DNA of 64,000 nucleotides, taken from the NCBI RefSeq assembly GCF_004143485.2, contig NZ_ML974135.1, forward strand, positions 132,286 to 196,285, written 5' to 3'. This DNA comes from Halorussus amylolyticus (GTDB lineage Archaea; Halobacteriota; Halobacteria; Halobacteriales; Haladaptataceae). The translations under genes were made by a program, and so were the position numbers. The notes below the pieces were generated by a model. It was not told where the DNA came from. It searched no databases and saw only the letters and a program-made list of their open reading frames with translations. Of the stretch, positions 1-64,000 are shown piece by piece; the stretch's first letter is position 1; each line of letters begins with the position of its first letter.

Positions 1-66
1 GTGTGGTTTTTTTCGCCCCCCCCCCGCCGGGGGGGGGGGCGCCCCCGCGGGGGCGCCCCCCCCCCG
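1..66. other. Low-complexity G/C stretch, probable contig-end artefact
   Basis: Runs of 8-10 C or G with a T7 run replace normal coding sequence inside the CopA gene. Coding character returns at about base 67. This looks like poor-quality terminal sequence, not biology. Confidence 0.7.
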
Positions 67-1696
67 CGACCACGTCGGTCAGGCGCATCTCGCCTTCAGT
101 CAGGGTGCCGGTCTTGTCGAACACCACGGTGTCCACGTCCCGAACGCGCTCCAGCACGTCGCCGCCCTTGAACAGCACGCCGTTCTGCGCGCCGATGGAG
201 GTGCCGACCATCGTCGCGGCGGGCGTGGCGAGGCCGAGCGCGCAGGGGCACGCGATGAGGACCGCGGAGGCGAAGACGACGACCGCGAACTCGAAGGTCG
301 AGACGGTGCCGCCCGCCACGACTTCGGGGCCGCCAGCCACGAGACCCCAGACCGGGAGCGACTGAACGAACCCCGCGAGTGTCTCGGGGAACAGGAACCA
401 GGCCGCCCCCCAGAGCAGGGCGTTTACGATGACCGCGGGCACGAAGTACGCCGAGATGCGGTCGGCGACCTTCTGAATTTCGGGCTGGCGGCTCTGGGCC
501 TCCTTGACCATCTGGACGATTTGCTGGAGCGCGGTCTCCTCGCCGACCTTGGTGGCCTCGACTCGGAGGACGCCGTTCTCGTTGACGGTCGCGCCCACCA
601 CCTCGTCGCCGGGCGACTTCTCGACCGGGACCGACTCGCCGGTGACCATCGACTCGTCCACCGCGCTCTCGCCCTCGACCACGTCGCCGTCGGTCGGGAT
701 TCGCTCGCCGGGCCGGACGACCATCACGTCGCCGACCTGCACGTCCTCGACGGGGACTTCTTTCTCCTCGCCGTCTTCGACGACGGTGGCCGTGTCGGCC
801 TCCATCTCCAGCAGTTTCCGGAGCGCGTCGCTGGCTTGGCCTTTCGACCGGGCTTCGAGGTAGTTCCCGAGCGTGATGAACACGAGGATGAGCGCGGCCG
901 TCTCGAAGTACAGACCTCCGGAGAGACCGAACAGGACCGCGACCGAGTAGAGGTACGCGGTCGTCGAACCGAGCGCGATGAGCACGTCCATGTTCGCGGT
1001 CCGGTTCCGGACGAGCGCGGTGTAGGAGTTCTCGTAGAACTCCTTGCCGAGCGCGACCTGCACCGGGGTCGCCAGCGCGAACATCACCCACCCGAGCGGA
1101 ACCCCGAGAAGGCTCTCGCCGAGCAGGTCGGGAAACAGGAAGTGTTCGAGCATGAAGAAGACGAGCGGCGCGGAGAGGGCCGCGCCGAACAACGTCAGAT
1201 TTCGCTGGCGGCGGATTTCGGCCTTCCGGGCGTCCTCCCGGCGGTCGCCCGCAGATTTGCCCTCGTCGTCGGATTCGTCCTCTCGAATCGGCTCGTAGCC
1301 CGCCGACTCGATGGCGTCGTAGAGGTCGTCGAGGTCGGCCTCTTCGGGGTTGTACCGGACGGTACCCTCGTCGGTCGCGTAGTTGACTTCGGCCTCCACG
1401 ACGCCCGGCGTAGCTTCGAGCGCGCTCTCGTTGGCCTCCGAGCAGTTCGCACACGACATCCCGGAGATGCCGATGCTGACCTGCTCTGCGACCGGTTCGT
1501 AGCCCGCCGACTCGATGGCACGGTAGATTTCGGCCAGCGAGACGACTTCGGGGTCGTACTCGACGGTCCCCTCGTCGGTGGCGAAGTTGACGTTCGCCGC
1601 GAGGACGCCGTCCAACTCCCCGAGGGCGTCCTCGACGGTGCCCGAGCAGTTGGCACAGCTCATGCCTCGGATTTCGAGGCGCTCGGTTCTGGACAT
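1..1696 (-). CDS. copA: Copper-type heavy-metal P1B ATPase (CopA), truncated at window edge
   Basis: Integral membrane ATPase that exports Cu(I) or a related soft metal. Reading from the ATG at 1696, the protein has two N-terminal heavy-metal-associated domains, each with GMSCANC (about residues 11-17 and 80-86). A membrane region follows, then the actuator-domain TGES motif, the ion-binding CPC in ACPCALG, and the phosphorylation motif [10 protein letters not shown] at about bases 90-130. About 565 codons remain; the ATP-binding domain and last helices are missing because the gene runs off the window. Bases 1-66 are homopolymer-like G/C sequence, so the last 20 or so codons are not reliable. 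A metal-sensing Lrp-TRASH regulator of the type often linked to this pump lies 9 kb away, not adjacent. The family call is secure; metal specificity is inferred from CPC. Confidence 0.93.
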
Positions 1697-1878
1697 GGTG
1701 TTCACTCTGTCTAAACGTAGGGGACCCACGTTGAAGCGATTTGTCCCTTAGAAATCACGGTTCGAGTCGGGTTCGGACCGAAGAACGTTCGTCTCCGTGA
1801 GTTCGAGCTTTGGTTTCGAAAGCCAGAGGAAGCGTTCGCGGAGATGGCGGCGAGAGCGACGACCTCGAAGGCCGAGGG

Positions 1879-2295
1879 TCACTCCAGAAAGCGCGCTCCG
1901 ACATCGCCCGACGGAATCGTACACTGGTCTTTCTTCCCGAACCACCGATACCGTCGGGCAGCCACGAAGTCGTACGCCCAATCGCGAATCGGACGCGGGA
2001 CGAACCGAAGCGCCGAAATCGGCGCGTAGACGCCGCCGAGGTGGGCCGCGATTCGAGCGACGGCCGACGACTTGACGTACCAGTCGTCGCCCTCGACGAG
2101 GACGAGCGACTCCAGTTCGTCGGTCGGGAGTCCGCGCTCGGCCAGCAGTCGCTGGCCGACCTCCGACTGGAGCGACGCGAAGCGAAACCGGCCCTCGGGG
2201 TCCCGCGGAACGATGAACTGCACGAACCCGTTACAGAGGTTGCAGACGCCGTCGAACAGGACGATTGGCCCGCCGTCCGGAATCTCCGCGCTCAT
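1879..2295 (-). CDS. DCC-family thiol-disulfide oxidoreductase (DUF393)
   Basis: 138-residue cytoplasmic protein of the DCC family. The signature DGVCNLCNGFVQF near the N terminus holds the CxxC pair, and the family's SSAVARIA-type segment follows (KSSAVARIAAHLG). The ATG at 2295 places the family motif at the usual distance; a longer open frame to 2406 adds residues unlike the family. It is divergent from the HTTM gene, with about 95 bases between starts. HTTM and DCC genes are commonly paired in bacteria, which suggests a joint role in disulfide or quinone redox chemistry, though no substrate is established. The family call is firm; the biochemical role is unknown. Confidence 0.85.
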   Translation of the reverse strand: MSAEIPDGGPIVLFDGVCNLCNGFVQFIVPRDPEGRFRFASLQSEVGQRLLAERGLPTDELESLVLVEGDDWYVKSSAVARIAAHLGGVYAPISALRFVPRPIRDWAYDFVAARRYRWFGKKDQCTIPSGDVGARFLE

Positions 2296-2389
2296 CACTG
2301 AGAGTTCGGACGCGGGCGAGTTGAGCGTTTCGGACTGCGGAAAGCTTATGAGAATTTGAGAGAGTCCCACACGGACGCCGGACGTATCC

Positions 2390-4006
2390 ATGAACGGACC
2401 CTCCACTCCCGACAGTTCGAGCGGTCGGCTTGCGGCCCTCGCAGACCGACTCTCGGCCGGGGTCGCGCGGCGCTTCGAGGTAGACTACCGGGCGCTCGCC
2501 GCGTTCCGAATCGCGGTCGGCGGGCTGGTCGTCGCGGACCTGCTCCTCCGGTCGCGCGACCTCGTCGCGTTCTACACCGACGCGGGCGTGCTCCCTCGTC
2601 GGGCGCTGTTCGCGGACTACTCGGGCGCGTACTCGTTCCACGCGCTCTCGGGAGAGGCGTGGGTGCAGGTCGTCCTCTTCGCGCTCGCTGGCGGGTTCGC
2701 GTTCGCGCTCGTCGTCGGCTACCGAACCCGGACCGCGACCGTCGCGTCGTGGCTCCTGCTGGTGTCACTCCACATTCGGAATCCGATGGTCCTCAACAGC
2801 GGCGACACCCTGCTGCGAATGCTGCTGCTGTGGTCGATTTTCCTGCCCCTCGACGAGCGGTGGTCGGTCGCCGCACTGCGAAACGGTGGCGAACGGTCGG
2901 ACGACTCGGCGGACGCTGGTCGAGACCGAGCACCCGTGGCCTCCGTCGCGACGGCGGCGCTGTTGGTCCAAGTCGTCCTGATGTACGTCACGAACGCGAT
3001 TCACAAATTCAGAGGCGAGGCTTGGGTGGACGGCGAGGCGCTCGTCTACATCTTCAGCGCGGACCACTTCACGATTCTGCTCGGGAACGTCCTCGCCGAG
3101 TACCACGCGCTGCTGGAGGTGGCGTCGTACCTGTGGCTCGGTCTCATCGTCGTCTCCCCGCTGTTACTCGTGCTGACCGGGATTCCGCGGGCCGTCCTCG
3201 CGACGGTGTTCGTCGGGATGCACCTCGGCATGCTCGTCACGCTCCGCATCGACCTGTTCCCGCTCGTCGTGGTCGCGGGGCTGCTCGCGTTCTACCCGCC
3301 CGCGGTCTGGGACGCCGTGGCCCGGTTGGCCGCTCGTCTCGCACCGGCCGACAGAGATGTCCTCGATGCGCTCGCCCGGTGGGCTTCGGTGCTTCCCTCG
3401 ACATCCGCACGCGACTCCGCGTCGGCGCTCGTCCGTGCGCCGACGCTCCCGCGCGGTTCGACCGTCGGCGGCGTCGCTTCGCGGGGTCGCGCGGCGTGTT
3501 TCGCGCTGATTCCGTACGTCCTTCTCGCGCTGGTCGTCATGTCGAACGCAGAGGCGGTCGATTACACCGAGGCGCCCGATATCGCCGAGAGCGCCCTCGA
3601 CACCGTGCAGGCCGACCAGAGCTGGCAGATGTTCGCGCCGTATCCCACGCGGTCCACCCGGTGGTTCGCGGCCCCCGCCGACCTCGAAAGCGGCGAGCGA
3701 ATCGACGCGTTCGACGGCTCGGCGGTCGATTTGGACAGGCCGGAGCGAGTCGAGCGGACGTATCCCACCTCGCGGTGGCGCAAGTACCTCTCGAACGTCC
3801 GGTCGGCCGACAACCGAAATCACCGGTCGTACCTCGGACGCTACCTCTGTGACCGCTGGAACCGCCACCACGACGACGACATCGAATCGGTCACGATTCA
3901 TTACCTCTACGAGGTCTCGGACCCGTACGAGGGGACCACCTCCGACGGGAAGCGAACGCTCATCGAATACGAGTGCGGGGGCGAGTTCGTACAGGACCCC
4001 GCGTAG
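2390..4006 (+). CDS. HTTM-domain membrane protein (vitamin K gamma-carboxylase-like)
   Basis: 538-residue multi-pass membrane protein. The first 330 residues hold about eight hydrophobic segments with HTTM-family landmarks: YRALAAFRIAVG, the FYTDAGVLPR loop, the SGDTLLRMLLLW segment and a W-rich amphipathic region. The C-terminal 200 residues are mostly soluble and include SWQMFAPYPTRSTRWF, a block typical of HTTM proteins that resembles the gamma-carboxylase lumenal domain. A charged low-complexity linker follows the ninth or so helix. The divergent DCC oxidoreductase next door is the usual partner. Function in archaea is not established; a redox-coupled membrane enzyme is an inference. Confidence 0.82.
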   Translation: MNGPSTPDSSSGRLAALADRLSAGVARRFEVDYRALAAFRIAVGGLVVADLLLRSRDLVAFYTDAGVLPRRALFADYSGAYSFHALSGEAWVQVVLFALAGGFAFALVVGYRTRTATVASWLLLVSLHIRNPMVLNSGDTLLRMLLLWSIFLPLDERWSVAALRNGGERSDDSADAGRDRAPVASVATAALLVQVVLMYVTNAIHKFRGEAWVDGEALVYIFSADHFTILLGNVLAEYHALLEVASYLWLGLIVVSPLLLVLTGIPRAVLATVFVGMHLGMLVTLRIDLFPLVVVAGLLAFYPPAVWDAVARLAARLAPADRDVLDALARWASVLPSTSARDSASALVRAPTLPRGSTVGGVASRGRAACFALIPYVLLALVVMSNAEAVDYTEAPDIAESALDTVQADQSWQMFAPYPTRSTRWFAAPADLESGERIDAFDGSAVDLDRPERVERTYPTSRWRKYLSNVRSADNRNHRSYLGRYLCDRWNRHHDDDIESVTIHYLYEVSDPYEGTTSDGKRTLIEYECGGEFVQDPA

Positions 4007-4065
4007 TCGGGCGCGACTCGGCGGCTGAATCGGGGAGTCGAACAGAGGAGTCAAATCGAGAAAGT

Positions 4066-4100
4066 CGTCGCGGGCGCGCTCACGGAGCGCGCCCGCGACG
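4066..4100. terminator. Perfect 15-bp hairpin downstream of the HTTM gene
   Basis: Arms 4066-4080 and 4086-4100 are exact reverse complements around a 5-base loop. The hairpin follows the HTTM stop (4006) and is followed by an AT-rich tract that carries the next gene's promoter. It may be a terminator or a structured 3' end. Confidence 0.5.
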
Positions 4101-4172
4101 AACAGTTATGAAAGTTTATTTGCTTTATTGAAATCCTAGTGGTTTTATCTCGCCCGGCGTCCGACGTGGCGT

Positions 4173-4664
4173 ATGGAACAGCAGACCGCGGTCGAGACCG
4201 CGACGCTGGCCGACTCGTACACCGAGATGAGCGAGATTCTGATGCCCGACGACACCAACAACCTCGGGCGGGCGCTCGGCGGGTCGGTCCTCCACTGGAT
4301 GGACATCTGCGGCGCGATAGCGACCCGACGGTTCTCCCGGCGGCAGGTCGTCACGGCGTCGATGGACCACGTCGATTTTCTCGGCCCTATCGACCTCGGC
4401 GAAATCGCCGTCACGGAAGCCTACGTGTTCGACACGGGCGAGACCAGCATGGACGCGAAGGTAGACGTGTACGCAGAACGTCCGACCGACGACGAGCGCC
4501 GCGAGACCGCGACCTCGTTTTTCACCTTCGTCGCGCTCGACGACGACGAGAACTCGGCCCGGGTTCCCGAACTTGAGTGTCCGACCGACGAGCAGAAGCG
4601 AAAGCGCAGAGTCGCGCTCGAAGAGCGGTCGCGACGACGGGCCGAGTTCGCAGAGAAGGAGTAG
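4173..4664 (+). CDS. Acyl-CoA thioesterase, hotdog fold (YciA/BACH type)
   Basis: 163-residue cytoplasmic single-hotdog enzyme predicted to hydrolyse acyl-CoA to free acid and CoA. The family pattern is clear: MPDDTNNLGRALGG at residues 26-39, GG followed by the WMD segment, VVTASMDHVDFLGPI, and an ETSMDAKVDVYAE strand. The last 30 residues are a charged Arg/Lys/Glu helix. A TTTAT-type promoter element lies about 30 bases upstream. Convergent with nrdB. The family is secure; chain-length preference cannot be read from sequence. Confidence 0.88.
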   Translation: MEQQTAVETATLADSYTEMSEILMPDDTNNLGRALGGSVLHWMDICGAIATRRFSRRQVVTASMDHVDFLGPIDLGEIAVTEAYVFDTGETSMDAKVDVYAERPTDDERRETATSFFTFVALDDDENSARVPELECPTDEQKRKRRVALEERSRRRAEFAEKE

Positions 4665-4687
4665 CTACCCCGAGTTCCACGAGGAGA

Positions 4688-5674
4688 CTACCAGTCGAGC
4701 GACCCGCCCGACCGGTATTCCGTGACCTGCGTCTCGAAGAAGTTCTTCTCCTTGTTGAGGTCGGTCGCCTCCGACATCCACGGGAAGGGGTTGTCGGTGC
4801 CGTACGATTCGGGCAAATCGAGTTGGCGGAGCCGACGGTCGGCGACGTACTCGACGTACTCCGCGAACTGTTCCGGTCCCATGCCGAGAATCTCGTCGGG
4901 ACAGGCCTCGCGGGCGTAAATCTGTTCGAGTTCGACCGCGTCCTCGATGAGCGAGACGATTTCCGCGCCGAACTCGTCGGTCCAGACGCCGGGGCGCTCC
5001 TCGCGGACGGTGTTTATTAGGTCCACGCCGAACGCCAGATGGATGGACTCGTCGCGCATGATGTACTCGAACTGCTGGCCGATGCCGACCATCTTGTTCT
5101 TGCGCTTGAGTCCGAGCATCATGGCGAACCCCGCGTAGAAGAAGATTCCTTCCATGATGACGTAGAAGCCCACGAGGTCCCGGAGGAAGGCTCGAACGTC
5201 GGCGTCCGTCTCGATTTCGAAGTCGTCGTCGAGGATGGACTCGGTCAGGTCCACGACGTACTCGTCCTTCTCGGCGATGGACGGCACCTCGTCGTACATC
5301 CCGTAGACGTAGTCGGGGTCGAGTCCGAGCGAGTCACAGCAGTAGATGAAGGTGTCCGTGTGGATGGCCTCCTCGTAGGCCTGCCGGAGGAGGTACTGGC
5401 GACACTCCGGGGCGGTGACGTACTCGTAAAGCGCGAGCACGATGTTGTTGGCGGTCAGCGATTCGGCGGTCGAGAAGAAGCCGAGATTCCACTCGACCAA
5501 CTGGCGCTCGGCGTCGGTGAGCGCGTCGCCGTTCCACTGGGCCACGTCCTCGCCCATCGGGACCTCCTCGGGCACCCAGTTGTTGTCCACCCCGGCGCGG
5601 TAGTACTCGCGCGCCCAGTCGTACTCGATGGGCAGAATCTTGTTCGGGTCGGTCTTGTCGTCGCTCAGAATCAT
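4688..5674 (-). CDS. nrdB: Ribonucleoside-diphosphate reductase small subunit, class Ic-like
   Basis: R2 subunit that generates the radical for nucleotide reduction, 328 residues. The ATG at 5674 is chosen because it overlaps the nrdA stop as ATGA; an in-frame GTG lies two codons upstream. Ligand motifs are visible: LVEWNLG (Glu where E. coli has Asp84), YEEAIHTDTF (E-x2-H pair), VIMEGIFF and MRDESIHLAFG (E-x2-H). The residue four after the first ligand His is Phe, not the radical-bearing Tyr. Glu for Asp84 and Phe for Tyr122 are the hallmarks of the chlamydial class Ic subclass that uses a Mn/Fe centre. The C terminus ends EYRSGGSLDW, the usual R1-docking tail. Co-transcribed with nrdA. Confidence 0.95.
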   Translation of the reverse strand: MILSDDKTDPNKILPIEYDWAREYYRAGVDNNWVPEEVPMGEDVAQWNGDALTDAERQLVEWNLGFFSTAESLTANNIVLALYEYVTAPECRQYLLRQAYEEAIHTDTFIYCCDSLGLDPDYVYGMYDEVPSIAEKDEYVVDLTESILDDDFEIETDADVRAFLRDLVGFYVIMEGIFFYAGFAMMLGLKRKNKMVGIGQQFEYIMRDESIHLAFGVDLINTVREERPGVWTDEFGAEIVSLIEDAVELEQIYAREACPDEILGMGPEQFAEYVEYVADRRLRQLDLPESYGTDNPFPWMSEATDLNKEKNFFETQVTEYRSGGSLDW

Positions 5675-8112
5675 TGGCACGCCTCGCAGGTCGGGTCCTC
5701 GACGCTCGGGAGGTCGCTCTCGTCGTTCGATTCATCGTCCTCGCTGTCCCCGCCGCCTGCGCCATCGTCCGCGCTCGACTGGCCGCGGGTCTGGGTCTTG
5801 CCGTACTCCGCCATGTCGAGCGTGGACTTCTCGATTTGGGACGCCCCGAGCGTCCGGAGGTAGTAGGTCGTCTTCACGCCGAGTTCCCACGCGGTCTGGT
5901 ACACGTCGTCTAACAGCGACCCGTCGGTGGAGGGGAAGAAGACGTTGTGCGACACCGACTGGTCTATCCACTGGCCGCGCCGGGCGGTCAACCGAAGTTG
6001 GTGGCGCGGGTCGATTTCGAACGCGCTCCGGTGGCGCTCGCGCACGTCCGCGGGAATCTCGTCTATCTCCTGAATCGACCCGTCGTGGAACTTGATTCGG
6101 TCCACCAACTCCGCGCTCCAGAGGTCTCGGTCCTTGAGGTCGGCGACGAGGTGGTCGTTGACCACGGTGAAGTCGCCGCTCATGTTCGACTTGACGTAGA
6201 GGTTCGAGTAGAGCGGTTCGATGGAGGGCGTCGTGCCCGCGATGGTCGAGATGGTCGCGGTCGGCGCGATTGCCATCGTGTTGGAATTTCGCATGCCGTA
6301 CTCGGCAATCGTTTCGCGAACCGCGTCCCAGTCCAGACGCTCCTCGCGCGGCAGGGGAATCTCCCGGCCGCGTTCGTCTTCGAGCAGGTCGAGGGTGTCG
6401 TGGGGCAGGATATCTCTGTCCCACTTCGACCCCTCGAACGAGGGGTACGCGCCGCGCTCGCCCGCCAACTCCGCGGAGGTCCGAATCGCGTGATACGAGA
6501 CGAACTCCTGGGCTTCGTCGGCGAACTCGACTGCGTCCTCGGACGCGAACGGAACGCCCTGCTCGATGAGCGATTCGTGGAATCCCATCACGCCCATGCC
6601 GATTGGCCGGTGGCGCATGTTCGAGCGCTCGGCCTCCTCGGTCGGGTAGAAATTGAGGTCCACGACGTTGTCGAGCATTCGCATGCCGGTCTCGACCGAC
6701 TCGCGCAGGCGCTCGCGGTCGAGACCGTCCGAACCGGTGTGCTCCGAGAGATTCACCGACCCGAGATTGCAGACCGCGTGTTCGTCTTGGCTCGTGTTGA
6801 GCGTGATTTCGGTGCAGAGGTTCGACGAGTGAACCACGCCCTCGTGGTCCTGGGGCGACCGGACGTTACAGGGGTCCTTGAAGGTAATCCACGGGTGGCC
6901 GGTCTCGAACAGGCGGGTGAGCGTGTCGCGCCAGAGGTCGGCGGCATCGACCGTCTCGTACTGGCGGAGTTCGCCCGCCTCGGCTTTCTCCTCGTACTCC
7001 CGGTACAGTTCCTCGAACTCCGCGCCGTACGTCTCGTGGAGTTCGGGCACCTCGTCCGGCGAGAACAGCGTCCACTCCTCGCCCGCCTGAACGCGCTTGA
7101 CGAACAGGTCCGGAATCCACGCCGCGGTGTTCATGTCGTGAGTCCGGCGGCGCTCGTCGCCCGTGTTGCGCCGGAGGTCGATGAACTCCGGGTAGTCGAG
7201 GTGCCAACACGCCAGATACGCGCAGGCCGCCCCGCGGCGCTTGCCCGACCGATTGATAGCCGCGGTCACGTCGTTCGAAATCTTGAGAAACGGCACGACG
7301 CCGGTGGACTCGACGCCAGTCGATTCGATGAGCGCGCCCGACGCGCGCAGGGGCGTCCAGTCGTTTCCGAGACCGCCGCTCCACTTCGAGAGCTGGGCGT
7401 GGCCCTTGTACGAGTCGAAGATGCCTTCGAGGTCGTCGGGAACGGTCGTCAGATAGCACGAACTCAACTGGGCGTGGGTCGTCCCGGCGTGGAACAGCGT
7501 CGGACTCGACGGCACGAACCGGAGCGTGGACATGACCTCGTAGAACTCCTGCGCGCGCTCCTCGCGCTCCGCGACGGGTTCGCGGAGCGCGAGGCCCATC
7601 GCCACCCGCATCCAGAAGCCCTGCGGGAGTTCGAGGCGCTCGCCGTCGGCGGTTTTGAGGAAGTACCGCTGGTAGAGCGTGTCGAGGGCCATGTAGTCGA
7701 ATCGCTCGTCGCGGTCGGGGACGAGCGCCCCGGCCATCTCGTCGAGGTCGTAGGCCAGCATTCGCTCGTCGAGCAGGCCCTCGGTCACGCCCCGGACGAC
7801 GTTCTCGGCGAACGTCTCGCGGTACGCCGAATCGAGGTCGTCGGGGCGCTCGCCGATTACCTCCCGGTTGTACTGTTCGCGAAAGAGCGCCGCGGCGACC
7901 CGCTTGTACGCGGGGTCGCGCTCGACGCGGGCGGTCGCCGCACCGATGGCGGCGTCGTACAGTTCCTCGCGGGACGCTCCCTCGTAGAGGCTTCGTTCGG
8001 TCTCGGTCACGAGGTCCGCCAGCACCTCGTCGGTGACGACGTCCTCGTTACCCCTCCGGGCGCGGTCGATGACCGCGCGTATCGTGTCTGTCGTGGTGGT
8101 CGTCTGACTCAT
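5671..8112 (-). CDS. nrdA: Ribonucleoside-diphosphate reductase large subunit (class I)
   Basis: Catalytic R1 subunit, 813 residues, which converts ribonucleotides to deoxyribonucleotides. Catalytic residues are present: Cys in SSCYLTT, the thiyl-radical Cys in SSNLCTEI, the partner Cys in AVCNLGSVNL, the tyrosine pair in TTYYLRTLGAS, and a C-terminal re-reduction pair CEAC just before the end. The loop-2 and substrate region GMRNSNTMAIAPTATIS is intact. The N terminus begins inside what is normally the ATP-cone: the basic VxKRDGxxE strand region is absent while the following helices are present, so overall-activity control by ATP/dATP may be altered. An acidic Ser/Asp/Glu-rich linker precedes the Cys tail. 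First gene of the nrdA-nrdB operon. Confidence 0.96.
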   Translation of the reverse strand: MSQTTTTTDTIRAVIDRARRGNEDVVTDEVLADLVTETERSLYEGASREELYDAAIGAATARVERDPAYKRVAAALFREQYNREVIGERPDDLDSAYRETFAENVVRGVTEGLLDERMLAYDLDEMAGALVPDRDERFDYMALDTLYQRYFLKTADGERLELPQGFWMRVAMGLALREPVAEREERAQEFYEVMSTLRFVPSSPTLFHAGTTHAQLSSCYLTTVPDDLEGIFDSYKGHAQLSKWSGGLGNDWTPLRASGALIESTGVESTGVVPFLKISNDVTAAINRSGKRRGAACAYLACWHLDYPEFIDLRRNTGDERRRTHDMNTAAWIPDLFVKRVQAGEEWTLFSPDEVPELHETYGAEFEELYREYEEKAEAGELRQYETVDAADLWRDTLTRLFETGHPWITFKDPCNVRSPQDHEGVVHSSNLCTEITLNTSQDEHAVCNLGSVNLSEHTGSDGLDRERLRESVETGMRMLDNVVDLNFYPTEEAERSNMRHRPIGMGVMGFHESLIEQGVPFASEDAVEFADEAQEFVSYHAIRTSAELAGERGAYPSFEGSKWDRDILPHDTLDLLEDERGREIPLPREERLDWDAVRETIAEYGMRNSNTMAIAPTATISTIAGTTPSIEPLYSNLYVKSNMSGDFTVVNDHLVADLKDRDLWSAELVDRIKFHDGSIQEIDEIPADVRERHRSAFEIDPRHQLRLTARRGQWIDQSVSHNVFFPSTDGSLLDDVYQTAWELGVKTTYYLRTLGASQIEKSTLDMAEYGKTQTRGQSSADDGAGGGDSEDDESNDESDLPSVEDPTCEACQ

Positions 8113-8257
8113 GGTTGGGTCTGGCCGAGACGGGGACCGCGGGCCGCGTTCGGCGATTCGAAGCCGGATTCGTCCGACAGCATCGCCACTAATCGGCCTC
8201 GTGAGACGGTCACTCCCGATTTCCCCGGCCGTACCCGTGGCTGTTCGGCGCGACCCG

Positions 8258-8278
8258 GATAAAGTTTTCCAAGCTTGG
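8258..8278 (-). promoter_or_regulatory. Candidate nrdAB promoter with 10-bp palindrome
   Basis: On the minus strand a CTTTATC box (8264-8258) lies directly downstream of the perfect palindrome CCAAGCTTGG (8269-8278). The palindrome occupies the BRE-side position where a regulator could act. The implied leader is about 120 bases, longer than usual here. Confidence 0.35.
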
Positions 8279-8321
8279 TTTCAGAAAGTCAAGTGAGTTT
8301 TCAAAGCCGGGGAGGCGGCTC

Positions 8322-8432
8322 ATACTGTCGGCTGTAATTCTTCGAACGGGGGTGACACAGAAGCCGACGGAGAGAGTCGATAGAACGAACAGTCCCGCCG
8401 AGTGATATTCGCGTGCTTACAGCCGACAGTAT
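8322..8432. mobile_element. MITE-like element with perfect 16-bp terminal inverted repeats
   Basis: Bases 8322-8337 (ATACTGTCGGCTGTAA) and 8417-8432 are exact reverse complements around 79 bases with no coding potential, giving a 111-bp unit. An AT dinucleotide at each outer end could be part of the repeat or a 2-bp target duplication. The right end overlaps the first base of the Rieske gene stop codon (8432-8434), so the element abuts that gene's 3' end exactly. A transcript hairpin is an alternative, but the long spacer favours a mobile-element relic. No related transposase gene is in the window. Confidence 0.5.
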
Positions 8433-10198
8433 CAGGACTCGTGGACCTTCTCGCCCCGATTCAGCCTGTCCGCGATGGTGAACGTCTGCTCGGCCGACCG
8501 GCGCGTGGGGACGTGTGCGGCCACGTAGCGCGCGGTCGCGACCATGTGCGTGCGAGCGTCGGCGGGGTCGTCCGCGAGGTCGAACTGCTCGAAGGCGGCC
8601 TCGACGTTCTGGAGCGTGTGGAAGTCGGCGTCCTCCCGAAGCAGGCCCTCGCCGAGGACGCGCTTGAGTTCGGCCGGGTCGCCGCCGTCACGGAGATACG
8701 CCGCGACCAGACGCCCGGCGCGGTTCACCTCGCCCTCCTCGTCGAAGGCGTCGAGGAGTTCGGTCCGGAGGTCGTCGGGGGCCTCGACCTCGGTCCCGTC
8801 GGGAATCGGCGTCGGCGGGGTGTTGAGGAAGCGGTCGAGGTAGACGCTCATCGCCCCGGCGAACGCGGCACGGTAGGCCGCGATGGAGTCGGTCCGGCGG
8901 GCGGCCTTCCGGACCGCGTTCGCGTAGGTGTAGGTGTGGTGGACCGTGTTCCAGTCGTTGAACTCGTTGCTCGTGCCGAACTGCGCGACCCGGATTCCGG
9001 CGGCCTGAGCGACCCCTGCCGCGACCTGCTCGGGGGTCGCGCCGTTCTGGACCGCGGCCTTCGTCGCGGTCACGATTTCCTCGGGGTCGTCAGAGAGGAG
9101 CGTGTCGGTGAAGCCGTCGGGGGCGTCCCACCTCTCGTCCGCGCCGTCTTCGACGAGGTCGGGGAGTTCGTCGTAGGCGTCGAACGTGAGTTCGGCGATG
9201 TCGATGGGCTGACGCCACGACGAGAGTTCCTCCGAGCGCGTGGCCTGCGTGAGTCGCGGAATCACGCTCGGCAGGACTTCGGGCGCGTGGTCCCACCCGA
9301 CGTGGTCGAGCGCCTCGCACGCCTTGTTGACGAAGTCGAAGGTGTGGCCCGCGTCCATGTAGAGGTGGTCGGTCGCGGCCAGATAGAGGATGTCCGCGAC
9401 TTCCTCCGGTTCGAGCGTTGCGATGGCGGTCTGGAGACACCGTTCGGCACCATCACGGTCCCGGACCTCGACGGTCTCTCGGAACCACGATTCGAGGCGC
9501 TCGCGCGAGAGGTCCCGCGCCGAGAACGAGGGCTGGTCGAATTTGGGCGGTTCCCCTTGACAGTCCTCCGCGACGTGATACAGGCCGGTGTAGAGCGCGC
9601 GCGTTCGGTCCTCCGTTCGGAGCGACTTCTGTAGGTTCGCCATCGCCGAGAGGATGGTCAGGCCCGAACTCCACCCGTCGTCGCGGTACGTGGCTCCGAA
9701 TGTCAGGCCGAGTTCGAGCGGGTCGGTGTAGGGCACGTCCTCGTCGGCCAGCCCGAGGACCGACTTTGCCACGACGAGGCGCAAGCTCTCTTCCAGCCCG
9801 GTTTCGAGTCTGTTCGTCCAGTGTTCGACCGGCGGGAGGTCGGGGTCGGGATGGGGGTTCACGAACACCTCGCCGTCCCGGACCTCGACCGGAAAGCTCT
9901 GTACGTCGTCGGCCCACGGGTCGAAGGTGTCGCCACAGGAGAGTTCGAATCGGGCGTGGTGCCAGTGGCAGGTCAGGATGCCGTCGTCCACGGTGCCGTC
10001 CGCGAGCGGAAACCCCATGTGGGGACACCGATTGTCCACGGCGCGAAACACCCCCTCGTGGTAAAACAGCGCGAGCGAGCGCCCGTCGGCGCGCACGACC
10101 GTCCGGCCTTCTTCGCGGAGTTCGTCGGCGTCGCAGACGCCGACGAACTCCACGCTCGGTGTCGCCCCTTCAGCCTGCTCAGATTCTTCGGTTGCCAT
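8432..10198 (-). CDS. Rieske [2Fe-2S] protein fused to a large helical domain
   Basis: 588-residue soluble protein starting at the ATG at 10198. Residues 15-115 form a ferredoxin-type Rieske domain with NRCPHMGFPL and LTCHWHHARF, giving the Cys-x-His and Cys-x2-His cluster ligands. The remaining 450 residues are alpha-helical and carry conserved-looking His and Asp clusters (DHLYMDAGHTFDF, NTVHHTYTYANA), which could bind a second metal. No alpha-subunit dioxygenase motif of the usual D-x2-H-x4-H type is evident. The combination resembles an oxygenase or oxidase with a built-in electron-transfer domain, but the helical domain is not one I can name. The stop codon abuts a MITE-like element. Rieske part secure, reaction unknown. 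Confidence 0.85.
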   Translation of the reverse strand: MATEESEQAEGATPSVEFVGVCDADELREEGRTVVRADGRSLALFYHEGVFRAVDNRCPHMGFPLADGTVDDGILTCHWHHARFELSCGDTFDPWADDVQSFPVEVRDGEVFVNPHPDPDLPPVEHWTNRLETGLEESLRLVVAKSVLGLADEDVPYTDPLELGLTFGATYRDDGWSSGLTILSAMANLQKSLRTEDRTRALYTGLYHVAEDCQGEPPKFDQPSFSARDLSRERLESWFRETVEVRDRDGAERCLQTAIATLEPEEVADILYLAATDHLYMDAGHTFDFVNKACEALDHVGWDHAPEVLPSVIPRLTQATRSEELSSWRQPIDIAELTFDAYDELPDLVEDGADERWDAPDGFTDTLLSDDPEEIVTATKAAVQNGATPEQVAAGVAQAAGIRVAQFGTSNEFNDWNTVHHTYTYANAVRKAARRTDSIAAYRAAFAGAMSVYLDRFLNTPPTPIPDGTEVEAPDDLRTELLDAFDEEGEVNRAGRLVAAYLRDGGDPAELKRVLGEGLLREDADFHTLQNVEAAFEQFDLADDPADARTHMVATARYVAAHVPTRRSAEQTFTIADRLNRGEKVHES

Positions 10199-10202
10199 GG
10201 AT

Positions 10203-10222
10203 AGGGATTTGTCACCATCCCT
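10203..10222. promoter_or_regulatory. Inverted repeat directly upstream of the Rieske gene
   Basis: AGGGAT at 10203-10208 and ATCCCT at 10217-10222 form a 6-bp inverted repeat with an 8-base spacer, five bases before the start codon. Position fits an operator or leader structure; evidence is weak. Confidence 0.25.
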
Positions 10223-10279
10223 CAAAACGATTCGCTGAAACCGAATTTTGTAAGCAAATCTATGTTTCGGGGGCGAGCG

Positions 10280-10870
10280 TCAGGCCGCCTCCTTCATCTC
10301 CTCGTACCGGTCCTCGAACCGGGCCTGACACGACGAGCAGCAGAACTGGTAGAGGTCGCCGTCGATGCGGGAAGATTCGCCCTCGCTGGTGACGGTGTTG
10401 CCACACTCGTCGCACTCCAGCGCGAACTCGACGCCCTCGGGTTCGGGGTTCCACGACGAGTCGGCGAGGAGTTTCACGTCGTACTCCCGAATCGCGTCGG
10501 CGTCGAACGACTCGGCGAGCAGGGGTTCGACCGCACCGTCCCGCACGCGGGCGTGGAAGACGACGTGGCCGTCGGCGGTGACGAAGACGTGTTCGACCCG
10601 GTCGATATCCTCGACGCCCGACCGGACCTCGGCGACCCGGCCGGGTTCGGCGTGGAGGTCCACGAGGACCGCGACCCCCTCCGAGAGGAGCGACCGGTCC
10701 AAATCGACGGTGAACTGCTCGATGACGCCGAGTTCGACGAGGCGGTCGATTCGGTCCGACACCGTCGGCGGCGACAGGCCGACGGCGTCGGCGATTTCGT
10801 TGAACGGGCGGCGAGCGTCGGTGACGAGGTGCTGGAGGATTTCGAGGTCGGTTTCGTCGAGTTGGCGCAT
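10280..10870 (-). CDS. Lrp/AsnC-type regulator with C-terminal TRASH metal-binding domain
   Basis: 196-residue transcription factor. Residues 1-60 are an AsnC-type winged helix (LDETDLEILQHLVTDARRPF, then LSPPTVSDRIDRL). A ligand-sensing-like region follows. The last 45 residues hold a TRASH zinc/copper-finger-like module, with CDECG early and CCSSCQARF late. Proteins with this architecture regulate copper homeostasis genes in haloarchaea and other archaea, so control of copA is plausible even though the truncated copA lies 9 kb away here. Divergent from the Nudix gene. Confidence 0.87.
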   Translation of the reverse strand: MRQLDETDLEILQHLVTDARRPFNEIADAVGLSPPTVSDRIDRLVELGVIEQFTVDLDRSLLSEGVAVLVDLHAEPGRVAEVRSGVEDIDRVEHVFVTADGHVVFHARVRDGAVEPLLAESFDADAIREYDVKLLADSSWNPEPEGVEFALECDECGNTVTSEGESSRIDGDLYQFCCSSCQARFEDRYEEMKEAA

Positions 10871-11031
10871 TTCCCTCGTAGTTGCGTGTCCACCGAGAAA
10901 CAGTTTTCGTCGCGTCTCGCCGAGACACGGCCGAAGGGAATCTGCGAAAAAGGGGCGCGTTCGATGCCCTTACCCTCCTTAATACACCTTGCAGAAACCT
11001 TTTTACGGGAAACCGTCGTCGAGTGACAAAA

Positions 11032-11469
11032 ATGTCTGCAGAGACGGAAGTGTCCGCGGGGGGAGTGACGTACGTCCAGAAGGCGTGCGCGTACATCACG
11101 CGGGGCGACAGCGAACTGCTCGTGTTCGAGGGGCCGGGTCACGAGAACTTACAGATACCGAAAGGGACCATCGAGTCGGGCGAAACGCCCCGCGAAGCGG
11201 TGTTTCGCGAGATTGTCGAGGAGACCGGCTTGGGGGCGCTCGACGGAACGCGCCACGTCGCGACCGACGTGTGGCGGCGGCGTCCCGCCCGGCGATACGT
11301 CCGGCACTTCTTCCACGCGACCGTCCACGAACCTCGCGACGAGTGGACCCACACCGTGACCGGGGAGGGCGAGGAGTCCGGGGCGGAGTTCGAACTCTCG
11401 TGGGTCGAACTCCCCACCGGGTCGGAGTTCGCGCTGTCGCTCGACGACTACGTGCATCTGGTCGCGTGA
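11032..11469 (+). CDS. Nudix hydrolase
   Basis: 145-residue cytoplasmic hydrolase of nucleoside-diphosphate-linked compounds. The Nudix box is complete: G-x5-E-x7-REIVEETGL, starting at GTIESGETPREA (about residues 46-68). The N-terminal strand VTYVQKACAYI is the usual fold start. The ATG at 11032 is preferred over an upstream open frame because a CTTTTTAC box lies about 30 bases before it and the family starts here. It resembles the diadenosine-polyphosphate/bis(5'-nucleosyl) group, but substrate is not determined. Confidence 0.88.
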   Translation: MSAETEVSAGGVTYVQKACAYITRGDSELLVFEGPGHENLQIPKGTIESGETPREAVFREIVEETGLGALDGTRHVATDVWRRRPARRYVRHFFHATVHEPRDEWTHTVTGEGEESGAEFELSWVELPTGSEFALSLDDYVHLVA

Positions 11470-11497
11470 CCGGCGGGCGCGGACTCGAGGAGCCGGA

Positions 11498-11538
11498 TTA
11501 TTACGGCCGCCCCGAATCGGTAATAACAATTCGTTTAC
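11498..11538 (+). promoter_or_regulatory. NikR-like operator candidate and promoter of the NicO gene
   Basis: TTATTAC (11498-11504) and GTAATAA (11520-11526) are perfect reverse complements separated by 15 bases, two helical turns centre to centre. A GTTTACG box (about 11532-11538) follows and lies about 28 bases before the ATG. Widely spaced half-sites just upstream of a nickel transporter gene match the architecture of NikR operators. Confidence 0.5.
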
Positions 11539-11562
11539 GGTCGGTCGGACAACTTCCGACCG

Positions 11563-12411
11563 ATGATTCCGAGTGACGCGGTGGGGCTGTTCGCCGGGGC
11601 GATAGCGCTCGGTGCGATTCACGGTGTCGAACCCGGACACGGCTGGCCGGTCGCGGCGAGCTACGCCCTCGACCAGTCGAACAAGTGGCTCTACGGCTTC
11701 GCGGCGAGTTTCATTCTCGGTCTCGGCCACCTCGTGAGCAGCATCGCCATGGTGCTCGCGTTCTTCTTCGCGAAGTCGTACTTCGAACTCACGGAGGTCA
11801 ACGAACCGCTGTCGGTCTGGGGCGTCGAAGTCGGCGGTCCGGTAGGTATCGTGGCCGGAGTGTTGTTGATTCTGCTCGGGGTGCGCGAGTATTTCCACGG
11901 GCACAGCCACTCGCACGTCGGTGACGGTCGCGAAGGCGACGAGTCGCACGACAGCGACCATACTCACGACCACGACCACGGACACACTCACGACCACGAA
12001 CACGACCACGAACACGGACACACTCACGACCACAACCACGACGCCGACCGGAGTTTCCTCGACAAAGTCCGAATCGCCCTCCCCTTCGTCGGGGGCCACG
12101 AACACGCCTCCGCGGACGACGCGGCCGACCGCGGCCTGTGGGGAATCGCGTGGTTCGCGTTCGTCCTCGGGTTCGCCCACGAGGAGGAGTTCGAAATCAT
12201 CGCGCTGTGCGCCGGGTCGGACTACTGCCTCTCGCTGATGACGACGTACGCGCTGACGGTTATCGTCGGAATCGTGGGGCTGACGCTCCTGCTCATCGCG
12301 GGATACGAGCGCCACGAGGAGCGGGTCGAGCGATACACCGACTACCTCCCGGCGTTCTCGGCGGCCGTGCTGATACTCATGGGCGTCGGGTTCGTCGCGG
12401 GAGTGTTCTGA
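11563..12411 (+). CDS. NicO-type nickel/cobalt transporter with His-rich loop
   Basis: 282-residue membrane protein with about six transmembrane helices. The first helix region has GAIHGVEPGHGWP, matching the NicO/RcnA His-rich signature position. A cytosolic loop (about residues 110-165) is a metal-binding tract with more than 20 His alternating with Asp and Glu, partly built from repeated THDHDHGH-type units. A second motif, GFAHEEEFEI, lies after the loop. The family moves Ni(II) or Co(II); direction (uptake or RcnA-like efflux) cannot be told from sequence. The NikR-like inverted repeat upstream supports nickel. Confidence 0.83.
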   Translation: MIPSDAVGLFAGAIALGAIHGVEPGHGWPVAASYALDQSNKWLYGFAASFILGLGHLVSSIAMVLAFFFAKSYFELTEVNEPLSVWGVEVGGPVGIVAGVLLILLGVREYFHGHSHSHVGDGREGDESHDSDHTHDHDHGHTHDHEHDHEHGHTHDHNHDADRSFLDKVRIALPFVGGHEHASADDAADRGLWGIAWFAFVLGFAHEEEFEIIALCAGSDYCLSLMTTYALTVIVGIVGLTLLLIAGYERHEERVERYTDYLPAFSAAVLILMGVGFVAGVF

Positions 12412-12492
12412 GTCCGGGGGTCCACAGCACCGGCGACAAATTACAGCAGGAAAATCGCCATATTTAACGGTGATGAGAAGTCAACTTCGAGT

Positions 12493-13002
12493 ATGTCAGA
12501 TGGTTCAGGTTTCAGCGTCGGCGGCAAACAGTTGAGCGCCGCGCAGGGCGGACTGCTGTTCCTCGTAATCGGACTGGGAGCCAGCGGCTTCGGCGCGTAC
12601 GACTACGTCCAGCAGTCCGACGCGGTGAACGAGGCGGTCGAAGTCGACGCCACGGTCGTCGAGACCGGCGTCGATTCGGTCAGGGGCGGTAGTTCGCCGG
12701 GCGTCGATTACAAACCCGAGGTGACTTTCGAGTACGAGTACGACGGCGAGACGTACACCGGAAACAACGTCTTCCCGGCCACGATTAGCCGGAACTACGA
12801 TACGCGGTCGGCCGCGGCGTCGGTGCTGGAGGGGTACGACGAAGGCGAGACGGTGACCGCGTACGTAAACCCCGACTCGCCGGGCGACGCGTTCCTCAAG
12901 GACGAGAAGTCGAACAGTCCGCTCCTGTTCGTCGGAATCGGCGGTCTGTTCGCCGTGGTCGGTGGCTCGTCGCTCTTCAAGTCCGTCAGAAGCGGCCGGT
13001 AG
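12493..13002 (+). CDS. DUF3592 membrane protein
   Basis: 169 residues with one transmembrane helix near residues 16-40 and another at about 145-163. Between them is an extracytoplasmic beta-rich domain with the DUF3592 pattern: VDATVVETGVDS, a FEYEYDGETYTGNN strand pair and VTAYVNPDSPGDAFL. An ATATTTAAC box lies about 30 bases before the ATG, consistent with a leaderless transcript. Function of the family is unknown. Confidence 0.75.
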   Translation: MSDGSGFSVGGKQLSAAQGGLLFLVIGLGASGFGAYDYVQQSDAVNEAVEVDATVVETGVDSVRGGSSPGVDYKPEVTFEYEYDGETYTGNNVFPATISRNYDTRSAAASVLEGYDEGETVTAYVNPDSPGDAFLKDEKSNSPLLFVGIGGLFAVVGGSSLFKSVRSGR

Positions 13003-13016
13003 CGCCGTCTCCGTTC

Positions 13017-14690
13017 TCAGTTCGCGAGCGTGGTGAACCGATGCACGCCCTCGTCGGTTCCCGCGACGATTACGTCGTCGCCGTGTTGAAGTCGGAACTC
13101 CGGCCCGACGCTCGTCACGACTTCCCCGTTGCGCTCGACAGCGACCACGGTAACGCCCGTTCGGGCACGCACATTGGCCTCCGCGAGGGTCTGACCCGCG
13201 AGTTTCGGGGCGGAGGTCCGGACGATTTCCACCTGCTTGTTCATCGACATCACGTCCTCGTCTTCGAGGATAGTCGAGGCGAGCATCCGACCCGAGACGG
13301 TCGCGAGCGCCAGCACGTAGTCCGCGCCCGCCCGGTAGATTTTCTGGACGCTCTCGGTCTCCTCGGCGCGGGCGAGCACCTCGACGTCCGGGTCGAGGTT
13401 CCGAACCACGAGCGTTCCGAAGCCGGTCAGCGTGTCGTCGGCCAGCGTCAGCACGACCGTGCGGGCGTCGTCGATGCCTGCCTCGCGGAGCGTCTCGGGG
13501 TCGGTCGCGTCACCGATGACGTCCACGCCGGGCTTGTCCTCGATATCGATAGTGGTGTACGACATGTCGGCGGCCGCGAGTTCCCCGGCGACAGTCGAAC
13601 CGACCTCGCCGAAACCGACGATGAGGACGGTACCGCTCCGAGACGGGCGGACCTGCGAGCGCGTGAGGTGTGTGAGGCGGTCGAGTTGGGCCGGGTTGCC
13701 GGTGACCAGTAGAATCGTTCCGGCGGCGAGTTCGAAGTCGGGCGACGGCGGCGTATCGAACTCGCCGCGGACCCACGCGCCGACGACGTTCACGCCCGCT
13801 CGCTCCCGAATACCGCTCTCGGCGAGCGTCTGGCCCACGAGGTCGCTCCCGCGCTGGACCGGGATTTCGGCGACCTCGAACTCCTCGCCGATTTCGACGG
13901 TCGCGTCCGACGGGGAGCGACCGTCCCGCGAGTCTCTCAAGTTCCCGTCGAGTTCGGCGGTGACGCTGGTCGTGACCTTGGCGGCGAGGCTCTCGCCGAG
14001 GAGTTCGCGCGGCGACAGCACCTCGTCCACGCCCGCGAGTTCGTGGTAGGCTCCGAGTTCGGGGTCCTCGACTACGCTGACGACTCGCACGTCCTCGGCG
14101 GCCTCGCGGGCGGTGAGAACGATTCCCACGTCCACCTCGTCGCTCGCGTCGGCGACGAGCGCGGACGCCTCCTCGACGTTAGCGTTCAGCAGGGTCTCGA
14201 CCGATTGGGGGTCGCCGTGGACGACCCGGTAGCCCGACTCGTAGAGGTCGGTCGCGCGCTCGCGGTCGGGTTCGACCACGACGTACTCGACGCCCCACGA
14301 TTCGAGTTCCGCGACGAGCGCCTCTGCGCGCGGCGAGAAGGTGCAGATGACGACGTGGTCCTCGACGTCCTCGACGCGAGTCGGAAGCGTGGTCGAGAGC
14401 GCCTCCTCGAACAGCGGCACGATGAAGACCGGGAGCGCCATGAAGATGAGCAGCACGCCGGTCAGGTCCATCAGGACGACGAACGCGGTCATCTCGACCG
14501 ACTCCCACGGCGCGTTCGACCCGTAGCCGGTCGTGGTGAACGTCTCGACGACGACCTGAAGCGAGTGGTGGAACGGCTGTGGTCGGTTCTCGAACGCTGA
14601 CATCCCGTAGTCGTACGCCACCGAGAAGCCGAGGATGACCGCCGCGAGCGTGGCGAGATACGAGACGGTCCGGCGCTGCCACGTGTCCAT
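13017..14690 (-). CDS. Two-TM potassium channel with duplicated RCK (TrkA-N/TrkA-C) domains
   Basis: 557-residue protein. Two transmembrane helices (about residues 9-30 and 66-92) flank a pore loop with the filter-like TTTGYGS. It is followed by two RCK units: the first Rossmann fold begins at DHVVICTFSP, the second at GTVLIVGFGEVGS, and each is followed by a TrkA-C domain (one near EIPVQRGSDLVGQTL, one near TSAPKLAGQTL). Such channels control K+ flux, important for salt-in halophiles, and are gated by nucleotides or ions bound to RCK. The filter differs from canonical TVGYGD. Divergent from thiC. Confidence 0.88.
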   Translation of the reverse strand: MDTWQRRTVSYLATLAAVILGFSVAYDYGMSAFENRPQPFHHSLQVVVETFTTTGYGSNAPWESVEMTAFVVLMDLTGVLLIFMALPVFIVPLFEEALSTTLPTRVEDVEDHVVICTFSPRAEALVAELESWGVEYVVVEPDRERATDLYESGYRVVHGDPQSVETLLNANVEEASALVADASDEVDVGIVLTAREAAEDVRVVSVVEDPELGAYHELAGVDEVLSPRELLGESLAAKVTTSVTAELDGNLRDSRDGRSPSDATVEIGEEFEVAEIPVQRGSDLVGQTLAESGIRERAGVNVVGAWVRGEFDTPPSPDFELAAGTILLVTGNPAQLDRLTHLTRSQVRPSRSGTVLIVGFGEVGSTVAGELAAADMSYTTIDIEDKPGVDVIGDATDPETLREAGIDDARTVVLTLADDTLTGFGTLVVRNLDPDVEVLARAEETESVQKIYRAGADYVLALATVSGRMLASTILEDEDVMSMNKQVEIVRTSAPKLAGQTLAEANVRARTGVTVVAVERNGEVVTSVGPEFRLQHGDDVIVAGTDEGVHRFTTLAN

Positions 14691-14741
14691 CAGGAGGTGA
14701 TTTCGGTGTCACGCTTAAACGTGTTCGGGAGTTCGGGCACA

Positions 14742-14767
14742 CTTATTACCTAGTAGTATAACCTAGT
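14742..14767 (+). promoter_or_regulatory. thiC promoter with duplicated ACCTAGT heptamer
   Basis: A CTTATTA box (14742-14748) lies about 28 bases before the thiC ATG. ACCTAGT occurs twice (14748-14754 and 14761-14767), spaced 13 bases, between the box and the start. Direct repeats overlapping the promoter suggest a repressor site, possibly for a thiamine regulator. No TPP-riboswitch sequence fits in the 80-base gap. Confidence 0.4.
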
Positions 14768-14772
14768 GATTC

Positions 14773-16200
14773 ATGACGCAGTTGCGAGCGGCGAGACGCG
14801 GAATCGTGACCGACGAGATGAAACGAATCGCAGAGCGCGAACAGGTGGAACCCGAGTTCGTGCGCGAGCGAGTCGCCGAGGGGCAGGCGGTGATTCCAGC
14901 GAACGTCGAACACGACCGACTCGACCCGATGATAATCGGACGCGAGTTCGCGACGAAAGTCAACGCCAACATCGGAAACAGCGAACCGGAGAGCGACGTC
15001 AACGGCGAACTCGAAAAGCTCCACGTCGCGGTCCACTACGGCGCGGACACCGTGATGGACCTTTCGACGGGCGGGGATTTGGACCGAATCCGGGTGGCGA
15101 ACGTCGAGCGGTCGCCGATTCCGGTCGGGACCGTCCCCATCTACGAGGCCGTCAAGCGCGCCGAGAGCGTCGAGGACATCACCCCGGACCTCCTCCTCGA
15201 CGTCATCGAGAAACAGGCCGCTCAGGGCGTCGATTACCAGACGATTCACGCGGGAGTGCTGATGGAACACCTCCCGCTGACCGACGGGCGCAAGACCGGC
15301 ATCGTCTCGCGAGGCGGGTCCATCCTCGCGGAGTGGATGGAGCGAAACGAGAGCCAGAACCCCCTCTACACCGAGTTCGAGCGAATTTGCGAGGTGTTCG
15401 CGGAGTACGATGTGACGTTCAGCCTCGGCGACGGACTTCGACCGGGATGTCTGGCCGACGCGAGCGACGACGCCCAATTCGCGGAGTTGGAGACGCTCGG
15501 TGAACTCACACGAACCGCGCGCGACCACGGCGTGCAGGTGATGGTCGAGGGACCGGGGCACGTCCCGATGGACCAGATAGCGGCGAACGTCGAGCGCCAG
15601 CGGGAGGTGTGTGACGGCGCTCCCTTCTACGTCCTCGGTCCGCTCGTGACCGACATCGCACCGGGCTACGACCACATCACCAGCGCAATCGGCGCGACGG
15701 AGGCCGCCCGCGCCGGGGCCGCGATGCTGTGTTATGTGACCCCGAAAGAGCACCTCGGTCTGCCCGACGCCGAGGACGTGCGCGAGGGACTGGCGGCCTA
15801 CCGAATCGCGGCCCACGCCGCCGACGTGGCGTGCGGTCGCGAGGGCGCGCGCGACTGGGACGACGCGCTCTCGGAGGCCCGGTACGACTTCGACTGGGAG
15901 CGCCAGTTCGAACTCGCGCTCGACCCCGAACGCGCCAGGTCGTACCACGACCAGACGCTTCCGGGTGACAACTACAAGGAGGCGCGATTCTGCTCGATGT
16001 GCGGCGCGGAGTTCTGTTCGATGCGAATCGACCAAGACGCCAGAGACGCGGGCGAGATGGACACACTCGGCGACGAGACCGACCTCGCGAACTCACCTGC
16101 CGCGGAGGTGAATCGTCCACCCGTCGGAGTCCACGAATCGAATGGAAGCCGCCAAACCGACCGCGACTCCGAGAGCGAGTACCCCGCGACCGATGACTGA
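14773..16200 (+). CDS. thiC: Phosphomethylpyrimidine synthase ThiC
   Basis: 475-residue radical-SAM-like enzyme that rearranges aminoimidazole ribotide to HMP phosphate for thiamine. Family blocks are intact: [58 protein letters not shown] and the C-terminal [4Fe-4S] motif [11 protein letters not shown], which carries C-x2-C-x4-C. The acidic tail of about 60 residues after the cluster is longer than in bacteria. Leaderless start supported by the box 28 bases upstream. Confidence 0.96.
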
Positions 16201-16226
16201 GCGACCCCGCGACTCACGAGAACGAT

Positions 16227-16622
16227 TCAGTCTCGATACTCCTCGACGGCCACGACGGCCTTCGTCTCCTCGTGGGTGAGGTCGCTGTCGTTAGACACGA
16301 CCGGGGCACCGAGTTCTCGGCCCGTCGCCGCGATTAGTCCGTCTGCCCCCGCGAGAAACGGGCCTTCGTCGGAGATTTCGGCGGCGATATTTCCGGCGAG
16401 TGCGGCCGTATCTTCGTCGGTTTCGTAGACCTCACCCCACGAGAGGTCCGCCTTCGCGGCGGCCACGTCGCCGTTCGGGGCGTTGCCCTCCCCGACGAGG
16501 ACTTCGGCGTACGCCGGGGCCGGAAACACGAACGTCTCGTCGTCGTTGGCGAGCAGATAGTCGGCAGCCGAATCGACGCCGTTCAGATAGTCGATGAGAA
16601 ACGTCGCGTCGAGAACTTTCAT
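16227..16622 (-). CDS. vapC: VapC-type PIN-domain toxin ribonuclease
   Basis: 131-residue PIN nuclease. The conserved acidic residues are visible: Asp5 in VLDATFLIDYL, Glu in YAEVLVGE, and the late Asp pair in GADGLIAATGRE and SNDSDLTH. The ATG overlaps the stop of the upstream antitoxin gene by four bases (ATGA), the usual VapBC arrangement. Predicted to cleave RNA when unbound and to be neutralised by VapB. Confidence 0.9.
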   Translation of the reverse strand: MKVLDATFLIDYLNGVDSAADYLLANDDETFVFPAPAYAEVLVGEGNAPNGDVAAAKADLSWGEVYETDEDTAALAGNIAAEISDEGPFLAGADGLIAATGRELGAPVVSNDSDLTHEETKAVVAVEEYRD

Positions 16623-16858
16623 TCTTCACCGAGGTCCGCCATCCTGTCCTTCGACTTCTGCTTGGTCGCCTCACGCTTGCGACGTACCCGCTCGGCGTGG
16701 TCGTCGTCCCACCGGCCGAACCCTGCGAGGAGGTCGCGGTCGTCGTCCTCGAAGACGCGTTCGAGAACGTCGTTGTAGGATTCGCCTTCACGTCGCCGTC
16801 GCTCGATTTCGCGCTTGACAGTTTCGCTGATACGAATCTGCTTGTTCGCGGTCCCCAT
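16619..16858 (-). CDS. vapB: VapB-type antitoxin
   Basis: 79-residue, highly charged antitoxin partner of the following VapC. The N-terminal NKQIRISETVKREIERR strand-helix resembles haloarchaeal VapB DNA-binding ends; the SYNDVLERVF segment is the typical second helix, and the basic C-terminal half should wrap the toxin. An 8-bp inverted repeat lies four bases upstream of its start, fitting autoregulation. Confidence 0.85.
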   Translation of the reverse strand: MGTANKQIRISETVKREIERRRREGESYNDVLERVFEDDDRDLLAGFGRWDDDHAERVRRKREATKQKSKDRMADLGEE

Positions 16859-16862
16859 GTCG

Positions 16863-16882
16863 TGTCAACGTTCGCGTTGACA
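16863..16882. promoter_or_regulatory. VapBC operator candidate palindrome
   Basis: TGTCAACG (16863-16870) and CGTTGACA (16875-16882) are a perfect 8-bp inverted repeat with a 4-base centre, immediately upstream of vapB. The placement matches known TA autoregulation by a VapB dimer. Confidence 0.55.
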
Positions 16883-16911
16883 TCACTTCAGCGTTTTCCC
16901 GAACGATGCCG

Positions 16912-17220
16912 TCACTCCACGCGCTCTAGAACCACGCCGTCTTCGAACCGACCGCGCTCGTCGGCTTTCGCCTCGCGAAGTTGTTCCAGTTCGTCGGGGT
17001 CGAACCCCTCGGCGTCCCGAATCGCGGCGACGACTTCGAGCACGTCGGCGAGTTCCTCGGGGTCGGCGCTCTCGCGGAACTCCGCGGCTTCCTCACAGAG
17101 CTTTTCGCGGAGTCGCTCGCGGTAGGCCGTTCCCTCGGCGAGGTGGGTCACGGGCGTCTCGTCGTTCTCGCGGATAATCTCGGGAATCCGGTCGCGGACG
17201 AGTTTGTCGTACTCGGTCAC
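16912..17220 (-). CDS. MazG-like nucleotide pyrophosphohydrolase
   Basis: 102-residue all-helical protein of the MazG/HisE-like group. The start is set at the GTG at 17220, which gives VTEYDKLVRDRIPEII, the usual N terminus; an upstream extension to 17301 is Arg-rich and unlike the family. Metal-binding acids appear in KLCEEAAEFRE and ELADVLEVVAA, giving the E-x2-E and E-x3-D pattern. It likely hydrolyses a nucleoside triphosphate to monophosphate and pyrophosphate as house-cleaning; substrate unknown. Confidence 0.82.
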   Translation of the reverse strand: MTEYDKLVRDRIPEIIRENDETPVTHLAEGTAYRERLREKLCEEAAEFRESADPEELADVLEVVAAIRDAEGFDPDELEQLREAKADERGRFEDGVVLERVE

Positions 17221-17261
17221 GCGCTCGTCTGCGCGCGGGCGAATCCAAAATATTTCGATTC

Positions 17262-17534
17262 TCAGACGGCTTCGACGCCCTCGGCTCCCGACTGGAGACA
17301 CTCCCTGACGGGGTCGGCGAGGACGTAAATCTGCTTGCGGGCGTCGGGGATGTACACCCGCTCTTCGACCACGCCGTCGTCTTTCAGCCGTTTCATCGAA
17401 CTCCGGACGGTTCGGGGCGAGAGCCGGGTTCGCTCGCTGAGTTGGCCCTGCGTCAGGGGTTGGTCGGCGTATTCGAGCACCTTTACCACCAGCTTCGCGC
17501 TCGGCGGTGCGTCAGGGTCGAGACAGTCGGACAT
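17262..17534 (-). CDS. Winged-helix transcriptional regulator (MarR/TrmB-like)
   Basis: 90-residue single winged-helix domain. Helix-turn-helix: QLSERTRLSPRTVRSSMKRL with wing DGVVEERVYIPDARKQ. There is no ligand domain. Single-domain regulators like this are common in haloarchaea. It precedes the MazG-like gene on the same strand with a 41-base gap. Target is unknown. Confidence 0.78.
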   Translation of the reverse strand: MSDCLDPDAPPSAKLVVKVLEYADQPLTQGQLSERTRLSPRTVRSSMKRLKDDGVVEERVYIPDARKQIYVLADPVRECLQSGAEGVEAV

Positions 17535-17671
17535 TCACTCGGAGTATGTCGCGCCGGGGGATTATACGTTTGCTAACCCCAGTGAAACGAGGTTACTTCG
17601 AGGTAACCGCCCCGCGCGTTTCGACGTCTGACTGTCGGCGCGGACAGCGAAGAACGGAAAATCGAAGCCGG

Positions 17672-18436
17672 TTACGCCTCTTTGAACGCCACGCACCGAG
17701 ACACGCTCGACTCGCCGCCGCGGAACCGCCACGGGAACGTCCCGATTTGGACCCGCTCGTTCAGGAGTTCCTCGGGGACCTGTGCGTTCTCGACGTGAAC
17801 GATGCCCTCGGGGAACAGTTCGGTGTGCATGAGCTGATACCCCTCCGGCGGGAAGATTTCGTCCAAGTCGTCCACGCCGAGGTGGTCTGCGGCCTCCGCC
17901 GCGAGTTCGGGACGCACGTCGCGGACCACCGTGTTCATCGGGTGGTCGGCGCTCCCGCAGTCGAGGATGAGGTAATTGAGGTTCTTTTCTTTGCACCAGT
18001 CGGCGAACTCCTGATTCGGTCCGGGGTGCTTGCAGAAGAACGCGTGGGGGTCGGCCTCCTCGCGGTGCCACGCGTACTTCTGATAGCCGGTGTGGACGAA
18101 CAGGATGTCGCCCTCGCGCACGTCGGCGACGTCCTCTATCATGTCGCTGGTGTACACGTCGTAGTCGCCCACCTTGTCGGAGATGTCGGCGACCACCGCG
18201 TCGCTCACCAGTTCGTCGAGCGGCATCGACTCGATGTCCCGGCCGTGGGCGACGAAGTGCTTCTCGCCGTCGAGGTGGGTGCCGGTGTGGTTCATGAACT
18301 CTATCTTCTGGCCGTTGACCTTCTCGGTGTCGAGGCTCTTCTCGTACCACACCTTGGGGTTGTCGTAAGTCGGCCACGCGGGCGTGTCCTGAGACCACGG
18401 CTGGGTCAGGTCGTACATTTCGTATCCGTCTAACAT
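17672..18436 (-). CDS. Cyclase-family metal-dependent hydrolase (kynurenine formamidase-like)
   Basis: 254-residue enzyme of the cyclase superfamily. The metal-binding signature HTGTHLDGEKHF is present near residue 50, along with DILFVHTGYQ and LDCGSADHP strands and a late FPEGIVHVENA block. Members hydrolyse formylkynurenine or other cyclic and linear amides. It is divergent from the cox-like medium subunit, which may point to a shared catabolic pathway, but the substrate is not evident. Confidence 0.82.
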   Translation of the reverse strand: MLDGYEMYDLTQPWSQDTPAWPTYDNPKVWYEKSLDTEKVNGQKIEFMNHTGTHLDGEKHFVAHGRDIESMPLDELVSDAVVADISDKVGDYDVYTSDMIEDVADVREGDILFVHTGYQKYAWHREEADPHAFFCKHPGPNQEFADWCKEKNLNYLILDCGSADHPMNTVVRDVRPELAAEAADHLGVDDLDEIFPPEGYQLMHTELFPEGIVHVENAQVPEELLNERVQIGTFPWRFRGGESSVSRCVAFKEA

Positions 18437-18561
18437 GTCGTGAACACCTCTGAATTCTTGAAAGGTCGTGGCAGGGACTTAAAGCTTCGTGGGGGTACCG
18501 TACTAAAACGCCGGTTCGGGTGCGGAGACCCTCGACATTGGTATGGGAAATCACGCCAAGG

Positions 18562-18567
18562 TTTATA
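18562..18567 (+). promoter_or_regulatory. TATA-like box of the medium-subunit operon
   Basis: TTTATA at 18562-18567 inside the 237-base divergent gap. It predicts transcription from about 18592 and an 80-base leader before the ATG at 18674. An in-frame ATG at 18578 would lie upstream of that transcript start, which supports 18674. Confidence 0.4.
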
Positions 18568-18673
18568 ACAGTCGTACGTGAAGTTTCGGATTCACCGATT
18601 TCCCGACTCGATTCGGGACGCTTTCGGCGAACTTCAGGCACTGCTCGCAAACCGCACACGAAACATCCACGAT

Positions 18674-19591
18674 ATGAAACCCGCACCGTTCGAATACCAC
18701 CGACCGACGACCGTGGCCGAGGCGGCCGACCTGCTCGCCGACCGCGACCACGCCGAACTTCTGGCCGGAAATCAGTCGCTCGGTATCGTGATGGCGAATC
18801 GACTCGCGACCCCCGACCACCTCATCGACCTCAACGCGGTCGAAGACCTCGATTACGTCGAAGAGCGCGCCGACGGCGACGCCGTCGCCGTCGGCGCAAT
18901 GACCACCCACCGGACTATCGAGCGTTCGGGCCTGCTCGCAGAGCGCCTGCCGATGCTCCCCGAGGCCGCCGAGCAAATCGCGGGACCGAGCGTCCGGAAC
19001 CGCGGTACGCTCGGCGGAAGCGTCGGCGAGGCCGACCCCGCGGGGAACTACCCCGCCGCGCTGCTCGCGCTCGATGCGACCCTCGAACTCGTGTCGGCCG
19101 ACGGCGAGCGCGAGGTCCCCGTCTCCGACTACTTCATCGCGTACATGTTCACCGACCTCGGCGAGGACGAGATTATCGCGGCCGCGAGGGTACCGACCGA
19201 GCCGTTTCCGCCCGACAGGACCGGGATGGCGTTCCTCGAACTCAAGCCCGCGGCCCAGACGTGGCCGACCGTCAGCGCCGCGAGCGCGATACGGGTGGAC
19301 GACCCGGACGCCACAAAGCCGGTCGTTGAGGAGGCCCGTCTCGCGCTGGCGAACGCCGCGGACGTTCCCCTCCGCGTCGAGGAGTGCGAGACCGCAATCG
19401 AGGGCGAACCGCTTTCCGAGGAAACGCTCGCGGCCGTCGCCGAGGCGGCGACGGCCGCGGCCGACCCCGCCGACGAGATGCACGCCGACCGGGAGTTCAA
19501 GTGCGAGGTCGCGGGCGAGTACGCGCGGCGCTCGCTCGCGGCCTCGTACGACCGCGCGACGAACGGCGAGACCGATACTGACCAACTGTAA
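18674..19591 (+). CDS. Molybdenum hydroxylase medium (FAD) subunit, CoxM-like
   Basis: 305-residue FAD-binding subunit that passes electrons from Fe-S clusters to an acceptor. It starts MKPAPFEYHRPTTVAEAADLL. The FAD motifs are LLAGNQSLG (usually AGGxSL) and IAGPSVRNRGTLGGSV (usually R-NxGTxGG). A CODH-C-like C-terminal domain follows. It is the first gene of a two-gene unit with a CoxG-like protein. The matching small and large subunits are on the opposite strand 3-5 kb away, so the operon is split. Confidence 0.88.
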   Translation: MKPAPFEYHRPTTVAEAADLLADRDHAELLAGNQSLGIVMANRLATPDHLIDLNAVEDLDYVEERADGDAVAVGAMTTHRTIERSGLLAERLPMLPEAAEQIAGPSVRNRGTLGGSVGEADPAGNYPAALLALDATLELVSADGEREVPVSDYFIAYMFTDLGEDEIIAAARVPTEPFPPDRTGMAFLELKPAAQTWPTVSAASAIRVDDPDATKPVVEEARLALANAADVPLRVEECETAIEGEPLSEETLAAVAEAATAAADPADEMHADREFKCEVAGEYARRSLAASYDRATNGETDTDQL

Positions 19592-19593
19592 CC

Positions 19594-20097
19594 ATGATGG
19601 AATTTGACGGCGAATTCGAATCCGACCTGCCCCGAGACGAACTGTGGAGCTACTTCACCGACCCCGACGTGCTGGCCGAGTGCGCGCCCGGAACCGACGC
19701 CATCGAGTTAGAGTCGCCCCACGAGGTCACCGCGACCATCTCGGTCGGCGTCGGGAGCGTCAAACCCACCTTCGACGTGGAGATGGTGGTCACGCGCGCC
19801 GACCGACCCGAACTGCTGGAGATGCAGGCCGACGGGAGCGCGTCCCGGAACGCGTTCGACGCGGTCGCCGAGATGAGCTTAGACGAGCGCGACGACGGCG
19901 GGACGACCGCCTACTGGGCGGCCAAGACCGACGTATCCGGCATGATAGCGAGTCTCGGCCAGCGAGCGTTGGGGAGCGTGACGAACAAGCTGGTGAACGA
20001 CTTCTTCGAGGACTTAGAGGAGAAGGCGCGAGAGGGCGAACCCGCGGAATCGAAACTGGAGGGCAAGCCCGACGCGGAAGCGTCGTTGGAGGATTGA
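19594..20097 (+). CDS. CoxG-like SRPBCC protein
   Basis: 167-residue single SRPBCC domain of the CoxG (carbon monoxide dehydrogenase subunit G) family. Motifs: DLPRDELWSYFTDPDVLAEC, APGTDAIE and the helical C-terminal GQRALGSVTNKLVNDFFEDL. CoxG proteins help membrane recruitment or maturation of molybdenum hydroxylases. Two bases separate it from the medium subunit stop. Confidence 0.85.
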   Translation: MMEFDGEFESDLPRDELWSYFTDPDVLAECAPGTDAIELESPHEVTATISVGVGSVKPTFDVEMVVTRADRPELLEMQADGSASRNAFDAVAEMSLDERDDGGTTAYWAAKTDVSGMIASLGQRALGSVTNKLVNDFFEDLEEKAREGEPAESKLEGKPDAEASLED

Positions 20098-20236
20098 GTT
20101 CGCGGCGCGCGGAGGGCCATCGACGACTCGGCGACGTCGGATTCGAACTCAAACTCGAACTCGGACCCGAATCCGGACGCCGACGCGGTGTTCGAGTATC
20201 ACAACGGTTTTACAACCGAGTTCGGTATCGGATTTT

Positions 20237-21610
20237 ATGACGTCCTTCGAACTGAACGAGGAACTCCTCGCCCGCGAACTCGCGGGCGAGGAGTTCGCCG
20301 TCGCCGTCGTCACCGCGACCAAGCCGGACTTCTACAAGCAGGCACCGCTAGTGAAGGCGGCCGACGAGCGCGGCCTCCCCTGTTTCGTCCTCCACACCGG
20401 ACAACACTACGACGACGTGCTCGGCCACGGACTCGCGGAGTACGACGTCGAATCCCACATCGGCGTGGACATGCGAATCCGCGGCGGCCTCTCGGAGAAG
20501 ACCGCCGACCTGATGACTCGCACGAAGTCGGTCGCGGAGTACTTCGAGTCGGAGTTCCCCGACACGACGATTCTCCCCGTCGTTCACGGCGACACGCACG
20601 CGGCGGGCGTCTTCCCGCAGGCGTGGGCGTTCGCCACGAACCAATTCGTCGCCCACAACGAAGCAGGGCTTCGCGGAATGATGCCCTCGTTCGACAACGT
20701 CGAGGACCCCGAGGCGTTCGTCACCGACCAGTTCGAGGGCGAGTGGACGCTCAACCGCGCGGAGCCGTTCCCCGAGCAGTACGACACGTTCGTCGGGAGC
20801 GCGGCGTCGATATACCACTTCGCGCCGGTGGAACGCAACCGCCAGCACCTCCTGAACGAGGGCTACCCCGGCGAGTCCGACGGGGTCGAGCGCATCCCGG
20901 TGGTCGGCAACTCCATCGTGGACGCCATCGAGGCGAAGCGCGACCCCGACCTCGACGAATCCATCTTCGACATCTATCCGGCCCTCGAAGCGCGCGACGA
21001 CTGGATTCGAGTGGACATCCACCGACGGGCGAACCTCCTGCCCGAGCGATTCTCGGCCATCGTGGAGGGCGTCGTCGGACTGGTCGAAGACGGGTACAAC
21101 GTGAACTTCGTGGAACTGAACGCGACCAGACGGGCGCTGAAGAACTACGGCTACCGCGAGCGCCTGCTCGAACTCGACGCGGAGCGCGAGAACTTCCTCT
21201 TTACGGGCCTCTGGAAGAAGCACGCCCACGTCTACGAGTTCCTCACGTCCGGCCAGTGCTTCGCGGAGTTCACCGACTCCGGGAGCATGCAGGAGGAACT
21301 CAACGTCATCGACGAGGCGCTGTGTCTCACCGCGCGATTCAACACCGACCGCCCGGAGACCGTGATGGACGCCGAATCGAATCTGCTCGTCCCGCCGACA
21401 TCGGGCAAGGGGGTCCGCGAGATGATAGAGTACGTGTACGAGACCGACGCGGTTCGCGACCGCCTCGAATCCAACGAGAAGCTGTACGGCGAGAACGTGA
21501 GCCAGAAGATAGTGGAGTTCCTCGACGACCGGCGAGACGATTCGGTGTTCGAGTGGGCCCACGACCGGGCCGGGTTCGCGGGCGACGACCGGGCGTTCGA
21601 CTATCTGTGA
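20237..21610 (+). CDS. UDP-N-acetylglucosamine 2-epimerase family protein (divergent WecB)
   Basis: 457-residue GT-B fold protein. WecB-like landmarks are HTGQHYDDV, the PVVHGDTHAAGVF block (GDT), VVGNSIVDAI and DIHRRANLLPERF, which parallels the usual TxHRREN motif. It is about 80 residues longer than bacterial WecB, and several family positions are changed (FTDSGSMQEE matches the usual TDSGGxQEE). It may make ManNAc-type sugars for surface glycans. No other glycan gene is adjacent. Confidence 0.8.
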   Translation: MTSFELNEELLARELAGEEFAVAVVTATKPDFYKQAPLVKAADERGLPCFVLHTGQHYDDVLGHGLAEYDVESHIGVDMRIRGGLSEKTADLMTRTKSVAEYFESEFPDTTILPVVHGDTHAAGVFPQAWAFATNQFVAHNEAGLRGMMPSFDNVEDPEAFVTDQFEGEWTLNRAEPFPEQYDTFVGSAASIYHFAPVERNRQHLLNEGYPGESDGVERIPVVGNSIVDAIEAKRDPDLDESIFDIYPALEARDDWIRVDIHRRANLLPERFSAIVEGVVGLVEDGYNVNFVELNATRRALKNYGYRERLLELDAERENFLFTGLWKKHAHVYEFLTSGQCFAEFTDSGSMQEELNVIDEALCLTARFNTDRPETVMDAESNLLVPPTSGKGVREMIEYVYETDAVRDRLESNEKLYGENVSQKIVEFLDDRRDDSVFEWAHDRAGFAGDDRAFDYL

Positions 21611-21720
21611 TATCCGAGTAGGTGAAATCGGAGTGAGCAAGGAGGCCAGAGGCGTGAGGTTGCGGCGTCTCCGAGGCTCAAACGATAGCTACCCTCGCTT
21701 CGGATACGCCCCCGTTGTGA

Positions 21721-21881
21721 GACGGTACCGAACTAGCTTCTACTTGAGCACGAATTGTCCGAAAACGGTGACGTGATGCTCGCGGAGACGGTACTGAGCT
21801 AGCTTCTGCTTGAACACGAATTGTCCGAAGACGGCGACGTGATGTTCACGGAGACGGTACCGAACTAGCTTCTGCTTGAGC
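21721..21881. repeat. 66-bp tandem repeat, about 2.4 copies
   Basis: Copies start at 21721, 21787 and 21853 with about 88% identity between the first two. The period is 22 codons. In one forward frame both full copies read LLLEHELSE-GDVM-ETV followed by TAG, and about half of the differences between copies are synonymous, which hints at a decayed coding repeat. Confidence 0.75.
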
Positions 21882-22052
21882 CTAGGGGAAACCGCACAGC
21901 ACCGCGACCACAGGCCTCACACCTCCCCAGCCTCCTGCGGTCCTCGCTTCGCTGCGGTCCTCGTCCACCGTCGGACACGTCCGACGAGCCATCGGTCACT
22001 CCGTTCCCGATGACCTCGCGCGCTTGCGCGGCGCATGAACGCGCCGCGCAGC

Positions 22053-22099
22053 ACGCGCCGAACGCACAGACGCGCCGAACACGCAGACGCGCCGGACGG
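22053..22099. repeat. 17-bp tandem repeat
   Basis: Units ACGCGCCGAACGCACAG (22053-22069) and ACGCGCCGAACACGCAG (22070-22086), with a partial third unit from 22087. Non-coding. Confidence 0.6.
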
Positions 22100-22196
22100 A
22101 GTGTGAAAACCGACGAGCGACGGAGTGGAAAGCCACTGACTTCGAACACGGACAGAATCAGTAACAAACGCGAGACAGACACGGACCGAAATCCCG

Positions 22197-24674
22197 CTAC
22201 TCGTCCTCCCTCTCCCGAATCCGCTCTCGCACCCGGTTCGGCGTGAACGGAATCTGGTCGGCTTGCACGTCCAACGGCTCCAACGCCGCGTTTATCGAAC
22301 ACGCGAGGCTCGCCGGTCCGTCAATCATCCCGCCTTCTCCCGTGCCTTTCGCGCCGGTCGGAGTGAAGGGCGACGGCGTCTCGGTGTGGTCGAGTTCCAT
22401 CTCCGGGATGTTCTCGATGGACGGCAGGCGGTAGTCGAACATCGTGATGGCCTGGGGCTGACCGTCGTCGGCGTAGCCGAACTCCTCCAGGAGCGCCGCG
22501 CCGATGCCCTGCGCCAGACCGCCGTGGGCCTGCCCCTCGACTATCGTCGGATTGAGTTGGGTGCCGCAGTCCCGGAGCGAGTAGAATTTCAGAATCTCGA
22601 CCTCGCCGGTCTTGGCGTCCACCTCCACGATTGGCGCGTTCGCCGCGAACGCCGCGGTCGGGTACACCGGGAGCTTTCTGGCGAGCGCGTCGTCGAACTC
22701 CTCCAAGTCGGTCGCGGGGTGCTGGTAGTCGTAGCTCGCGCGGGTCAGTCGGTCGTCGTCGGGTCGCTCGCGGTCTCGCTCCGCGAGCGCCGCGAGCGAC
22801 AGGCGCTCGCCGCCCGCGCGTTCGACCGCGCCGTCGCGGTAGACCACGTCTCGGTCGGGGCAGTCCCACACCTCCGCGGCCAGGGTTTCGAGGTTCTCGG
22901 TCAGCGCCTCGCCGAGACCCTTCGCCGCGCCCGAGACCATCACCGCCATCCGCGAGGCGGCGGTGCCGTACTCGGTCGGGGCCTCGACGCTGTCGAGGTA
23001 GCGCACGTCGATGTCGCTCGAGAGGACGCCGAGTTCGTCGGCAAGCAGTTGGGTCACGAGCGTCTGGTGGCCCTGTCCCGACGAGTCGGTGGCGAGGAAG
23101 GCCCGCACCGTCCCGTCCGGCCGGATTTCCGCCCGGAGGTGTTCGGGGAGTTCGGCCACGTCGTCGCGGTCGCGGTCGGCGAGTCTCTCCCGATTCGAAC
23201 GCTGGCGGTCGGTCCAGTCCGACCCCGAGACGCCGGGTTCGATGTGGACCGTCGGGCGCGCGCCGCGGTACTTTCCCTCCGCGCGCTTGGCTTCGACGAC
23301 CTCGGGGTCGAGCAGGCCGCCGTCGCGCTCGTCCTCGATTTTCTCTTGGACGTGCGCGAGCGCGGCGGGGAAGTCGCCCGAGTCGTAGATGTTCTTCGAC
23401 GGGAGTTCGTAGGGCATCTGGTCGGACTCGATGAGATTCCGCCTGCGGAGAGCGTCGGGGTCCATTCCGATTTCCTCGGCGGCCTCGTCCACTATCATCT
23501 CCAACGCGTAGAGATGAGCGGGCACGCCGAATCCCCGGTAGGCTGTCTGACAGGTCTTGTTCGTCAGCACGAGGTCGTACTCGTACCGGGCGTCCTGCAC
23601 GTCGTAGGCGTTCGTGAGGACCGAAAGCGGCTTGAGGACCTGATTCACGGGGTAGCGCGGCCACGCGCCGAAGTCGTCCACGAACCAGAAATCGAGGCCG
23701 CGAATCGTGCCGTCGTCGTCCACCGCGAGTTTCACGTCGTACTCGCGCTCGGTCGAGTGCATGTCGCCGCCCTGCAGATTCTCGATGCGGTCCTCCACGA
23801 ACGCGACCGGTCGATTCAGTTCCTTGCTCGCCATCGCGGCGAGACAGCAGTAGCGGTGAATCGCGATTTTCGTCCCGAAGCTCCCGCCCACGTCGGGCGG
23901 CACGTCGAGGTTCACGTCGTCGGGGTCGTAGCCGAGCGTGTCGTAGACGGTGTCGTCCACGAGGGTGTGAAGCTGGATGTTGCAGTCGATGTCGAACGAG
24001 TCCGAATCGTCGTCGTAGTCGGCGACGACGCCCGCGGTTTCGAGCGGGACGCCCGAGATTCGACCCCACGAGTAAGAGCCTTCTACGACGTGGTCGGCGT
24101 CCGCGAACGCCCCGTCGGGGTCGCCGAAGGTGAGTTCCTCGTGGTCGCCGACGTTGGTTCCGAAGTCCTCGTGGACCAGCGTCTCGTCCTCGCGCGCGCC
24201 CCGGGGGTCCACCACCGGGTCGAGCGTGTCGTAGCTCACGTCCACGAGGTCCACCGCGTCCTCGGCGACGTACCGGTCGTCGGCGACCACGACCGCGACC
24301 GGTTCGCCGACGTAGCGCACCTTGCCGTCGGCGAGCGACCACTCCTCGAAGCCCGTCAGTCCCGCAGGCATCGGGTTGTAGTCGGCCTTGATGTCCTCGG
24401 CAGTCAGCACGAGGTGACAGCCGGGGTGGTCCTCGGCGGCGCTCGTGTCGATGGACTCGATTTCGGCGTGGGCGTGGACGCTCCGGTAGAGCGCCATGTG
24501 GAGCGCACTCTCGGGGGCCTTGTCGTGGATATACTCGGCTTCGCCCGTGAGGATGCGGCGGTCCTCGACGCGGTTGAGACCGCTCCCGGTGAATTTCTCG
24601 GAGGTAGCGCGCTCTGACCCCCGGGCGTCGGCCGAGGTGGAGCCGTCGGCGTCGGAGTCGGGACGGGAACTCAT
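22197..24674 (-). CDS. Molybdenum hydroxylase large subunit (xanthine dehydrogenase/CoxL family)
   Basis: 825-residue molybdopterin-binding catalytic subunit. The ATG at 24674 overlaps the small-subunit stop (ATGA). Family motifs: GSGLNRVEDRRILTGEAEYI at the start, DVGGSFGTKI for cofactor contact, and a late GAKGTGEGGMIDGPA block holding the catalytic Glu. The active-site loop reads TAYRGFGVPA, so the CSFR loop of form I CO dehydrogenase is absent; the enzyme is better placed with aldehyde/xanthine/form II-type hydroxylases. Substrate unknown. Confidence 0.9.
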   Translation of the reverse strand: MSSRPDSDADGSTSADARGSERATSEKFTGSGLNRVEDRRILTGEAEYIHDKAPESALHMALYRSVHAHAEIESIDTSAAEDHPGCHLVLTAEDIKADYNPMPAGLTGFEEWSLADGKVRYVGEPVAVVVADDRYVAEDAVDLVDVSYDTLDPVVDPRGAREDETLVHEDFGTNVGDHEELTFGDPDGAFADADHVVEGSYSWGRISGVPLETAGVVADYDDDSDSFDIDCNIQLHTLVDDTVYDTLGYDPDDVNLDVPPDVGGSFGTKIAIHRYCCLAAMASKELNRPVAFVEDRIENLQGGDMHSTEREYDVKLAVDDDGTIRGLDFWFVDDFGAWPRYPVNQVLKPLSVLTNAYDVQDARYEYDLVLTNKTCQTAYRGFGVPAHLYALEMIVDEAAEEIGMDPDALRRRNLIESDQMPYELPSKNIYDSGDFPAALAHVQEKIEDERDGGLLDPEVVEAKRAEGKYRGARPTVHIEPGVSGSDWTDRQRSNRERLADRDRDDVAELPEHLRAEIRPDGTVRAFLATDSSGQGHQTLVTQLLADELGVLSSDIDVRYLDSVEAPTEYGTAASRMAVMVSGAAKGLGEALTENLETLAAEVWDCPDRDVVYRDGAVERAGGERLSLAALAERDRERPDDDRLTRASYDYQHPATDLEEFDDALARKLPVYPTAAFAANAPIVEVDAKTGEVEILKFYSLRDCGTQLNPTIVEGQAHGGLAQGIGAALLEEFGYADDGQPQAITMFDYRLPSIENIPEMELDHTETPSPFTPTGAKGTGEGGMIDGPASLACSINAALEPLDVQADQIPFTPNRVRERIREREDE

Positions 24675-25252
24675 CGGTCGGCCTCCGTCTCGGTCGCTCC
24701 GTCGCCCGTCGCTTCCTCGTCGTCTGCCGCTCCTTCGTCGTCCGCTTCGCCGTCCATCCGGTCGGCGGCGCGAAGCACCGCGTCGTAGATGTTCTGATAC
24801 CCGGTACACCGACAGATGTTGTCGGCGAGTCCGTCCTCGATGTCGTCGCGGTCGGGGTCGGGTTCGCTGTCGAGGAGTTCCTTGGTCGCCATCACGAAAC
24901 CGCTGGTGCAGAAGCCACACTGGAGCGCGTGTTCCTCGTGGAACGACTCCTGAATCGGGTGGAGCGCGCCGTCGTCGGCCAGTCCCTCGACCGTCTCGAT
25001 GTCCGCGCCGTCGGCCTGGACCGCGTAGGTGAGACACGACTTGACGGCCCGGCCGTCCATCAGCACCGTGCAGGCTCCGCAGACGCCGTGTTCGCACCCG
25101 ACCCGAACGCCGCGCAAACCTCGGGCGTCCCGGAGGAAGTCCGAGAGCTTGTGACGGGGTTCGACCTCCGCGGTGACTTCCTCGCCGTTGACCGAGAGCG
25201 CGATTTCCTCGGTCGGGTAGTCGAGCGGACCGGATATGTCATTAACACTCAT
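24671..25252 (-). CDS. Molybdenum hydroxylase small [2Fe-2S] subunit (CoxS-like)
   Basis: 193-residue electron-transfer subunit with two [2Fe-2S] clusters: GCEHGVCGACTVLMDG in the plant-ferredoxin-like domain, and QCGFCTSGFVM with CRCTGYQNI in the helical domain. The ATG at 25252 is preferred to 25267 because a TTTAAG box at about 25281-25287 would start transcription between them. The tail is an acidic Glu/Asp/Ala extension of about 35 residues. First gene of the small-large operon. Confidence 0.93.
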   Translation of the reverse strand: MSVNDISGPLDYPTEEIALSVNGEEVTAEVEPRHKLSDFLRDARGLRGVRVGCEHGVCGACTVLMDGRAVKSCLTYAVQADGADIETVEGLADDGALHPIQESFHEEHALQCGFCTSGFVMATKELLDSEPDPDRDDIEDGLADNICRCTGYQNIYDAVLRAADRMDGEADDEGAADDEEATGDGATETEADR

Positions 25253-25331
25253 GAGAGATGTTGACATTCTGCTGGGTGGTGCTTAAACGTTGTCCCGAAA
25301 TCGCAGACTGAAGGGAGCTGTGCCAGCGCGA

Positions 25332-25364
25332 CCGGTCGGGTCGAGCGCCGCTCGACCCGACCGG
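25332..25364. other. Perfect 16-bp inverted repeat in the coxS/hemE divergent gap
   Basis: Arms 25332-25347 and 25349-25364 are exact reverse complements around a single base. It lies between the divergent starts of the small subunit and hemE, so it can only be in one leader or act as a double-stranded operator or cruciform, not as a terminator. Confidence 0.5.
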
Positions 25365-25405
25365 ATTGCGAAACCATTAGCCCGTCGCGTGAGAAGAACC
25401 GGGCA

Positions 25406-26416
25406 ATGAGCGACCTACTGGTGCGGGCCGCCCGCGGCGAGCGAACCGAGCGTCCCCCGGTGTGGCTGATGCGCCAAGCCGGGCGGTACATCCCCGAGTA
25501 CCGCGACATACGCGAGGAGTACACCTTCAAGCAGGCCATCTCGACCCCCGAGGTCGCCGAACGCATCACCCTCCTGCCGTGGGAGCTGTTCGAACCCGAC
25601 GGCCTGGTGATGTTCTCGGACATCCTCACGGTGCTCGAACCCCTCGGTCTCGACTATCACATCGAGAGCGGCGTCGGCCCCGTGGTCGAGAACCCCGTGA
25701 ACGGTCCCGCGGACGTGCCCGCGGGCCACGCGGACGTGCGCGAGGAACTCGGTTACGTGGGTGCCCTGCTGGAACGCCTGCAGGCCAGCATCGGCGACGA
25801 GACCAGCATCATCGGCTTCACCGGCGGCCCGTTCACCCTCGCGGCCTACGCGGTGGCGGGTCAGCCAGCCGGGAAGAAACAGCTTCCCATCCGAAAGTTC
25901 CGGGTCGAGCATCCAGACGCCTTCGCCGACCTGCTCGAACGCTTCGCCGACGTGGTGGTCGAGTACGTCGAGTACCAGGTCGAGGCGGGCGCGGACGTGA
26001 TTCAGCTGTTCGACACCTACGCCGGACTCCTCACGCCCGACGACTACGCGGAGTTCGTCCAACCGCTCCACCGGCGAATCCTCGACGCGGCCGACGTTCC
26101 CACCATCGTCTTCGCGCGAAACCCCGGCGGAAAGCTGGATTTACTCGCCGACTCGGGCGCGGACGTGGTGAGCCTCGACTGGACCGTGGACATGGCCGAC
26201 GCCCGCGAGCAGTTGGGCGAGACGCCCGTGCAGGGCAACCTCGACCCGACGTACCTGCTCGGCGATAGGGAATTCATCCGCGAGCGAACCGAATCCGTCA
26301 TCGAGAAGGCCGGACCGAAGGGCCACATCCTGAACCTCGGTCACGGCATCAATCGGAACACGCCGGTCGAGAACGCGCAGGCGTTCGTGGAGACTGCGAA
26401 GCAGTGGGAGTGGTGA
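25406..26416 (+). CDS. hemE: Uroporphyrinogen decarboxylase
   Basis: 336-residue cytoplasmic enzyme converting uroporphyrinogen III to coproporphyrinogen III. It has the N-terminal PVWLMRQAGRYIPEYR (usual P-x-W-x-MRQAGR substrate loop), FSDILTVLEPLG with the catalytic Asp, GFTGGPFTLAAY, and the C-terminal HILNLGHGI motif. Length matches the family. Present with HemG/HemY- and HemH-type genes 7-9 kb downstream, it indicates a porphyrin-intermediate heme route. Confidence 0.96.
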   Translation: MSDLLVRAARGERTERPPVWLMRQAGRYIPEYRDIREEYTFKQAISTPEVAERITLLPWELFEPDGLVMFSDILTVLEPLGLDYHIESGVGPVVENPVNGPADVPAGHADVREELGYVGALLERLQASIGDETSIIGFTGGPFTLAAYAVAGQPAGKKQLPIRKFRVEHPDAFADLLERFADVVVEYVEYQVEAGADVIQLFDTYAGLLTPDDYAEFVQPLHRRILDAADVPTIVFARNPGGKLDLLADSGADVVSLDWTVDMADAREQLGETPVQGNLDPTYLLGDREFIRERTESVIEKAGPKGHILNLGHGINRNTPVENAQAFVETAKQWEW

Positions 26417-26557
26417 CACTCACGCTGAAGTTCGAACAACCGGAATACTCATACCATATGTATTTCGATATATTCTCATGTACAGAGGAATTGCAGCGGA
26501 AAAAAGGACATATTTCGAACAGGACGTGGAAGGCGTTCGCAGTAGAGGTCAGTAGAC

Positions 26558-29500
26558 GTGGGTCGTGGTTCGCACGACCGGTCGCGGGCGGTACTATTGA
26601 CTGTCTGTCTTCTCTTCTCAGCGATAGCGTGGGTTCCCGCAGGAAGCGCGGCCGCGGGGAACGTTTCGTATTCTGACGCCTCCGTGACTCCGACTTCGCT
26701 GTACACCGGGAGTACGGTCAACGGAAGCGTCGTCGTCGAGAATACGGGGGGCGGAACGGAGACCTACAACGTCTCGCTGACGCTCGACGGGAGCGTCGTG
26801 GCGTGGGAGAACGGGACGATTGAGGCCAGCACGACCAAGCGCGTCTCGGTTCGGAAGACGCTCGAAGAGACCGGCGGCCGAACCGTCGCCGTCGCCGCAG
26901 GAAGCGCGAGCGCGACCGAAACGGTGACAGTGAAGAACGCCAACGCGAACTACCACGGCGGGGCGCGAAATCTCGGACACTATCCGGACCAGCAGGGACC
27001 GACGACCGAACCCGAGGAAGCGTGGAGCATCTCGGAAGGGGTCCCCCACGTGATGCAATCGACCATCGTGGACGGGACGCTGTACACCGCGTTCCACAAT
27101 GGTGGTAACCTCTACGCGCTCGACCCGGAGACGGGCGCGGAGAAATGGAGCGCGAATCCCGGCGGCACCGAGGGTTCGACGTGGACGACGCCCGCCTACG
27201 CCGACGGCGTCCTCTATCTCGGGAGTAACGACTACAAACTCCACGCTATCGACGCCGCGACCGGAAACGAACTCTGGCACTACGACACGCAGACCAACGT
27301 TCGCTCGGCCCCCGCAGTCGTGGACGGCGTCGTCTACGTCGGGAGCAACGACGGCAACATGACCGCGGTGAACGCCACCACCGGCGAGAAAATCTGGAAT
27401 TACGAACTCTATCAGCCCGTTCTCGTCGAATCGAACCCGGCGGTCGTGGACGACGTGGTCTACTTCGGGGGCAACGACGACAACGTCACGGCATTGAACG
27501 CCACCACCGGCGAGAAAATCTGGAACTTCACGCTCCCCGACGAGAGCCAGTCGGACCCGACTGTCGCCGACGGAACCGTCTTCATCGGGAGCGACAGCAG
27601 TATGGGGGAGACATCTGGAGACGGTACGATTCACGCGCTCGACGCCGAGACGGGCGCGGAGGACTGGAGCTATACGATGGCCGGAGACGTGGACTCCGGA
27701 CAGGTCTACGCCGACGGCGTCGTCTACGCCGCCAGTCGGGGCGGCGACCTCGCGGCGCTCGACGCCGCCGACGGGAGCGAGGTCTGGACCCAATCTGGAA
27801 CCGATTTCCGAGGCGCGCCGGTCGTCGCCAACGGCGTCGTCTACGTCTCGGACTTCGGAAACACGACGGTTCACGCCTTCGACGCGGATACCGGCGACCA
27901 ACTCTGGGAGTACGACTCACCGACGGGCACGCTGTACCCCACACCGCTCGTCTGGGACAACTACGTGTACTACGGGTCAGGCAGTCACTTCTACGCGCTC
28001 ACACCGCCCGCGCCCTCGATTTCGGACGTGAGTGCGACGAACCCCTCCGGGCAGAATCTCGCCGTCGAATTCAATTCCTCGGTGGCACTAGCGAGTCTCT
28101 CGGTGTCGGTGGACGGGCCATCTTCGACGACGTTCACCGAAAACGACTTCAGCGAGTCCGGGAGCGGTCCCTACACCTACACGCTCTCGTCCGAGTACGA
28201 GACCGGTGCGGACGGTGAGTACGAGGTCTCGGTCGATACCGCCGAAGACGCCGACGGCGCGGACGGCGCGACCGGCGAGTCCGACAGCGTGACAATCGAC
28301 ACGACCGACCCGACCGCCGACGCCGGAAACGACCAGACCGTCGCGTTCGGCGATACGGTGTCAGTGGACGCGGGCGGGTCGGCGGACAACCTCGGTATCG
28401 CAGACTACTCGTGGGACTTCGGCGACGGGAATACGGCCACGGGTGAGACAGCGACGAACGACTACGCCGATACGGGCGAGTACACGGTCACGCTGACGGT
28501 GACGGACGACGCGGGCCACACCGACACCGACACGCTGACCGTCACAGTCGAGGATAAGACCGACCCGACTGCCGACGCCGGAAACGACCAGACCATAGAC
28601 GAGGACGCCGCGACCTCGTTCGACGCGAGCGGTTCGTCGGACAACGTCGGCGTCACGGGCTACGCGTGGGAGTTCGGCGACGGAAACACCGCGACCGGCG
28701 CGACTCCGACTCACACCTACGCCGACCCCGGAACCTACACCGCCACCCTGACCGTTACCGACGGGGGAGGCAACACCGACACCGACTCTCTTACCGTCAC
28801 GGTGGAAGACACGACCCCGCCGACCGCCGACGCCGGGAGCGACCAGACCATCGACCAGAAGACCGCGACCACCTTCGACGGTAGTGGCTCGACCGACAAC
28901 GATGCCATCGACAGCTACGACTGGGACTTCGGGGACGGAAACACCTCAACGGGCGCGAATCCCACCCACACCTACGCCGCTCCCGGTGACTACACCGCCA
29001 CCCTCACTGTTGCCGACGGTGCAGGCCACACCGACACCGACACGCTGACCGTCACAGTCGAGGACGCGATTGCGCCGACGGTCGCCGCGGGAGGCGACAG
29101 GACGACAGACGAGGACGCCGCGACCTCGTTCGACGCGAGCGGTTCGTCGGACAACGTCGGCGTCACGGGCTACGCGTGGGAGTTCGGCGACGGGAACACC
29201 GCGACTGGCGCGACACCGAGCCACACCTACGCCGACCCCGGAACTTTCATCGCGAACGTCACGGTCAGCGACGACGCGGGCAACACGAACACCTCGGCGG
29301 TCACGGTGACGGTGAACGACATCACGCCGCCGACCGCCGACGCCGGAGCAGACCGAAGTGCGGACGTGAACGAGAACGTCGCGTTCGACGCCACGGACTC
29401 CTCGGACAACGACGCCATCGCGGCCTACTCGTGGGAGTTCGGAGACAACGACACCGCGACCGGCGCGACCCCGACCCACTCGTACGCTGAGTCGGGCACC

Positions 29501-30748
29501 TACACCGTGAACCTCACCGTCACCGACGACGTGGGGCACACCGACACCGAATCGCTAAACGTGACGGTGACCGCCCCTCCGGACAACTCGAACAGTCGGT
29601 CGCCGTCGAACTCCGGACCTTCGGATTCGGACGATAAAACGACGGAAATCGTCGTGAACGCGAGCGACGACGCCGACCGAAACGAAACCGATTCGGGGTC
29701 GTCGGTCGATGCGCGGGTTCGAAACGCCGAGGCCAACTCGACGGTCGCCATCGACCTCGGCGACGCCTCGAACGAGTCCGAGGAACCCGACGACGGGAGC
29801 GCCTCGGCACCGACCGACAGGGTCGAAAACGTCTCGGTGACGGGCATGGACATAAACGTCACGCGCTCGGGCGGCTTCACGCTGAACGTCACCTCCCGAA
29901 GCAGAACGCTGAACGGCACGAACGCCAGCGACGACTCCGAGCGAACTCCGGGCGAGCAGACCGCCGACAGACAGTCGGCCGAGAGTCTCTCGAAGACCGA
30001 CCGCGAGTTCGCCAACGAGACGGGCGCGCGTTCGGCGGGGCAGGTCGTTGTGAACCACTCGATTAGCGACGACGACATCGACGGCGTGACCTTCACCTTC
30101 GAGGTCCGCAAAACCTATCTGGACGCCGTCGGCGACCCCGAGTCGGTGGCACTCTACCGGAACGAACAGGTGCGCTGGCGAACGCTCTCGACAGAGCAGG
30201 TCGCCGAAACCGACACCCATTACGTCTTCGAGGCGGTCTCGCCCGGTCTCTCGGAGTTCACCGTCGGCGTCTCCTCGCCGCTGTTCGAGGTGCGTGAAGT
30301 GGCTCTCGACTCGAACGACGCCTCGCCGGGCGAGCAAGTGGAAGTCCGAGCAGTCGTCGAGAACGTCGGGGCCGCCGAGGGCACCTACGACCTGACCGTC
30401 CGCGCAGACGGCGAGACCACCGAAACTAAGTCGGTGACCGTCCCCGCCCGGAGCAATCGGACGGTTACGATTCCGGTGGAGTTCGAAACCGCGGGCACCT
30501 ACGACGTGTCGGCCGCCGGGAAGTCCGCGGGAGCAATTCAGGTCGAAACCGCCCGAGCGACGACCGAATCGGCCGCGACGACGACCGAACAGCCAAGCGA
30601 AGCGACGACCGAACAGTCAGGCGAAGTGACGACCGAAGCCACCACCAGCGAATCCGGATTCGGTTGGGCGAGGCTGCTGTTCGGCGTCGTCCTCGTCGGT
30701 GCGGGAATCGTCCTCTATCGGCGGCGGCAGGAGGACGGAGCAAACTGA
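26558..30748 (+). CDS. Giant secreted protein: beta-propeller, five PKD repeats, CARDB and C-terminal anchor
   Basis: 1396-residue surface protein with GTG start and a Sec-type signal peptide (hydrophobic segment about residues 12-33). Domain order: CARDB-like (35-130); PQQ-type beta-propeller with repeated GVVYVGSNDGN and TGEKIW blades (about 135-485); an Ig-like domain; five PKD domains of 85 residues (about 585-1005, each with DFGDGNT- or EFGDGNT-type signatures); a PGF-pre-PGF-like domain (about 1165-1245); a second CARDB; a Thr/Glu-rich stalk; and one transmembrane helix followed by RRRQ. The C terminus has SGFGWA where PGF-CTERM proteins have PGFG. Many NxS/T sites suit N-glycosylation. 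Likely adhesion or envelope role. Confidence 0.9.
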   Translation: MGRGSHDRSRAVLLTVCLLFSAIAWVPAGSAAAGNVSYSDASVTPTSLYTGSTVNGSVVVENTGGGTETYNVSLTLDGSVVAWENGTIEASTTKRVSVRKTLEETGGRTVAVAAGSASATETVTVKNANANYHGGARNLGHYPDQQGPTTEPEEAWSISEGVPHVMQSTIVDGTLYTAFHNGGNLYALDPETGAEKWSANPGGTEGSTWTTPAYADGVLYLGSNDYKLHAIDAATGNELWHYDTQTNVRSAPAVVDGVVYVGSNDGNMTAVNATTGEKIWNYELYQPVLVESNPAVVDDVVYFGGNDDNVTALNATTGEKIWNFTLPDESQSDPTVADGTVFIGSDSSMGETSGDGTIHALDAETGAEDWSYTMAGDVDSGQVYADGVVYAASRGGDLAALDAADGSEVWTQSGTDFRGAPVVANGVVYVSDFGNTTVHAFDADTGDQLWEYDSPTGTLYPTPLVWDNYVYYGSGSHFYALTPPAPSISDVSATNPSGQNLAVEFNSSVALASLSVSVDGPSSTTFTENDFSESGSGPYTYTLSSEYETGADGEYEVSVDTAEDADGADGATGESDSVTIDTTDPTADAGNDQTVAFGDTVSVDAGGSADNLGIADYSWDFGDGNTATGETATNDYADTGEYTVTLTVTDDAGHTDTDTLTVTVEDKTDPTADAGNDQTIDEDAATSFDASGSSDNVGVTGYAWEFGDGNTATGATPTHTYADPGTYTATLTVTDGGGNTDTDSLTVTVEDTTPPTADAGSDQTIDQKTATTFDGSGSTDNDAIDSYDWDFGDGNTSTGANPTHTYAAPGDYTATLTVADGAGHTDTDTLTVTVEDAIAPTVAAGGDRTTDEDAATSFDASGSSDNVGVTGYAWEFGDGNTATGATPSHTYADPGTFIANVTVSDDAGNTNTSAVTVTVNDITPPTADAGADRSADVNENVAFDATDSSDNDAIAAYSWEFGDNDTATGATPTHSYAESGTYTVNLTVTDDVGHTDTESLNVTVTAPPDNSNSRSPSNSGPSDSDDKTTEIVVNASDDADRNETDSGSSVDARVRNAEANSTVAIDLGDASNESEEPDDGSASAPTDRVENVSVTGMDINVTRSGGFTLNVTSRSRTLNGTNASDDSERTPGEQTADRQSAESLSKTDREFANETGARSAGQVVVNHSISDDDIDGVTFTFEVRKTYLDAVGDPESVALYRNEQVRWRTLSTEQVAETDTHYVFEAVSPGLSEFTVGVSSPLFEVREVALDSNDASPGEQVEVRAVVENVGAAEGTYDLTVRADGETTETKSVTVPARSNRTVTIPVEFETAGTYDVSAAGKSAGAIQVETARATTESAATTTEQPSEATTEQSGEVTTEATTSESGFGWARLLFGVVLVGAGIVLYRRRQEDGAN
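28598..29193 (+). repeat. Near-identical PKD coding repeats, 510 bp apart
   Basis: Bases 28598-28683 and 29108-29193 are identical over 86 bases. The 510-bp spacing equals exactly two 85-codon PKD units. The flanking GGCCACACCGACACCGACAC block also recurs with this spacing. This indicates recent duplication or gene conversion inside the PKD array. Confidence 0.85.
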
Positions 30749-30798
30749 GCAGACACAGCCGAGACGGTCGGGCGCGGAAATCCGAGCGCGCGGTTCGG

Positions 30799-31752
30799 CT
30801 ATCCCGAGCGACCAATCGCACACACGGTCGTCTCGATTCCGTCGCCCGCGAAGTCGCTATTTTCGTCGTCGGGACTGTACTCGACCGTAACGAAATCGGC
30901 GTCGTGACCGACGGTGACGGCGTCGCCATCGACGCCGGGGTCGGAGCGCACGGCGGCCGCCACCTCGTCGGTGGCGTCGTTCGACTCGACGCGCAGGCGG
31001 AGTCGAATTCCGTCGTCGCTGGCGGGAACCCACCCGTAGACCTGCGTGACGGCGTCGTACGCGTCCGAGTCGGACGCCGTCGTGTCGTCGCAGGAGAACT
31101 GAATCTCCTCGAACGAGAACCGGACGGTCGCTTCCGACGGCGTGCGCTCGAACGAGTCCAACGTCGTCCCGCCGACCGGGTCGGCGTCGCCGTGCCACAC
31201 GTCCGCGATAGTACGGACGACTTCGGGCGTGCCGAGCGCGAACTCGGTGTCGCCGAGGACCGCCGCGCTCGCGTCGTCGGTTCCGTACATCATCCGGTCC
31301 CGGTACGACTCCGAAGGAGTAGCATTCCCGCCTCCCGATTCGAGGACTTCGAGCAGTTCGTCGTCGGTCCAGTCGGCCCAGACGACCGCGCCGCCACCGT
31401 CACCGGTCTCCGAACCGACGAACGCCATCTTTCCGACCGCCTCCGGGTCGATGACGGACTGCGATTCGTCCCCGAACATCCCGACGAGCGCGTCAGGGAG
31501 GTCGTCGAACTGACCCGCGCCGAGCAGGGTTCGAGTCACGCCGTTCGCCGTATCCGATGACGCTATTTCGTCGGCATCGACCAACACGAGCGGGTCGCTC
31601 CCGGCGGGCACCGTCTTGGCGGTGAATCCCTCGGCACCGGGCGAGTCGTCGTCCGTCGCGAACTCGATTGCCGAAACGCCGACGATGCCGAGGCCGATTG
31701 CACCGACACCAGCGGTGAGTACGGTTCGTCGGGAGGGCTGATTCGAGGACAC
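30799..31752 (-). CDS. Tat-exported protein of unknown function
   Basis: 317 residues from the GTG at 31752, which places the twin-arginine motif SRRTVLTAGVGAIGLG right at the N terminus; a longer open frame to 32253 overlaps the next gene. No lipobox Cys is seen after the hydrophobic stretch. The mature part is acidic with repeated beta strands and two recurring half-domains (VLVDADEIASS, then MAFVGSETGDGGGAVVWADW, and later AVLGDTEFALGTPE), resembling haloarchaeal secreted proteins without known function. Convergent with the PKD protein gene. Confidence 0.72.
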   Translation of the reverse strand: MSSNQPSRRTVLTAGVGAIGLGIVGVSAIEFATDDDSPGAEGFTAKTVPAGSDPLVLVDADEIASSDTANGVTRTLLGAGQFDDLPDALVGMFGDESQSVIDPEAVGKMAFVGSETGDGGGAVVWADWTDDELLEVLESGGGNATPSESYRDRMMYGTDDASAAVLGDTEFALGTPEVVRTIADVWHGDADPVGGTTLDSFERTPSEATVRFSFEEIQFSCDDTTASDSDAYDAVTQVYGWVPASDDGIRLRLRVESNDATDEVAAAVRSDPGVDGDAVTVGHDADFVTVEYSPDDENSDFAGDGIETTVCAIGRSG

Positions 31753-31835
31753 GTGGTAGCTGTCAGAGCGTACATCAATAAGATTAGCTTCCCATTCGTC
31801 GCCTCGCTCGCCAACCGCCGGAGAGTGACTCTCGG

Positions 31836-33080
31836 CTACCGAAGCGCGCACACCACGCCTGACGTCCCCTTCGCGAGCGAGACGCCGGTTCCCACGAACA
31901 CTGTCTCCCCGACCGGCGCGAGGCCGCGAACCGCGCCCTCGGTGTCGAACGCCCACTTCCGTGAGCCGTCGGGAGCGAAGGCGAGGAGGCGATTCTGCGC
32001 GACTCCGGGCGTATCGTCGTCGGCGGAGGTCCCTGCGAGGACCGTCTCGCCGCCGACTGCGACCGACGTGACCCAGTCGCTCGACTCCCAGCGCCACCGC
32101 TCGGTGCCGTCTGCGAGCGAGCAGGCGACCAGCGCGTGGGAGCGGGCGCGCTGTTTGCCACGCCGAAACGAGAAGAAGCCCCGACCCCGACGGACCGCCG
32201 GAGAGCCAGTCACGACGGGATACTCGCCGTCCGAAAACTCGACTGCGCCCCACTCGCGCGTCCCGGTTTCGAGGTCGAAGGCGTACACGCTCTCACCGCC
32301 AGAGTGGGAGGGAAGGCCCTGCCCGACCATCGCTCGGTCGGCCGACACCACGGGCGGACGGAGGCTTCCGCCGCCGCGTTCGTCCCACTCGACGGGCGGC
32401 GATTCCCGAGTCAACACGTCGCTGATTCGGCGGGGTAGATACCGACGCACGCCGCCGCCGGACGCGAACAGCGCGCCGTTGGCGACCGCGGGGAGTCCGC
32501 CGTCTGCGGTCCACTTCGTGTCACCCGAATTCGCGGCGACCGCGGTCAGGTGGTAGTGCGACCCGGCGAAGACGGTGCCGTCGAGAGCGACGAGACCCTC
32601 CACGTCACCGACCGCCTCGCGCCATCGGCGCTCGCCGGTCTCGGTGTCGAAGGCGGTCAAGCCGCTCGATTCTCCGCGCGAACTGCCCGCGTAGAGCGTT
32701 CCGCGCCGAAGCGCGAGCGCGGACCCCACCACGTCGGAACTCCACGCGAGTTCGCCGTTCGCTCGGTCGAGCGCGGCGACACCGGAACCGCCGTCTTCGA
32801 CTCGGCCGCCGACGTAGACGCGCTCGGGGCCGACCACGAGAGACTGGACGTGTTCGACCGGTCGCGCGCGCCACGCGACGGTCGGGTTCGAAGGCGGAGA
32901 GGCGTGCGGATTCGAGGCCGCGTTGCGGAGGTCGTAGCGGTCGTGGGGCCACGTGCCGATAGAGGGCGTCCACGCATCGAGGGGGCCGACGCCGATTCGG
33001 GTCGTCGCGCCCGCGACACCCGCCGTGCCGATTGCGACGCCGCCCGCGAGAAGTCGGCGGCGCGTGAGTTCGGGGACCAT
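31836..33080 (-). CDS. Tat-exported PQQ-like beta-propeller protein
   Basis: 414 residues with twin-arginine signal TRRRLLAGGVAIGTAGV. The mature protein is one beta-propeller with recurring blades: RVYVGGR-type strand, AALDRANGELAWSSD, AFDTETGERRWRE, AFDLETGTREW and CSLADGTERWRWE. The W-docking motif fits PQQ-binding-like or BamB-like scaffolds, but cofactor residues are not evident. Possible extracellular scaffold or sensor. Unlinked in function to the neighbouring gene as far as seen. Confidence 0.82.
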   Translation of the reverse strand: MVPELTRRRLLAGGVAIGTAGVAGATTRIGVGPLDAWTPSIGTWPHDRYDLRNAASNPHASPPSNPTVAWRARPVEHVQSLVVGPERVYVGGRVEDGGSGVAALDRANGELAWSSDVVGSALALRRGTLYAGSSRGESSGLTAFDTETGERRWREAVGDVEGLVALDGTVFAGSHYHLTAVAANSGDTKWTADGGLPAVANGALFASGGGVRRYLPRRISDVLTRESPPVEWDERGGGSLRPPVVSADRAMVGQGLPSHSGGESVYAFDLETGTREWGAVEFSDGEYPVVTGSPAVRRGRGFFSFRRGKQRARSHALVACSLADGTERWRWESSDWVTSVAVGGETVLAGTSADDDTPGVAQNRLLAFAPDGSRKWAFDTEGAVRGLAPVGETVFVGTGVSLAKGTSGVVCALR

Positions 33081-33138
33081 CGTTCGAGCCGAGACGTGTC
33101 GGGGGAAAAGAAGCTTCGATGCGCGACCTTCGACGGAC

Positions 33139-34527
33139 TTACCGCGCGGCCAACTCCTCGGCCACCGACTCGGCCTCCCGAATCCGAGACGGCACGCCCA
33201 TCCGGGCGGTGTAGTTCGTCGCCAGTCGAATCCCGTCGGGCAGATTCACGTCGTCCAGCGCGGCCCACGAGTCGTCGTACGCCGGGAAGCCGCGCCCGAG
33301 GTGGTGGACTTCCACGACCTCCGCGGGCGCGCCCGTGACTTCCTCGAACTCCCGACTCGCGACCTCGCCGAGGTAGTCGTCGCTCTCGGCCAGAATCTCG
33401 GGGTCGTGCATCCCGCCGAGGAAGACCGTACAAACACCGTCACTTCGCTCCGCTCGTGACGAGCTCGCACTCGCTTCGCTCGCGCGAACCCCCCGGTCGA
33501 ACATGCTCGCGTTCCACGAGACGCCGAGGGTGCGAAGGTCCTCGCCGAAGCCGACCTGATAGCCGAGCGCGTCGGGGTCCACGTCGCCCTCAGCGAGGTC
33601 GGCCCGGAGATAGACCATCGCGAGCGGATTGTAGGTCAGATTGCGAAGCGCGTCCGCTGAGTCGGGCGCGAGGTCCGAAACGAGGTCGGCGGTCAGGTCC
33701 GCGGGCGTGGTCAGCACCACGTCCGAAACGTGGGTCGTTCCGTCGGGCGTTTCGAGTAGCCATCCACCCTCGCGCTCGTCGTCACGGCCGTCCGCTCCGC
33801 GGACGGCCGTGACGGGCGTTCCGAGCCGAATCGAGTCGGCGTGCGCCTCCGCGAGCGCCTCCGGCAGTCGCTGGAGACCGTCGTCGAACGAGATGGCGGG
33901 CGGCGTCTCGCGGTCGCTCGCCGCGCGCTTGAGCGCGGTCTTCAGCAGACTTCCGTCGCGGGCTTCGAGCTTTAGCAGGCCCGAGAGCGCGTGTTCGACC
34001 GGCATCGCTTCGGGGTTCGAGCCGTAGATGCCGCCGAACAGCGGGCCGAGCAGATTCCGGTAGGCCTCTCGTCCGAACTTCCGAGTGAACAGTTCGGCGG
34101 CCGATTCCTCGGGGTCGCCGGGGGCGGTGAACGGTTCGGAGAGGACTTCGCGCTTGGCGTCGGCCGAGAGCAGGTCGGTCGTCGCGAACTCCTCGGGAGT
34201 GAACGGGGCCTGTCGGAGCTTTCCGTCGGCGTAGACGCGAATGTGGAGGTCGGGGTCGGCAGTTCGAACCTCCGATTCGAGGTCGAGGTCCCGAATCAGT
34301 TCGTCGATGTGGTCCGTGCGCCGGATTCGCTGGGGTCCGTATTCGAGCAGGTGGCCCGCGACGCGCTCGCTCCGGACGACGCCGCCGGGGTCGGGCGCGG
34401 CCTCGAACAGTTCGAACTCGACGCCCTCGCGGTCGAGATAGTGGGCGAGCGCGAGACCGGTGACGCCGCCGCCGACGATGCCGACCGCGGCCGCTCGGCC
34501 GCGGTCGGCGTGTCCGTCTGCCGTCAT
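33139..34527 (-). CDS. hemG: Protoporphyrinogen/coproporphyrinogen oxidase (HemG/HemY type)
   Basis: 462-residue FAD oxidase. The ATG at 34527 overlaps the hemH stop (ATGA). N-terminal dinucleotide fold: VGIVGGGVTGLALAHYLDRE, then PGGVVRSERVAGHLLEYGP as in HemY. The C-terminal FAD block reads GIRLATNYTARMGVPSRIREA. It oxidises protoporphyrinogen IX or coproporphyrinogen III. With hemH in the same operon and no HemF/HemN here, use in the coproporphyrin-dependent pathway (CgoX role) is possible. Bases around 33440-33490 encode a short Ser/Ala/Arg insertion. Confidence 0.88.
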   Translation of the reverse strand: MTADGHADRGRAAAVGIVGGGVTGLALAHYLDREGVEFELFEAAPDPGGVVRSERVAGHLLEYGPQRIRRTDHIDELIRDLDLESEVRTADPDLHIRVYADGKLRQAPFTPEEFATTDLLSADAKREVLSEPFTAPGDPEESAAELFTRKFGREAYRNLLGPLFGGIYGSNPEAMPVEHALSGLLKLEARDGSLLKTALKRAASDRETPPAISFDDGLQRLPEALAEAHADSIRLGTPVTAVRGADGRDDEREGGWLLETPDGTTHVSDVVLTTPADLTADLVSDLAPDSADALRNLTYNPLAMVYLRADLAEGDVDPDALGYQVGFGEDLRTLGVSWNASMFDRGVRASEASASSSRAERSDGVCTVFLGGMHDPEILAESDDYLGEVASREFEEVTGAPAEVVEVHHLGRGFPAYDDSWAALDDVNLPDGIRLATNYTARMGVPSRIREAESVAEELAAR

Positions 34528-35567
34528 CGCGGCGCGTTCAGGCACATCGCGCCGGGTGAATCCGAGCACTGGCACTGTCGGAACTGGTAGTAGCCGGGGT
34601 CGAAGTCGCCCACGAACGGTTCGGCGAGGTCGGCGAGGACGTCCGAGAATCTGTCGTCGTCGTGGGGGACCGGCACCCGGTAGAAGTCGAGACCGAGTTC
34701 CGCCGCCTCCTCGGCGAGTTCGTCGTCGAGTTCCGAGAGCGTCTCGCTCTGTTCGTGCATGAAGCTGACCGGTTCGACCACGACGCGGTCGGCCTCGACG
34801 GTTTCGAGGGCGTCCTCAACGTCGGGTTCGGTCCACGGAATGTCGCGGTTCTCGTGGTTCTGGTAGCCGAGCGTGTACGACTCGACGCCGAGCTTTCGGG
34901 CGATAACCTCGCAGAACTCGGTGACGTAGGTGTCGTATCGGCTCCCTTCGTCGAGGTAATGGCTCGGCGTGCCGTGAGCCGAGTAGAGGAGTTCGGTGTC
35001 GTCGTCGGTCAGGTCGAGGTTGTGAGCGTCGGCGAATCGGCGGACGTTGTCGGCCCGAATCTCGTTGTAGAGCGGGTGGCGGTGCCAGCCCGTGATTTCG
35101 GCGACCGACACGTCCCAATCGCTGTCGGCCACCGCATCCGTCATCTCTTCGAGCGAGGCGACGGTCGTGGAAGCTCCACAGAGCGGGTAGACCGGAAGCC
35201 CGACCAGTTCATCGACGCCATCGTCGCGGGCGGCCTCGACCGCGTCGGAGATGAACGGCTCGGTGAACTGCATCCCGAGGTAGGTCTTCACGTCGTAGCC
35301 CCGGTCGCGGAGTTCCGCGCCGAGCGCGTCGGCTTGCGCCTCCGCTTGCGGATTCAGCGGGGAGCCGCCGATTTCCTCGTACTCCTCGATGAGTCCGGGC
35401 GCGCGCCGCTCCGCGAGCTGGCGGGCGCGCTCGCGGGCCTCCTCCTCGGTGTCGGCCTCCTCCAGCGAGGCGTTGTTGAGGAAGATGCGTTCGAGATACG
35501 CGACGACGTTTTCGCGGGTCGGTTCTGACGGCTCGCCGAAGTTGAGCAGGACGACCCCTGTGGTCAT
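34524..35567 (-). CDS. hemH: Ferrochelatase
   Basis: 347-residue enzyme inserting Fe(II) into porphyrin. Family motifs: VVLLNFGEP at the start, SPLNPQAEAQA, GMQFTEPFI, the LLYSAHGTPSHYL His motif, YTLGYQNHENRDIPW, and VVVEPVSFMHEQSETL with the metal-site Glu. The last residues include CQCSDSPGAMC, a C-terminal Cys cluster that could help hold a [2Fe-2S] cluster as in some ferrochelatases. Operon with hemG by ATGA overlap. Confidence 0.93.
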   Translation of the reverse strand: MTTGVVLLNFGEPSEPTRENVVAYLERIFLNNASLEEADTEEEARERARQLAERRAPGLIEEYEEIGGSPLNPQAEAQADALGAELRDRGYDVKTYLGMQFTEPFISDAVEAARDDGVDELVGLPVYPLCGASTTVASLEEMTDAVADSDWDVSVAEITGWHRHPLYNEIRADNVRRFADAHNLDLTDDDTELLYSAHGTPSHYLDEGSRYDTYVTEFCEVIARKLGVESYTLGYQNHENRDIPWTEPDVEDALETVEADRVVVEPVSFMHEQSETLSELDDELAEEAAELGLDFYRVPVPHDDDRFSDVLADLAEPFVGDFDPGYYQFRQCQCSDSPGAMCLNAPR

Positions 35568-35688
35568 GATAGAACCTTGCGATGGCAGAGTGTAATAGCT
35601 GTCGCTTGGACCGCGGAATCGGCGGAAAATCGCGTCGGTGTGTCAGGATTTATAGTCGTCCAGCGTAACGATACGTCTGACGAGCCAG

Positions 35689-36396
35689 ATGACGCTTGCA
35701 TCAATTATCGACGACGTGACTGGGAGCGCGCGCACCTTGACCGTCTACAATCACAGAAACCCGGACGCCTTGGACGCCATCGAGCGCCACTTCTCGGTTC
35801 AGAACGTCGAAGTCGAGCAGGCGGACGTGCCGGACGCCCCCCACAGTTTCGCGGTGCTCCACGACGACGGGGAGTTCCTCGCGGCGTCGGGCGTCGAGGA
35901 CCTCCGGGCCGCGGTGTCGTTCGAGACGGGGCTGGTCGAGAACACCGACTTCGAGGCGCTCGACCGGCCGGACGTGCTCGAACACGTCAGCGACACCACG
36001 TTCTCCGACTACGGAAAGCGCAGGATGATTCTTGCGTCCCGCGAAATCGAGGAGCGGGCGTGGCGCGCGGGCGGCGGCGAACTCCGCGCCGGTTTCCAAC
36101 ACCTCTCGCTCCTGCGCGACCAGTGGGACGTCTACGCCAAACTCGCCGACCAAGGCGTCGAGGTCCACGTGTACGGCGCTCCAGATTGGGAACCGCCGAA
36201 GACCGAGCGCATCACGGTCCACGAGTCCGACGCGCCCGAGATGCGAGACGCGTGGTTCGTGGCGTTCGAGTCGTCCGACGCCACCGACTGCGCGCTCGTG
36301 GCCGACGAGCGCGAGCCGAACGCGTTCGAGGGGTTCTGGAGCTACGACGAGGAAATCGTGGCCGACGTGTTCGACTACCTCCGAACCGAGTACTGA
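35689..36396 (+). CDS. DICT-domain sensory protein
   Basis: 235-residue soluble protein built of a single DICT domain (the sensory domain found beside diguanylate cyclases and two-component proteins). It shows DDVTGSARTLTVYNHRNPD at the N terminus, AVSFETGLVENTDF, a central Arg/Lys helix SDYGKRRMILASREIEERA, and a C-terminal DCALVADEREPNAFEGFWSYD block. Free-standing DICT proteins occur in haloarchaea and may sense light or redox, but this is not shown here. An ATTTATA box is about 38 bases upstream. Confidence 0.8.
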   Translation: MTLASIIDDVTGSARTLTVYNHRNPDALDAIERHFSVQNVEVEQADVPDAPHSFAVLHDDGEFLAASGVEDLRAAVSFETGLVENTDFEALDRPDVLEHVSDTTFSDYGKRRMILASREIEERAWRAGGGELRAGFQHLSLLRDQWDVYAKLADQGVEVHVYGAPDWEPPKTERITVHESDAPEMRDAWFVAFESSDATDCALVADEREPNAFEGFWSYDEEIVADVFDYLRTEY

Positions 36397-36478
36397 CTCC
36401 GTAGCGCTCTATAGCGGTTCCCACCCGACCCGAGTAGTTGTAAGATAGAGTGAAGTTTAGTGCGCCCGAACTCGGCGT

Positions 36479-36691
36479 ATGGTCACGGACGACGCGGACG
36501 AGATGGTCACAGAAAACGCGGCCGAGACGAAGTCCGACGAAATCGACCGCCTGTTCGGGTCGCGTCCCCACATCCGGGTGTCGCGGCTGACCGAGGGTGA
36601 CCGACCCGGCGACCCATCCGCCGACCGTGTCGCAGAGCGCCCGTCGCGCACGCCGGACGACGGGACCGAACCGAAGGGGACCCGCGATTAG
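36479..36691 (+). CDS. Small acidic hypothetical protein
   Basis: 70 residues, highly charged, predicted disordered; one segment (EIDRLFGSRPHIRVSRLTEGD) looks more structured. A GTTTAG box about 26 bases before the ATG fits a leaderless transcript. Its stop overlaps the convergent exonuclease stop by four bases. No family recognised. Confidence 0.5.
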   Translation: MVTDDADEMVTENAAETKSDEIDRLFGSRPHIRVSRLTEGDRPGDPSADRVAERPSRTPDDGTEPKGTRD

Positions 36692-37434
36692 AGGTACGAC
36701 TCGAACACGTCGGCCCGGAGGCTCCCGTGGACGGTTTCGAGCAGGGTCTTTAGATTTTCGGCGTCCTCGCGGTTGTATCGGACGAGTCTGTCGAGCGCGG
36801 CGTCGTCCCCGCGGCGGTCGTAGCGGTGCCAGAGTCGAACCGCCTCGCGACCGTCCACATCGTCGTCCGCGCGGCCGATGCCGACCTCGCGCTCGATGTT
36901 TTTCAGCCCGCCCGAGAGACCGACGCGCTTGCAGAGGTACATCAAATCGAGGTGGGGCGTGGTCACGTCGAGGTCGAAGTTGTCTTCGAGAAACGGCTGG
37001 TCGAACCGCTTGCCGTTGAACGAGACGAGCATGCTCGACGCGGCGAACTCCTCGCGGAGCGCCTCGGCGGTGAGGTCGTCGCCCTGCACGTACGTCCGGG
37101 TGTCGCCAGCGCGGTGGAGGCTGACGGTCGTCACGTCGTTGCGCGCGCTGTCGAGACCGGTGGTCTCGATGTCGAAGAAGCAGGCGTTCTCGGCGAAGTT
37201 GTCGTAGGCCCGCCAGAGGCTCCCGCTCGGCAGATACTCGCCGAAGAAACTGGCGTCGGGGTCGTCGAGGTGGTCGCGGGCGTCGAAGATGAACTCCCGG
37301 ACGTTCTCGGTCATCTTCGGACCGAGGAGGCCGTCTTCGAAGTCGTCCCAATGAGTGATGCCCTGCCGCCAGAGTGTTCGTTCGGTGGACTCCCCGACGC
37401 CGCTCGCGGGGATGAAACTGTTCTCCAATCGCAT
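36688..37434 (-). CDS. RNase H-like 3'-5' exonuclease domain protein (YprB type)
   Basis: 248 residues from the ATG at 37434. The N-terminal 80 residues include a helix-hairpin-helix-like GVGESTERTLWRQG. The DEDD exonuclease fold follows: FFDIETTGLDSA (Exo I D-E), LVSFNGKRFDQPFL (Exo II Asp), and a late YNREDAENL (Exo III, with Asp). Matches the ribonuclease H-like YprB family, thought to process nucleic acid 3' ends. The substrate in archaea is unproven. Confidence 0.85.
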   Translation of the reverse strand: MRLENSFIPASGVGESTERTLWRQGITHWDDFEDGLLGPKMTENVREFIFDARDHLDDPDASFFGEYLPSGSLWRAYDNFAENACFFDIETTGLDSARNDVTTVSLHRAGDTRTYVQGDDLTAEALREEFAASSMLVSFNGKRFDQPFLEDNFDLDVTTPHLDLMYLCKRVGLSGGLKNIEREVGIGRADDDVDGREAVRLWHRYDRRGDDAALDRLVRYNREDAENLKTLLETVHGSLRADVFESYL

Positions 37435-37529
37435 TGAGAGAGATGGGTTCGTCACGCCTTATAAATCTCACCGAAGCGGTCGCGCGCTCGGCGAATGAGT
37501 ACGGTCACTATCTCGCCGCGCGAATGCGG

Positions 37530-38174
37530 TCAGTCGGCGTCCGAGAGGATTCGACCCCGTCCGTCTTCGTCCGTCTCGTGAAATCGCTCGGGCACGTACG
37601 GCCGAACGCCGTGCGGAATCATCGGGACGACCGCGGCCCACAGCTTCGCCAGCGGCTTCCGGAGGAGGGTGTAGCCCGCCGAAACGGCCAGCACCGCGAG
37701 GACGAACCACCGAATCGGGGCGTCGTGAAGCGCGAGCGCAGGAGCGGCGAGCAGGGCCGCGAACCCGAGGTCCTCGGGCGCGCCGTCGTAGCGAATCCAG
37801 CGCCGGGGGGCGACCCACCGGCTTCGGTAGTGGTCGTACACCGCCTTCTCGGAGGTCTCGCGCCACGGTTCGAGTTCGAGACCGCCGCCGAGCGCGTCCA
37901 TCGTCGAGTGGAGCGCCGCGCCGACGAGGAACAGGCCGACCGCGACGGTTGCGGTTCCGGGGGCCGCGAGCGCGAGCGCGAGCGCGGGCACCGCGAGAAT
38001 CGAGTAGTACACCGGGAAGTGGAGCGTCTTTCGGTGGCCCGAATAGAGGTCGAAGTCGGGGAACACGCTCCCGATGACCGCGGCGGCGAGTGCGACCGGA
38101 CCGAACTCCGGAATGGCCTGCGCCACGGCAGTCGCTACGAATACGCCGACCAGCGCGTGCGTCGTCCCCATCAT
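37530..38174 (-). CDS. YdjM-family membrane-bound metal-dependent hydrolase (LexA-binding membrane protein-like)
   Basis: 214-residue membrane protein with about five helices. Start MMGTTHALVGV places the first metal-binding His at the N terminus. The family motifs GSVFPDFDLYSGHRKTLHF and LHSTMDALGGGL hold further His and Asp ligands. Members are predicted metal-dependent hydrolases of lipids, with no confirmed substrate. It follows the exonuclease gene by 96 bases on the same strand. Confidence 0.82.
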   Translation of the reverse strand: MMGTTHALVGVFVATAVAQAIPEFGPVALAAAVIGSVFPDFDLYSGHRKTLHFPVYYSILAVPALALALAAPGTATVAVGLFLVGAALHSTMDALGGGLELEPWRETSEKAVYDHYRSRWVAPRRWIRYDGAPEDLGFAALLAAPALALHDAPIRWFVLAVLAVSAGYTLLRKPLAKLWAAVVPMIPHGVRPYVPERFHETDEDGRGRILSDAD

Positions 38175-38260
38175 GTAGAAGCGATGTATGCACCGCGAGT
38201 ATAAACCGATAGCGTCTGGGTTCGGCAGGTGGCGGGTGGCGAGCGGCGAGCGACTGTCAG

Positions 38261-39472
38261 TCACCGAATCGCCGCGGGAAGCCGGAGCCATGTGGGCGAC
38301 ACCATCGCGACCAGAATCGCCGCGCTCGCGAGCAGACAGAGCGCGAGACCGACGAACGCCGCGGTGTAGCTCGCAACGTCCGCGACGTAGCCGACGTACG
38401 CCGGGCCGAGCGCACCCACGCCGAGGTAGACGGTTCGAGTCGCACCCATGTCCCCGCCCATGCTCGCGTCCGGGAACGTCTGCATCAGGAACGCCTGCAT
38501 CACGGGCGAGAACGCCATGAATCCGGTCGAGAACACCACGACCATCGCGAGTATCACCGGGCGCGAGAGGAACGCGACCACGCCCGTGATGCCGACCATC
38601 CCGAGCGTGAGCGACGCCGCCGCGACCGTGCCGTGGGCGGCACGGTCGCCGAGCGCGCCCGCGAGGGGCTTGACGAGGATTCCGACCCCGAACAGCACCG
38701 CGAACGCCGTACTCGCCAGCGCGGGCGAGAAGCCCTTGTCGGCCTGCAGAAACCCCGGGAGGAAGCTAATCGCGCCCTGCCACGCGAGCGAGTAGAGCGA
38801 GTAGACCAGCGTGAGATTCCGGATGTCGGGGTCCGCGATAAGTCGGCGCACCGTCGCGCGCAGGTCGAGGTCTACGCGCGCCACCGAGTACGGCTCTCGA
38901 CTCCAGACGTGGACCATCGCGAGCGCGACGCCGACGAGCAGGACGACCGGGAGAAACGCGGTCTGCCACGTCGCCACCGCGAGCGCGGCGACCGCGACGC
39001 TGCTCGCGATGGCTCCGCCCGCGTCACTCGCGGCGGTCTGGACCCCGAACGCCTGCCCGCGTCGGGCGGCGAACAGGTCGGTGATGAGCGCCTTGGTCGG
39101 CGTCGAGTAGGTGCCCGCGCCGACGCCGACGAGTGAGGCGGCGACCACGAAGACGGCGTACTCGACGGTGACGACGAACAGCGCGAACCCCGCGATTAGC
39201 AGGCCGAGACCCGCGACTAGCATGGTCTTTCTGGAGAGGGCGTCCGAGAGCCGACCGCCGGGGTACTGGGTCAGCGCGTAGAACCCCCAGAGCGACGACA
39301 GCGCGAGTCCGGCCTCGAACGACGTGATAGAGAGGTCCTCGATGATGGCCGGGAGCATCGGCGCGAGCGCGAACCGACCCACGCTGAGTCCGACCCACCC
39401 GAGCGAGCAGGCGACGAGGAGGCGGCCTTCGTAGCCCCGAAACAACTGTTCGGCCTCGTCACTGCCCGACAT
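38261..39472 (-). CDS. MFS transporter
   Basis: 403-residue, twelve-helix permease. The ATG at 39472 is used; a GTG two codons upstream is possible. MFS motif A appears as YPGGRLSDALSRKT after the second helix, and a weaker copy as GALGDRAAHGT after the eighth. The family is secure; substrate unknown. Its stop lies 87 bases from the start of the downstream YdjM-type gene. Confidence 0.87.
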   Translation of the reverse strand: MSGSDEAEQLFRGYEGRLLVACSLGWVGLSVGRFALAPMLPAIIEDLSITSFEAGLALSSLWGFYALTQYPGGRLSDALSRKTMLVAGLGLLIAGFALFVVTVEYAVFVVAASLVGVGAGTYSTPTKALITDLFAARRGQAFGVQTAASDAGGAIASSVAVAALAVATWQTAFLPVVLLVGVALAMVHVWSREPYSVARVDLDLRATVRRLIADPDIRNLTLVYSLYSLAWQGAISFLPGFLQADKGFSPALASTAFAVLFGVGILVKPLAGALGDRAAHGTVAAASLTLGMVGITGVVAFLSRPVILAMVVVFSTGFMAFSPVMQAFLMQTFPDASMGGDMGATRTVYLGVGALGPAYVGYVADVASYTAAFVGLALCLLASAAILVAMVSPTWLRLPAAIR

Positions 39473-39562
39473 ACTCACATCCGAAGGTGGCCCTGCATTT
39501 CAACCCTGATTTGGCGGCAGAATGGTCGGAGTCGGTCGAAGTCGTCGCGACCGCGGAATCAA

Positions 39563-41095
39563 TCAGCACCAGTCGGGGTAGTCGTCGGCCGCCATCTCGT
39601 CGATGGGGAACTTCGGGCGGCCGATTCGCCGGTAGTCATACTGGTGGGGGTCGAACGCCGCGATTCCGGGGCTGTTGACCGTGATGATTTCGCTCGCAAT
39701 TGGTTCGTAGCTCGCCCGGTAGTGGTTGTTGCTCTTGACCGCGATTACGTCGAGGGTCTCGGGTCGGACCCCGACGTGTCGCCAGATTTCGGCGTCGAGG
39801 GGTTGGATTCGCTTCTCGGTCAGGATGACCGAGACGCCGTCGTCGCGCCCGCACCGGAAGAGGACGGTTCGCCCGAGATGGTTCTCGGTCCCGGTTCCCA
39901 TCGGGCCGGTGTTCCGGAACTCGCCGTCGGTGATGGTGGCGACGTAGCCGTCCACGTCGCCGATTGGCGGCGTGAATCCGCCCTCGGCCTTCCCGCCGAG
40001 CGAGACGGTGACGCGCTCGCCGACTCCGGCGTCGAGACACGCCGCGACCGCCTCGGGGTCGTGGAGGAGTGCCATCCCGACGTTGGTCGCGCCGCGGTCG
40101 ATGAGTTCGCGCAGGACCGCGGTCTCGTCGCCCGTGCCGCCGCCACCGGGATTGTCGCCGCTGTCGGCGAGCACGACGGGACCCGCCTCGGGGTCCTCGA
40201 CGTGGTCGCTCCGGAGCGCCTCGCCGACCGCGTCGTGGGCGTCGAGGAACGACCCGACGAACGCCTCGCGCATCTCCCACATCTCAGCCGCGAGGTCGCG
40301 GGCGGCGTGCGCGGCGGCCGCGTCGTCGTCGGCGAGCGCGACGACCGAACACCCCATCGAGGGCACGTCGGCCTTGTGGAACCCCGGAAACACGCTGACC
40401 TTCGCCACGCCGTCGCGCTCCTCGAATCGGCGCGCGGTCGCCATCACCTCGGCCATCGGGCCGGCGCGGGTGTTCTGGAGCGGGCCGTAGGGGAGCATCG
40501 GCGGGCGCTCGATGTGAATCGACAGACTCCGGTTCTCGCGCATCATATCGACCAGAAGCTCCGTGGCGCGCCGCCCGGCGTCGGCGGTATCGACGTGGGG
40601 GTACGTCTCGAACGCCACGAGCGCGTCGGCCGCCTCGCACATCTCGTTGGTGATGTTGCCGTGGAGGTCGAGCGTCGCCACGATTGGCACGTCGGGACCG
40701 ACGGCCTCCCTGACCGCCGAGAGGAGCGGCCCCTCGCCGTCGGTCCCCCCCTCGGGAACCATCGCGCCGTGGAGCGAGAGCGAGACGCCGTCTAGGTCGT
40801 CGGCGTGTTCGCGCGCCGCCGAGACGATTTCGTCGGTGTAGAAGTCGTACGTTTCGGCAGTCACCATCCCGCCGGGCGTGGCGGCGGCCGCGACGCTCGG
40901 AACGAGGTCGAGTCCGGCGGCGTCGGCGGCATCGACGATGCCGCCGACCGAGGTGTTAGTACCCCGGAGACCGGCGACGAGGTCCTCGCCGAAGAACTCC
41001 CGCCGGTCGGCGAACGACGACCTGTCGGTCGTGCCGACCGCGAACGTGTTGGTCTCGTGAGAGAACTCGCCCACGAGTACACTTTCGGTTACCAT
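39563..41095 (-). CDS. M81-family (MlrC/microcystinase C-like) protein
   Basis: 510-residue protein of the MlrC metallopeptidase family. The ATG at 41095 gives SVLVGEFSHETNTFAVGTTD, the family's N terminus with its metal-binding His; a 749-residue open frame upstream is Arg/Pro-rich shadow. Central blocks: LHGAMVPEGGTDGEGPLL, ATLDLHGNITNEM, AFETYPHVDTADAG, and LADSGDNPGGGGTGD (D-x-GDNPGGG). Predicted to cleave peptides or related amides with a bound metal. A CTTATAC box about 30 bases upstream and an AGGAGG stretch precede the start. Confidence 0.88.
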   Translation of the reverse strand: MVTESVLVGEFSHETNTFAVGTTDRSSFADRREFFGEDLVAGLRGTNTSVGGIVDAADAAGLDLVPSVAAAATPGGMVTAETYDFYTDEIVSAAREHADDLDGVSLSLHGAMVPEGGTDGEGPLLSAVREAVGPDVPIVATLDLHGNITNEMCEAADALVAFETYPHVDTADAGRRATELLVDMMRENRSLSIHIERPPMLPYGPLQNTRAGPMAEVMATARRFEERDGVAKVSVFPGFHKADVPSMGCSVVALADDDAAAAHAARDLAAEMWEMREAFVGSFLDAHDAVGEALRSDHVEDPEAGPVVLADSGDNPGGGGTGDETAVLRELIDRGATNVGMALLHDPEAVAACLDAGVGERVTVSLGGKAEGGFTPPIGDVDGYVATITDGEFRNTGPMGTGTENHLGRTVLFRCGRDDGVSVILTEKRIQPLDAEIWRHVGVRPETLDVIAVKSNNHYRASYEPIASEIITVNSPGIAAFDPHQYDYRRIGRPKFPIDEMAADDYPDWC

Positions 41096-41155
41096 GTGCC
41101 CTCCTTGCACCGGGTGCGGTATAAGTCCGAAGGAAGGCGAACTTTGATACGCTCG

Positions 41156-41171
41156 CTCCCGGAATCGGGAG
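41156..41171. promoter_or_regulatory. Inverted repeat before the small membrane-protein gene
   Basis: CTCCCG-GAAT-CGGGAG lies one base before the ATG at 41173. A TTTGATA-like box sits about 28 bases upstream of the start. Operator or leader hairpin; weak evidence. Confidence 0.25.
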
Positions 41172-41172
41172 T

Positions 41173-41415
41173 ATGCAGGAACGGAAGACGCCGACGCAGG
41201 GGTGGGCGAAGATGACGCTCGGACTGACGCTTCTGTTCGCAGTCGGGTCGTTCGCGTACTTCGCGCTCGCGGGCCAACCGCTGAGCGGGGCGATGCTGGC
41301 GGTTCTAGTCCTCGTCGCGGGCTACTGGGAGTACCGACGCAAGCGACAGGACGAGCAGATAGCCGAGCGCTACGAGGCCGAGGCCGAGGAACAGCGACAG
41401 AAACGACAGAAGTAG
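41173..41415 (+). CDS. Small two-helix membrane protein
   Basis: 80 residues: two transmembrane helices (about 14-33 and 38-54) and a strongly charged coiled-coil-like tail (KRQDEQIAERYEAEAEEQR). The sequence QGWAKMTLGLTLLFAVG begins the first helix. Promoter spacing fits a leaderless transcript. No known function. Confidence 0.62.
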   Translation: MQERKTPTQGWAKMTLGLTLLFAVGSFAYFALAGQPLSGAMLAVLVLVAGYWEYRRKRQDEQIAERYEAEAEEQRQKRQK

Positions 41416-41453
41416 GCGGATTCGCGGGACCGAAGGAGGCGAGTTCGAGGGGG

Positions 41454-42644
41454 TCACTGGCGGGCGGTCGATTCACCCTCGGCGTCAGACCGTGTCTTCC
41501 CGTCCGCCCTCGTCCCTCCTTTCGGCCCCGTCCCTCTGTCCGGCCTCGCCCCTCCCTCCGAACGCTTCTCCCCGTCCGGTTCGGTCTCGGCATCCGACGC
41601 CACTTCGACCCCCGTGACTTCGAACCGCGCCCCGCCGTCGCGGCCCTCGGCCGCGACGACCGACCACCCGTGGGCCTGCGCGATTTCCTCGACGGTGGCG
41701 AGTCCGAGACCGGTCCCGCCAGCGTCCTTCGACACGCCGCGGTCGAACACTCGGGAGCGGTCCGGTTCCGGAATCCCGACGCCGTCGTCCTCGACGTAGA
41801 AACCGTCGTCAAGGGAACCCACCCGAACCTCGGCGAGCGACTCGCCGCCGTGGTCGATGGCGTTGCGAAACAGATTCTCGAACAGTTGCTGTAAGCGCGT
41901 TCGGTTCGCGAGTATTCGAACCTCGGCGTCGAAGCGCGAGTCCACGTCCCGGGTCTCGACCGTCTGCCACGCGTCGGCGGCGACCGATTCCAGATTCGTG
42001 GGTCGAGTTTCGCCGATTGCCTGTTGCTGGCGCGCGAGGGTCAGCATGTCCTCGACGATGTCCTCGATTCGGTCGAGTGCGCGTTCGGCCGCGTCGAACT
42101 GCTCGGACTCGCCGGTCTCGCGAGCCAGTTGGAGGCGGCCGTGCGCGACGTTGAGCGGACTCCGGAGGTCGTGAGAGACGATACTCGCGAAATCTTCGAG
42201 GCGGTCGTTCTGTTCGGCCAGTTGGTCGGCGCGTCGCTGAAGTCGCTCGCGCTGGTCCCGCAGACGGAGGACGCCCGCCGTGAGAACGCCATTCGCGAAC
42301 GTACCGATTGCGACGCCGTGAAGCATGGTGTAGCCCGGTTCGGGCGGCACGTCGCCGTCCAGCCCCTGAACGAAGAGAATCCACCCCATGAGCAGGGTGA
42401 ACAGCACCCCGCCCGAAAGGTGGCCGAGCGCGACGAGCGCCACGTCACGGTCGGCGAACGAACTGTAGTGGAGCCACCGACCGAACCCTATCACACCCGC
42501 CGCGACGACGACCGGGAGCAGAATCTCCGCGGAATCGACGACGATGCGGTCTCGGTCCACGTAACCGTAGGTGAGCGCCAACGCGAGCAGCAGTCCGCCG
42601 ACGCCGACGACAGACCAGCGAGAGACGAACCGTTTCCACTCCAT
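41454..42644 (-). CDS. Membrane-bound sensor histidine kinase
   Basis: 396 residues. Four N-terminal helices (residues 10-120) form a membrane sensor without a large external domain. A coiled coil (QRERLQRRADQLAEQNDRLE) leads to HisKA with H-box SIVSHDLRSPL. The ATPase domain has an N-box FENLFRNAIDHG, G1 DDGVGIP and G2 GTGLGLATVEEI. After the catalytic domain, a 45-residue low-complexity Gly/Arg/Asp/Glu tail follows. No response regulator gene is next to it. Confidence 0.92.
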   Translation of the reverse strand: MEWKRFVSRWSVVGVGGLLLALALTYGYVDRDRIVVDSAEILLPVVVAAGVIGFGRWLHYSSFADRDVALVALGHLSGGVLFTLLMGWILFVQGLDGDVPPEPGYTMLHGVAIGTFANGVLTAGVLRLRDQRERLQRRADQLAEQNDRLEDFASIVSHDLRSPLNVAHGRLQLARETGESEQFDAAERALDRIEDIVEDMLTLARQQQAIGETRPTNLESVAADAWQTVETRDVDSRFDAEVRILANRTRLQQLFENLFRNAIDHGGESLAEVRVGSLDDGFYVEDDGVGIPEPDRSRVFDRGVSKDAGGTGLGLATVEEIAQAHGWSVVAAEGRDGGARFEVTGVEVASDAETEPDGEKRSEGGARPDRGTGPKGGTRADGKTRSDAEGESTARQ

Positions 42645-42710
42645 TCGTCTAGCGATGACCAGATAGATTAAAATACCATTCGGAATTCGTGTCGGACCGT
42701 CGCGACGAAC

Positions 42711-44015
42711 TTAGCTGTCGCGGGCCGCCTCGCCGCGTCCCGCGGCGAGGACGGCCTCGGTCAGCACGTCCACCGCGATGGGAATCGTCTCCTCGTCTAC
42801 GTCGAACGTCGCGGTGTGGTGGCCGGTCGGGTGGTCGGTACCGACGATGGCGTAGGCCGCGAGACCGCCGCGCTGTTGAACCGCGTCCATCAGGTAAGTG
42901 GCGTCCTCGCTCGCGCCGAACGACGACTCGGCGATGGCGTTCTCGACCGCGGGATGGTCGAGCGCGGCGTCGTGAACCAGCGCCGCGAGTTCGGGGTCGC
43001 TGTCGGACCGGGGGGCTTGCCCGCGCGTCGTGATTTCGGCCTCGCAGCCGTGCATCTCGGCCGCCGAGTGAATCACGCGCTCGACCTTCTCTTTCATGTA
43101 CTCCATGAGTTCGGTGGTCTCGCCCCGGACCTCGGCCCCGGCCTCGATTCGCTCGGCCACGATGTTCGACGCGGTGCCGCCCTCGACCTCGCCGATGTTG
43201 ACCCGGGTCGCGCCGTCCTCGTGGCGCGGGATGGCGTAGGCGTTCTGGATGGCGGTGCCGAGCGCCTGCATCGCGTTGTTGCCCTCGTTGGGCGCGAGGC
43301 CCGCGTGGGCCGACTCCCCCCGGAACTCGACGCCGACGCTGCTGACCGCGAGGGGTTCGATGATTCCGGCGACCACCTCGCCGGTCGGGTGGTTCAGGCC
43401 GACGTGGACCGCGAACAGCGAGTCCACATCCTCGATGTGTTCGCTTTTCGCCATCGGTCGGCCGCCGCCGCCCTTCTCCTCGGCCGGCTGGAGGAACAGC
43501 TTGAACGTCCCCGAGAAGTCGCTCTCCGCGACCGCTTCCAGCACCGCGAGGCCGATGGTCATGTGGGCGTCGTGACCGCAGGCGTGCATCGTGTCGTCGC
43601 GCTCCGACCGGAAGCCCTCGGCGACCGGGACGTGGTCGGAGTCTTCGGACTCCTCGCGGAGCAGGCCGTCGATGTCCACCCGGAGCGCCACGGTTGGTCC
43701 CTCGCCGCGACGGAGGACCGCGACAGCGCCCGTACAGTCGTCGAGTCGGTCGAGAACGTCGGGGTCGGCGCCGCGCTCGCGGGCCATCTCGCGCCACTCG
43801 GCGATTTGGTCGGCGGGCGGCACCGCCAGTCGCTCGCCGGGGTTCATCGCGTCTCGGCCGAGGTACAATTCGTCCACGCCGATTCGGTCGATTTCCTCGA
43901 CCAGTTTGGCGGTGGTGTAGAACTCGCGCCACGCGGGTTCGGGGTAGCGGTGGAGTTCTCGGCGGAGTTCGCTGAGTCGGTCACGAATCGGGGTCGAAGG
44001 TGTGTCTGCTGTCAT
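42711..44015 (-). CDS. M20-family amidohydrolase/peptidase
   Basis: 434-residue metal-dependent amidohydrolase. Motifs: LRRELHRYPEPAWREF, the MHACGHDAHMTIGLA ligand block, LFLQPAEEKGGGG with catalytic Glu pair, and a dimerisation domain. It resembles AbgB/HipO-like aminoacyl or amidobenzoyl hydrolases. The ATG lies two bases after the stop of the upstream PLP-enzyme gene, so the two are translationally linked. Substrate is unresolved. Confidence 0.87.
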   Translation of the reverse strand: MTADTPSTPIRDRLSELRRELHRYPEPAWREFYTTAKLVEEIDRIGVDELYLGRDAMNPGERLAVPPADQIAEWREMARERGADPDVLDRLDDCTGAVAVLRRGEGPTVALRVDIDGLLREESEDSDHVPVAEGFRSERDDTMHACGHDAHMTIGLAVLEAVAESDFSGTFKLFLQPAEEKGGGGRPMAKSEHIEDVDSLFAVHVGLNHPTGEVVAGIIEPLAVSSVGVEFRGESAHAGLAPNEGNNAMQALGTAIQNAYAIPRHEDGATRVNIGEVEGGTASNIVAERIEAGAEVRGETTELMEYMKEKVERVIHSAAEMHGCEAEITTRGQAPRSDSDPELAALVHDAALDHPAVENAIAESSFGASEDATYLMDAVQQRGGLAAYAIVGTDHPTGHHTATFDVDEETIPIAVDVLTEAVLAAGRGEAARDS

Positions 44016-44017
44016 GG

Positions 44018-45043
44018 TTATCGTTCCTCCAGCGCGCGAATCAGTTTGTCGCCAGCGACGTTTCGGCCCGAAGTCGGGACCACGACGGTCTGGCCCGCGA
44101 GGTCGTCGCCCGCGCGGAGCGCGGCCGCGATGGCCGCGCCCGACGCGCCCTCGATGGTGATGTTCTCCTCGCGGAACATCGCGACCACGGCGTCCCAGAT
44201 TTCGTCGTCGTTCACGGTTTCGAGGTCGGCCAGACGCCCGCGCATGATTTCCATCGTGAGCGCGAACGGGACGTGCGAGGCGATTCCCTCGGCGGTGGTA
44301 TTCGTGCCGTCGCCGGGGTCGAGGTGGCCCTCGTGGAAGCCACGATACACGGCGTTCGCGCCCTCGGCCTGCACGCCGACGACGCGCGCGTCGGAAATCG
44401 CGCCGAGCGTCAGGCAGTAGCCCGCCGCGCCGCTTCCCCCGCCGACCGGGCAGAAGACGGTGTCCACGTCGGGGAGTTCGTCGAGCACTTCGAGTCCGGC
44501 GGTGCCGACGCCCGCCACGAGGTCGGGTTCGTTCGCGGAGTGGACGTACCGGTAGCCCTTCTCGGCCGCTTGATTCTCCGCCCATTCACGGGCGGCGTCG
44601 TAGCCCTCGCCGCGCTCCTCGACGGTCGCGCCCATTCGCTCCATCGACCGGACTTTGCCCGGGTTCGGGTCGTCGGGGACCGCGATTGTGACGGGGAGGC
44701 CGAACTCCCGGCCCGCGTAGGCGACGGACTGGCCGTGGTTGCCCGTGCTCGCCGCGATGAGGCCCTGTTCGCGGAACTCGTCGTCCAGTCGCGCGCCGAG
44801 CGTGATTCCGCCCCGGACCTTGAACGCGCCGGTCGGAAGGGTGTCCTCGCGCTTGAGGTACACGTCGGCGTCGAGTTCCTCCGAGAGGAGTTCGCTTCGC
44901 ACGAGCGGCGTCTTCGGGAGATACTTGCTCACGATTCGTCTGGCCCGGAACACGTCCTTGGTGGTCGGCGGCGTGAGGTCGTGGTACGGAAACACCGTCG
45001 TCGCGTCGGGCGACTCGACCGGCTGGTACGTTGGGCCTGACAT
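44018..45043 (-). CDS. Fold-type II PLP dehydratase (threonine ammonia-lyase family)
   Basis: 341-residue PLP enzyme. The Schiff-base Lys lies in PTGAFKVRGG; the Asn/Gly phosphate-binding block STGNHGQSVAYAG and the glycine loop PVGGGSGAAGY are intact. The C-terminal regulatory domain of biosynthetic IlvA is missing, so it is a catabolic type. Pairing with an M20 hydrolase parallels arrangements in amino-acid derivative catabolism (for example EutB-like enzymes in hydroxyectoine use), but this is inference. Confidence 0.87.
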   Translation of the reverse strand: MSGPTYQPVESPDATTVFPYHDLTPPTTKDVFRARRIVSKYLPKTPLVRSELLSEELDADVYLKREDTLPTGAFKVRGGITLGARLDDEFREQGLIAASTGNHGQSVAYAGREFGLPVTIAVPDDPNPGKVRSMERMGATVEERGEGYDAAREWAENQAAEKGYRYVHSANEPDLVAGVGTAGLEVLDELPDVDTVFCPVGGGSGAAGYCLTLGAISDARVVGVQAEGANAVYRGFHEGHLDPGDGTNTTAEGIASHVPFALTMEIMRGRLADLETVNDDEIWDAVVAMFREENITIEGASGAAIAAALRAGDDLAGQTVVVPTSGRNVAGDKLIRALEER

Positions 45044-45101
45044 GGCATCACGTAGCTCTCGGCGGGCTATTAACGTTCAGGTTCCGGCGGGGTAGCCCAC
45101 C

Positions 45102-46175
45102 TCAGGCTAACGCCGCGTTGAACGCCAGTCCGACGACGACGCCGGTCGCGACCACGGTCACAGCGTAGGTCGCCAGCAGCGTCCGGTCGAACAGCTTGTT
45201 GAGCAGAATCAGGTTCGGGATGCTCACGCCCGCGCTCCCCACGACGAACGCGAGCACGGTGCCGATTTGGACGCCCTGCTCGGCGAACGACGCCGCGACC
45301 GGGAGCATCGCGCTCATGCTCACGTAGATGGGCGCTCCGGCTATCGCGGCGATGGGAACCGCGAGGGGGTTCTCCGGGCCGATGACGGCCAGCACGACCG
45401 ACGCCGGGACGAAGCCGTGGACGATTGCGCCGAGCGTCATGCCGAGCAGGAGGTACGGGAGGAGGTCCACGAAGAACTCCCGCGCGCCAGTCGCGGCCCG
45501 GCCGACGCGCTCGCGGTGGGACGCCGCGTTCCGCGGCGTCCCACCGCCGCACCCGGAGTCGCAACACGACTCCGAAGCTCCGGCGTCCGCGGTTCCACAG
45601 TCGGTGGGTCCACAGCCCGCGGTCCCGCTGTCCGCGGTTCCGCAGCTCGCGGTCCCACCGTCGGTAGCGACTTCCGAATCGCCCGACGAGTCGCCGTCCG
45701 GCGACTCGTCGGGCGCGAGCAGCGACACGTCCTTGACGTGGGCTTCGAGGTCGAGTCGTCCGATGACGATGCCGCCGACCACCGCGGCCACGAGCGTCAG
45801 GCCGACGTAGGCGGCCGCGACTTCGAGACCGAACAGTCCCACGAGCAGGATGACTGCGAGTTCGTTCACGAGCGGCGACGCCAGCAAGAACGAGAACGCG
45901 AGACCGAGGGGTGCGCCAGCGCCGAGCAGACCCGCGAGGACCGGCACGGTCGAACACGAGCAGAAGGGCGTGACTGCACCGATTCCGGCCGCGACGGCGT
46001 TCCCGGTCCCGCCGTCGTGTCGGCGGAGAATCCCCTCGACGCGCTCGGGCGGCATGTACTCCTGTAGGAGGCCGACGAGGAACGCCCCCGCGACGAACAG
46101 CGGAATCAGGACGACCGCGAGGTGGACGAAGAAGTCCCACGCGGCCGCGACGTCGCCAGTGAGCAACCCGACCAT
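45102..46175 (-). CDS. DUF318 permease (ArsP/SO_0444-type) with Cys-rich loop
   Basis: 357-residue membrane protein of about eight to ten helices. The ATG at 46175 lies one base after the arsR stop. The family motif FCSCSTVPVLAG is present and a matching late helix block (GAPIYVSMSAMLPVA) completes the repeat. The loop between the halves (about residues 155-215) has many Cys in CG- and CC-type units, for example SCCDSGCGGG. DUF318 permeases export trivalent organoarsenicals (ArsP) or Cu/Zn (SO_0444 group). The ArsR and ArsN neighbours favour arsenic. Confidence 0.85.
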   Translation of the reverse strand: MVGLLTGDVAAAWDFFVHLAVVLIPLFVAGAFLVGLLQEYMPPERVEGILRRHDGGTGNAVAAGIGAVTPFCSCSTVPVLAGLLGAGAPLGLAFSFLLASPLVNELAVILLVGLFGLEVAAAYVGLTLVAAVVGGIVIGRLDLEAHVKDVSLLAPDESPDGDSSGDSEVATDGGTASCGTADSGTAGCGPTDCGTADAGASESCCDSGCGGGTPRNAASHRERVGRAATGAREFFVDLLPYLLLGMTLGAIVHGFVPASVVLAVIGPENPLAVPIAAIAGAPIYVSMSAMLPVAASFAEQGVQIGTVLAFVVGSAGVSIPNLILLNKLFDRTLLATYAVTVVATGVVVGLAFNAALA

Positions 46176-46176
46176 C

Positions 46177-46563
46177 TCAGTCCTCCCGTACCGCAACCGC
46201 GAGGTCGAGCACGTCCATGACCGCGGCGTCGGCGATGCGGTAGTAGTTCCACTTGCCCTTCTTGCGACTCGTCACGAGTCCCGCCTCGCGGAGTTTGCGG
46301 AGGTGGGTCGCGACCGTAGACTGGGGCGCGTCGATGAGGACCATGAGTTCACAGCCGCATCGCTCGCCGTTCCGGAGGATATCGAGCAGTCGGAGGCGGT
46401 CCTCGTTCGCGAGCGCCCGGAACACCGGATACTGGGACTCGACCGCGTCCTCGTCCGCGCGGTGGTCGAGGAGTTCCGGGATTTCCTCGTCCGGGTCGTC
46501 GTACAGGCGTTCGAGCGTCTCTCGGGCGTCGTCGGTCGGCGCGTTCGAATCGACATCACTCAT
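46177..46563 (-). CDS. arsR: ArsR-family metal(loid) regulator
   Basis: 128-residue winged-helix repressor. A 45-residue acidic N-terminal extension precedes the DNA-binding domain. Metalloid-binding Cys pair in GERCGCELMVL, at the alpha-3 position as in classical ArsR (CVCDL); recognition helix APQSTVATHLRKLREAG. Transcribed with the permease and divergent from arsN2. An ATAAACG box on the opposite strand gives a leaderless start. Confidence 0.9.
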   Translation of the reverse strand: MSDVDSNAPTDDARETLERLYDDPDEEIPELLDHRADEDAVESQYPVFRALANEDRLRLLDILRNGERCGCELMVLIDAPQSTVATHLRKLREAGLVTSRKKGKWNYYRIADAAVMDVLDLAVAVRED

Positions 46564-46666
46564 ATCGGGCTAGAACGATTCGTATTTACATAAACGTTTT
46601 CGTAGTGTGCAGTTGGGGCGGTTTCTTTCCGGATACTGCCGGGATATGTGCGATTCGCTCACAAAT

Positions 46667-46673
46667 TTTATAT
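46667..46673 (+). promoter_or_regulatory. TATA-like box of the arsN operon
   Basis: TTTATAT at 46667-46673 is 24-30 bases before the arsN2 ATG at 46697. This divergent gap of 133 bases also holds the arsR promoter, so an ArsR site could control both units. Confidence 0.5.
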
Positions 46674-46696
46674 CCGTAGGTCTCGATTCGTTTTCC

Positions 46697-47185
46697 ATGG
46701 CTCCGGAATCCCAACTGCGTGCCGCAGACGCGAGCGACCGCGAGTACGCCGAGCGACTGCTCACCGACGAGGGTCTCCCGGTCGCGGACCTCGACGGGAA
46801 AATCGACTGCCTCCGAATCTGTGAAGTCAACGGCGAGCGCGTCGGCGTCGGCGGCCTCGAAATTTGTGGCGACTCCGCACTCCTGCGCTCGGTCGCGGTC
46901 GAGGAAACCGCGCGCGGAAACGGCTACGGACGAACCATCTGCGAGCGCCTGCTCGACGACGCCGCCGACGCGGGCGTCGAGTCGGCGTACCTGCTCACGA
47001 CCACCGCGCCCGAGTTCTTCGACGCGCAGGGGTTCGCAGAGGTCGAGCGCGAGTCGGCACCCTTCGAGATTCGTGACACGACCGAGTTCGCGGAACTGTG
47101 CCCCGATTCGGCGGTCTGCATGGCGCGTGGGGTGGACGCGACCGAGGGGAATTCCGATACCGAGACCGGGGGGAAATCGGCGTGA
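46697..47185 (+). CDS. arsN2: Arsenic-resistance N-acetyltransferase, ArsN2-like
   Basis: 162-residue GNAT protein. The acetyl-CoA loop is ETARGNGYGRTICERLL (R-x2-GxG/A). Preceding strand ALLRSVAVEETA and C-terminal LLTTTAPEFFDAQGFAEVER match ArsN2-type members found in arsenic operons. The ATG is set by the upstream TATA-like box. It overlaps the next acetyltransferase by GTGA. ArsN2 activity is not well established; call rests on motif pattern and neighbours. Confidence 0.78.
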   Translation: MAPESQLRAADASDREYAERLLTDEGLPVADLDGKIDCLRICEVNGERVGVGGLEICGDSALLRSVAVEETARGNGYGRTICERLLDDAADAGVESAYLLTTTAPEFFDAQGFAEVERESAPFEIRDTTEFAELCPDSAVCMARGVDATEGNSDTETGGKSA

Positions 47186-47796
47186 GTTCCGAAATCCGAC
47201 TCGCGACCCCGGACGATGCCGGGGCGATTCGAGACATCTACGCGCCCGTCGTCCGCGAGACCGCCATCTCGTTCCAAGAGACGCCTCCGAGCGTGGCGGA
47301 GTTTCGGGAGCAAATCGCGGACGACCGGTACCCGTGGTTGGTCTACGAGCGCGAGGGTCGGAATGAGTCTCGGGGCGGGACCGAGAGTGAAGTACTGGGA
47401 TTCGCGAAGGCCGGACCCCACAAGAGTCGCGCGGCCTACCGGTGGGCGGTGGACGTGTCGGCGTACGTTCGTGCGGACTCGCGTAGCTCCGGGGTCGGAA
47501 CCCGACTCTACGACGCGCTCCTCCCGGTTCTCAGTGCACAGGGCTTTTACACCGCAATCGCGGTTATCGCGCTCCCGAATTCCGCGAGCGTCGGTCTCCA
47601 CGAGTCGATGGGGTTCCAGTCGGTCGGGACGTTCGAGTCGGTCGGCTTCAAAAACGGCGACTGGCGGGACGTTGGGTGGTGGCAACGCTCGCTCGGCGAG
47701 CGCCCGCCCGACCCCGACTCGCCGAAGGCAGTCGAGGGCGTCGATTCCGAGCGAATCGCGGCGGCAATGGAGGGCGGCGTGAGAGAACGGGACTGA
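47182..47796 (+). CDS. arsN1: Phosphinothricin/arsinothricin-type N-acetyltransferase (ArsN1-like)
   Basis: 204-residue GNAT protein of the PAT family. GTG start overlaps the arsN2 stop (GTGA). Family landmarks: PDDAGAIRDIYAPVV, SFQETPPSVAEF, AGPHKSRAAYRWAVDVS, the acetyl-CoA loop SGVGTRLYDALL, and NSASVGLHESMGFQSVG with late DVGWWQ. These enzymes acetylate phosphinothricin, methionine sulfoximine or arsinothricin. The arsenic neighbours make arsinothricin the best guess. The C-terminal 25 residues are a variable acidic tail. Confidence 0.83.
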   Translation: MSSEIRLATPDDAGAIRDIYAPVVRETAISFQETPPSVAEFREQIADDRYPWLVYEREGRNESRGGTESEVLGFAKAGPHKSRAAYRWAVDVSAYVRADSRSSGVGTRLYDALLPVLSAQGFYTAIAVIALPNSASVGLHESMGFQSVGTFESVGFKNGDWRDVGWWQRSLGERPPDPDSPKAVEGVDSERIAAAMEGGVRERD

Positions 47797-47873
47797 GTCG
47801 CGAGCGAAATTCGACCTGCGAGGCGTGACCGGTAACGGGGGTTTCATGGTTCGCGATTACATATCCACGAAGC

Positions 47874-49334
47874 ATGAGCGACGAACGCGAAGAAGTGTTG
47901 GACGCGATGGACTGGCTACTGAACCGATTCGAGAACGACGACGACGTCGCGTACGCCGAAGTCGGGGGCATCTATCAGGAGAAGACCGACCTCGTGGTGA
48001 CCGAGGACGGGCCGCGGGAGAACACTGCATTCACCGAGACGGGGGTCTGTCTGCGAGTGTTCGCCAACGGGTCGGCCGACTACCGCTACTCGTCGAGCAT
48101 CGACGAGGAGAGTCTGGAGGACGTGGCCGACCGCGCGGTTCGAAGCGGGGAGGTCCTCGCCCAAGACGACCCCGCACAGTTCGACGCCTACACCACCCAC
48201 CGGGCGGTCCACGGCGGATGGGCGAACGAGCGCATCGACGCTCGCGAGAAGGACGCCAAAGTCGATGCGGTCGTGGACGGTCTCGAACCGGCCGACGACC
48301 TCGATTTGCGCCACGTCTGGGCCAACTACGCCGACGCCCACGTCGAGGCGTCGTGGGGGTCGACCACCGGGAGCACCGTCCAGACCACGACCGACCGAGC
48401 GCAGGTCACTCTCGTCCTCGACCTCGAAGACGGGCCGAAACTCGAACGTCACGCCGGTTCGACCCGGGGCGCGAAGTTCCTCGACACCCTTCCGGAGTTC
48501 TTCGACGGCGCGCTCGCCGACGCACGAGAACTCGCCGACGCGACCGCCGCGGAATCGCCGACCGGCGAACGGACGGTCGCGCTGAGTCCCGAAGCCGCCG
48601 CCCAACTGTTCCACTTCGTCTCCCACTACCTCGAAACCGACCACGGTTACATGGGGCTGAGTCCCTACTCGGTCGGCGACGAAATCGGTCCCGACGACCT
48701 CACCATCGAGGACGGCGTTCGAGCAGGGTCGTGGGCCGCGCTCGCGTACGACGCCGAACTCCGACCCACGACGCCGGTGCAACTGGTCGAGGACGGCGAG
48801 GTCACGCGACTCCTCCACAACACCGCGACGGCGGCCGAGGAGGAAACCTACCCCGCGGGCAATGCCGTACCGAGCCTCGGTTTCGAACAGGCACCACGAA
48901 TCCACGCCCGGCATCTGGAGGTCGCGCCCGGCGACGCTGACCCCAAGCAACTCCGGGAGTCGGCCGACGTGTACGTCGAACGGTTCGGAACGCCGTGGCT
49001 CCGCGACGAGTTCGAGCGCGTCCAACGGACCGGAGTCATGCCCGCGAGCGTCCTCTACGCCAAGGACATCGACCGGAAAACCGTGGACCGGCCCGACCGA
49101 GGCTGCGCCGAACTCCCGGTCGCCGAAGGCTATCGGCTCGAAGACGGCGAGCGCGCGGGACGCGTCGATAACGTCGCAGTAGATTACGACCCCGACACCG
49201 TCAGCGACATCACCGACATCGGAACGACTCGCGCCACGGTCACGGGCGTCTGTGAGAAGCACAAATCACAGCTGCCGTGGGCGGTGAGCGCGCCCGGAGT
49301 CAGACTCCGAGCGACGCTAAAGGAACGGAACTAA
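47874..49334 (+). CDS. TldD/TldE-family protein lacking the HExxxH motif
   Basis: 486-residue protein of the TldD/PmbA family. The overall fold markers are present (EVGGIYQEKTDLVVTEDG, FANGSADYRYSS, RVQRTGVMPASVLYAKDI and a Cys near the C terminus in GVCEKHKSQLPW). At the metalloprotease site where TldD has HEAVGHGLEGD, this protein reads FHFVSHYLETD: the first His and the Glu are replaced while the last His and acidic residues remain. It may be a TldE-like non-catalytic partner. No second tldD gene is seen in the window. Confidence 0.85.
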   Translation: MSDEREEVLDAMDWLLNRFENDDDVAYAEVGGIYQEKTDLVVTEDGPRENTAFTETGVCLRVFANGSADYRYSSSIDEESLEDVADRAVRSGEVLAQDDPAQFDAYTTHRAVHGGWANERIDAREKDAKVDAVVDGLEPADDLDLRHVWANYADAHVEASWGSTTGSTVQTTTDRAQVTLVLDLEDGPKLERHAGSTRGAKFLDTLPEFFDGALADARELADATAAESPTGERTVALSPEAAAQLFHFVSHYLETDHGYMGLSPYSVGDEIGPDDLTIEDGVRAGSWAALAYDAELRPTTPVQLVEDGEVTRLLHNTATAAEEETYPAGNAVPSLGFEQAPRIHARHLEVAPGDADPKQLRESADVYVERFGTPWLRDEFERVQRTGVMPASVLYAKDIDRKTVDRPDRGCAELPVAEGYRLEDGERAGRVDNVAVDYDPDTVSDITDIGTTRATVTGVCEKHKSQLPWAVSAPGVRLRATLKERN

Positions 49335-49386
49335 TCATCTAAAAACTGAAAATCGCCCAAAACCGAAGTAATCGTCCGTGAGTCGG

Positions 49387-49437
49387 TCCGTTTTCGAACC
49401 AGCCCTATTTTCGAACCGACTCCGTTTTCAAATCGAG
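49387..49437. repeat. 17-bp tandem repeat downstream of the TldD-like gene
   Basis: TTTTCGAACC-type cores start at 49391, 49408 and 49425, an exact 17-base period in three units. It lies in the convergent gap between the TldD-like and dppF genes and has no coding role. Confidence 0.6.
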
Positions 49438-49453
49438 TGCCGATTCGAATCGA

Positions 49454-50566
49454 CTAGTCGTCGGCCGGAGCCGATTCCGAACCGTCGTTGGCCGCCGTCG
49501 CGTTCTCTGCGCGACCCCCGTCGAGTTCGGCGTAGGGGTCGTACCCCTCTGCGCTCTCGAACAGGTGGCACGCGATGTCCTGGTCGGCGCCGGTGTCGGA
49601 CTTGGCTTCGAGCGGCGGCACCACTTGGTCGCACACGTCGCCGATGTACTTCGGACACCGGTCCTTGAACCGGCATCCGGTCGGCACGTCGATGACGTCG
49701 CCGACCTCGCCCTGGAGTTCGACGCGTTCGCGACCCACGTCGGGGTCGGGAACCGGCACGGCGTTGATGAGCGCCTGCGTGTAGGGGTGTTGGGGGTTCT
49801 CGATAATCTGGTCGGTCGGCCCCTTCTCCACGATTTTACCCATGTACATGATGGCGAGTCGGTCGCACATGTGACGCAGGAGCGAGAGGTCGTGGCTGAT
49901 GTAGACGACCGAGAGACCGAACTCCTCGGTCATCCGGTCGAGCAGCGACAGCACGCCCGCCCGCAGGCTCACGTCGAGCATCGACACCGGTTCGTCGGCC
50001 ACGATGAAGTCGGGGTCGAGCACGAGCGCCCGCGCGATGGCGACCCGCTGGCGCTGGCCGCCCGACAGTTCGTGGGGGTACTGGTCGAAGTAGTGCTCGG
50101 CGGGCATGAGTTCGGCGAACTCCAGCGCACGCTGGACCCGAGCGGTCTCGTTCCGGATGTCGTGGACCCGAAGCGGTTCGGCCACGATGTCGTACACCGT
50201 CATCCGGGGGTTGAGGCTCTCGAAGGGGTCCTGGAAAATCATCTGGGCGTTCTGGCGGAACTCCTTGATTTCCTCGTCGCTGGCCTCCGAGAGGCGCTTG
50301 TTGTTGTAGTGGATGTCGCCGTCGGTGGGTTCGTGAAGCTTCACCAGCGACATGCCGGTAGTGGTCTTGCCACATCCGGACTCGCCCGCGAGACCCAACG
50401 TCTCGCCTCGCTTGAGGTCGAACGAGACGCCGTCGACCGCGTGAACGTAGTCGGGGTCGTCACCGGTGACCGACTGGAGGAGACTCGCTATCCAGCCTTC
50501 GTCCACCTTGAAGTGCTTCTTCAGGTCGTCGACGTGAAGAATCACGTCGTCGTCGGTTTTACTCAT
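49454..50566 (-). CDS. dppF: Dipeptide/oligopeptide ABC transporter ATPase DppF
   Basis: 370-residue ATP-binding subunit. Walker [10 protein letters not shown], signature [11 protein letters not shown], Walker B FIVADEP, and the C-terminal oligopeptide-ATPase extension with [11 protein letters not shown]. Such C-terminal Cys can bind a [4Fe-4S] cluster in some Dpp ATPases; Cys in CRFKDRC and CDQ are seen. Last gene of the operon; its start is immediately after the DppD stop. Confidence 0.94.
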
Positions 50567-51616
50567 TTAGTCATCACCTGCCTGTGCGCCAGCGTTCTTC
50601 GCTGCGACGGTGTTCTCCCACGTCTCGGGGTCGTCGGCGTACGGTCGAAGCTCCTGGTCGATGTCCTCGGCGTAGTGACAGTACGTCCGGAGGTCGCCCA
50701 TCTCGTGTTCGGACGGGACCTCCTCGCGGCACCTGTCGGTCGCCATCGGGCACCGCTCGGCAAATCGACAGCCCTCCGGCGGGTCGATTAGCTCCGGCGG
50801 GTAGCCAGCGATGGAGAGCAGGTCCTGGTTCTCCATCCGGATGTTCGGGAACGCACGCTTCAGCCCGATGCTGTAGGGGTGGTAGGGGTTGTTGAAGATG
50901 TCCTCGACCGGTCCCTCCTCCGCGATTTGGCCAGCGTACATCACGATGACGCGGTCGCACGTCTCCGCGACCACGCTCACGTCGTGGGTGATGACCAGCA
51001 TCGAGGAGTTTATCTCGTCCTGAATCTGGCTGATGCGCTTCAGGATTTGGTCCTGCATGATGACGTCGAGCGCGGTGGTCGGCTCGTCGGCCAGCACGAG
51101 CGACGGGTCGAGCGCGAGCGACATCGCAATCATCGCGCGCTGGCGCATCCCGCCAGAGAACTGGTGGGGGTAGTCGTCGGCCCGTTCGGGGTCGAGGCCC
51201 ACGAGTTCGAACATCTCGGTCACGATTTCGTTCGACTCCACTCGCCCGGTCCCCGGTCGGTGGGTCTCGATGGCCTCCACGATTTGCTCGCGAATCGTGT
51301 ACACCGGGTCGAGACTGTTCATCGCCGACTGGGCAATCATCGAGATTTCTTCCCACTTGAGACGGCGGCGCTGCGCGCCGTTCATCTCGGTGAGGTCGTC
51401 GCCTTTGAAGTTGATGCTCCCGGCGTTGATGTAGCCCGCGTCGGGCAGAATCCCGATTATCGACTTCGCGAGCGTGGTCTTACCGCACCCGGACTCGCCG
51501 ACGATGCCGAGGTTCTCGCCCTCTTCGAGTTCGAACGAGACGCCGTCGACCGCCTGAGCGGGTCCTTGTTCCGTTTCGTAGTACACTTCGAGGTCTTCGA
51601 CTTCGAGTAGACTCAT
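50567..51616 (-). CDS. dppD: Dipeptide/oligopeptide ABC transporter ATPase DppD
   Basis: 349-residue ATP-binding subunit. Walker [11 protein letters not shown], signature FSGGMRQRAMIA, Walker B SLVLADEPTTALD, and the C-terminal GCRFAERCPMATDRC Cys motif. Forms a heterodimer with DppF. It overlaps DppC by four bases (ATGA) and abuts DppF. Confidence 0.94.
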   Translation of the reverse strand: MSLLEVEDLEVYYETEQGPAQAVDGVSFELEEGENLGIVGESGCGKTTLAKSIIGILPDAGYINAGSINFKGDDLTEMNGAQRRRLKWEEISMIAQSAMNSLDPVYTIREQIVEAIETHRPGTGRVESNEIVTEMFELVGLDPERADDYPHQFSGGMRQRAMIAMSLALDPSLVLADEPTTALDVIMQDQILKRISQIQDEINSSMLVITHDVSVVAETCDRVIVMYAGQIAEEGPVEDIFNNPYHPYSIGLKRAFPNIRMENQDLLSIAGYPPELIDPPEGCRFAERCPMATDRCREEVPSEHEMGDLRTYCHYAEDIDQELRPYADDPETWENTVAAKNAGAQAGDD

Positions 51617-52590
51617 TGTAGCTTGGGGTTAGTGATTTCTTCGTAGCCGCGGCCGATCAGGAAGCCGCTGATGACCAGTAGGCCGATGCAGATTCCCGGC
51701 GGCACGAACCACCACCACGCGCCGAACTGGAGCGCGGAGTACGCCCGCGAAGCCTGAAGCATCGTTCCCCACGACACGGTGTTGGGGTCTCCCAGACCGA
51801 TGAACGAGACGCCCGCTTCGGTGAGAATCGCCCACGCGATTGCGAACGACCCGTAGAGGAACGACATCGGAAGCACGTTCGGTGCGAGATGTCTGCTGAT
51901 TATGTGCCAGTCGCCCGCACCCGCCACTTCGGCCGCCTTGACGAACGGCCGTTCGCGAAGCGAGAGTGCTTGCGACCGGATGACACGCGCGGTCGAGCGC
52001 CACTGGAGAATTATCAGCGCGAAGATGATGTTCCAGAGGCTCGGCCCGAGCAACGCGACGAGGATGATGACCGTCGGGAGCATCGGCATCCCGTACAGGA
52101 AGTCGACGATGCGCATCAGCGCGTCGTCGATTTTCCCGCCGTAGTAGCCCGCGACTAGTCCGACCATCGTCCCGATGCCCGCGGTGAACACCGCCGCGAT
52201 GAGTCCGACGAGGAGCGCGGCGCGCGTCCCGTAGACGAGCTGGCTGAAGATGTCGAATCCCTCGGCCGTCGTTCCGAGGAGATAGCCGCTGTCGGCTCCC
52301 AACAGCGACGGTTCGGCCCACTTCAGGATGATGATTTCGGCGTCTGACTCGTACTGGCGTTGGAGCGGCGGGTTCTCCGTAATGTACGGGGCGATGACCG
52401 CCACGACCATGAAGAACGCCACCATGAGCATCGAGAGCTTGACCGACAGCTCGTCGGTCAGCAGCCCCCAGTGCTCGCTTAGCGTCTCGCGCCAGAGTCG
52501 AGCCGTCCGTTGCCACCGATTTATCTCTTCGCCGGAACCGCCGTCGTCGATGTCCGTGAATATCGAGCCTGTAGTTTCTTCTTGTGCCAT
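51613..52590 (-). CDS. dppC: Dipeptide/oligopeptide ABC transporter permease DppC
   Basis: 325-residue permease with a 50-residue cytoplasmic N terminus and six helices. The ABC interaction loop EVAGAGDWHIISRHLAPNV (EAA motif) and the family block LLGTTAEGFDIFSQLVYGTR are present. Pairs with DppB to form the channel. Confidence 0.93.
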   Translation of the reverse strand: MAQEETTGSIFTDIDDGGSGEEINRWQRTARLWRETLSEHWGLLTDELSVKLSMLMVAFFMVVAVIAPYITENPPLQRQYESDAEIIILKWAEPSLLGADSGYLLGTTAEGFDIFSQLVYGTRAALLVGLIAAVFTAGIGTMVGLVAGYYGGKIDDALMRIVDFLYGMPMLPTVIILVALLGPSLWNIIFALIILQWRSTARVIRSQALSLRERPFVKAAEVAGAGDWHIISRHLAPNVLPMSFLYGSFAIAWAILTEAGVSFIGLGDPNTVSWGTMLQASRAYSALQFGAWWWFVPPGICIGLLVISGFLIGRGYEEITNPKLQ

Positions 52591-52594
52591 GATT

Positions 52595-53572
52595 CTAGTC
52601 GTAGGTCACCCGCGGGTCGAGGTAGCCGTAGGCGAGGTCGGCGATGAAGTTCAGGATGATGATGGTCGCGGCCAGCACCATGAACGTTCCCTGCGCGACC
52701 GGGAAGTCACGGCGGAGCACCGCACGGACCATCTCCCGACCGATACCGGGCCACGCGAACACCGTCTCGATGAGCACGCTTCCGCCGACCGCGTAGCCGA
52801 GCGCGATTGCTGCGGCGGTGACGATGGGCAACAGCGCGTTTCGCGCGGCGTGCTTGAACATGATGGTGCGCTCTTTGAGGCCCTTCGCCCGGCACACGTC
52901 GATGAAGTCCTCGGAGAGAACTTCTAGCATGCTCGACCGCATGATGAGCAGCGGGTAGCCCATGAAGTAGTACGCCAGCACCAGCGCGGGTGCTGCGAGG
53001 TGTTGCAGGAAGTCCACCGAGGTTATCATAGCGAAGAAGCTCAGATTCGCCGTCCCAGCGCTGGTCATCCCGCTCATCGGGATAACGCCGAAACCCGCGC
53101 CGAATATCCAGAGCACCAACAGGCCGACGTAGAACGTCGGGACGCTCCGCGCGACCAGCGCGACGATGACCGCGGTGCGCTCGAAGCGCGACCCGCGATA
53201 CCATCCCGACAGCACGCCGAGCGTGATACCGGCGGCGTACGCGAGCACGAACGCCGTCAGCATCAAGACGAGCGTGTTCGGCAGGTACGTCGCAATTACT
53301 TCGCTCACCGGAGCGTTCGAGTGGAACGATTGACCGAAGTCCAGTACGACGATGTTCTGTAGGAACTTGATGTACTGGATGTGCATCGGTTCGTTGAGTC
53401 CGTAACTCGCGATAATCGCCTGGCGCGCCTCGGGCGTCATCGACGACGACACGATGTACGATGTCGGGTCGCCCGGCATCAGCCGGAACAGTCCGAACAG
53501 GACCGTCCCGACCGCCCAGAACGTCACCACGAGCTGGAGTGACCGTCTTACAACAAAGCTAGCTTTTCCCAT
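52595..53572 (-). CDS. dppB: Dipeptide/oligopeptide ABC transporter permease DppB
   Basis: 325-residue permease with six helices. Family blocks: RLMPGDPTSYIVSSSMTPE near the N terminus, LDFGQSFHSNAPVSEVI, and the EAA-type loop CRAKGLKERTIMFKHAARN. The stop is four bases from the dppC start. Preceded by a hairpin with a T tract after dppA. Confidence 0.93.
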   Translation of the reverse strand: MGKASFVVRRSLQLVVTFWAVGTVLFGLFRLMPGDPTSYIVSSSMTPEARQAIIASYGLNEPMHIQYIKFLQNIVVLDFGQSFHSNAPVSEVIATYLPNTLVLMLTAFVLAYAAGITLGVLSGWYRGSRFERTAVIVALVARSVPTFYVGLLVLWIFGAGFGVIPMSGMTSAGTANLSFFAMITSVDFLQHLAAPALVLAYYFMGYPLLIMRSSMLEVLSEDFIDVCRAKGLKERTIMFKHAARNALLPIVTAAAIALGYAVGGSVLIETVFAWPGIGREMVRAVLRRDFPVAQGTFMVLAATIIILNFIADLAYGYLDPRVTYD

Positions 53573-53605
53573 GTTACTGATTTACGTTGTCCTCTGTCCT
53601 TCGTT

Positions 53606-53639
53606 CTTAAAAAATCTATCGGGTGTACAAACGCCCGAT
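53606..53639 (-). terminator. Attenuator-like hairpin with T tract between dppA and dppB
   Basis: On the minus strand a 9-bp stem with one mismatch (53639-53631 and 53626-53618, loop of four) is followed by a T6 run within AGATTTTTTAAG. It lies in the 73-base gap after the binding-protein gene. Hairpin plus U tract is the classical way to make more binding protein than permease. Confidence 0.55.
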
Positions 53640-53645
53640 GAATCG

Positions 53646-55367
53646 TTACTCGCTCGGGGCGACGAGCATGTCGTCGTCATTCCACGAGTAGCCCGCTTCT
53701 TCGAGGCGGCTCCGAGCCGCCTCGGGACTCTCCTCGTACTCGGTCACGTCTTCGGTGTGGAGCGGACCGAACGCCTCCGAGACGAGGTTGAAGCCGACTT
53801 CCGGGAAGCCGAACAGGACCTGGTCGACGATGGGCGTCCGCGGAATCGTCTCCACGAGCGCCTTGCGCATCTGCGCGTCGTCGAGGTAGTCCTCGCGCTC
53901 GTTGGGCGTGAACTTCCAGAACGTCGCGGCCGGGTTGCTTTCGACCGTGATGACGTCTTCGTCCTGATTCTCGTCGAGGCTGCGGTCGACACGACCGAAC
54001 GGCTCGTAGTTGAGGTCGCCGTTGATGAGGTTCTCCCACACGGTCGAGGCTTCGGGGATGATGCGCCAGAAGCGCTGCTCGAAGTCGACGGGTGCGAAGT
54101 GGTCCTCGAACTTCGTGAGACCGAACTCGCTGCCCTCGTTCCAGTAGTCGAACTGGAGCGGACCGCTGCCGACGGGCTCCTCGATGTTGGCCTGACTCGG
54201 CTCGTCGACATCTTCCCACTCGTGCTGGGGGATGATGGGAATCAGGTTCGCGACCGCGAGGTTGAACGGACCGAGCGGTTCGGACATGTTGATGCGGACC
54301 GTCTCCTCGTCGACGACTTCCGCGCCTTCGAGGTAGCTCGTCTGCGTCGAGTAGAGCGGGACCTCGTTGTCGTTGATGTAGTTGTACGTGAACGCGACGT
54401 CCTCGGCGGTGAGGTCTTCGCCGTCGTGCCACGAGTGGTCGGTGCGGATGGTGTACTCGATGGTGGTCTCGTCCACGCGCTCGAAGTCGGTGGCGAGGCT
54501 CACGTCGTGGTCGATTTCGCCCTCGTTGTTGAGCTGGACCAGTTTGTCGTACATCACGTTGAACTGGTAGACGTGCTTGCTCTCGTCGTTGTGGCCGAGC
54601 ACGTTCATGGTCGAGAGCGTCTCGGGCCAGTAGCCCTTGAGGGTGTCCTCGTCACCCTGCATCTCGAGGTTAATCATGGTCCAGTAGGAGTTGTACCCGT
54701 TGGCCAGGTCCGACTGCCAGTTGTCGACCTGCTCGTTGTTGTAGATGGCCAACTGCGGCATGTGCGTGATGGGCATCATGGGCACGTCGTCCATCAGCGT
54801 CTGCTGGATTTCGTGGCACTGCTCGATACGAGTGTCCTCGTCGGGTTCCGCGAGGTAGCTCGACATCAGCTCGTCCACGTCGGGGTTCTCGTAGCCCGAG
54901 TAGTTCCCGTCGCCGGGGTCGGTGTTGTCGGAGTTGAACAGGTTGTTCAGTTCCGTCACCGGCTCGGAGACGAAGAACGTGTGCCACGTCGCGAAGCTGT
55001 AGTCGTACTCCTCGGACACGCGGCTGAACAGGGTACCCCATTCGAGCACGTCGACTTCAACATCGAGGCCGATGTCGCCGAACTGGTCGGCGATGATGTT
55101 AATCGCGTCGTGTCGGGGCGGGTTGTAGCTCTGCGCGTTGTTGACGTACGTGTACGTCGGGAGCGTCTCGCCCGAGCCACCGTCGTCGCCGCCGGAGTCC
55201 TCGGTCGTCTCGTCGCCACCGGTATCGTCGCCACCGGAGTCTTCTGTCGTCTCATCGTCCTGACCGCCGCCACCTGAGCAGCCAGCCAGTGCAGTCATGC
55301 CGACCATGCCGCCCGCGGTGGTCGCTTTCAGGAAATCTCGCCGTTTCAAATCGTCTGACTTCGCCAT
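53646..55367 (-). CDS. dppA: Circularly permuted dipeptide-binding lipoprotein (SBP_bac_5, DppA-like)
   Basis: 573-residue lipoprotein. Twin-arginine signal LKRRDFLKATTAGG with lipobox LAGC (Cys30), then an acidic Ser/Gly/Asp/Glu linker. The halves are in reversed order. Residues 69-235 match the usual C-terminal part of DppA proteins (IGLDVEVDVLEWGTLFSRV, NYSGYENPDVDELM, DDVPMMPITHMP). Residues 241-573 match the usual N-terminal part (YDKLVQLNNEGEI, WHDGEDLTAEDVAFTYN, PVGSGPLQFDYW) and end at LEEAGYSWNDDDM, the point where a normal protein would continue into the residue-69 sequence. Start at 55367 is preferred over 55379 because the TATTTTT-region promoter would begin transcription near 55372. 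First gene of the operon. Confidence 0.92.
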   Translation of the reverse strand: MAKSDDLKRRDFLKATTAGGMVGMTALAGCSGGGGQDDETTEDSGGDDTGGDETTEDSGGDDGGSGETLPTYTYVNNAQSYNPPRHDAINIIADQFGDIGLDVEVDVLEWGTLFSRVSEEYDYSFATWHTFFVSEPVTELNNLFNSDNTDPGDGNYSGYENPDVDELMSSYLAEPDEDTRIEQCHEIQQTLMDDVPMMPITHMPQLAIYNNEQVDNWQSDLANGYNSYWTMINLEMQGDEDTLKGYWPETLSTMNVLGHNDESKHVYQFNVMYDKLVQLNNEGEIDHDVSLATDFERVDETTIEYTIRTDHSWHDGEDLTAEDVAFTYNYINDNEVPLYSTQTSYLEGAEVVDEETVRINMSEPLGPFNLAVANLIPIIPQHEWEDVDEPSQANIEEPVGSGPLQFDYWNEGSEFGLTKFEDHFAPVDFEQRFWRIIPEASTVWENLINGDLNYEPFGRVDRSLDENQDEDVITVESNPAATFWKFTPNEREDYLDDAQMRKALVETIPRTPIVDQVLFGFPEVGFNLVSEAFGPLHTEDVTEYEESPEAARSRLEEAGYSWNDDDMLVAPSE

Positions 55368-55394
55368 GGAACGTGACATCGTTACACAAGCGCC

Positions 55395-55402
55395 TATAAA
55401 AA
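55395..55402 (-). promoter_or_regulatory. TATA-like box of the dpp operon
   Basis: TTTTTATA on the minus strand lies 28-35 bases upstream of the ATG at 55367, the spacing expected for a leaderless archaeal promoter. Confidence 0.55.
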
Positions 55403-55731
55403 CCTACCGATAGTTAAAAACGGCAGGAAGCAAATTGCCGAATATCGGCGTCGTAAGCGTCTAAAAATTATATTTTTCGGCCAATTTAATAAGGATTATC
55501 TATGTCCAAATGTGTTTCGGTACTCGAAGCGCGGAGAGGTTCGAACGCCGAACCGTCTCGTATGTCTCGACACCGAAACGAGCGACGAAAACACAATCAC
55601 CGCGAGACGCCGCACGAACGCCGAACGTCAGGTGACCGACGGCGATACCAAGGCCAAACTCTGACGAGACGAGGCTACCGCTAACCAAATGACCATGTAG
55701 GTAGTCTCCCTTGCTCCAGTCGTCTTCAACG
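55403..55731. other. Divergent spacer between the dpp operon and the M28 gene
   Basis: AT-rich centre (55455-55500) with a TTATATT box (55468-55474) that would start transcription near 55499. There is no box close to the M28 ATG at 55732, so that gene probably has a leader of about 230 bases with a short ORF in it. Confidence 0.4.
55502..55684 (+). CDS. Possible short upstream ORF (60 residues)
   Basis: ATG is 28 bases after a TTATATT box, giving ideal leaderless spacing. The product is 60 residues, very Arg/His-rich and unlike the acidic haloarchaeal proteome, which argues against a stable protein. It could be a translated leader ahead of the M28 gene. Confidence 0.25.
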   Translation: MSKCVSVLEARRGSNAEPSRMSRHRNERRKHNHRETPHERRTSGDRRRYQGQTLTRRGYR

Positions 55732-57084
55732 ATGTCAACACTACCGACCACGCTCGTCGGCGACGCGTACACCAGCACCCACACGTGGGACCTGCTCTGT
55801 GACCTCGTCGATATCGACAATCGGATGGCGGGACAGCAAGGCGAAGCCGATGGGGCCGAGCTCGTAAAGGACGCCTTCGAGGAACACGGCTTCCGCGACG
55901 CGTCTATCAACGAGTTCGGCATTCCGGGATGGTGGCGCGGGTCGTGTTCGCTCACCGTCGAACCCGACCGGACCCACACCTTCGACGAGCGGTTCGAGAT
56001 GGTCGAACTGCCGGGGACCCCGAGCGGCGAAGTGGACGCCGAAATCGTGGACGTGGGGGACGGCCTTCCGAAGGACTTCGAGGGCGCGGACCTCGACGGG
56101 AAAATCGTGATGGCGTCGAGCGTCACCCCCGACGACTACGGCCGGTGGATTCACCGAGCCGAGAAGTACGGCGCGGCCGCGAAGGCCGGGGCCGCCGCGT
56201 TCCTGTTCCGAAACCACATCGAGGGCTGTCTCCCGCCGACCGGGAGCATCGGCAACGAGGACGGTCCCGGCCCGATTCCGGCGGTCGGCGTCTCCAAGGA
56301 AGTCGGCGACCGACTCGTCCGGTACTGCGAGGACGGCCCGATAGACGCCGAACTCTCCGTGGAGTGTCGCAACGAACCCGCCACCTCGCGAAACATCGAA
56401 GCGGTCATCGGACCCGACACCGACGAGGAGGTCCTGCTGACCGCGCACGTGGACGCCCACGACGTGGGCGAGGGCGCGAACGACAACGGCGTCGGCACCG
56501 TCCTCGTCTCGGAGGTGGGCCGCCTGCTGACCCAAATCGAGGACGACCTCGAAACCAAGGTCCGCCTGCTCGTGTTCGGTTCGGAGGAGGTCGGCCTGTT
56601 CGGCGCGTACCACTGGGCCGACACCCACGACCCCGAGCAGGTCAAGTGCATCGTCAACATCGACGGCGCGGGCTACTCCCGGAACCTCGACATCCACACC
56701 CACGGTTTCGACGCCATCGGCGACGCCTTCGAGGAGGTCAGCGACGAACTCGGGATTCCCATCCGAGTGAACTCGGGTATTCGACCCCACAGCGACCACT
56801 GGCCGTTCGTCCAGAAGGGCATCGCGGGATGTCAGGCCCGCTCGACCTCCGAGGGGAGCGGTCGCGGCTGGGGCCACACGCACGGCGACACCCTCGACAA
56901 ACTCGACCTTCGGGACTTCCGCGAACTCGCGGTGGGTCTCGCTGGCGGCGTCGTCAAACTCGCCGAGGAGGACCGTACCGTCGAACACAAGCCGGTCGCG
57001 GAGATTCGAGACGCCACCGTCGAGCAGGGCTACGAGGAGGGCATGCGAAACACGGATAGCTGGCCGTTCGACGACGTGGAATGA
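55732..57084 (+). CDS. M28-family metallopeptidase with inserted PA domain
   Basis: 450-residue zinc aminopeptidase-like protein. A PA-type insertion (about residues 100-210) precedes the catalytic core. Zinc ligands: TAHVDAHDVGEGANDNG (His, Asp), FGSEEVGLFGAYHW (catalytic Glu pair), NIDGAGY (Asp) and a late His in RPHSDHWPF or GHTHGDTLDKL. No signal peptide is seen, so it is likely cytoplasmic. Next to the Dpp importer it probably degrades imported peptides. Confidence 0.88.
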   Translation: MSTLPTTLVGDAYTSTHTWDLLCDLVDIDNRMAGQQGEADGAELVKDAFEEHGFRDASINEFGIPGWWRGSCSLTVEPDRTHTFDERFEMVELPGTPSGEVDAEIVDVGDGLPKDFEGADLDGKIVMASSVTPDDYGRWIHRAEKYGAAAKAGAAAFLFRNHIEGCLPPTGSIGNEDGPGPIPAVGVSKEVGDRLVRYCEDGPIDAELSVECRNEPATSRNIEAVIGPDTDEEVLLTAHVDAHDVGEGANDNGVGTVLVSEVGRLLTQIEDDLETKVRLLVFGSEEVGLFGAYHWADTHDPEQVKCIVNIDGAGYSRNLDIHTHGFDAIGDAFEEVSDELGIPIRVNSGIRPHSDHWPFVQKGIAGCQARSTSEGSGRGWGHTHGDTLDKLDLRDFRELAVGLAGGVVKLAEEDRTVEHKPVAEIRDATVEQGYEEGMRNTDSWPFDDVE

Positions 57085-57115
57085 AAAAGCGGCCGAAGTA
57101 AGGCTCAATCGAAAA

Positions 57116-57139
57116 CGAGCGACCGTTTTCGGTCGCTCG
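57116..57139. terminator. Hairpin terminator between convergent M28 and CPBP genes
   Basis: Arms CGAGCGACCG (57116-57125) and CGGTCGCTCG (57130-57139) pair perfectly around TTTT. It sits between stops at 57084 and 57152 and could serve both strands. Confidence 0.55.
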
Positions 57140-57151
57140 CACGTCGCTAGT

Positions 57152-58102
57152 TTACCGAGACAGCGACTTGTGGACGGAGACGCCGTCGTACAGGAGAGCG
57201 GCCCATCCGACGACGAGGACGACGCCCGCGAGTATGCGAACGAACAAAATCTCGTAAGTGGGGGCGGCGGTAGTGAAGGTGAGCGTCACGACCGTCGGAA
57301 GGGCAATACCGAACACACTTTCGCCGGACATACTCAGCAGAGATACACCGCCGAAGTGAATCCCGATTGGGAGCGACAGTTGCCCGGAGACGACGTACGC
57401 GAGGGCGAAGACCACCCCAAGTCCTGCACTGGTAAGCGCCGAGTGGATGCCACCGCCACCCGGTGGAAGAGGATGATAGAAACCAAAGACAACGAGGCTG
57501 GCGGCCGTCGCACCACCCACGGCGGGGAGCGCTCCCACGGTCCGCGCCGTCAATCCTTCGGCGAAGTTCCGAAGCAAGATGGCGCGGAAAACGACCTCCT
57601 CGTAGACGTTGTTCGCCAAAAAGTAAAACAGAACACCGGTGAGGACACCAATCGAGAGAAACGGTCCGAACGTGCCACCGTTCCAAGAAACGTCGAGCGC
57701 GAGCGTCGCGTACCCGCGAACCGAGAGGTACACAGCGACCACTCCAACCATCAGCACTCCGATGGCGACACCGCCGACCCAGTCGCGTAGCCATCCCAAA
57801 GACCAGTCGAATCCGTATTCGGCGTAGGCCCGCCCGTCCAATCGGGCGGCGACGATGAGCGCGATGCCGGCGGTTGCCATCAGAGTTAGTCCCATTCCGA
57901 CCAACACCGCCAGCGCCACAGGGGTCGGAGGCGCTCCATCCGTTTCGGGGACCAAGGCCGAGAACAGTCCGAGGATGACGAGCAACTGGACGAGATACGA
58001 GACGACCAGGGGAAGTAGTCCCCGCCACGTCGCCCTGAGACGACCGTCCTTCGTCGTCACGGCCGCTCGCTCGAAGATGCGAGACACGAAGGGGATTGCC
58101 AT
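57152..58102 (-). CDS. CPBP-family intramembrane metalloprotease (CAAX/Abi)
   Basis: 316-residue membrane protein with about eight helices. The glutamate motif YEEVVFRAILLRNF (EExxxR) and the later His motifs FGFYHPLPPGGGG and PIGIHFGGVS match the CPBP/Abi active site. Such proteins cleave peptides within membranes or act in immunity or bacteriocin protection; role here unknown. Its base composition is a little less GC-rich than its neighbours. Confidence 0.86.
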   Translation of the reverse strand: MAIPFVSRIFERAAVTTKDGRLRATWRGLLPLVVSYLVQLLVILGLFSALVPETDGAPPTPVALAVLVGMGLTLMATAGIALIVAARLDGRAYAEYGFDWSLGWLRDWVGGVAIGVLMVGVVAVYLSVRGYATLALDVSWNGGTFGPFLSIGVLTGVLFYFLANNVYEEVVFRAILLRNFAEGLTARTVGALPAVGGATAASLVVFGFYHPLPPGGGGIHSALTSAGLGVVFALAYVVSGQLSLPIGIHFGGVSLLSMSGESVFGIALPTVVTLTFTTAAPTYEILFVRILAGVVLVVGWAALLYDGVSVHKSLSR

Positions 58103-58277
58103 GATATGAAAAGTTGGCAGTTACGAATCAAATACCTTTCTAAATTCGGACAGGTATGGTGTGCGTCGGGGTGGCTTCGGAGTTTCGACCGACAAGCAAA
58201 AGTTGCCGGAACATGTCGCTTCGACCAGCAATCACCATGCCCGAATCCCGAACCACCGAACCACGATTGGAGGACGG

Positions 58278-60020
58278 ATGACCGAGACGAACGAAGCCCT
58301 CGTCGCCGAACTCGAAGACCTCGGCGTCGAGTACGTCTTCGGCTACCCCGGCGGCCGAGTCATCGAACTGCTGGACGAACTCCCCGAGACCGACATCGAC
58401 GTGATTCGCCCGCGCGACGAGCGCGAGGGGAGCGTGATGGCCGAGATGTACGGCCGACTCACGCAGAATCCGGGCGTCCTCGCGGGACAGGGACCGTGGA
58501 TTGGGAGCCTCGGCACCATCGGCCAGATGGAGGCCCGCCTGTCGTCGTCACCGATGGTCGTCCTCACCGAGGCCAGCGAGCGCGGCGACTACTCGACGCT
58601 CGCGCCGTACCAGCAGGCCCGCGGCGACTACGGCGGGCTGAATTTACCCAAAATCCTCGACGGCGTGACCAAGGAACACTGGTTCCCGCGCTCGCCGACC
58701 GAGACGCTTCGGAGCGTCCAGTTGGCGTTCAAACACGCCACCGCAGGAAGGCCGGGTCCTACCGCCGTGATTCTCGACGGGAACGCCATCACCGAGGAGG
58801 TGCCCGACGACCCCGTGCCGCCGGTCTGGAACGCCGACGAGCAGGTCCGGAACTGGGACGCCGCGCCGACCGACAAGGACGTGGAGACGGCCGCCGACCA
58901 CCTCGCTGACGCCGAACGGCCGGTAATAATTTCGGGCAACGGCGTCCACGCCGCGCAGGCCTACGACGAACTGGAGGCGGTCGCGGAGGCCTACGGCGCG
59001 GTGGTCGTCACCTCCTACCTCGGCAAGTCCACGATTCCCGAGACCCACGACCTCGCGGGCGGCGTCATCGGGTCGTTCGGCCACGAAGGCGCGAATCAGG
59101 TGGTGAGCGAGGCCGACGCCCTCCTCGTGGTCGGATGTCGGATGAATCCGATGGACACGAACTGGCAAGCGCCCTCCTTCGTCCGCCCGGACGAGCAGAC
59201 CATCGTCCACGCCGACGTTGACACCCGGAACGCCGGGTGGGTGTACCCCGCCGACGTGGGACTGATTGGTGACGCAAAAGAGAGTCTGCGCGCGCTCGCG
59301 AATGCGCGCTCGGCGGCGTCCGCGGACGCCGCCGAGCGCGCGAGCGAGGGTGAGGCGAGCGAGAACGACTGGGCGCGCGCCCGCGCGGCCGAGGCCTGCG
59401 AGTCCTTCCACGCGCCCGAGTGCGATTCGGACGACTCGCCCATCAAGCCCCAGCGCGCGGTGAAGGAAATCGAAGCCGTCGTGGACGAGGAGACAATCGT
59501 GACCGCCGACTCGGGCAACAATCGCTTCTGGCTCCTGAACTACCTCCAGACCCCGGCCGTCCGGACCTACTTCGGGTCGGGCGGCGTCGGCGGGATGGGG
59601 TGGGCGACCCCCGCGGCCGTCTCGGCCGCTATTACGACCGAGAAGGACGTTATCGGCGTCGCGGGCGACGGCGGATTCACGATGACGATGACCAGCGTCG
59701 AAATCGCGGTCGAACAAGGGGTCGCACCCACATTCGTCGTGCTGAACGACACCAGTCTCGGGATGGTCCGCCAGATGCAGGACGAGGACGGCGACATCGC
59801 AGGCGTGGAATTCCACGACACCGACTTCGTGAAAGTCGCGGAGGGCTTCGGCGCGGACGGGATTCGCGCGACCGCGCCCGACGAACTCGGCGCGGCGCTT
59901 CGGGAGGGGAAAGCGAGCGACGTGCCGACCGTCATCGACGTGCGAATCGACCGCGAGGAGGACATGGCCGAGAAATTACAGTCGTCGTTCTACGCCGAGG
60001 TCGGCGGACTTCACGAATAG
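58278..60020 (+). CDS. Thiamine-pyrophosphate-dependent enzyme (acetolactate synthase-like)
   Basis: 580-residue three-domain TPP enzyme. The catalytic Glu region is DEREGSVMAEMYGR; the ThDP/Mg motif begins GDGGFTMTMTSVE and ends VVLNDTSLGM. A central Rossmann-like domain with PVIISGNGVHAA follows. Start ATG at 58278 has GGAGGA eight bases upstream. The sequence is not the usual IlvB: no ilvN or ilvC is adjacent and a charged Ala/Glu/Ser insertion occurs near residues 345-375. Substrate unassigned. Confidence 0.85.
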   Translation: MTETNEALVAELEDLGVEYVFGYPGGRVIELLDELPETDIDVIRPRDEREGSVMAEMYGRLTQNPGVLAGQGPWIGSLGTIGQMEARLSSSPMVVLTEASERGDYSTLAPYQQARGDYGGLNLPKILDGVTKEHWFPRSPTETLRSVQLAFKHATAGRPGPTAVILDGNAITEEVPDDPVPPVWNADEQVRNWDAAPTDKDVETAADHLADAERPVIISGNGVHAAQAYDELEAVAEAYGAVVVTSYLGKSTIPETHDLAGGVIGSFGHEGANQVVSEADALLVVGCRMNPMDTNWQAPSFVRPDEQTIVHADVDTRNAGWVYPADVGLIGDAKESLRALANARSAASADAAERASEGEASENDWARARAAEACESFHAPECDSDDSPIKPQRAVKEIEAVVDEETIVTADSGNNRFWLLNYLQTPAVRTYFGSGGVGGMGWATPAAVSAAITTEKDVIGVAGDGGFTMTMTSVEIAVEQGVAPTFVVLNDTSLGMVRQMQDEDGDIAGVEFHDTDFVKVAEGFGADGIRATAPDELGAALREGKASDVPTVIDVRIDREEDMAEKLQSSFYAEVGGLHE

Positions 60021-60024
60021 AGCG

Positions 60025-60258
60025 TTATTTGTCATTACCTCGGGACTTCCGGCGTTCGTCCTTCCGTCTAAAAAACTCGGCCGGGTCGGTGTCCCCCTTC
60101 TCCGCGAGTTCCTTTGCAGACTGGAGCTGCGAGTTGACGATTTTGTGTTGCTGGCGTGCCCACTCCTCGTCGTCGTGGGTACGAACGTACTCGGCCCACT
60201 GTTCGATAAACGCTCGACGTTCCTCGGTAGCTCTGTCACTCCGTGGTGAGTTCGTCAT
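60025..60258 (-). CDS. Small charged hypothetical protein
   Basis: 77 residues, helical, with RAFIEQWAEYVRTHDDEEWARQQHKIVNSQLQ in two fragments of a probable helical hairpin and a basic C-terminal DERRKSRGNDK. It starts 43 bases after a 50-residue ORF on the same strand. Haloarchaeal proteins of this type lack an assigned role; a toxin-antitoxin-like role is only a guess. Confidence 0.55.
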   Translation of the reverse strand: MTNSPRSDRATEERRAFIEQWAEYVRTHDDEEWARQQHKIVNSQLQSAKELAEKGDTDPAEFFRRKDERRKSRGNDK

Positions 60259-60301
60259 AGTACTGCTTTACTCCGAATTTATTGAAAGACAGGAGAACGT
60301 T

Positions 60302-60454
60302 TCACCGCTCGAAATTCTTTCGGGAGCGGTTTACCGTCTCACGAGCGCCGTCAGTTTCGTCCTCGGACCACGAGCCGATACTGACTGGATTTTCCTCGTC
60401 GGCGCGTTTCGACCGGGAGGGCGTCTCGTCAGTGACCCGGATGTCGTCATCCAT
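60302..60454 (-). CDS. Possible 50-residue ORF, VapB-like N terminus
   Basis: Start MDDDIRVTDETPSRSKR resembles the beginning of haloarchaeal VapB antitoxins (IRVTDET then a helix), but the sequence after residue 20 does not. It could be a decayed or frameshifted antitoxin relic. Followed by a small charged gene on the same strand. Weak evidence of coding. Confidence 0.35.
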   Translation of the reverse strand: MDDDIRVTDETPSRSKRADEENPVSIGSWSEDETDGARETVNRSRKNFER

Positions 60455-60556
60455 ACAAATATTTGTCACGCAGAAGCGTGTAGTTGTTTCGCAACGAATC
60501 GCCCCTCGAGCGCGAAACCGTGACACCCTTCAGGACTCACTGCATTCGGTCAGCCA

Positions 60557-61009
60557 ATGGACTCAGACCTCCCCTCTCCAGCCAAACTCGTCGCGGCCCA
60601 CCTCGCGGTCATCACCGCGGTGATTCACCTCACGATGGGCCTGTACAACTGGGTTCGGTGGGCGAGCGCCGGATTCTTCATCCCGCGGGACCTCCGGTGG
60701 CCGCTGTTCACCATCTCGGCTCTCGCCATCGTCGTCGGCCTGTATTTGGCCGCGCAGAACCGATACCGAAGACCGCTCTACCTCGGCGGAATCGGGCTGA
60801 TGGCGACGTACATCTTCGGCTACTTCGCGTGGCACCTCACCGGCCACCGACCGCTGTTGCTCTTCGGGCAAGGCTCTCAGCACGACGTGCCGACCGTCCA
60901 GTTCATCGTGGACCACCTGTTCGCCGGGCCGGTGGAGTTCGTCGCAATCGCCTCCCAAGTCGGACTCGCGGTGCTGTTGGCGTACTTCCTGCTGACCGAA
61001 TCGGAGTGA
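60557..61009 (+). CDS. Four-helix membrane protein of unknown function
   Basis: 150 residues with four transmembrane helices. Features: LAVITAVIHLTMGLYNW (His in the first helix), YLAAQNRYRRPLY, a conserved-looking AWHLTGHRP loop with two His, and VQFIVDHLFAGP. Histidines near membrane ends could bind heme or metal. No family name recognised. Convergent with the MFS gene. Confidence 0.7.
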   Translation: MDSDLPSPAKLVAAHLAVITAVIHLTMGLYNWVRWASAGFFIPRDLRWPLFTISALAIVVGLYLAAQNRYRRPLYLGGIGLMATYIFGYFAWHLTGHRPLLLFGQGSQHDVPTVQFIVDHLFAGPVEFVAIASQVGLAVLLAYFLLTESE

Positions 61010-61039
61010 CGTCGGTTCAGTCGGCGTCCGAGCGCCGAA

Positions 61040-62380
61040 TCACTCGGCTTCGACCGCACCCGCGGCCGCCTCGCTCTCCTCGCCGTGTCGGTGCAGGACG
61101 AACAGCGTCACGAACACCGCCAGCACGACGATTGCCGCGATGGCCGAGAACGTCACGCCGAGTCCCCGGCCTTCGATGAGCGCGCCGAACAGCGGCGGCG
61201 CGACCGAACTTCCGGTCATGATGCCGACCGTGATGATGGCGAAGTTCCGGCCGAGGTCGGCGCGGGCCGAGAGCAGGTCGGCGAGTTTCGACCGCGGCGG
61301 TCCCGCGAGGCTCCGGACGCCACCCACCACGAGCAGGCACGCGACCGCCGCGAGAGGCGGGAGCGTCATGGTGGCGACCGCCGCCACGAACACGAAGACG
61401 GTGACGTACGCCCCGACGATGACCGGGCCGGGCGCGAACCTATCGGCTAAGTCGCCCCCGACCAGCACCATGACCGCGCCGACCGCGAACATCGCCGAGA
61501 GCGTGAGGTTCGCAGTGTCGAGACCGAGACCGTAGCCGTCCTGTAGGAGGACGACCGCGTAAGAGGTGATACCCCAACTCGCGGTCGAGACGACGAGCGC
61601 GAGCACCGCGAGCGCGAGGATGGCGGGCGACCCCGTGATTGCGCGGATTTCCCGGCGGACGCCACCCAACAGCGAGGCGAGCGCGGACGCCGACTCGTCC
61701 GAGTCGGCGTCCGCGTCGGTGTTGGAGTGGGCGGTGACATCTTCATCGGTGTCCCCGTCATCCGACTCGGGAGCCGTCACCGCCGGGTCCACGTACCGAT
61801 AGAACGCGACCATCACGAGAAGGGCGTACACCGCGCCAACCGCGCCGATGAGTCCGACCGCGTGCCGCCACGTCAGACCGGGAAACGCGATTATCGCGGT
61901 GACGACCACTGGCGGCGCGGCGAAGCCGAGGTTGCCGAGAAACGCCCGAACTGAAAAGGCGCGAGCGCGGTGGTGTTCGGGGGTTGCGGCCGCGAGAATC
62001 GGGAAGTGAGCGGGGTGGTGGCCCGCGATGCCGACGCCGAGCAGAGCCTGTCCAGCGAGGAGGAGTTCGAAGGTGGGCGCGACCGCGATGAGGAAGACGC
62101 TCCCGGTGGCGAGACCGAGCGAGAGGCCGAGGGTGAGCCGTCGGTCGTAGTTGTCCGAGAGGTAGCCCCACGGAAGCTGAAACGCGGTGTTGGTGAACCC
62201 CTGCACGCCCATCGCGATACCGAGCATGTAGAGCGACACGTCGAACTCCGCGGCGAGGATACCGAGAATCGGCGGGAAGAGGACCAGATACGTGTGATTG
62301 ACGAACTCCGCGCCGCCGACCAGCCCGACGACTACCGCGGTGTCTCTCCGAACGTCGGGGAGATGCGACGAGAGGGTCAC
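61040..62380 (-). CDS. MFS transporter
   Basis: 446-residue permease with twelve helices and an acidic central loop (about residues 205-235). Motif A variants: LPWGYLSDNYDRRLTLG after helix 2 and GGDLADRFAPGP after helix 8. Helix 5 region GHHPAHFPILAA is His-rich; similar blocks occur in fosmidomycin-resistance-type MFS proteins (Fsr). Substrate not predicted. Divergent from the SDR gene. Confidence 0.87.
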   Translation of the reverse strand: MTLSSHLPDVRRDTAVVVGLVGGAEFVNHTYLVLFPPILGILAAEFDVSLYMLGIAMGVQGFTNTAFQLPWGYLSDNYDRRLTLGLSLGLATGSVFLIAVAPTFELLLAGQALLGVGIAGHHPAHFPILAAATPEHHRARAFSVRAFLGNLGFAAPPVVVTAIIAFPGLTWRHAVGLIGAVGAVYALLVMVAFYRYVDPAVTAPESDDGDTDEDVTAHSNTDADADSDESASALASLLGGVRREIRAITGSPAILALAVLALVVSTASWGITSYAVVLLQDGYGLGLDTANLTLSAMFAVGAVMVLVGGDLADRFAPGPVIVGAYVTVFVFVAAVATMTLPPLAAVACLLVVGGVRSLAGPPRSKLADLLSARADLGRNFAIITVGIMTGSSVAPPLFGALIEGRGLGVTFSAIAAIVVLAVFVTLFVLHRHGEESEAAAGAVEAE

Positions 62381-62442
62381 TTTCGCGAAGTGGTACGACC
62401 GAGGGCAAGTATCCTGCGCTCGCGGAAATCCGGGTCGGGTGA

Positions 62443-62450
62443 TTTTTTAC
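62443..62450 (+). promoter_or_regulatory. TATA-like box of the SDR gene
   Basis: TTTTTTAC at 62443-62450 lies 25-32 bases before the ATG at 62475, consistent with leaderless transcription. Confidence 0.45.
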
Positions 62451-62474
62451 GGTTCCGGACAGATTTGCGATACG

Positions 62475-63440
62475 ATGGCCGAATCAGAGACCGTACTCGT
62501 CACCGGAGGGACAGGATTCATCGGGTCGTACGTCGCCGAAGACCTCGTGGAGGCGGGCCACGACGTGGTGGCTTACGACCTCTCGACCGACGACCGAATC
62601 CTCGAAAAGCTCGGCGTCGCCGACGACGTGGAAGTCGTCCGGGGAGATATCACCGACCCGACGAGCGTGTTCCGAGCGGTCACGGAGTCGGGCGCGACCC
62701 GAATCGTCCACCTCGCCGCGCTTCTCACGACCCTCGCGCGGGACAACCCCCGGAGCGCAGTCGAGGTGAACGTCATGGGAACGAACAACGTCTTCGAGGC
62801 CGCCCGGAGCCTCGACCAAGTCCAGCGCGTGGCGTGGGCGTCCTCGGCGGCGGTGTACGCTCCGCCAGCGAACTACGACGGCGATTGGGTGGACGAGGAG
62901 GACCTCGTCTACCCCGACACGCTGTACGGCGCGACCAAGGAGTACAACGAGCATCAGGCGAAGGTGTACTTCGAGGACCACGACGTGAGCCACGTCGGTC
63001 TGCGCCCGACGGTCGCCTACGGACCCTACCGCGAGACCGGCGGGTCGGCGTTCCTCGCGAACATCGTCGAGAAGCCCGCGCTCGGCGAGTCGTTCGCGGT
63101 GGAGTACGGCGACCAAGTCATCGACTGGCAGTACGTCAGGGACATCGCCCAAGCCTTCCGAAAGGCGGCGTTCGCGCCCGAGGAGGACCTGAGCCAGCGA
63201 ATCTACAACGTCCGAGGCGAGGTGGCGACGATTCGGGAGGCCGCCGAGACGGTCGCGCGAATCGTCCCGGACGCCGACATCGAGGTGAGCGACGAGGGCG
63301 AACTCCCGTGGACCCAGATGCTCGACATGACCGACGCGCAGGAAGATTTGGGCTACGACCCCGAGTTCGGCCTCGAAACCGGGTTCCGCGAGTACATCGA
63401 CGTGTTGCGGGCCGAAGAAGGACTGGAACCGCTACAGTAG
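62475..63440 (+). CDS. NAD-dependent epimerase/dehydratase (extended SDR)
   Basis: 321-residue sugar-nucleotide-type SDR. The NAD motif is VTGGTGFIGSYVAE, the active site Tyr/Lys pair is LYGATKEYNEHQAK, and the preceding ASSAAVYAPP holds the Ser. Start at 62475 is fixed by the TATA-like box and the N-terminal Rossmann strand. It resembles UDP-glucose 4-epimerase-like enzymes, but substrate is not determined. A cupin gene follows on the same strand. Confidence 0.87.
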   Translation: MAESETVLVTGGTGFIGSYVAEDLVEAGHDVVAYDLSTDDRILEKLGVADDVEVVRGDITDPTSVFRAVTESGATRIVHLAALLTTLARDNPRSAVEVNVMGTNNVFEAARSLDQVQRVAWASSAAVYAPPANYDGDWVDEEDLVYPDTLYGATKEYNEHQAKVYFEDHDVSHVGLRPTVAYGPYRETGGSAFLANIVEKPALGESFAVEYGDQVIDWQYVRDIAQAFRKAAFAPEEDLSQRIYNVRGEVATIREAAETVARIVPDADIEVSDEGELPWTQMLDMTDAQEDLGYDPEFGLETGFREYIDVLRAEEGLEPLQ

Positions 63441-63448
63441 TCAGTCGA

Positions 63449-63455
63449 ATTATTT
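63449..63455 (+). promoter_or_regulatory. TATA-like box of the cupin gene
   Basis: ATTATTT at 63449-63455 lies 27-33 bases before the ATG at 63482, so the cupin probably has its own leaderless promoter. Confidence 0.4.
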
Positions 63456-63481
63456 TTCGGCGAAGCGACTGAAGTCGGCCC

Positions 63482-63958
63482 ATGGAGAAAGTCGCAGTGG
63501 AAGCCGTCGAGAACGAGCGGAATCCGATGAAGGTCCACAGCGTTCGCAAACCCGTTTCGCGCGCGCTCGGGACCGACCACTTCGCGATGAACTACTTCGA
63601 ACTCGAAGCCGGAGAGTCGTTCTCGGGCGGTCTCCACCGACACAATGACCAGGAGGAGGTGTTCTACGTCGAGTCGGGAACCGCGACGTTCGAGGTGGGA
63701 CTCGACCGCGAGACGGTCGCGGTCGAGTCCGGAGAGCTGATTCGGTTCCCGCCGGGTGAGTTCCAGAAGGGGTACAACGCCGACGGCGAGACCGTGGAAG
63801 GGTGGGCGCTCGGCGCGCCGGGCGCGGGCCACGACTGGGACGAACTCCAGTCGCGCGCGTTCTGTCCGGACTGCGAGGACGAGCGCACCCACGACGTGGA
63901 CCTCGCGGACGGAGCGTTCGAACTGACCTGTACCGACTGCGGAACGACGCAGGGGTGA
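63482..63958 (+). CDS. Cupin with C-terminal zinc ribbon
   Basis: 158 residues. Residues 30-120 are a cupin barrel: GGLHRHNDQEEVFYVESGTA (His-x-His and Glu metal ligands) and FPPGEFQKGYN (the usual later His position is not His here). Residues 127-158 form a zinc ribbon with CPDC and CTDC pairs 21 residues apart. The barrel may bind metal or a small ligand, and the ribbon may mediate protein contact. Ends 42 bases before the window edge. Confidence 0.83.
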   Translation: MEKVAVEAVENERNPMKVHSVRKPVSRALGTDHFAMNYFELEAGESFSGGLHRHNDQEEVFYVESGTATFEVGLDRETVAVESGELIRFPPGEFQKGYNADGETVEGWALGAPGAGHDWDELQSRAFCPDCEDERTHDVDLADGAFELTCTDCGTTQG

Positions 63959-64000
63959 GTCGCGAGAGAGCAGAAACAGAACGGAGACCTAATTCACCGC

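Follow-up and report, generated by a model that had tools for sequence, protein, structure and literature searches.

The known substrate of the ChdC family is coproheme, and the HemY and HemH families serve the coproporphyrin as well as the protoporphyrin routes to heme. In Gram-positive bacteria, the coproporphyrin-dependent (CPD) pathway comprises UroD, CgoX, CpfC and ChdC; to our knowledge, the CpfC of Bacillus and Listeria lacks a C-terminal cysteine motif. The oxygen-independent last-step enzyme of the bacterial CPD pathway is reported as still unknown. The same intermediate, coproheme, would be yielded by the siroheme-dependent (Ahb) pathway, and archaea are tabulated as siroheme users in Table 1 of a 2024 review (PMC10991733). 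According to the available text of Kosugi (2017), Haloferax volcanii, which has Ahb genes and no uroD, cgoX or cpfC, relies on PitA for making heme in air and on AhbD under anaerobic conditions; its coproheme source in air was left open there. The archaea Thermoplasma and Picrophilus possess hemE and hemH without Ahb genes, and no hemY was recognised in them in the accessible part of Storbeck (2010).

The locus described here belongs to the haloarchaeon Halorussus amylolyticus and lies in a window of 64,000 nucleotides, the whole stretch of DNA that was analysed. It carries hemE, a gene for a HemY-type oxidase (named hemG in the NCBI annotation of relatives) and a ferrochelatase gene (Table 1). 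The three reading frames are open and of full length, and each product exceeds its curated NCBIfam cut-off, in agreement with the first-pass annotation of this DNA. The translational coupling of hemH and hemY proposed there is borne out by the junction, which when read directly is CG-ATGA-CGG, with the hemH stop TGA and the hemY ATG inside it. Since the hemY ATG falls within the overlap with the hemH stop, hemY likely has the extent given in Table 1 and not that of the longer mechanical ORF ending at 34575. Of 48 named loci with hemY found within 500 bp after hemH, 25 showed the same -4 geometry, as counted by a script that picked the in-frame start nearest that position and so favours the -4 value. 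hemE lies on the other strand about 8 kb away (match-to-match gap 8,218 bp), with a PKD/PQQ-repeat protein and reverse-strand ORFs in between; it does not belong to an operon with hemH and hemY.

Table 1. Heme synthesis genes and sequence features of the Halorussus amylolyticus window (positions counted within the window)
Feature	Position	Strand	Evidence
hemE (UroD), uroporphyrinogen decarboxylase, 336 aa	25406..26416	+	TIGR01464 349 bits, cut-off 303
hemY (CgoX-type flavin oxidase), 462 aa	33139..34527	-	TIGR00562 148 bits, cut-off 98; ATG overlaps hemH stop
hemH (CpfC-type ferrochelatase), 347 aa	34524..35567	-	TIGR00109 183 bits, cut-off 125
hemH/hemY stop-start overlap ATGA, translational coupling	34524..34527	-	read from sequence
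C-x-C-x7-C tail codons, HemH Cys332/Cys334/Cys342, putative [2Fe-2S] ligands	34542..34574	-	invariant in 49/49 haloarchaeal HemH
HemH Cys130 codon, putative fourth cluster ligand	35178..35180	-	Cys in 45/49, Ser in 4/49

The gene content of the Halorussus genome resembles that of the Gram-positive CPD pathway: UroD/HemE, HemY/CgoX, HemH/CpfC and ChdC are all present, and neither HemF nor HemN was found. HemN was detected in 0 of 194 haloarchaeal genomes (E<=1e-30) and HemF in 0 of the 49 HemH-positive ones, the Halorussus genome being included in both searches, so that the lack of HemF/HemN first seen in the window holds for the whole genome. Unlike the Gram-positive systems, the host is an archaeon and its ChdC is a PitA fusion. 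This protein, encoded elsewhere in the genome as the CPD reading of the window had required, scores 209 bits with PF06778, 311 bits with NF008913 (cut-off 253) and 842 bits with NF007124 (cut-off 446). It is composed of a ChdC domain, a His-rich linker (read in the translation) and a C-terminal heme-oxygenase-like (ABM-like) part, whose similarity to heme oxygenase families is weak and below their cut-offs. A second hemY copy occurs in the genome at G000:C2.

As to the siroheme branch, a search for AhbA-D did not reveal the siroheme decarboxylase AhbA/AhbB (PF17805, 1e-8; three first-look candidates scored) or AhbC (TIGR04546, 1e-50) in the Halorussus genome, and a complete Ahb set was rejected on these grounds. 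The AhbD-like radical-SAM gene is the sole Ahb-type gene remaining, a candidate counterpart of the AhbD of the siroheme pathway. With the exception of this gene, the gene content is the reverse of that of H. volcanii; hemE and hemH are present, as in Thermoplasma and Picrophilus. The first-pass annotation had left two routes open, the CPD and the classical (protoporphyrin) one. The former stands, with a PitA-type ChdC and no HemF/HemN, and the latter was rejected, as neither HemN nor HemF turned up in the searches; neither a complete Ahb set nor HemN/HemF without ChdC was seen. A complete CPD pathway, not the classical route, is very likely the best reading of these sequences.

Among the 194 haloarchaeal genomes, HemE, HemY over its cut-off and HemH were each found in 49, about a quarter, and these are identical sets of genomes. 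Co-occurrence of the three is accompanied by exclusion of AhbA/B, which is present in 149 genomes, namely in all 145 HemH-negative and in only 4 of the 49 HemH-positive ones (Fisher p about 7e-40, without correction for kinship). Each of the 194 genomes has at least one of HemE-HemY-HemH and AhbA/B. Full-length AhbC is missing from 47/49 HemH-positive genomes. The ChdC-family gene (PF06778) was found in 193/194 genomes, including all 49 with HemH. In gene order, HemE lies within 10 kb of HemH in 45/49 genomes. A same-strand HemY is found at most 1 kb from HemH in 35/49, and in 14/49 HemY is not that near. A chance or assembly artefact was ruled out, because the trio recurs in 49/194 genomes and hemH with hemE on 15 named haloarchaeal plasmids. 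A separate group of 37 genomes is AhbA/B-positive, AhbC-negative and HemH-negative. In a search aimed at ferrochelatase in the phylum's other classes, a match (E<=0.001) was obtained in 65 of 383 genomes; the 17 full-length matches (>200 bits) were all from the window's order, and the other 48 were partial and did not exceed 30.6 bits, with ten above the family cut-off of 27 bits.

It looks as if either gene set can stand in for the other in providing coproheme for a common last step. It is highly probable that the window holds the front half of the CPD pathway and that the module substitutes for AhbA/B/C in haloarchaea. In this reading, HemE would convert uroporphyrinogen III into coproporphyrinogen III, which HemY would oxidise to coproporphyrin III. 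HemH would then insert iron to give coproheme, and in air PitA would remove two carboxyl groups from coproheme, yielding heme b. HemE-HemY-HemH would thereby replace the archaeal siroheme branch (AhbA/B/C). The open-literature search returned no description of such a swap in haloarchaea. A clean either-or, with two unrelated front halves leading to one last enzyme, would represent an unusually sharp pathway replacement by gene transfer, and Haloterrigena turkmenica still has both gene sets. The pattern also predicts which species depend on hemH.

The columns of HemH His198 and Glu272, which we take to be the catalytic residues, are invariant in 49/49 haloarchaeal proteins. The tail CQCSDSPGAMC of the window HemH, a feature that would distinguish it from the CpfC of Bacillus and Listeria, had been suggested to indicate a [2Fe-2S] cluster. 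The suggestion gains support from the conservation of the tail cysteines (Table 1), and HemH probably carries such a cluster. In the available part of Weerth (2021), the [2Fe-2S] ferrochelatase motif is given as CX(1,11)CX(1,11)C from eight characterised enzymes, the C-terminal type included; the haloarchaeal tail satisfies it in 49/49 HemH. Human, Mycobacterium tuberculosis and Caulobacter [2Fe-2S] ferrochelatases with the C-terminal motif likewise have three tail cysteines and an internal cysteine, but the haloarchaeal spacing differs. The one ferrochelatase motif survey found in the literature does not cover archaeal genomes. It is rather unlikely that the tail is not a cluster site and that its cysteines bind zinc or have another role; the serine found in place of Cys130 in four proteins would agree with this, and no cluster measurement for haloarchaeal HemH was found in the literature, but the invariance of the three tail cysteines and their fit to the published spacing argue against it.

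Another difference from the Gram-positive pathway is that an AhbD-type radical-SAM gene, which may provide a second last step, is often retained in haloarchaea. This gene was found in 35/49 HemH-positive genomes, of which 32 are without AhbA/B; since it is missing from 14/49 at the threshold used, AhbD is not a fixed part of the module. In 11 of the 35 genomes, by hand count, the gene and a hemY share a strand and are no more than 3 kb apart, with a gap of 81 bp or less in four. The Halorussus protein reaches 323 bits with the AhbD model TIGR04545, below the cut-off of 500, and 478 bits with the unnamed family TIGR04053, above the cut-off of 395. In a check of the AhbD family of H. volcanii, six control genomes gave matches, H. 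volcanii among them, and two were over the cut-off. The Halorussus protein is 67% and 63% identical to the products of genes near AhbC in G075 and G180, respectively; both genomes have the siroheme route, and G180 is taken to be H. turkmenica, for which an AhbC/AhbD pair is named in the literature.

The chances are about even that haloarchaea hold an oxygen-independent CPD pathway, in which AhbD, freed from AhbA/B/C and accompanied in some species by a HemY or HemH of its own, finishes the coproheme of HemE-HemY-HemH. PitA would act in air and AhbD without air in one cell, as in H. volcanii; in Halorussus, the AhbD-type enzyme, encoded elsewhere and followed by the second hemY, may carry out the last step without oxygen. 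If true, AhbD would be the kind of enzyme missing from the bacterial CPD pathway, and it is offered as a test case for that step. The proximity to hemY and the score below the AhbD cut-off could also point to a disguised protoporphyrin route, in which the TIGR04053 protein would take the part of HemN and convert coproporphyrinogen III, the HemY2 beside it would oxidise protoporphyrinogen IX and HemH would make heme directly. The predicted HemH fold, which matches human (TM 0.82-0.83), yeast and Listeria ferrochelatases, resembles protoporphyrin as well as coproporphyrin enzymes. Such a route is nevertheless improbable: 14 of the HemH-positive genomes lack the radical-SAM gene and all 49 have a ChdC-family gene, and the relatives in G075 and G180 lie near AhbC, a kind of pair that the literature names AhbC and AhbD. 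Very improbable is a trio making another tetrapyrrole or a spare supply, with the siroheme route or uptake providing the heme, which the four genomes with both gene sets and the heme importer suggested for H. volcanii (available text of Kosugi 2017) might favour, but 45 trio genomes are without AhbA/B, nearly all are without full-length AhbC, every one keeps the ChdC-family gene and no genome lacks both sets.

The CPD front-half module is plasmid-borne in several genera: hemH and hemE occur together on 15 haloarchaeal plasmid records, seven of them from Halorussus, and in other cases the genes can lie on the chromosome. The window hemE is 85-88% identical to the hemE of these seven plasmids, and the module may have spread by plasmids. 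HemH and HemY of haloarchaea share ancestry with their Gemmatimonadota counterparts; in the HemH tree, which has very long outgroup branches, the haloarchaeal proteins group with those of Gemmatimonadota. Contamination of the Gemmatimonadota bins by haloarchaea was considered unlikely, since the 12 HemH from these bins fall into a single clade (support 99) and the hemE carried by 11/12 loci is only 37-40% identical to that of the window; in this count, the L137 copy is cut by a contig end and none was found in the examined part of L158. The C-x-C-x7-C tail was also read in 12/12 Gemmatimonadota HemH.

The genes hemE, hemY and hemH (the trio) form a well-known set that was not expected in haloarchaea, where the native siroheme-dependent (Ahb) route is sharply and repeatedly excluded. 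Except for HemF, each marker was searched in the same 194 genomes, drawn evenly from the class. HemH (PF00762), HemE (TIGR01464 above cut-off) and HemY (TIGR00562 above cut-off) were found in 49 genomes each, and the three sets are identical; two further genomes have HemY matches below the cut-off. AhbA/B is present in 149 genomes, namely all 145 HemH-negative ones and four HemH-positive ones (G085, G159, G180, G191), and none of the 194 lacks both HemH and AhbA/B. Most genomes show four AhbA/B domain matches, as expected from two two-domain proteins. Fisher's test of the exclusion gives p ~7e-40 with kinship ignored; because the genomes are related, the repeated switches are given more weight. 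By hand count, HemH-positive and HemH-negative species stand side by side in five families and within three genera. In two of these genera the HemH-positive member lacks AhbA/B, and in the third HemH-positive G159 has both.

The first-pass annotation had named hemE, a HemY-type oxidase and a ferrochelatase in the window, and all three exceed the curated NCBIfam cut-offs. It had proposed either the coproporphyrin-dependent pathway, with ChdC elsewhere, or a classical route. The genome does contain one ChdC-family gene, of the PitA type: a ChdC domain is followed by a His-rich linker and by a C-terminal region with weak similarity to heme oxygenase families. Its scores are 842 bits for NF007124 (cut-off 446) and 311 bits for NF008913, the model of hydrogen peroxide-dependent heme synthase (cut-off 253). 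HemN and HemF were not found beyond the window either: HemN (TIGR00538, E<=1e-30) was found in none of the 194 genomes, the window's included, and in 8 of 14 control genomes, and HemF in none of the 49 HemH-positive genomes, the window's again included, to which that search was confined. Neither AhbA/B (PF17805, E<=1e-8) nor AhbC (TIGR04546, E<=1e-50) was matched in the window's genome, where an AhbD-type radical-SAM gene is present. This gene content matches the coproporphyrin-dependent pathway, and established knowledge of these families gives the order of reactions, with predicted substrates.

The ChdC family was found in 193 of the 194 genomes, G014 being the sole exception; this count is at family level, and the PitA fusion itself was read in the window's genome. 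A full-length AhbC, defined as a match that covers query positions 1 to at least 386 with 380 bits or more, occurs in 110 genomes, 108 of the 145 HemH-negative and two of the 49 HemH-positive (G180, G191). Ten other HemH-positive genomes gave shorter or weaker matches, which are left uncounted. No full-length AhbC was found in the other 37 AhbA/B-positive, HemH-negative genomes, a few of which are only 93-97% complete, and 36 of them (all except G014) have a ChdC-family gene. An oxygen-tolerant substitute for AhbC is a candidate there for the conversion of didecarboxysiroheme into coproheme.

A published account describes haloarchaea as users of the Ahb pathway, with chdC in nearly all and ahbD in two thirds (Pfeiffer 2021, where 'hemH' was not found in the main text). 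In Haloferax volcanii (H. volcanii), PitA and AhbD phenotypes were reported, uroD, cgoX and cpfC being absent (Kosugi 2017), and ahbC and ahbD were found in some haloarchaea and absent from others (Siddaramappa 2012). Two reviews likewise assign the siroheme route to archaea in a table (2024, PMC10991733) or to members of Archaea (2020, PMC7242693). Among 59 archaea, hemE and hemH were found only in Picrophilus and two Thermoplasma, and Halorhabdus utahensis was without AhbA/B genes (Storbeck 2010). Two other Halorhabdus species have hemH and hemE among the best 80 of 164 HemH relatives. Searches of the open literature, by title and abstract opening, turned up no report of a HemE-HemY-HemH pathway in haloarchaea.

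The ATGA common to the end of hemH and the start of hemY in the window makes their translational coupling probable, in agreement with the first reading. In 45 of the 49 genomes HemE and HemH are no more than 10 kb apart, and 35 have a HemY on the strand of HemH at a distance of up to 1 kb. Among the 80 best named loci, hemY follows hemH within 500 bp in 48; its start overlaps the hemH stop by 4 bases in 25 of these and falls between -60 and +30 in 47, the in-frame start nearest the -4 position having been chosen, which favours that value. The closest relatives of the window's HemH are those of Halorussus (80-90% identity). In the plasmid records read, RefSeq annotates the trio genes singly. 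The DICT-domain protein is a possible regulator; a relative occurs upstream of hemH in 5 of the 80 named loci (L081, L082, L085, L087, L090) and in H. salilacus.

Coordinates of the trio, its neighbours and related genes (window positions unless prefixed; G, genome of the comparison, G000 being the window's; C, contig; L, locus around a HemH relative)
Feature	Position	Strand	Remarks
Xanthine dehydrogenase/CO dehydrogenase-like large subunit and [2Fe-2S] small subunit	22197-25267		adjoin hemE
hemE	25406-26416	+	NCBIfam 349 bits (curated cut-off 303)
PKD/PQQ-repeat protein	26558-30748	+	between hemE and hemY; large, secreted-looking; PQQ-type beta-propeller, five PKD repeats
ORF without Pfam match	30799-32253 (mechanical listing; 30802-31668 scanned)	-	between hemE and hemY
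PQQ-repeat protein	31836-33080	-	between hemE and hemY
hemY	33139-34527	-	NCBIfam 148 bits (curated cut-off 98)
hemH	34524-35567	-	NCBIfam 183 bits (curated cut-off 125)
DICT-domain protein	35689-36396		divergent from hemH
AhbD-type radical-SAM gene	G000:C2:231463-232443		322-323 bits on AhbD model (cut-off 500); 478 on TIGR04053 (cut-off 395)
AhbD-type gene, then second hemY	G000:C2:231463-234112 (L043:10341-13128)		contig other than the window's
AhbD-type gene and divergent second hemH, H-GB1-1	L128:4859-7050		same strand
hemY frame with one internal TAG	G137:C1:175013-176278		possible error or possible pseudogene

The motif CX(1,11)CX(1,11)C of [2Fe-2S] ferrochelatases derives from eight characterised enzymes, in a survey that excludes archaeal genomes (PMC8529089). 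C-terminal clusters occur in the human, M. tuberculosis and Caulobacter enzymes, among others. The tail CQCSDSPGAMC had been taken to suggest such a cluster. Its cysteines (C-x-C-x7-C) are invariant in all 49 haloarchaeal HemH and their spacing fits the motif, so that part stands; the cluster itself is putative. The His198 and Glu272 columns are also invariant (49/49), and Cys130 is kept in 45 HemH and replaced by Ser in four (G001, G007, G079, G093). The AlphaFold2 model of HemH (mean pLDDT 89.1) matches human ferrochelatase (TM 0.79-0.83, scaled to the query length) as well as Listeria CpfC (TM 0.85-0.87, scaled to the target length); these matches leave the two substrate classes undistinguished.

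The 164 relatives come from a scan in which an alignment of 28 HemH sequences was run against 84,980 named genomes, and the best 80 comprise 68 archaeal ones and 12 from Gemmatimonadota bins. The latter are 56-61% identical to the window's HemH and haloarchaeal HemH 53-88%, so they are as close as some haloarchaeal sequences. All 12 keep the tail cysteines and fall into a single clade (SH-aLRT 99), which branches close to the base of haloarchaeal HemH. Both groups together are set apart from five bacterial outgroup rows, whose branches are very long, so that transfer may have gone in either direction. Gemmatimonadota HemY (8 rows) also forms one clade. Their HemE shares 37-40% identity with that of the window, on a par with HemE of the other listed bacteria (35-40%), so the source of HemE may differ. 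In the stretches examined of the 12 Gemmatimonadota loci (L136-L159), hemH is present in 12, hemE in 11 and a convergent hemY in 8; L145 also contains the end of a TIGR04053 gene. Full-length HemH (>200 bits) was found in 17 of 383 genomes of the window's phylum, all from the window's order; a further 48 matched over part of the family only, with no score higher than 30.6 bits, and ten of these exceed the family cut-off. In the tree, HemH of Haloterrigena clusters with that of Halospeciosus (support 99), next to Halolamina, a placement that points to transfer among haloarchaea.

A tblastn search with HemH against 72,556 plasmid records matched 94. In 15 of them the match spans 80% or more of the query: Halorussus (7), Haloterrigena (3), Haladaptatus (2), Halomicrococcus, Halopiger and Natronorubrum. 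These replicons measure 220-828 kb; hemE is on all 15, and the whole trio was read in two. Elsewhere hemH is chromosomal, e.g., in Haladaptatus pallidirubidus, Natribaculum breve, Salinibaculum litoreum and Halovenus salina. Haloterrigena turkmenica (taken to be G180), one of the four both-route species, has the trio on pHTUR01 (698,495 bp), and AhbA/B, AhbC and the AhbD-type gene of G180 are all on the main contig C1, which is how a replacement in progress would be expected to look. On a bacterial plasmid, Deinococcus proteolyticus pDEIPR01 (L163), hemE, hemH and hemG lie in a row.

The AhbD-type gene, called by a best TIGR04545 E <1e-75 (our own threshold), occurs in 35 of the 49 HemH-positive genomes, 32 of them without AhbA/B. 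Genes close to AhbC in G075 and G180 are 67% and 63% identical, respectively, to the copy of the window's genome; an AhbC/AhbD pair of H. turkmenica is named in PMC3403918. For bacteria, PMC10965808 describes the oxygen-independent counterpart of ChdC as yet unknown, and AhbD of the trio species is a candidate for this role. In 11 genomes, the window's included, no more than 3 kb separates the gene from a hemY on its own strand, and it lies 17 bases upstream of hemH in Haloarculaceae archaeon H-GB1-1 (stop ends 5983, HemH start 6001), whose assembly has another hemH too, with hemY and hemE nearby. A HemN-like AhbD-type protein could act on coproporphyrinogen III, the adjacent second HemY then forming protoporphyrin and HemH heme, but we consider this improbable. 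Recent duplication does not account for the second Halorussus HemY: in a quick midpoint-rooted tree it belongs to another lineage than the first, together with HemY of G042, G001 and relatives. The same lineage includes HemY of Natronococcus and Halonotius whose gene lies upstream of hemH, so HemY linked to AhbD does not form a separate clade. Just upstream of the AhbD-type gene and second hemY in the window's genome lies a cupredoxin-domain ORF.

Follow-up and report, generated by a model that had tools for sequence, protein, structure and literature searches.

Circularly permuted substrate-binding proteins in the SBP_bac_5 family of ABC importers: a haloarchaeal example and its archaeal and bacterial relatives

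The stretch of 64,000 nucleotides from Halorussus amylolyticus analysed here (referred to as the window) contains a gene, P0001, coding for a substrate-binding protein of the SBP_bac_5 family whose two halves appear to stand in the wrong order. This raises the questions of whether a circularly permuted binding protein is indeed encoded at this locus, whether it can still serve an ABC importer, and how such a chain order may have arisen. Circular permutation of binding proteins is a standard trick of protein engineering, and natural cases are few. The initial annotation of the locus had postulated a functional permuted protein in an otherwise normal dpp operon, broken at one clean point without loss of sequence and carrying its membrane anchor in the middle of lobe II. 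The gene, its parts and its neighbours are listed in Table 1; an alternative start of P0001 is provided by an in-frame ATG at 55379, which would extend the protein by four amino acids. As judged from the sequence, the N-terminus carries a twin-arginine motif followed by a lipobox (KRRDFL ... LAGC), which recur in the homologues, and Cys30 is the predicted lipidated residue; the Pfam model TAT_signal scores 18.5 bits, which is under its cut-off of 22.7. Signal peptide, lipobox and linker are all located on the new N-terminus.

Table 1. Position of P0001, its sequence parts and neighbouring genes in the window
Feature	Coordinates	Strand	Remarks
Permuted substrate-binding protein, P0001	53646..55367	-	573 aa starting with MAKS; stop codon 53646-53648
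P0001 residues 1-30: Tat signal KRRDFL and lipobox LAGC	55278..55367	-	from sequence; homologues with the same motifs
P0001 residues 31-68: acidic low-complexity linker, predicted disordered	55164..55277	-	pLDDT < 50 for residues 16-64
P0001 residues ~69-236: second half of lobe II and return into lobe I	54660..55163	-	DppA mature ~347-507; canonical profile ~342-492
P0001 residues ~237-240: short new linker from old C-terminus to old N-terminus	54648..54659	-	from alignments
P0001 residues 241-573: lobe I and first half of lobe II	53649..54647	-	DppA mature 1-346; canonical profile ~5-332
DppB-type permease	52595..53572	-	BPD_transp_1 and BPD_transp_1_N
DppC-type permease	51613..52590	-	BPD_transp_1
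DppD-type ATPase	50567..51616	-	ABC_tran and oligo_HPY
DppF-type ATPase	49454..50566	-	ABC_tran and oligo_HPY
M28 peptidase with PA domain, divergent neighbour of P0001 (context)	55711..57084	+	domain match

All segments quoted in the initial annotation as evidence for two halves in swapped order are present in P0001 and follow each other as quoted, and the alignments to DppA, to Pfam and to solved structures agree with this reading. With phmmer, residues 273-561 of P0001 align to positions 61-369 of the E. coli DppA precursor (47.5 bits) and residues 79-203 to positions 383-506 (16.6 bits, i-E 1.5e-7), while BLASTP returns the same two swapped blocks with E values of 2e-18 and 8e-8. The Pfam model SBP_bac_5 (PF00496) matches with 179.4 bits (cut-off 32.4), its larger stretch placing residues 291-567 of P0001 on profile positions 6-285 of 368, and in the source genome matches to the end of this profile (280-366) are found upstream of those to its start within one reading frame. 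The best matches in the PDB (AppA 1xoc, NikZ 8efz, 5u4o) all consist of two swapped blocks as well, and a canonical-order profile of 497 positions, built from 45 canonical rows, aligns to P0001 with its positions 342-492 in front and 5-332 at the back. P0001 contains both lobes of the fold with every segment, but the segments depart from the canonical N-to-C order, and because of its swapped order P0001 should be regarded as a permuted variant of SBP_bac_5 instead of a standard member. The swapped blocks place the join at the N-terminus of mature DppA and the break after about DppA position 346; in P0001 this break follows an 'AAxxxLEEAGY' helix with a short hairpin, residues 241-573 ending in AGYSWNDDDMLVAPSE, and precedes the strand running towards the binding cleft. 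The permuted order is absent from all PDB chains listed for cluster C or the SBP_bac_5 family.

Structure prediction, one of the checks proposed for the permutation, yielded a complete and confident fold from permuted homologues only: AlphaFold2, run without templates on 21 aligned permuted sequences, produced a model of P0001 with a mean pLDDT of 83.9 and a pTM of 0.82, in which 329 residues reach values of at least 90 and values below 50 are restricted to the signal, the linker and residues 79-81. Alignment of the model with VIA-align retrieved AppA, NikZ, NikA, AccA, YliB and DppA with Z scores of 21-25 over about 300-330 residues, covering the region ~235-573, and residues 241-571 fit onto residues 1-346 of mature DppA (1dpp, Z 22). 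Since model residue 241 falls on DppA residue 1 and model residue 571 on DppA residue 346, the postulated single break without any loss is also borne out. These matches to solved folds cover only the larger block, and the placement of residues 69-236 relies on sequence and on the confidence of the model.

Proteins of permuted SBP_bac_5 order with the same break as P0001 are referred to as type A. They occur in haloarchaea, in one Thermoproteota archaeon and in at least six bacterial phyla. An order check confirmed the permuted form for representatives from Alpha-, Beta- and Gammaproteobacteria, Desulfobacterales, Trueperaceae and Atribacterota, and also from Clostridia, Brevibacillus, a Micromonosporaceae MAG and a Desulfurococcaceae archaeon; because some of the bacterial type A loci derive from MAGs, individual taxon names are to be treated with caution. 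Other hosts are Haloferax denitrificans, with a homologue at L074, and Aliihoeflea and Pararhodobacter, whose type A proteins are taken to be soluble. The source genome alone encodes about six permuted and five canonical SBP_bac_5 proteins, and matches spanning both parts in the permuted order were obtained from at least about 75 genomes in a sample of 145 from the class (type B, described below, included), so that the haloarchaeal search suggested in the initial annotation finds the same order to be common. Matches with E <= 1e-75, all of them spanning, were present in 5 of 58 alphaproteobacterial genomes (centres included) and in 9 of 101 genomes of the Bacillota group (centres and type C included).

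Several type A loci show individual features. Haloarchaeal tandem pairs of permuted binding proteins, without any Dpp permease detected nearby, are found at L139, L140 (4929-9445) and L141, and a gene for a PAP2-like membrane phosphatase lies between the two permuted genes of L140. A paralogue in the source genome (L039 / L146, C1:674595-676277), which is 69% identical to P0001, has lost the lipobox cysteine, and no Dpp partners of it were detected. An Atribacterota MAG carries a canonical binding-protein operon and a type A operon back to back (L056, 1-12565). The type A gene of L016 (767-2487) contains a frameshift just after the old N-terminal strand which separates its front and back parts; its interpretation as a gene split at the junction was rejected because of this frameshift.

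It may be asked whether a canonical order has simply been misread, with repeats, low complexity or chance similarity mimicking a permutation. The C-part alone indeed scores modestly against single distant proteins, as seen from its low bit score with DppA, but each block significantly matches DppA, many PDB chains and the profiles, and the same two profiles divide the loci cleanly into 77 permuted and 43 canonical ones. Moreover, no spanning match was listed for 51 genomes from the other, non-haloarchaeal classes of the phylum, in which both parts, where found, stand in canonical order, and canonical proteins cannot join a full-length alignment of permuted homologues colinearly, which already refutes a misreading and leaves virtually no room for it. 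The type A homologues are of full length and colinear with P0001, and as their order is kept down to about 24% identity, it is caused neither by chance nor by an assembly join. An artefact of assembly or cloning, or a pseudogene resulting from a local rearrangement, could still be suspected from the one homologue that is frameshifted near the junction (L016). Yet genes with the same break are intact across many genera and several phyla, in closed as well as draft genomes, the operons are intact, and the dN/dS values of 0.16-0.37 for the P0001 gene against four relatives indicate purifying selection; this explanation is likewise refuted by the independent genomes and can be dismissed almost with certainty.

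Three further permuted architectures were recognized. Type B, first noticed as two haloarchaeal rows among canonical proteins, is found in haloarchaea (L026, L090, L128-L138) directly upstream of DppB-DppC-DppD; its 'AEELIxxGF' helix is located at the N-terminus, not at the C-terminus, which puts the break about 20-25 positions earlier than in type A. AlphaFold2 modelling of a type B protein from only 13 close sequences gave a poor model, with a pLDDT of 52 and a pTM of 0.39, on which no conclusion is based. Type C is represented in the Bacillota group by a permuted gene in twelve genomes (entries L164-L175, L182-L186 and L189), with canonical-order counterparts (L176-L181) in other genomes. 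Its proteins end with '...YDPEKAKxLLxEAGY' plus two residues and restart at the next strand, and L164, once re-ordered, shares 53-55% identity over its whole length with the canonical proteins L176-L179, both halves being alike. Type C loci and these canonical sisters share the gene order SBP-DppB-DppC-DppD, whereas the sisters show the normal chain order and have DppF in line where seen; several type C loci carry a DppF-like gene upstream in divergent orientation. Type D consists of one gene in an intact DppB-C-D-F operon of the Dethiosulfatibacter aminovorans genome (L162 / L187); its break lies in the loop between NKFEKQ and NDNPLSDVRVRQA, about 70 profile positions earlier, and is seen in this one genome only.

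P0001 is encoded together with BPD_transp_1 permeases and oligo_HPY ATPases (window 49454-53572), and the binding-protein gene of nearly every type A locus directly precedes that for DppB, followed by C, D and F. Genes of peptidase type adjoin several type A operons, coding for M28 (window, L052), M19 (L064), GGT/gamma-glutamyltranspeptidase (L058, L063) and TldD/PmbA (L048) proteins, suggesting that the solute is probably a peptide or a related compound; the neighbour at L052 is again an M28/PA gene adjoining the permuted operon. The dipeptide bound by DppA is held by R383 and D436 (precursor numbers; PMC12136057). The residues of P0001 aligned to these positions are Q79 and F132; Asp seldom occupies the D436 column in any of the groups, the canonical ones included, and the NCBIfam model for DppA assigns P0001 only 64.5 bits (cut-off 1005). 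As the residues anchoring the dipeptide in DppA are absent, the substrate remains open and 'DppA-type' must not be equated with dipeptide-binding: this label and that of a 'dpp operon', both used in the initial annotation, are adequate for the fold and the transporter family, but not for a demonstrated substrate.

Phylogenetic trees were calculated by quick searches and contain long branches; those of the binding proteins rest on de-permuted alignments, in which all proteins had been brought into canonical order. The type A rows fall on one side of a branch in the SBP tree with modest support (69-80); the canonical protein L042, which has a very long branch, was placed between them in the initial tree and omitted from later ones. 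In a concatenated tree of DppB and DppC, from which the binding proteins were excluded, the type A permeases form one clade (starred support of 99). Type C is nested with canonical proteins (starred support of 99) and type D pairs with a canonical protein (starred support of 100). The combined tree requires four changes of order, and the starred branches force four. The canonical order is taken here as ancestral, which is inferred from its presence in the solved relatives. Type A is best explained as an old, single lineage with its own permease lineage, which has spread over archaea and bacteria.

These data also bear on two further alternatives, namely that the permuted proteins have ceased to be transporter receptors, or that they all go back to one event. 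A role as sensor, scaffold or heterodimer partner could be inferred from the divergent haloarchaeal type A subgroup in tandem pairs lacking a detectable Dpp permease nearby, and from the paralogue L039 without lipobox or detected Dpp partner. However, the gene in the window and nearly all other genes of types A, B, C and D are located directly before genes for DppB-type permeases, and the type A permeases constitute a clade of their own, which renders a loss of the receptor function very unlikely. We are highly confident that P0001 is a Tat-exported lipoprotein with a circularly permuted chain which works as the receptor of an ABC importer from the peptide/nickel family (cluster C, SBP_bac_5), although, without any experiment, its folding, anchoring, binding of a ligand and role in transport are inferences. 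That it functions as postulated, within a DppBCDF-type operon that is otherwise normal, is upheld as an inference from sequence, structure prediction, purifying selection, gene context and phylogenetic spread. A single tandem-fused ancestor, trimmed differently in the various lineages, with the canonical 'sisters' being either misplaced or reverted, would be consistent with the breaks of types A, B and C lying within about 30 residues of one another, and a common group of types A and B is not rejected in the SBP tree (AU p 0.177). The same grouping is rejected for the permeases (AU p 0.0004), as is a clade of types A and C (AU p 1e-44), and neither the end-to-end identity of L164 to four canonical proteins and the nesting of type C among them, nor the distant break of type D and its canonical partner, agree with a common origin, which appears highly improbable. 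P0001 belongs to a large, mostly undescribed multi-phylum group and permutation has happened repeatedly, which goes beyond the initial annotation. We consider it very likely that this very common family of ABC-importer binding proteins has been permuted at least four times independently, each time with its own break, from the ancient multi-phylum type A to the recent type C with its sisters of about 55% identity, that the anchor may sit on either lobe of a working fold, and that evolution can alter both chain order and anchor position.

The textbook route to permutation, in which SBP genes are duplicated in tandem, fused and then trimmed, likely gave rise to the permuted forms, without any intermediate having been found: no tandem-fused gene of the N-C-N-C type was seen among the loci examined. 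A frame of 1336 aa at L147 was considered as such a fused intermediate and rejected, as it represents a type A gene read together with an upstream frame.

The chain of DppA forms lobe I from both of its ends, with lobe II inserted. Transferred to the permuted proteins, this topology would place the break in a surface loop of lobe II, and lobe I of type A proteins would become one continuous central unit, with lobe II assembled from both chain ends. The two lobes of P0001 are best read as having exchanged their topological roles. The permuted chain would still cross the hinge twice, so that a Venus-flytrap closure should be kept. Because signal, lipobox and linker join the strand which bears R383 in DppA, the tether should enter lobe II near the cleft, and the membrane anchor would be attached beside this ligand-contacting strand, instead of entering lobe I. 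That the anchor lies midway through lobe II, as proposed, is inferred from the alignment together with the known lobe boundaries of DppA. P0001 would then be exported in a folded state by the Tat system, become lipidated at Cys30, and may capture an as yet unidentified solute and hand it over to the co-encoded DppB/C/D/F machine.

A natural series of permutations within one SBP family, which runs from an ancient case to a recent one and comprises proteins of tractable organisms whose partners are known, makes it testable whether folding order, Tat versus Sec export, the position of the lipid anchor or the handover to the permease limit the wiring of binding proteins, and the permuted and canonical pairs of type C come close to a matched natural experiment. 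If our interpretation is true, the same SBP fold tolerates an anchor on either lobe, and chain order would be an evolvable trait in ABC import. Domain-based annotation hides such proteins under the plain name 'ABC transporter substrate-binding protein', which the permuted genes also carry in public plasmid annotation.

P0001 shares with the known members of cluster C / SBP_bac_5 (DppA, OppA, AppA, NikA, NikZ) a common sequence family, both halves of the fold, the link to DppBCDF-type transporters and the character of a secreted receptor, but differs from them in its permuted chain, in the inferred entry of the anchor into lobe II, and in Q79 and F132 replacing R383 and D436. No report of a circular permutation in the SBP_bac_5 family was found in a literature search limited to open-licence papers, which is not a proof of novelty. 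The sole natural permutation of a substrate-binding protein found in the same literature is that of TpMglB-2 (Tp0684) from Treponema pallidum, a functional lipoprotein with relatives in other species, classified as 'Type Ic / Cluster Bc' (PMC4990184). This protein belongs to Type I / cluster B (glucose), its break generates a fourth hinge crossing, and its permutation was suggested by the authors as a possible adaptation to tethering (PMC4990184). Tethering was rejected as a general cause of type A, since a lipobox is missing from many of the type A proteins in bacteria: Tat lipoproteins dominate among the haloarchaeal ones, and many of those from Gram-negative bacteria carry cleavable, non-lipid signals, indicating that tethering is not required. 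Finally, P0001 differs from TpMglB-2 in the class of binding protein, as indicated by its family and fold matches to cluster C, and in the position of the break.
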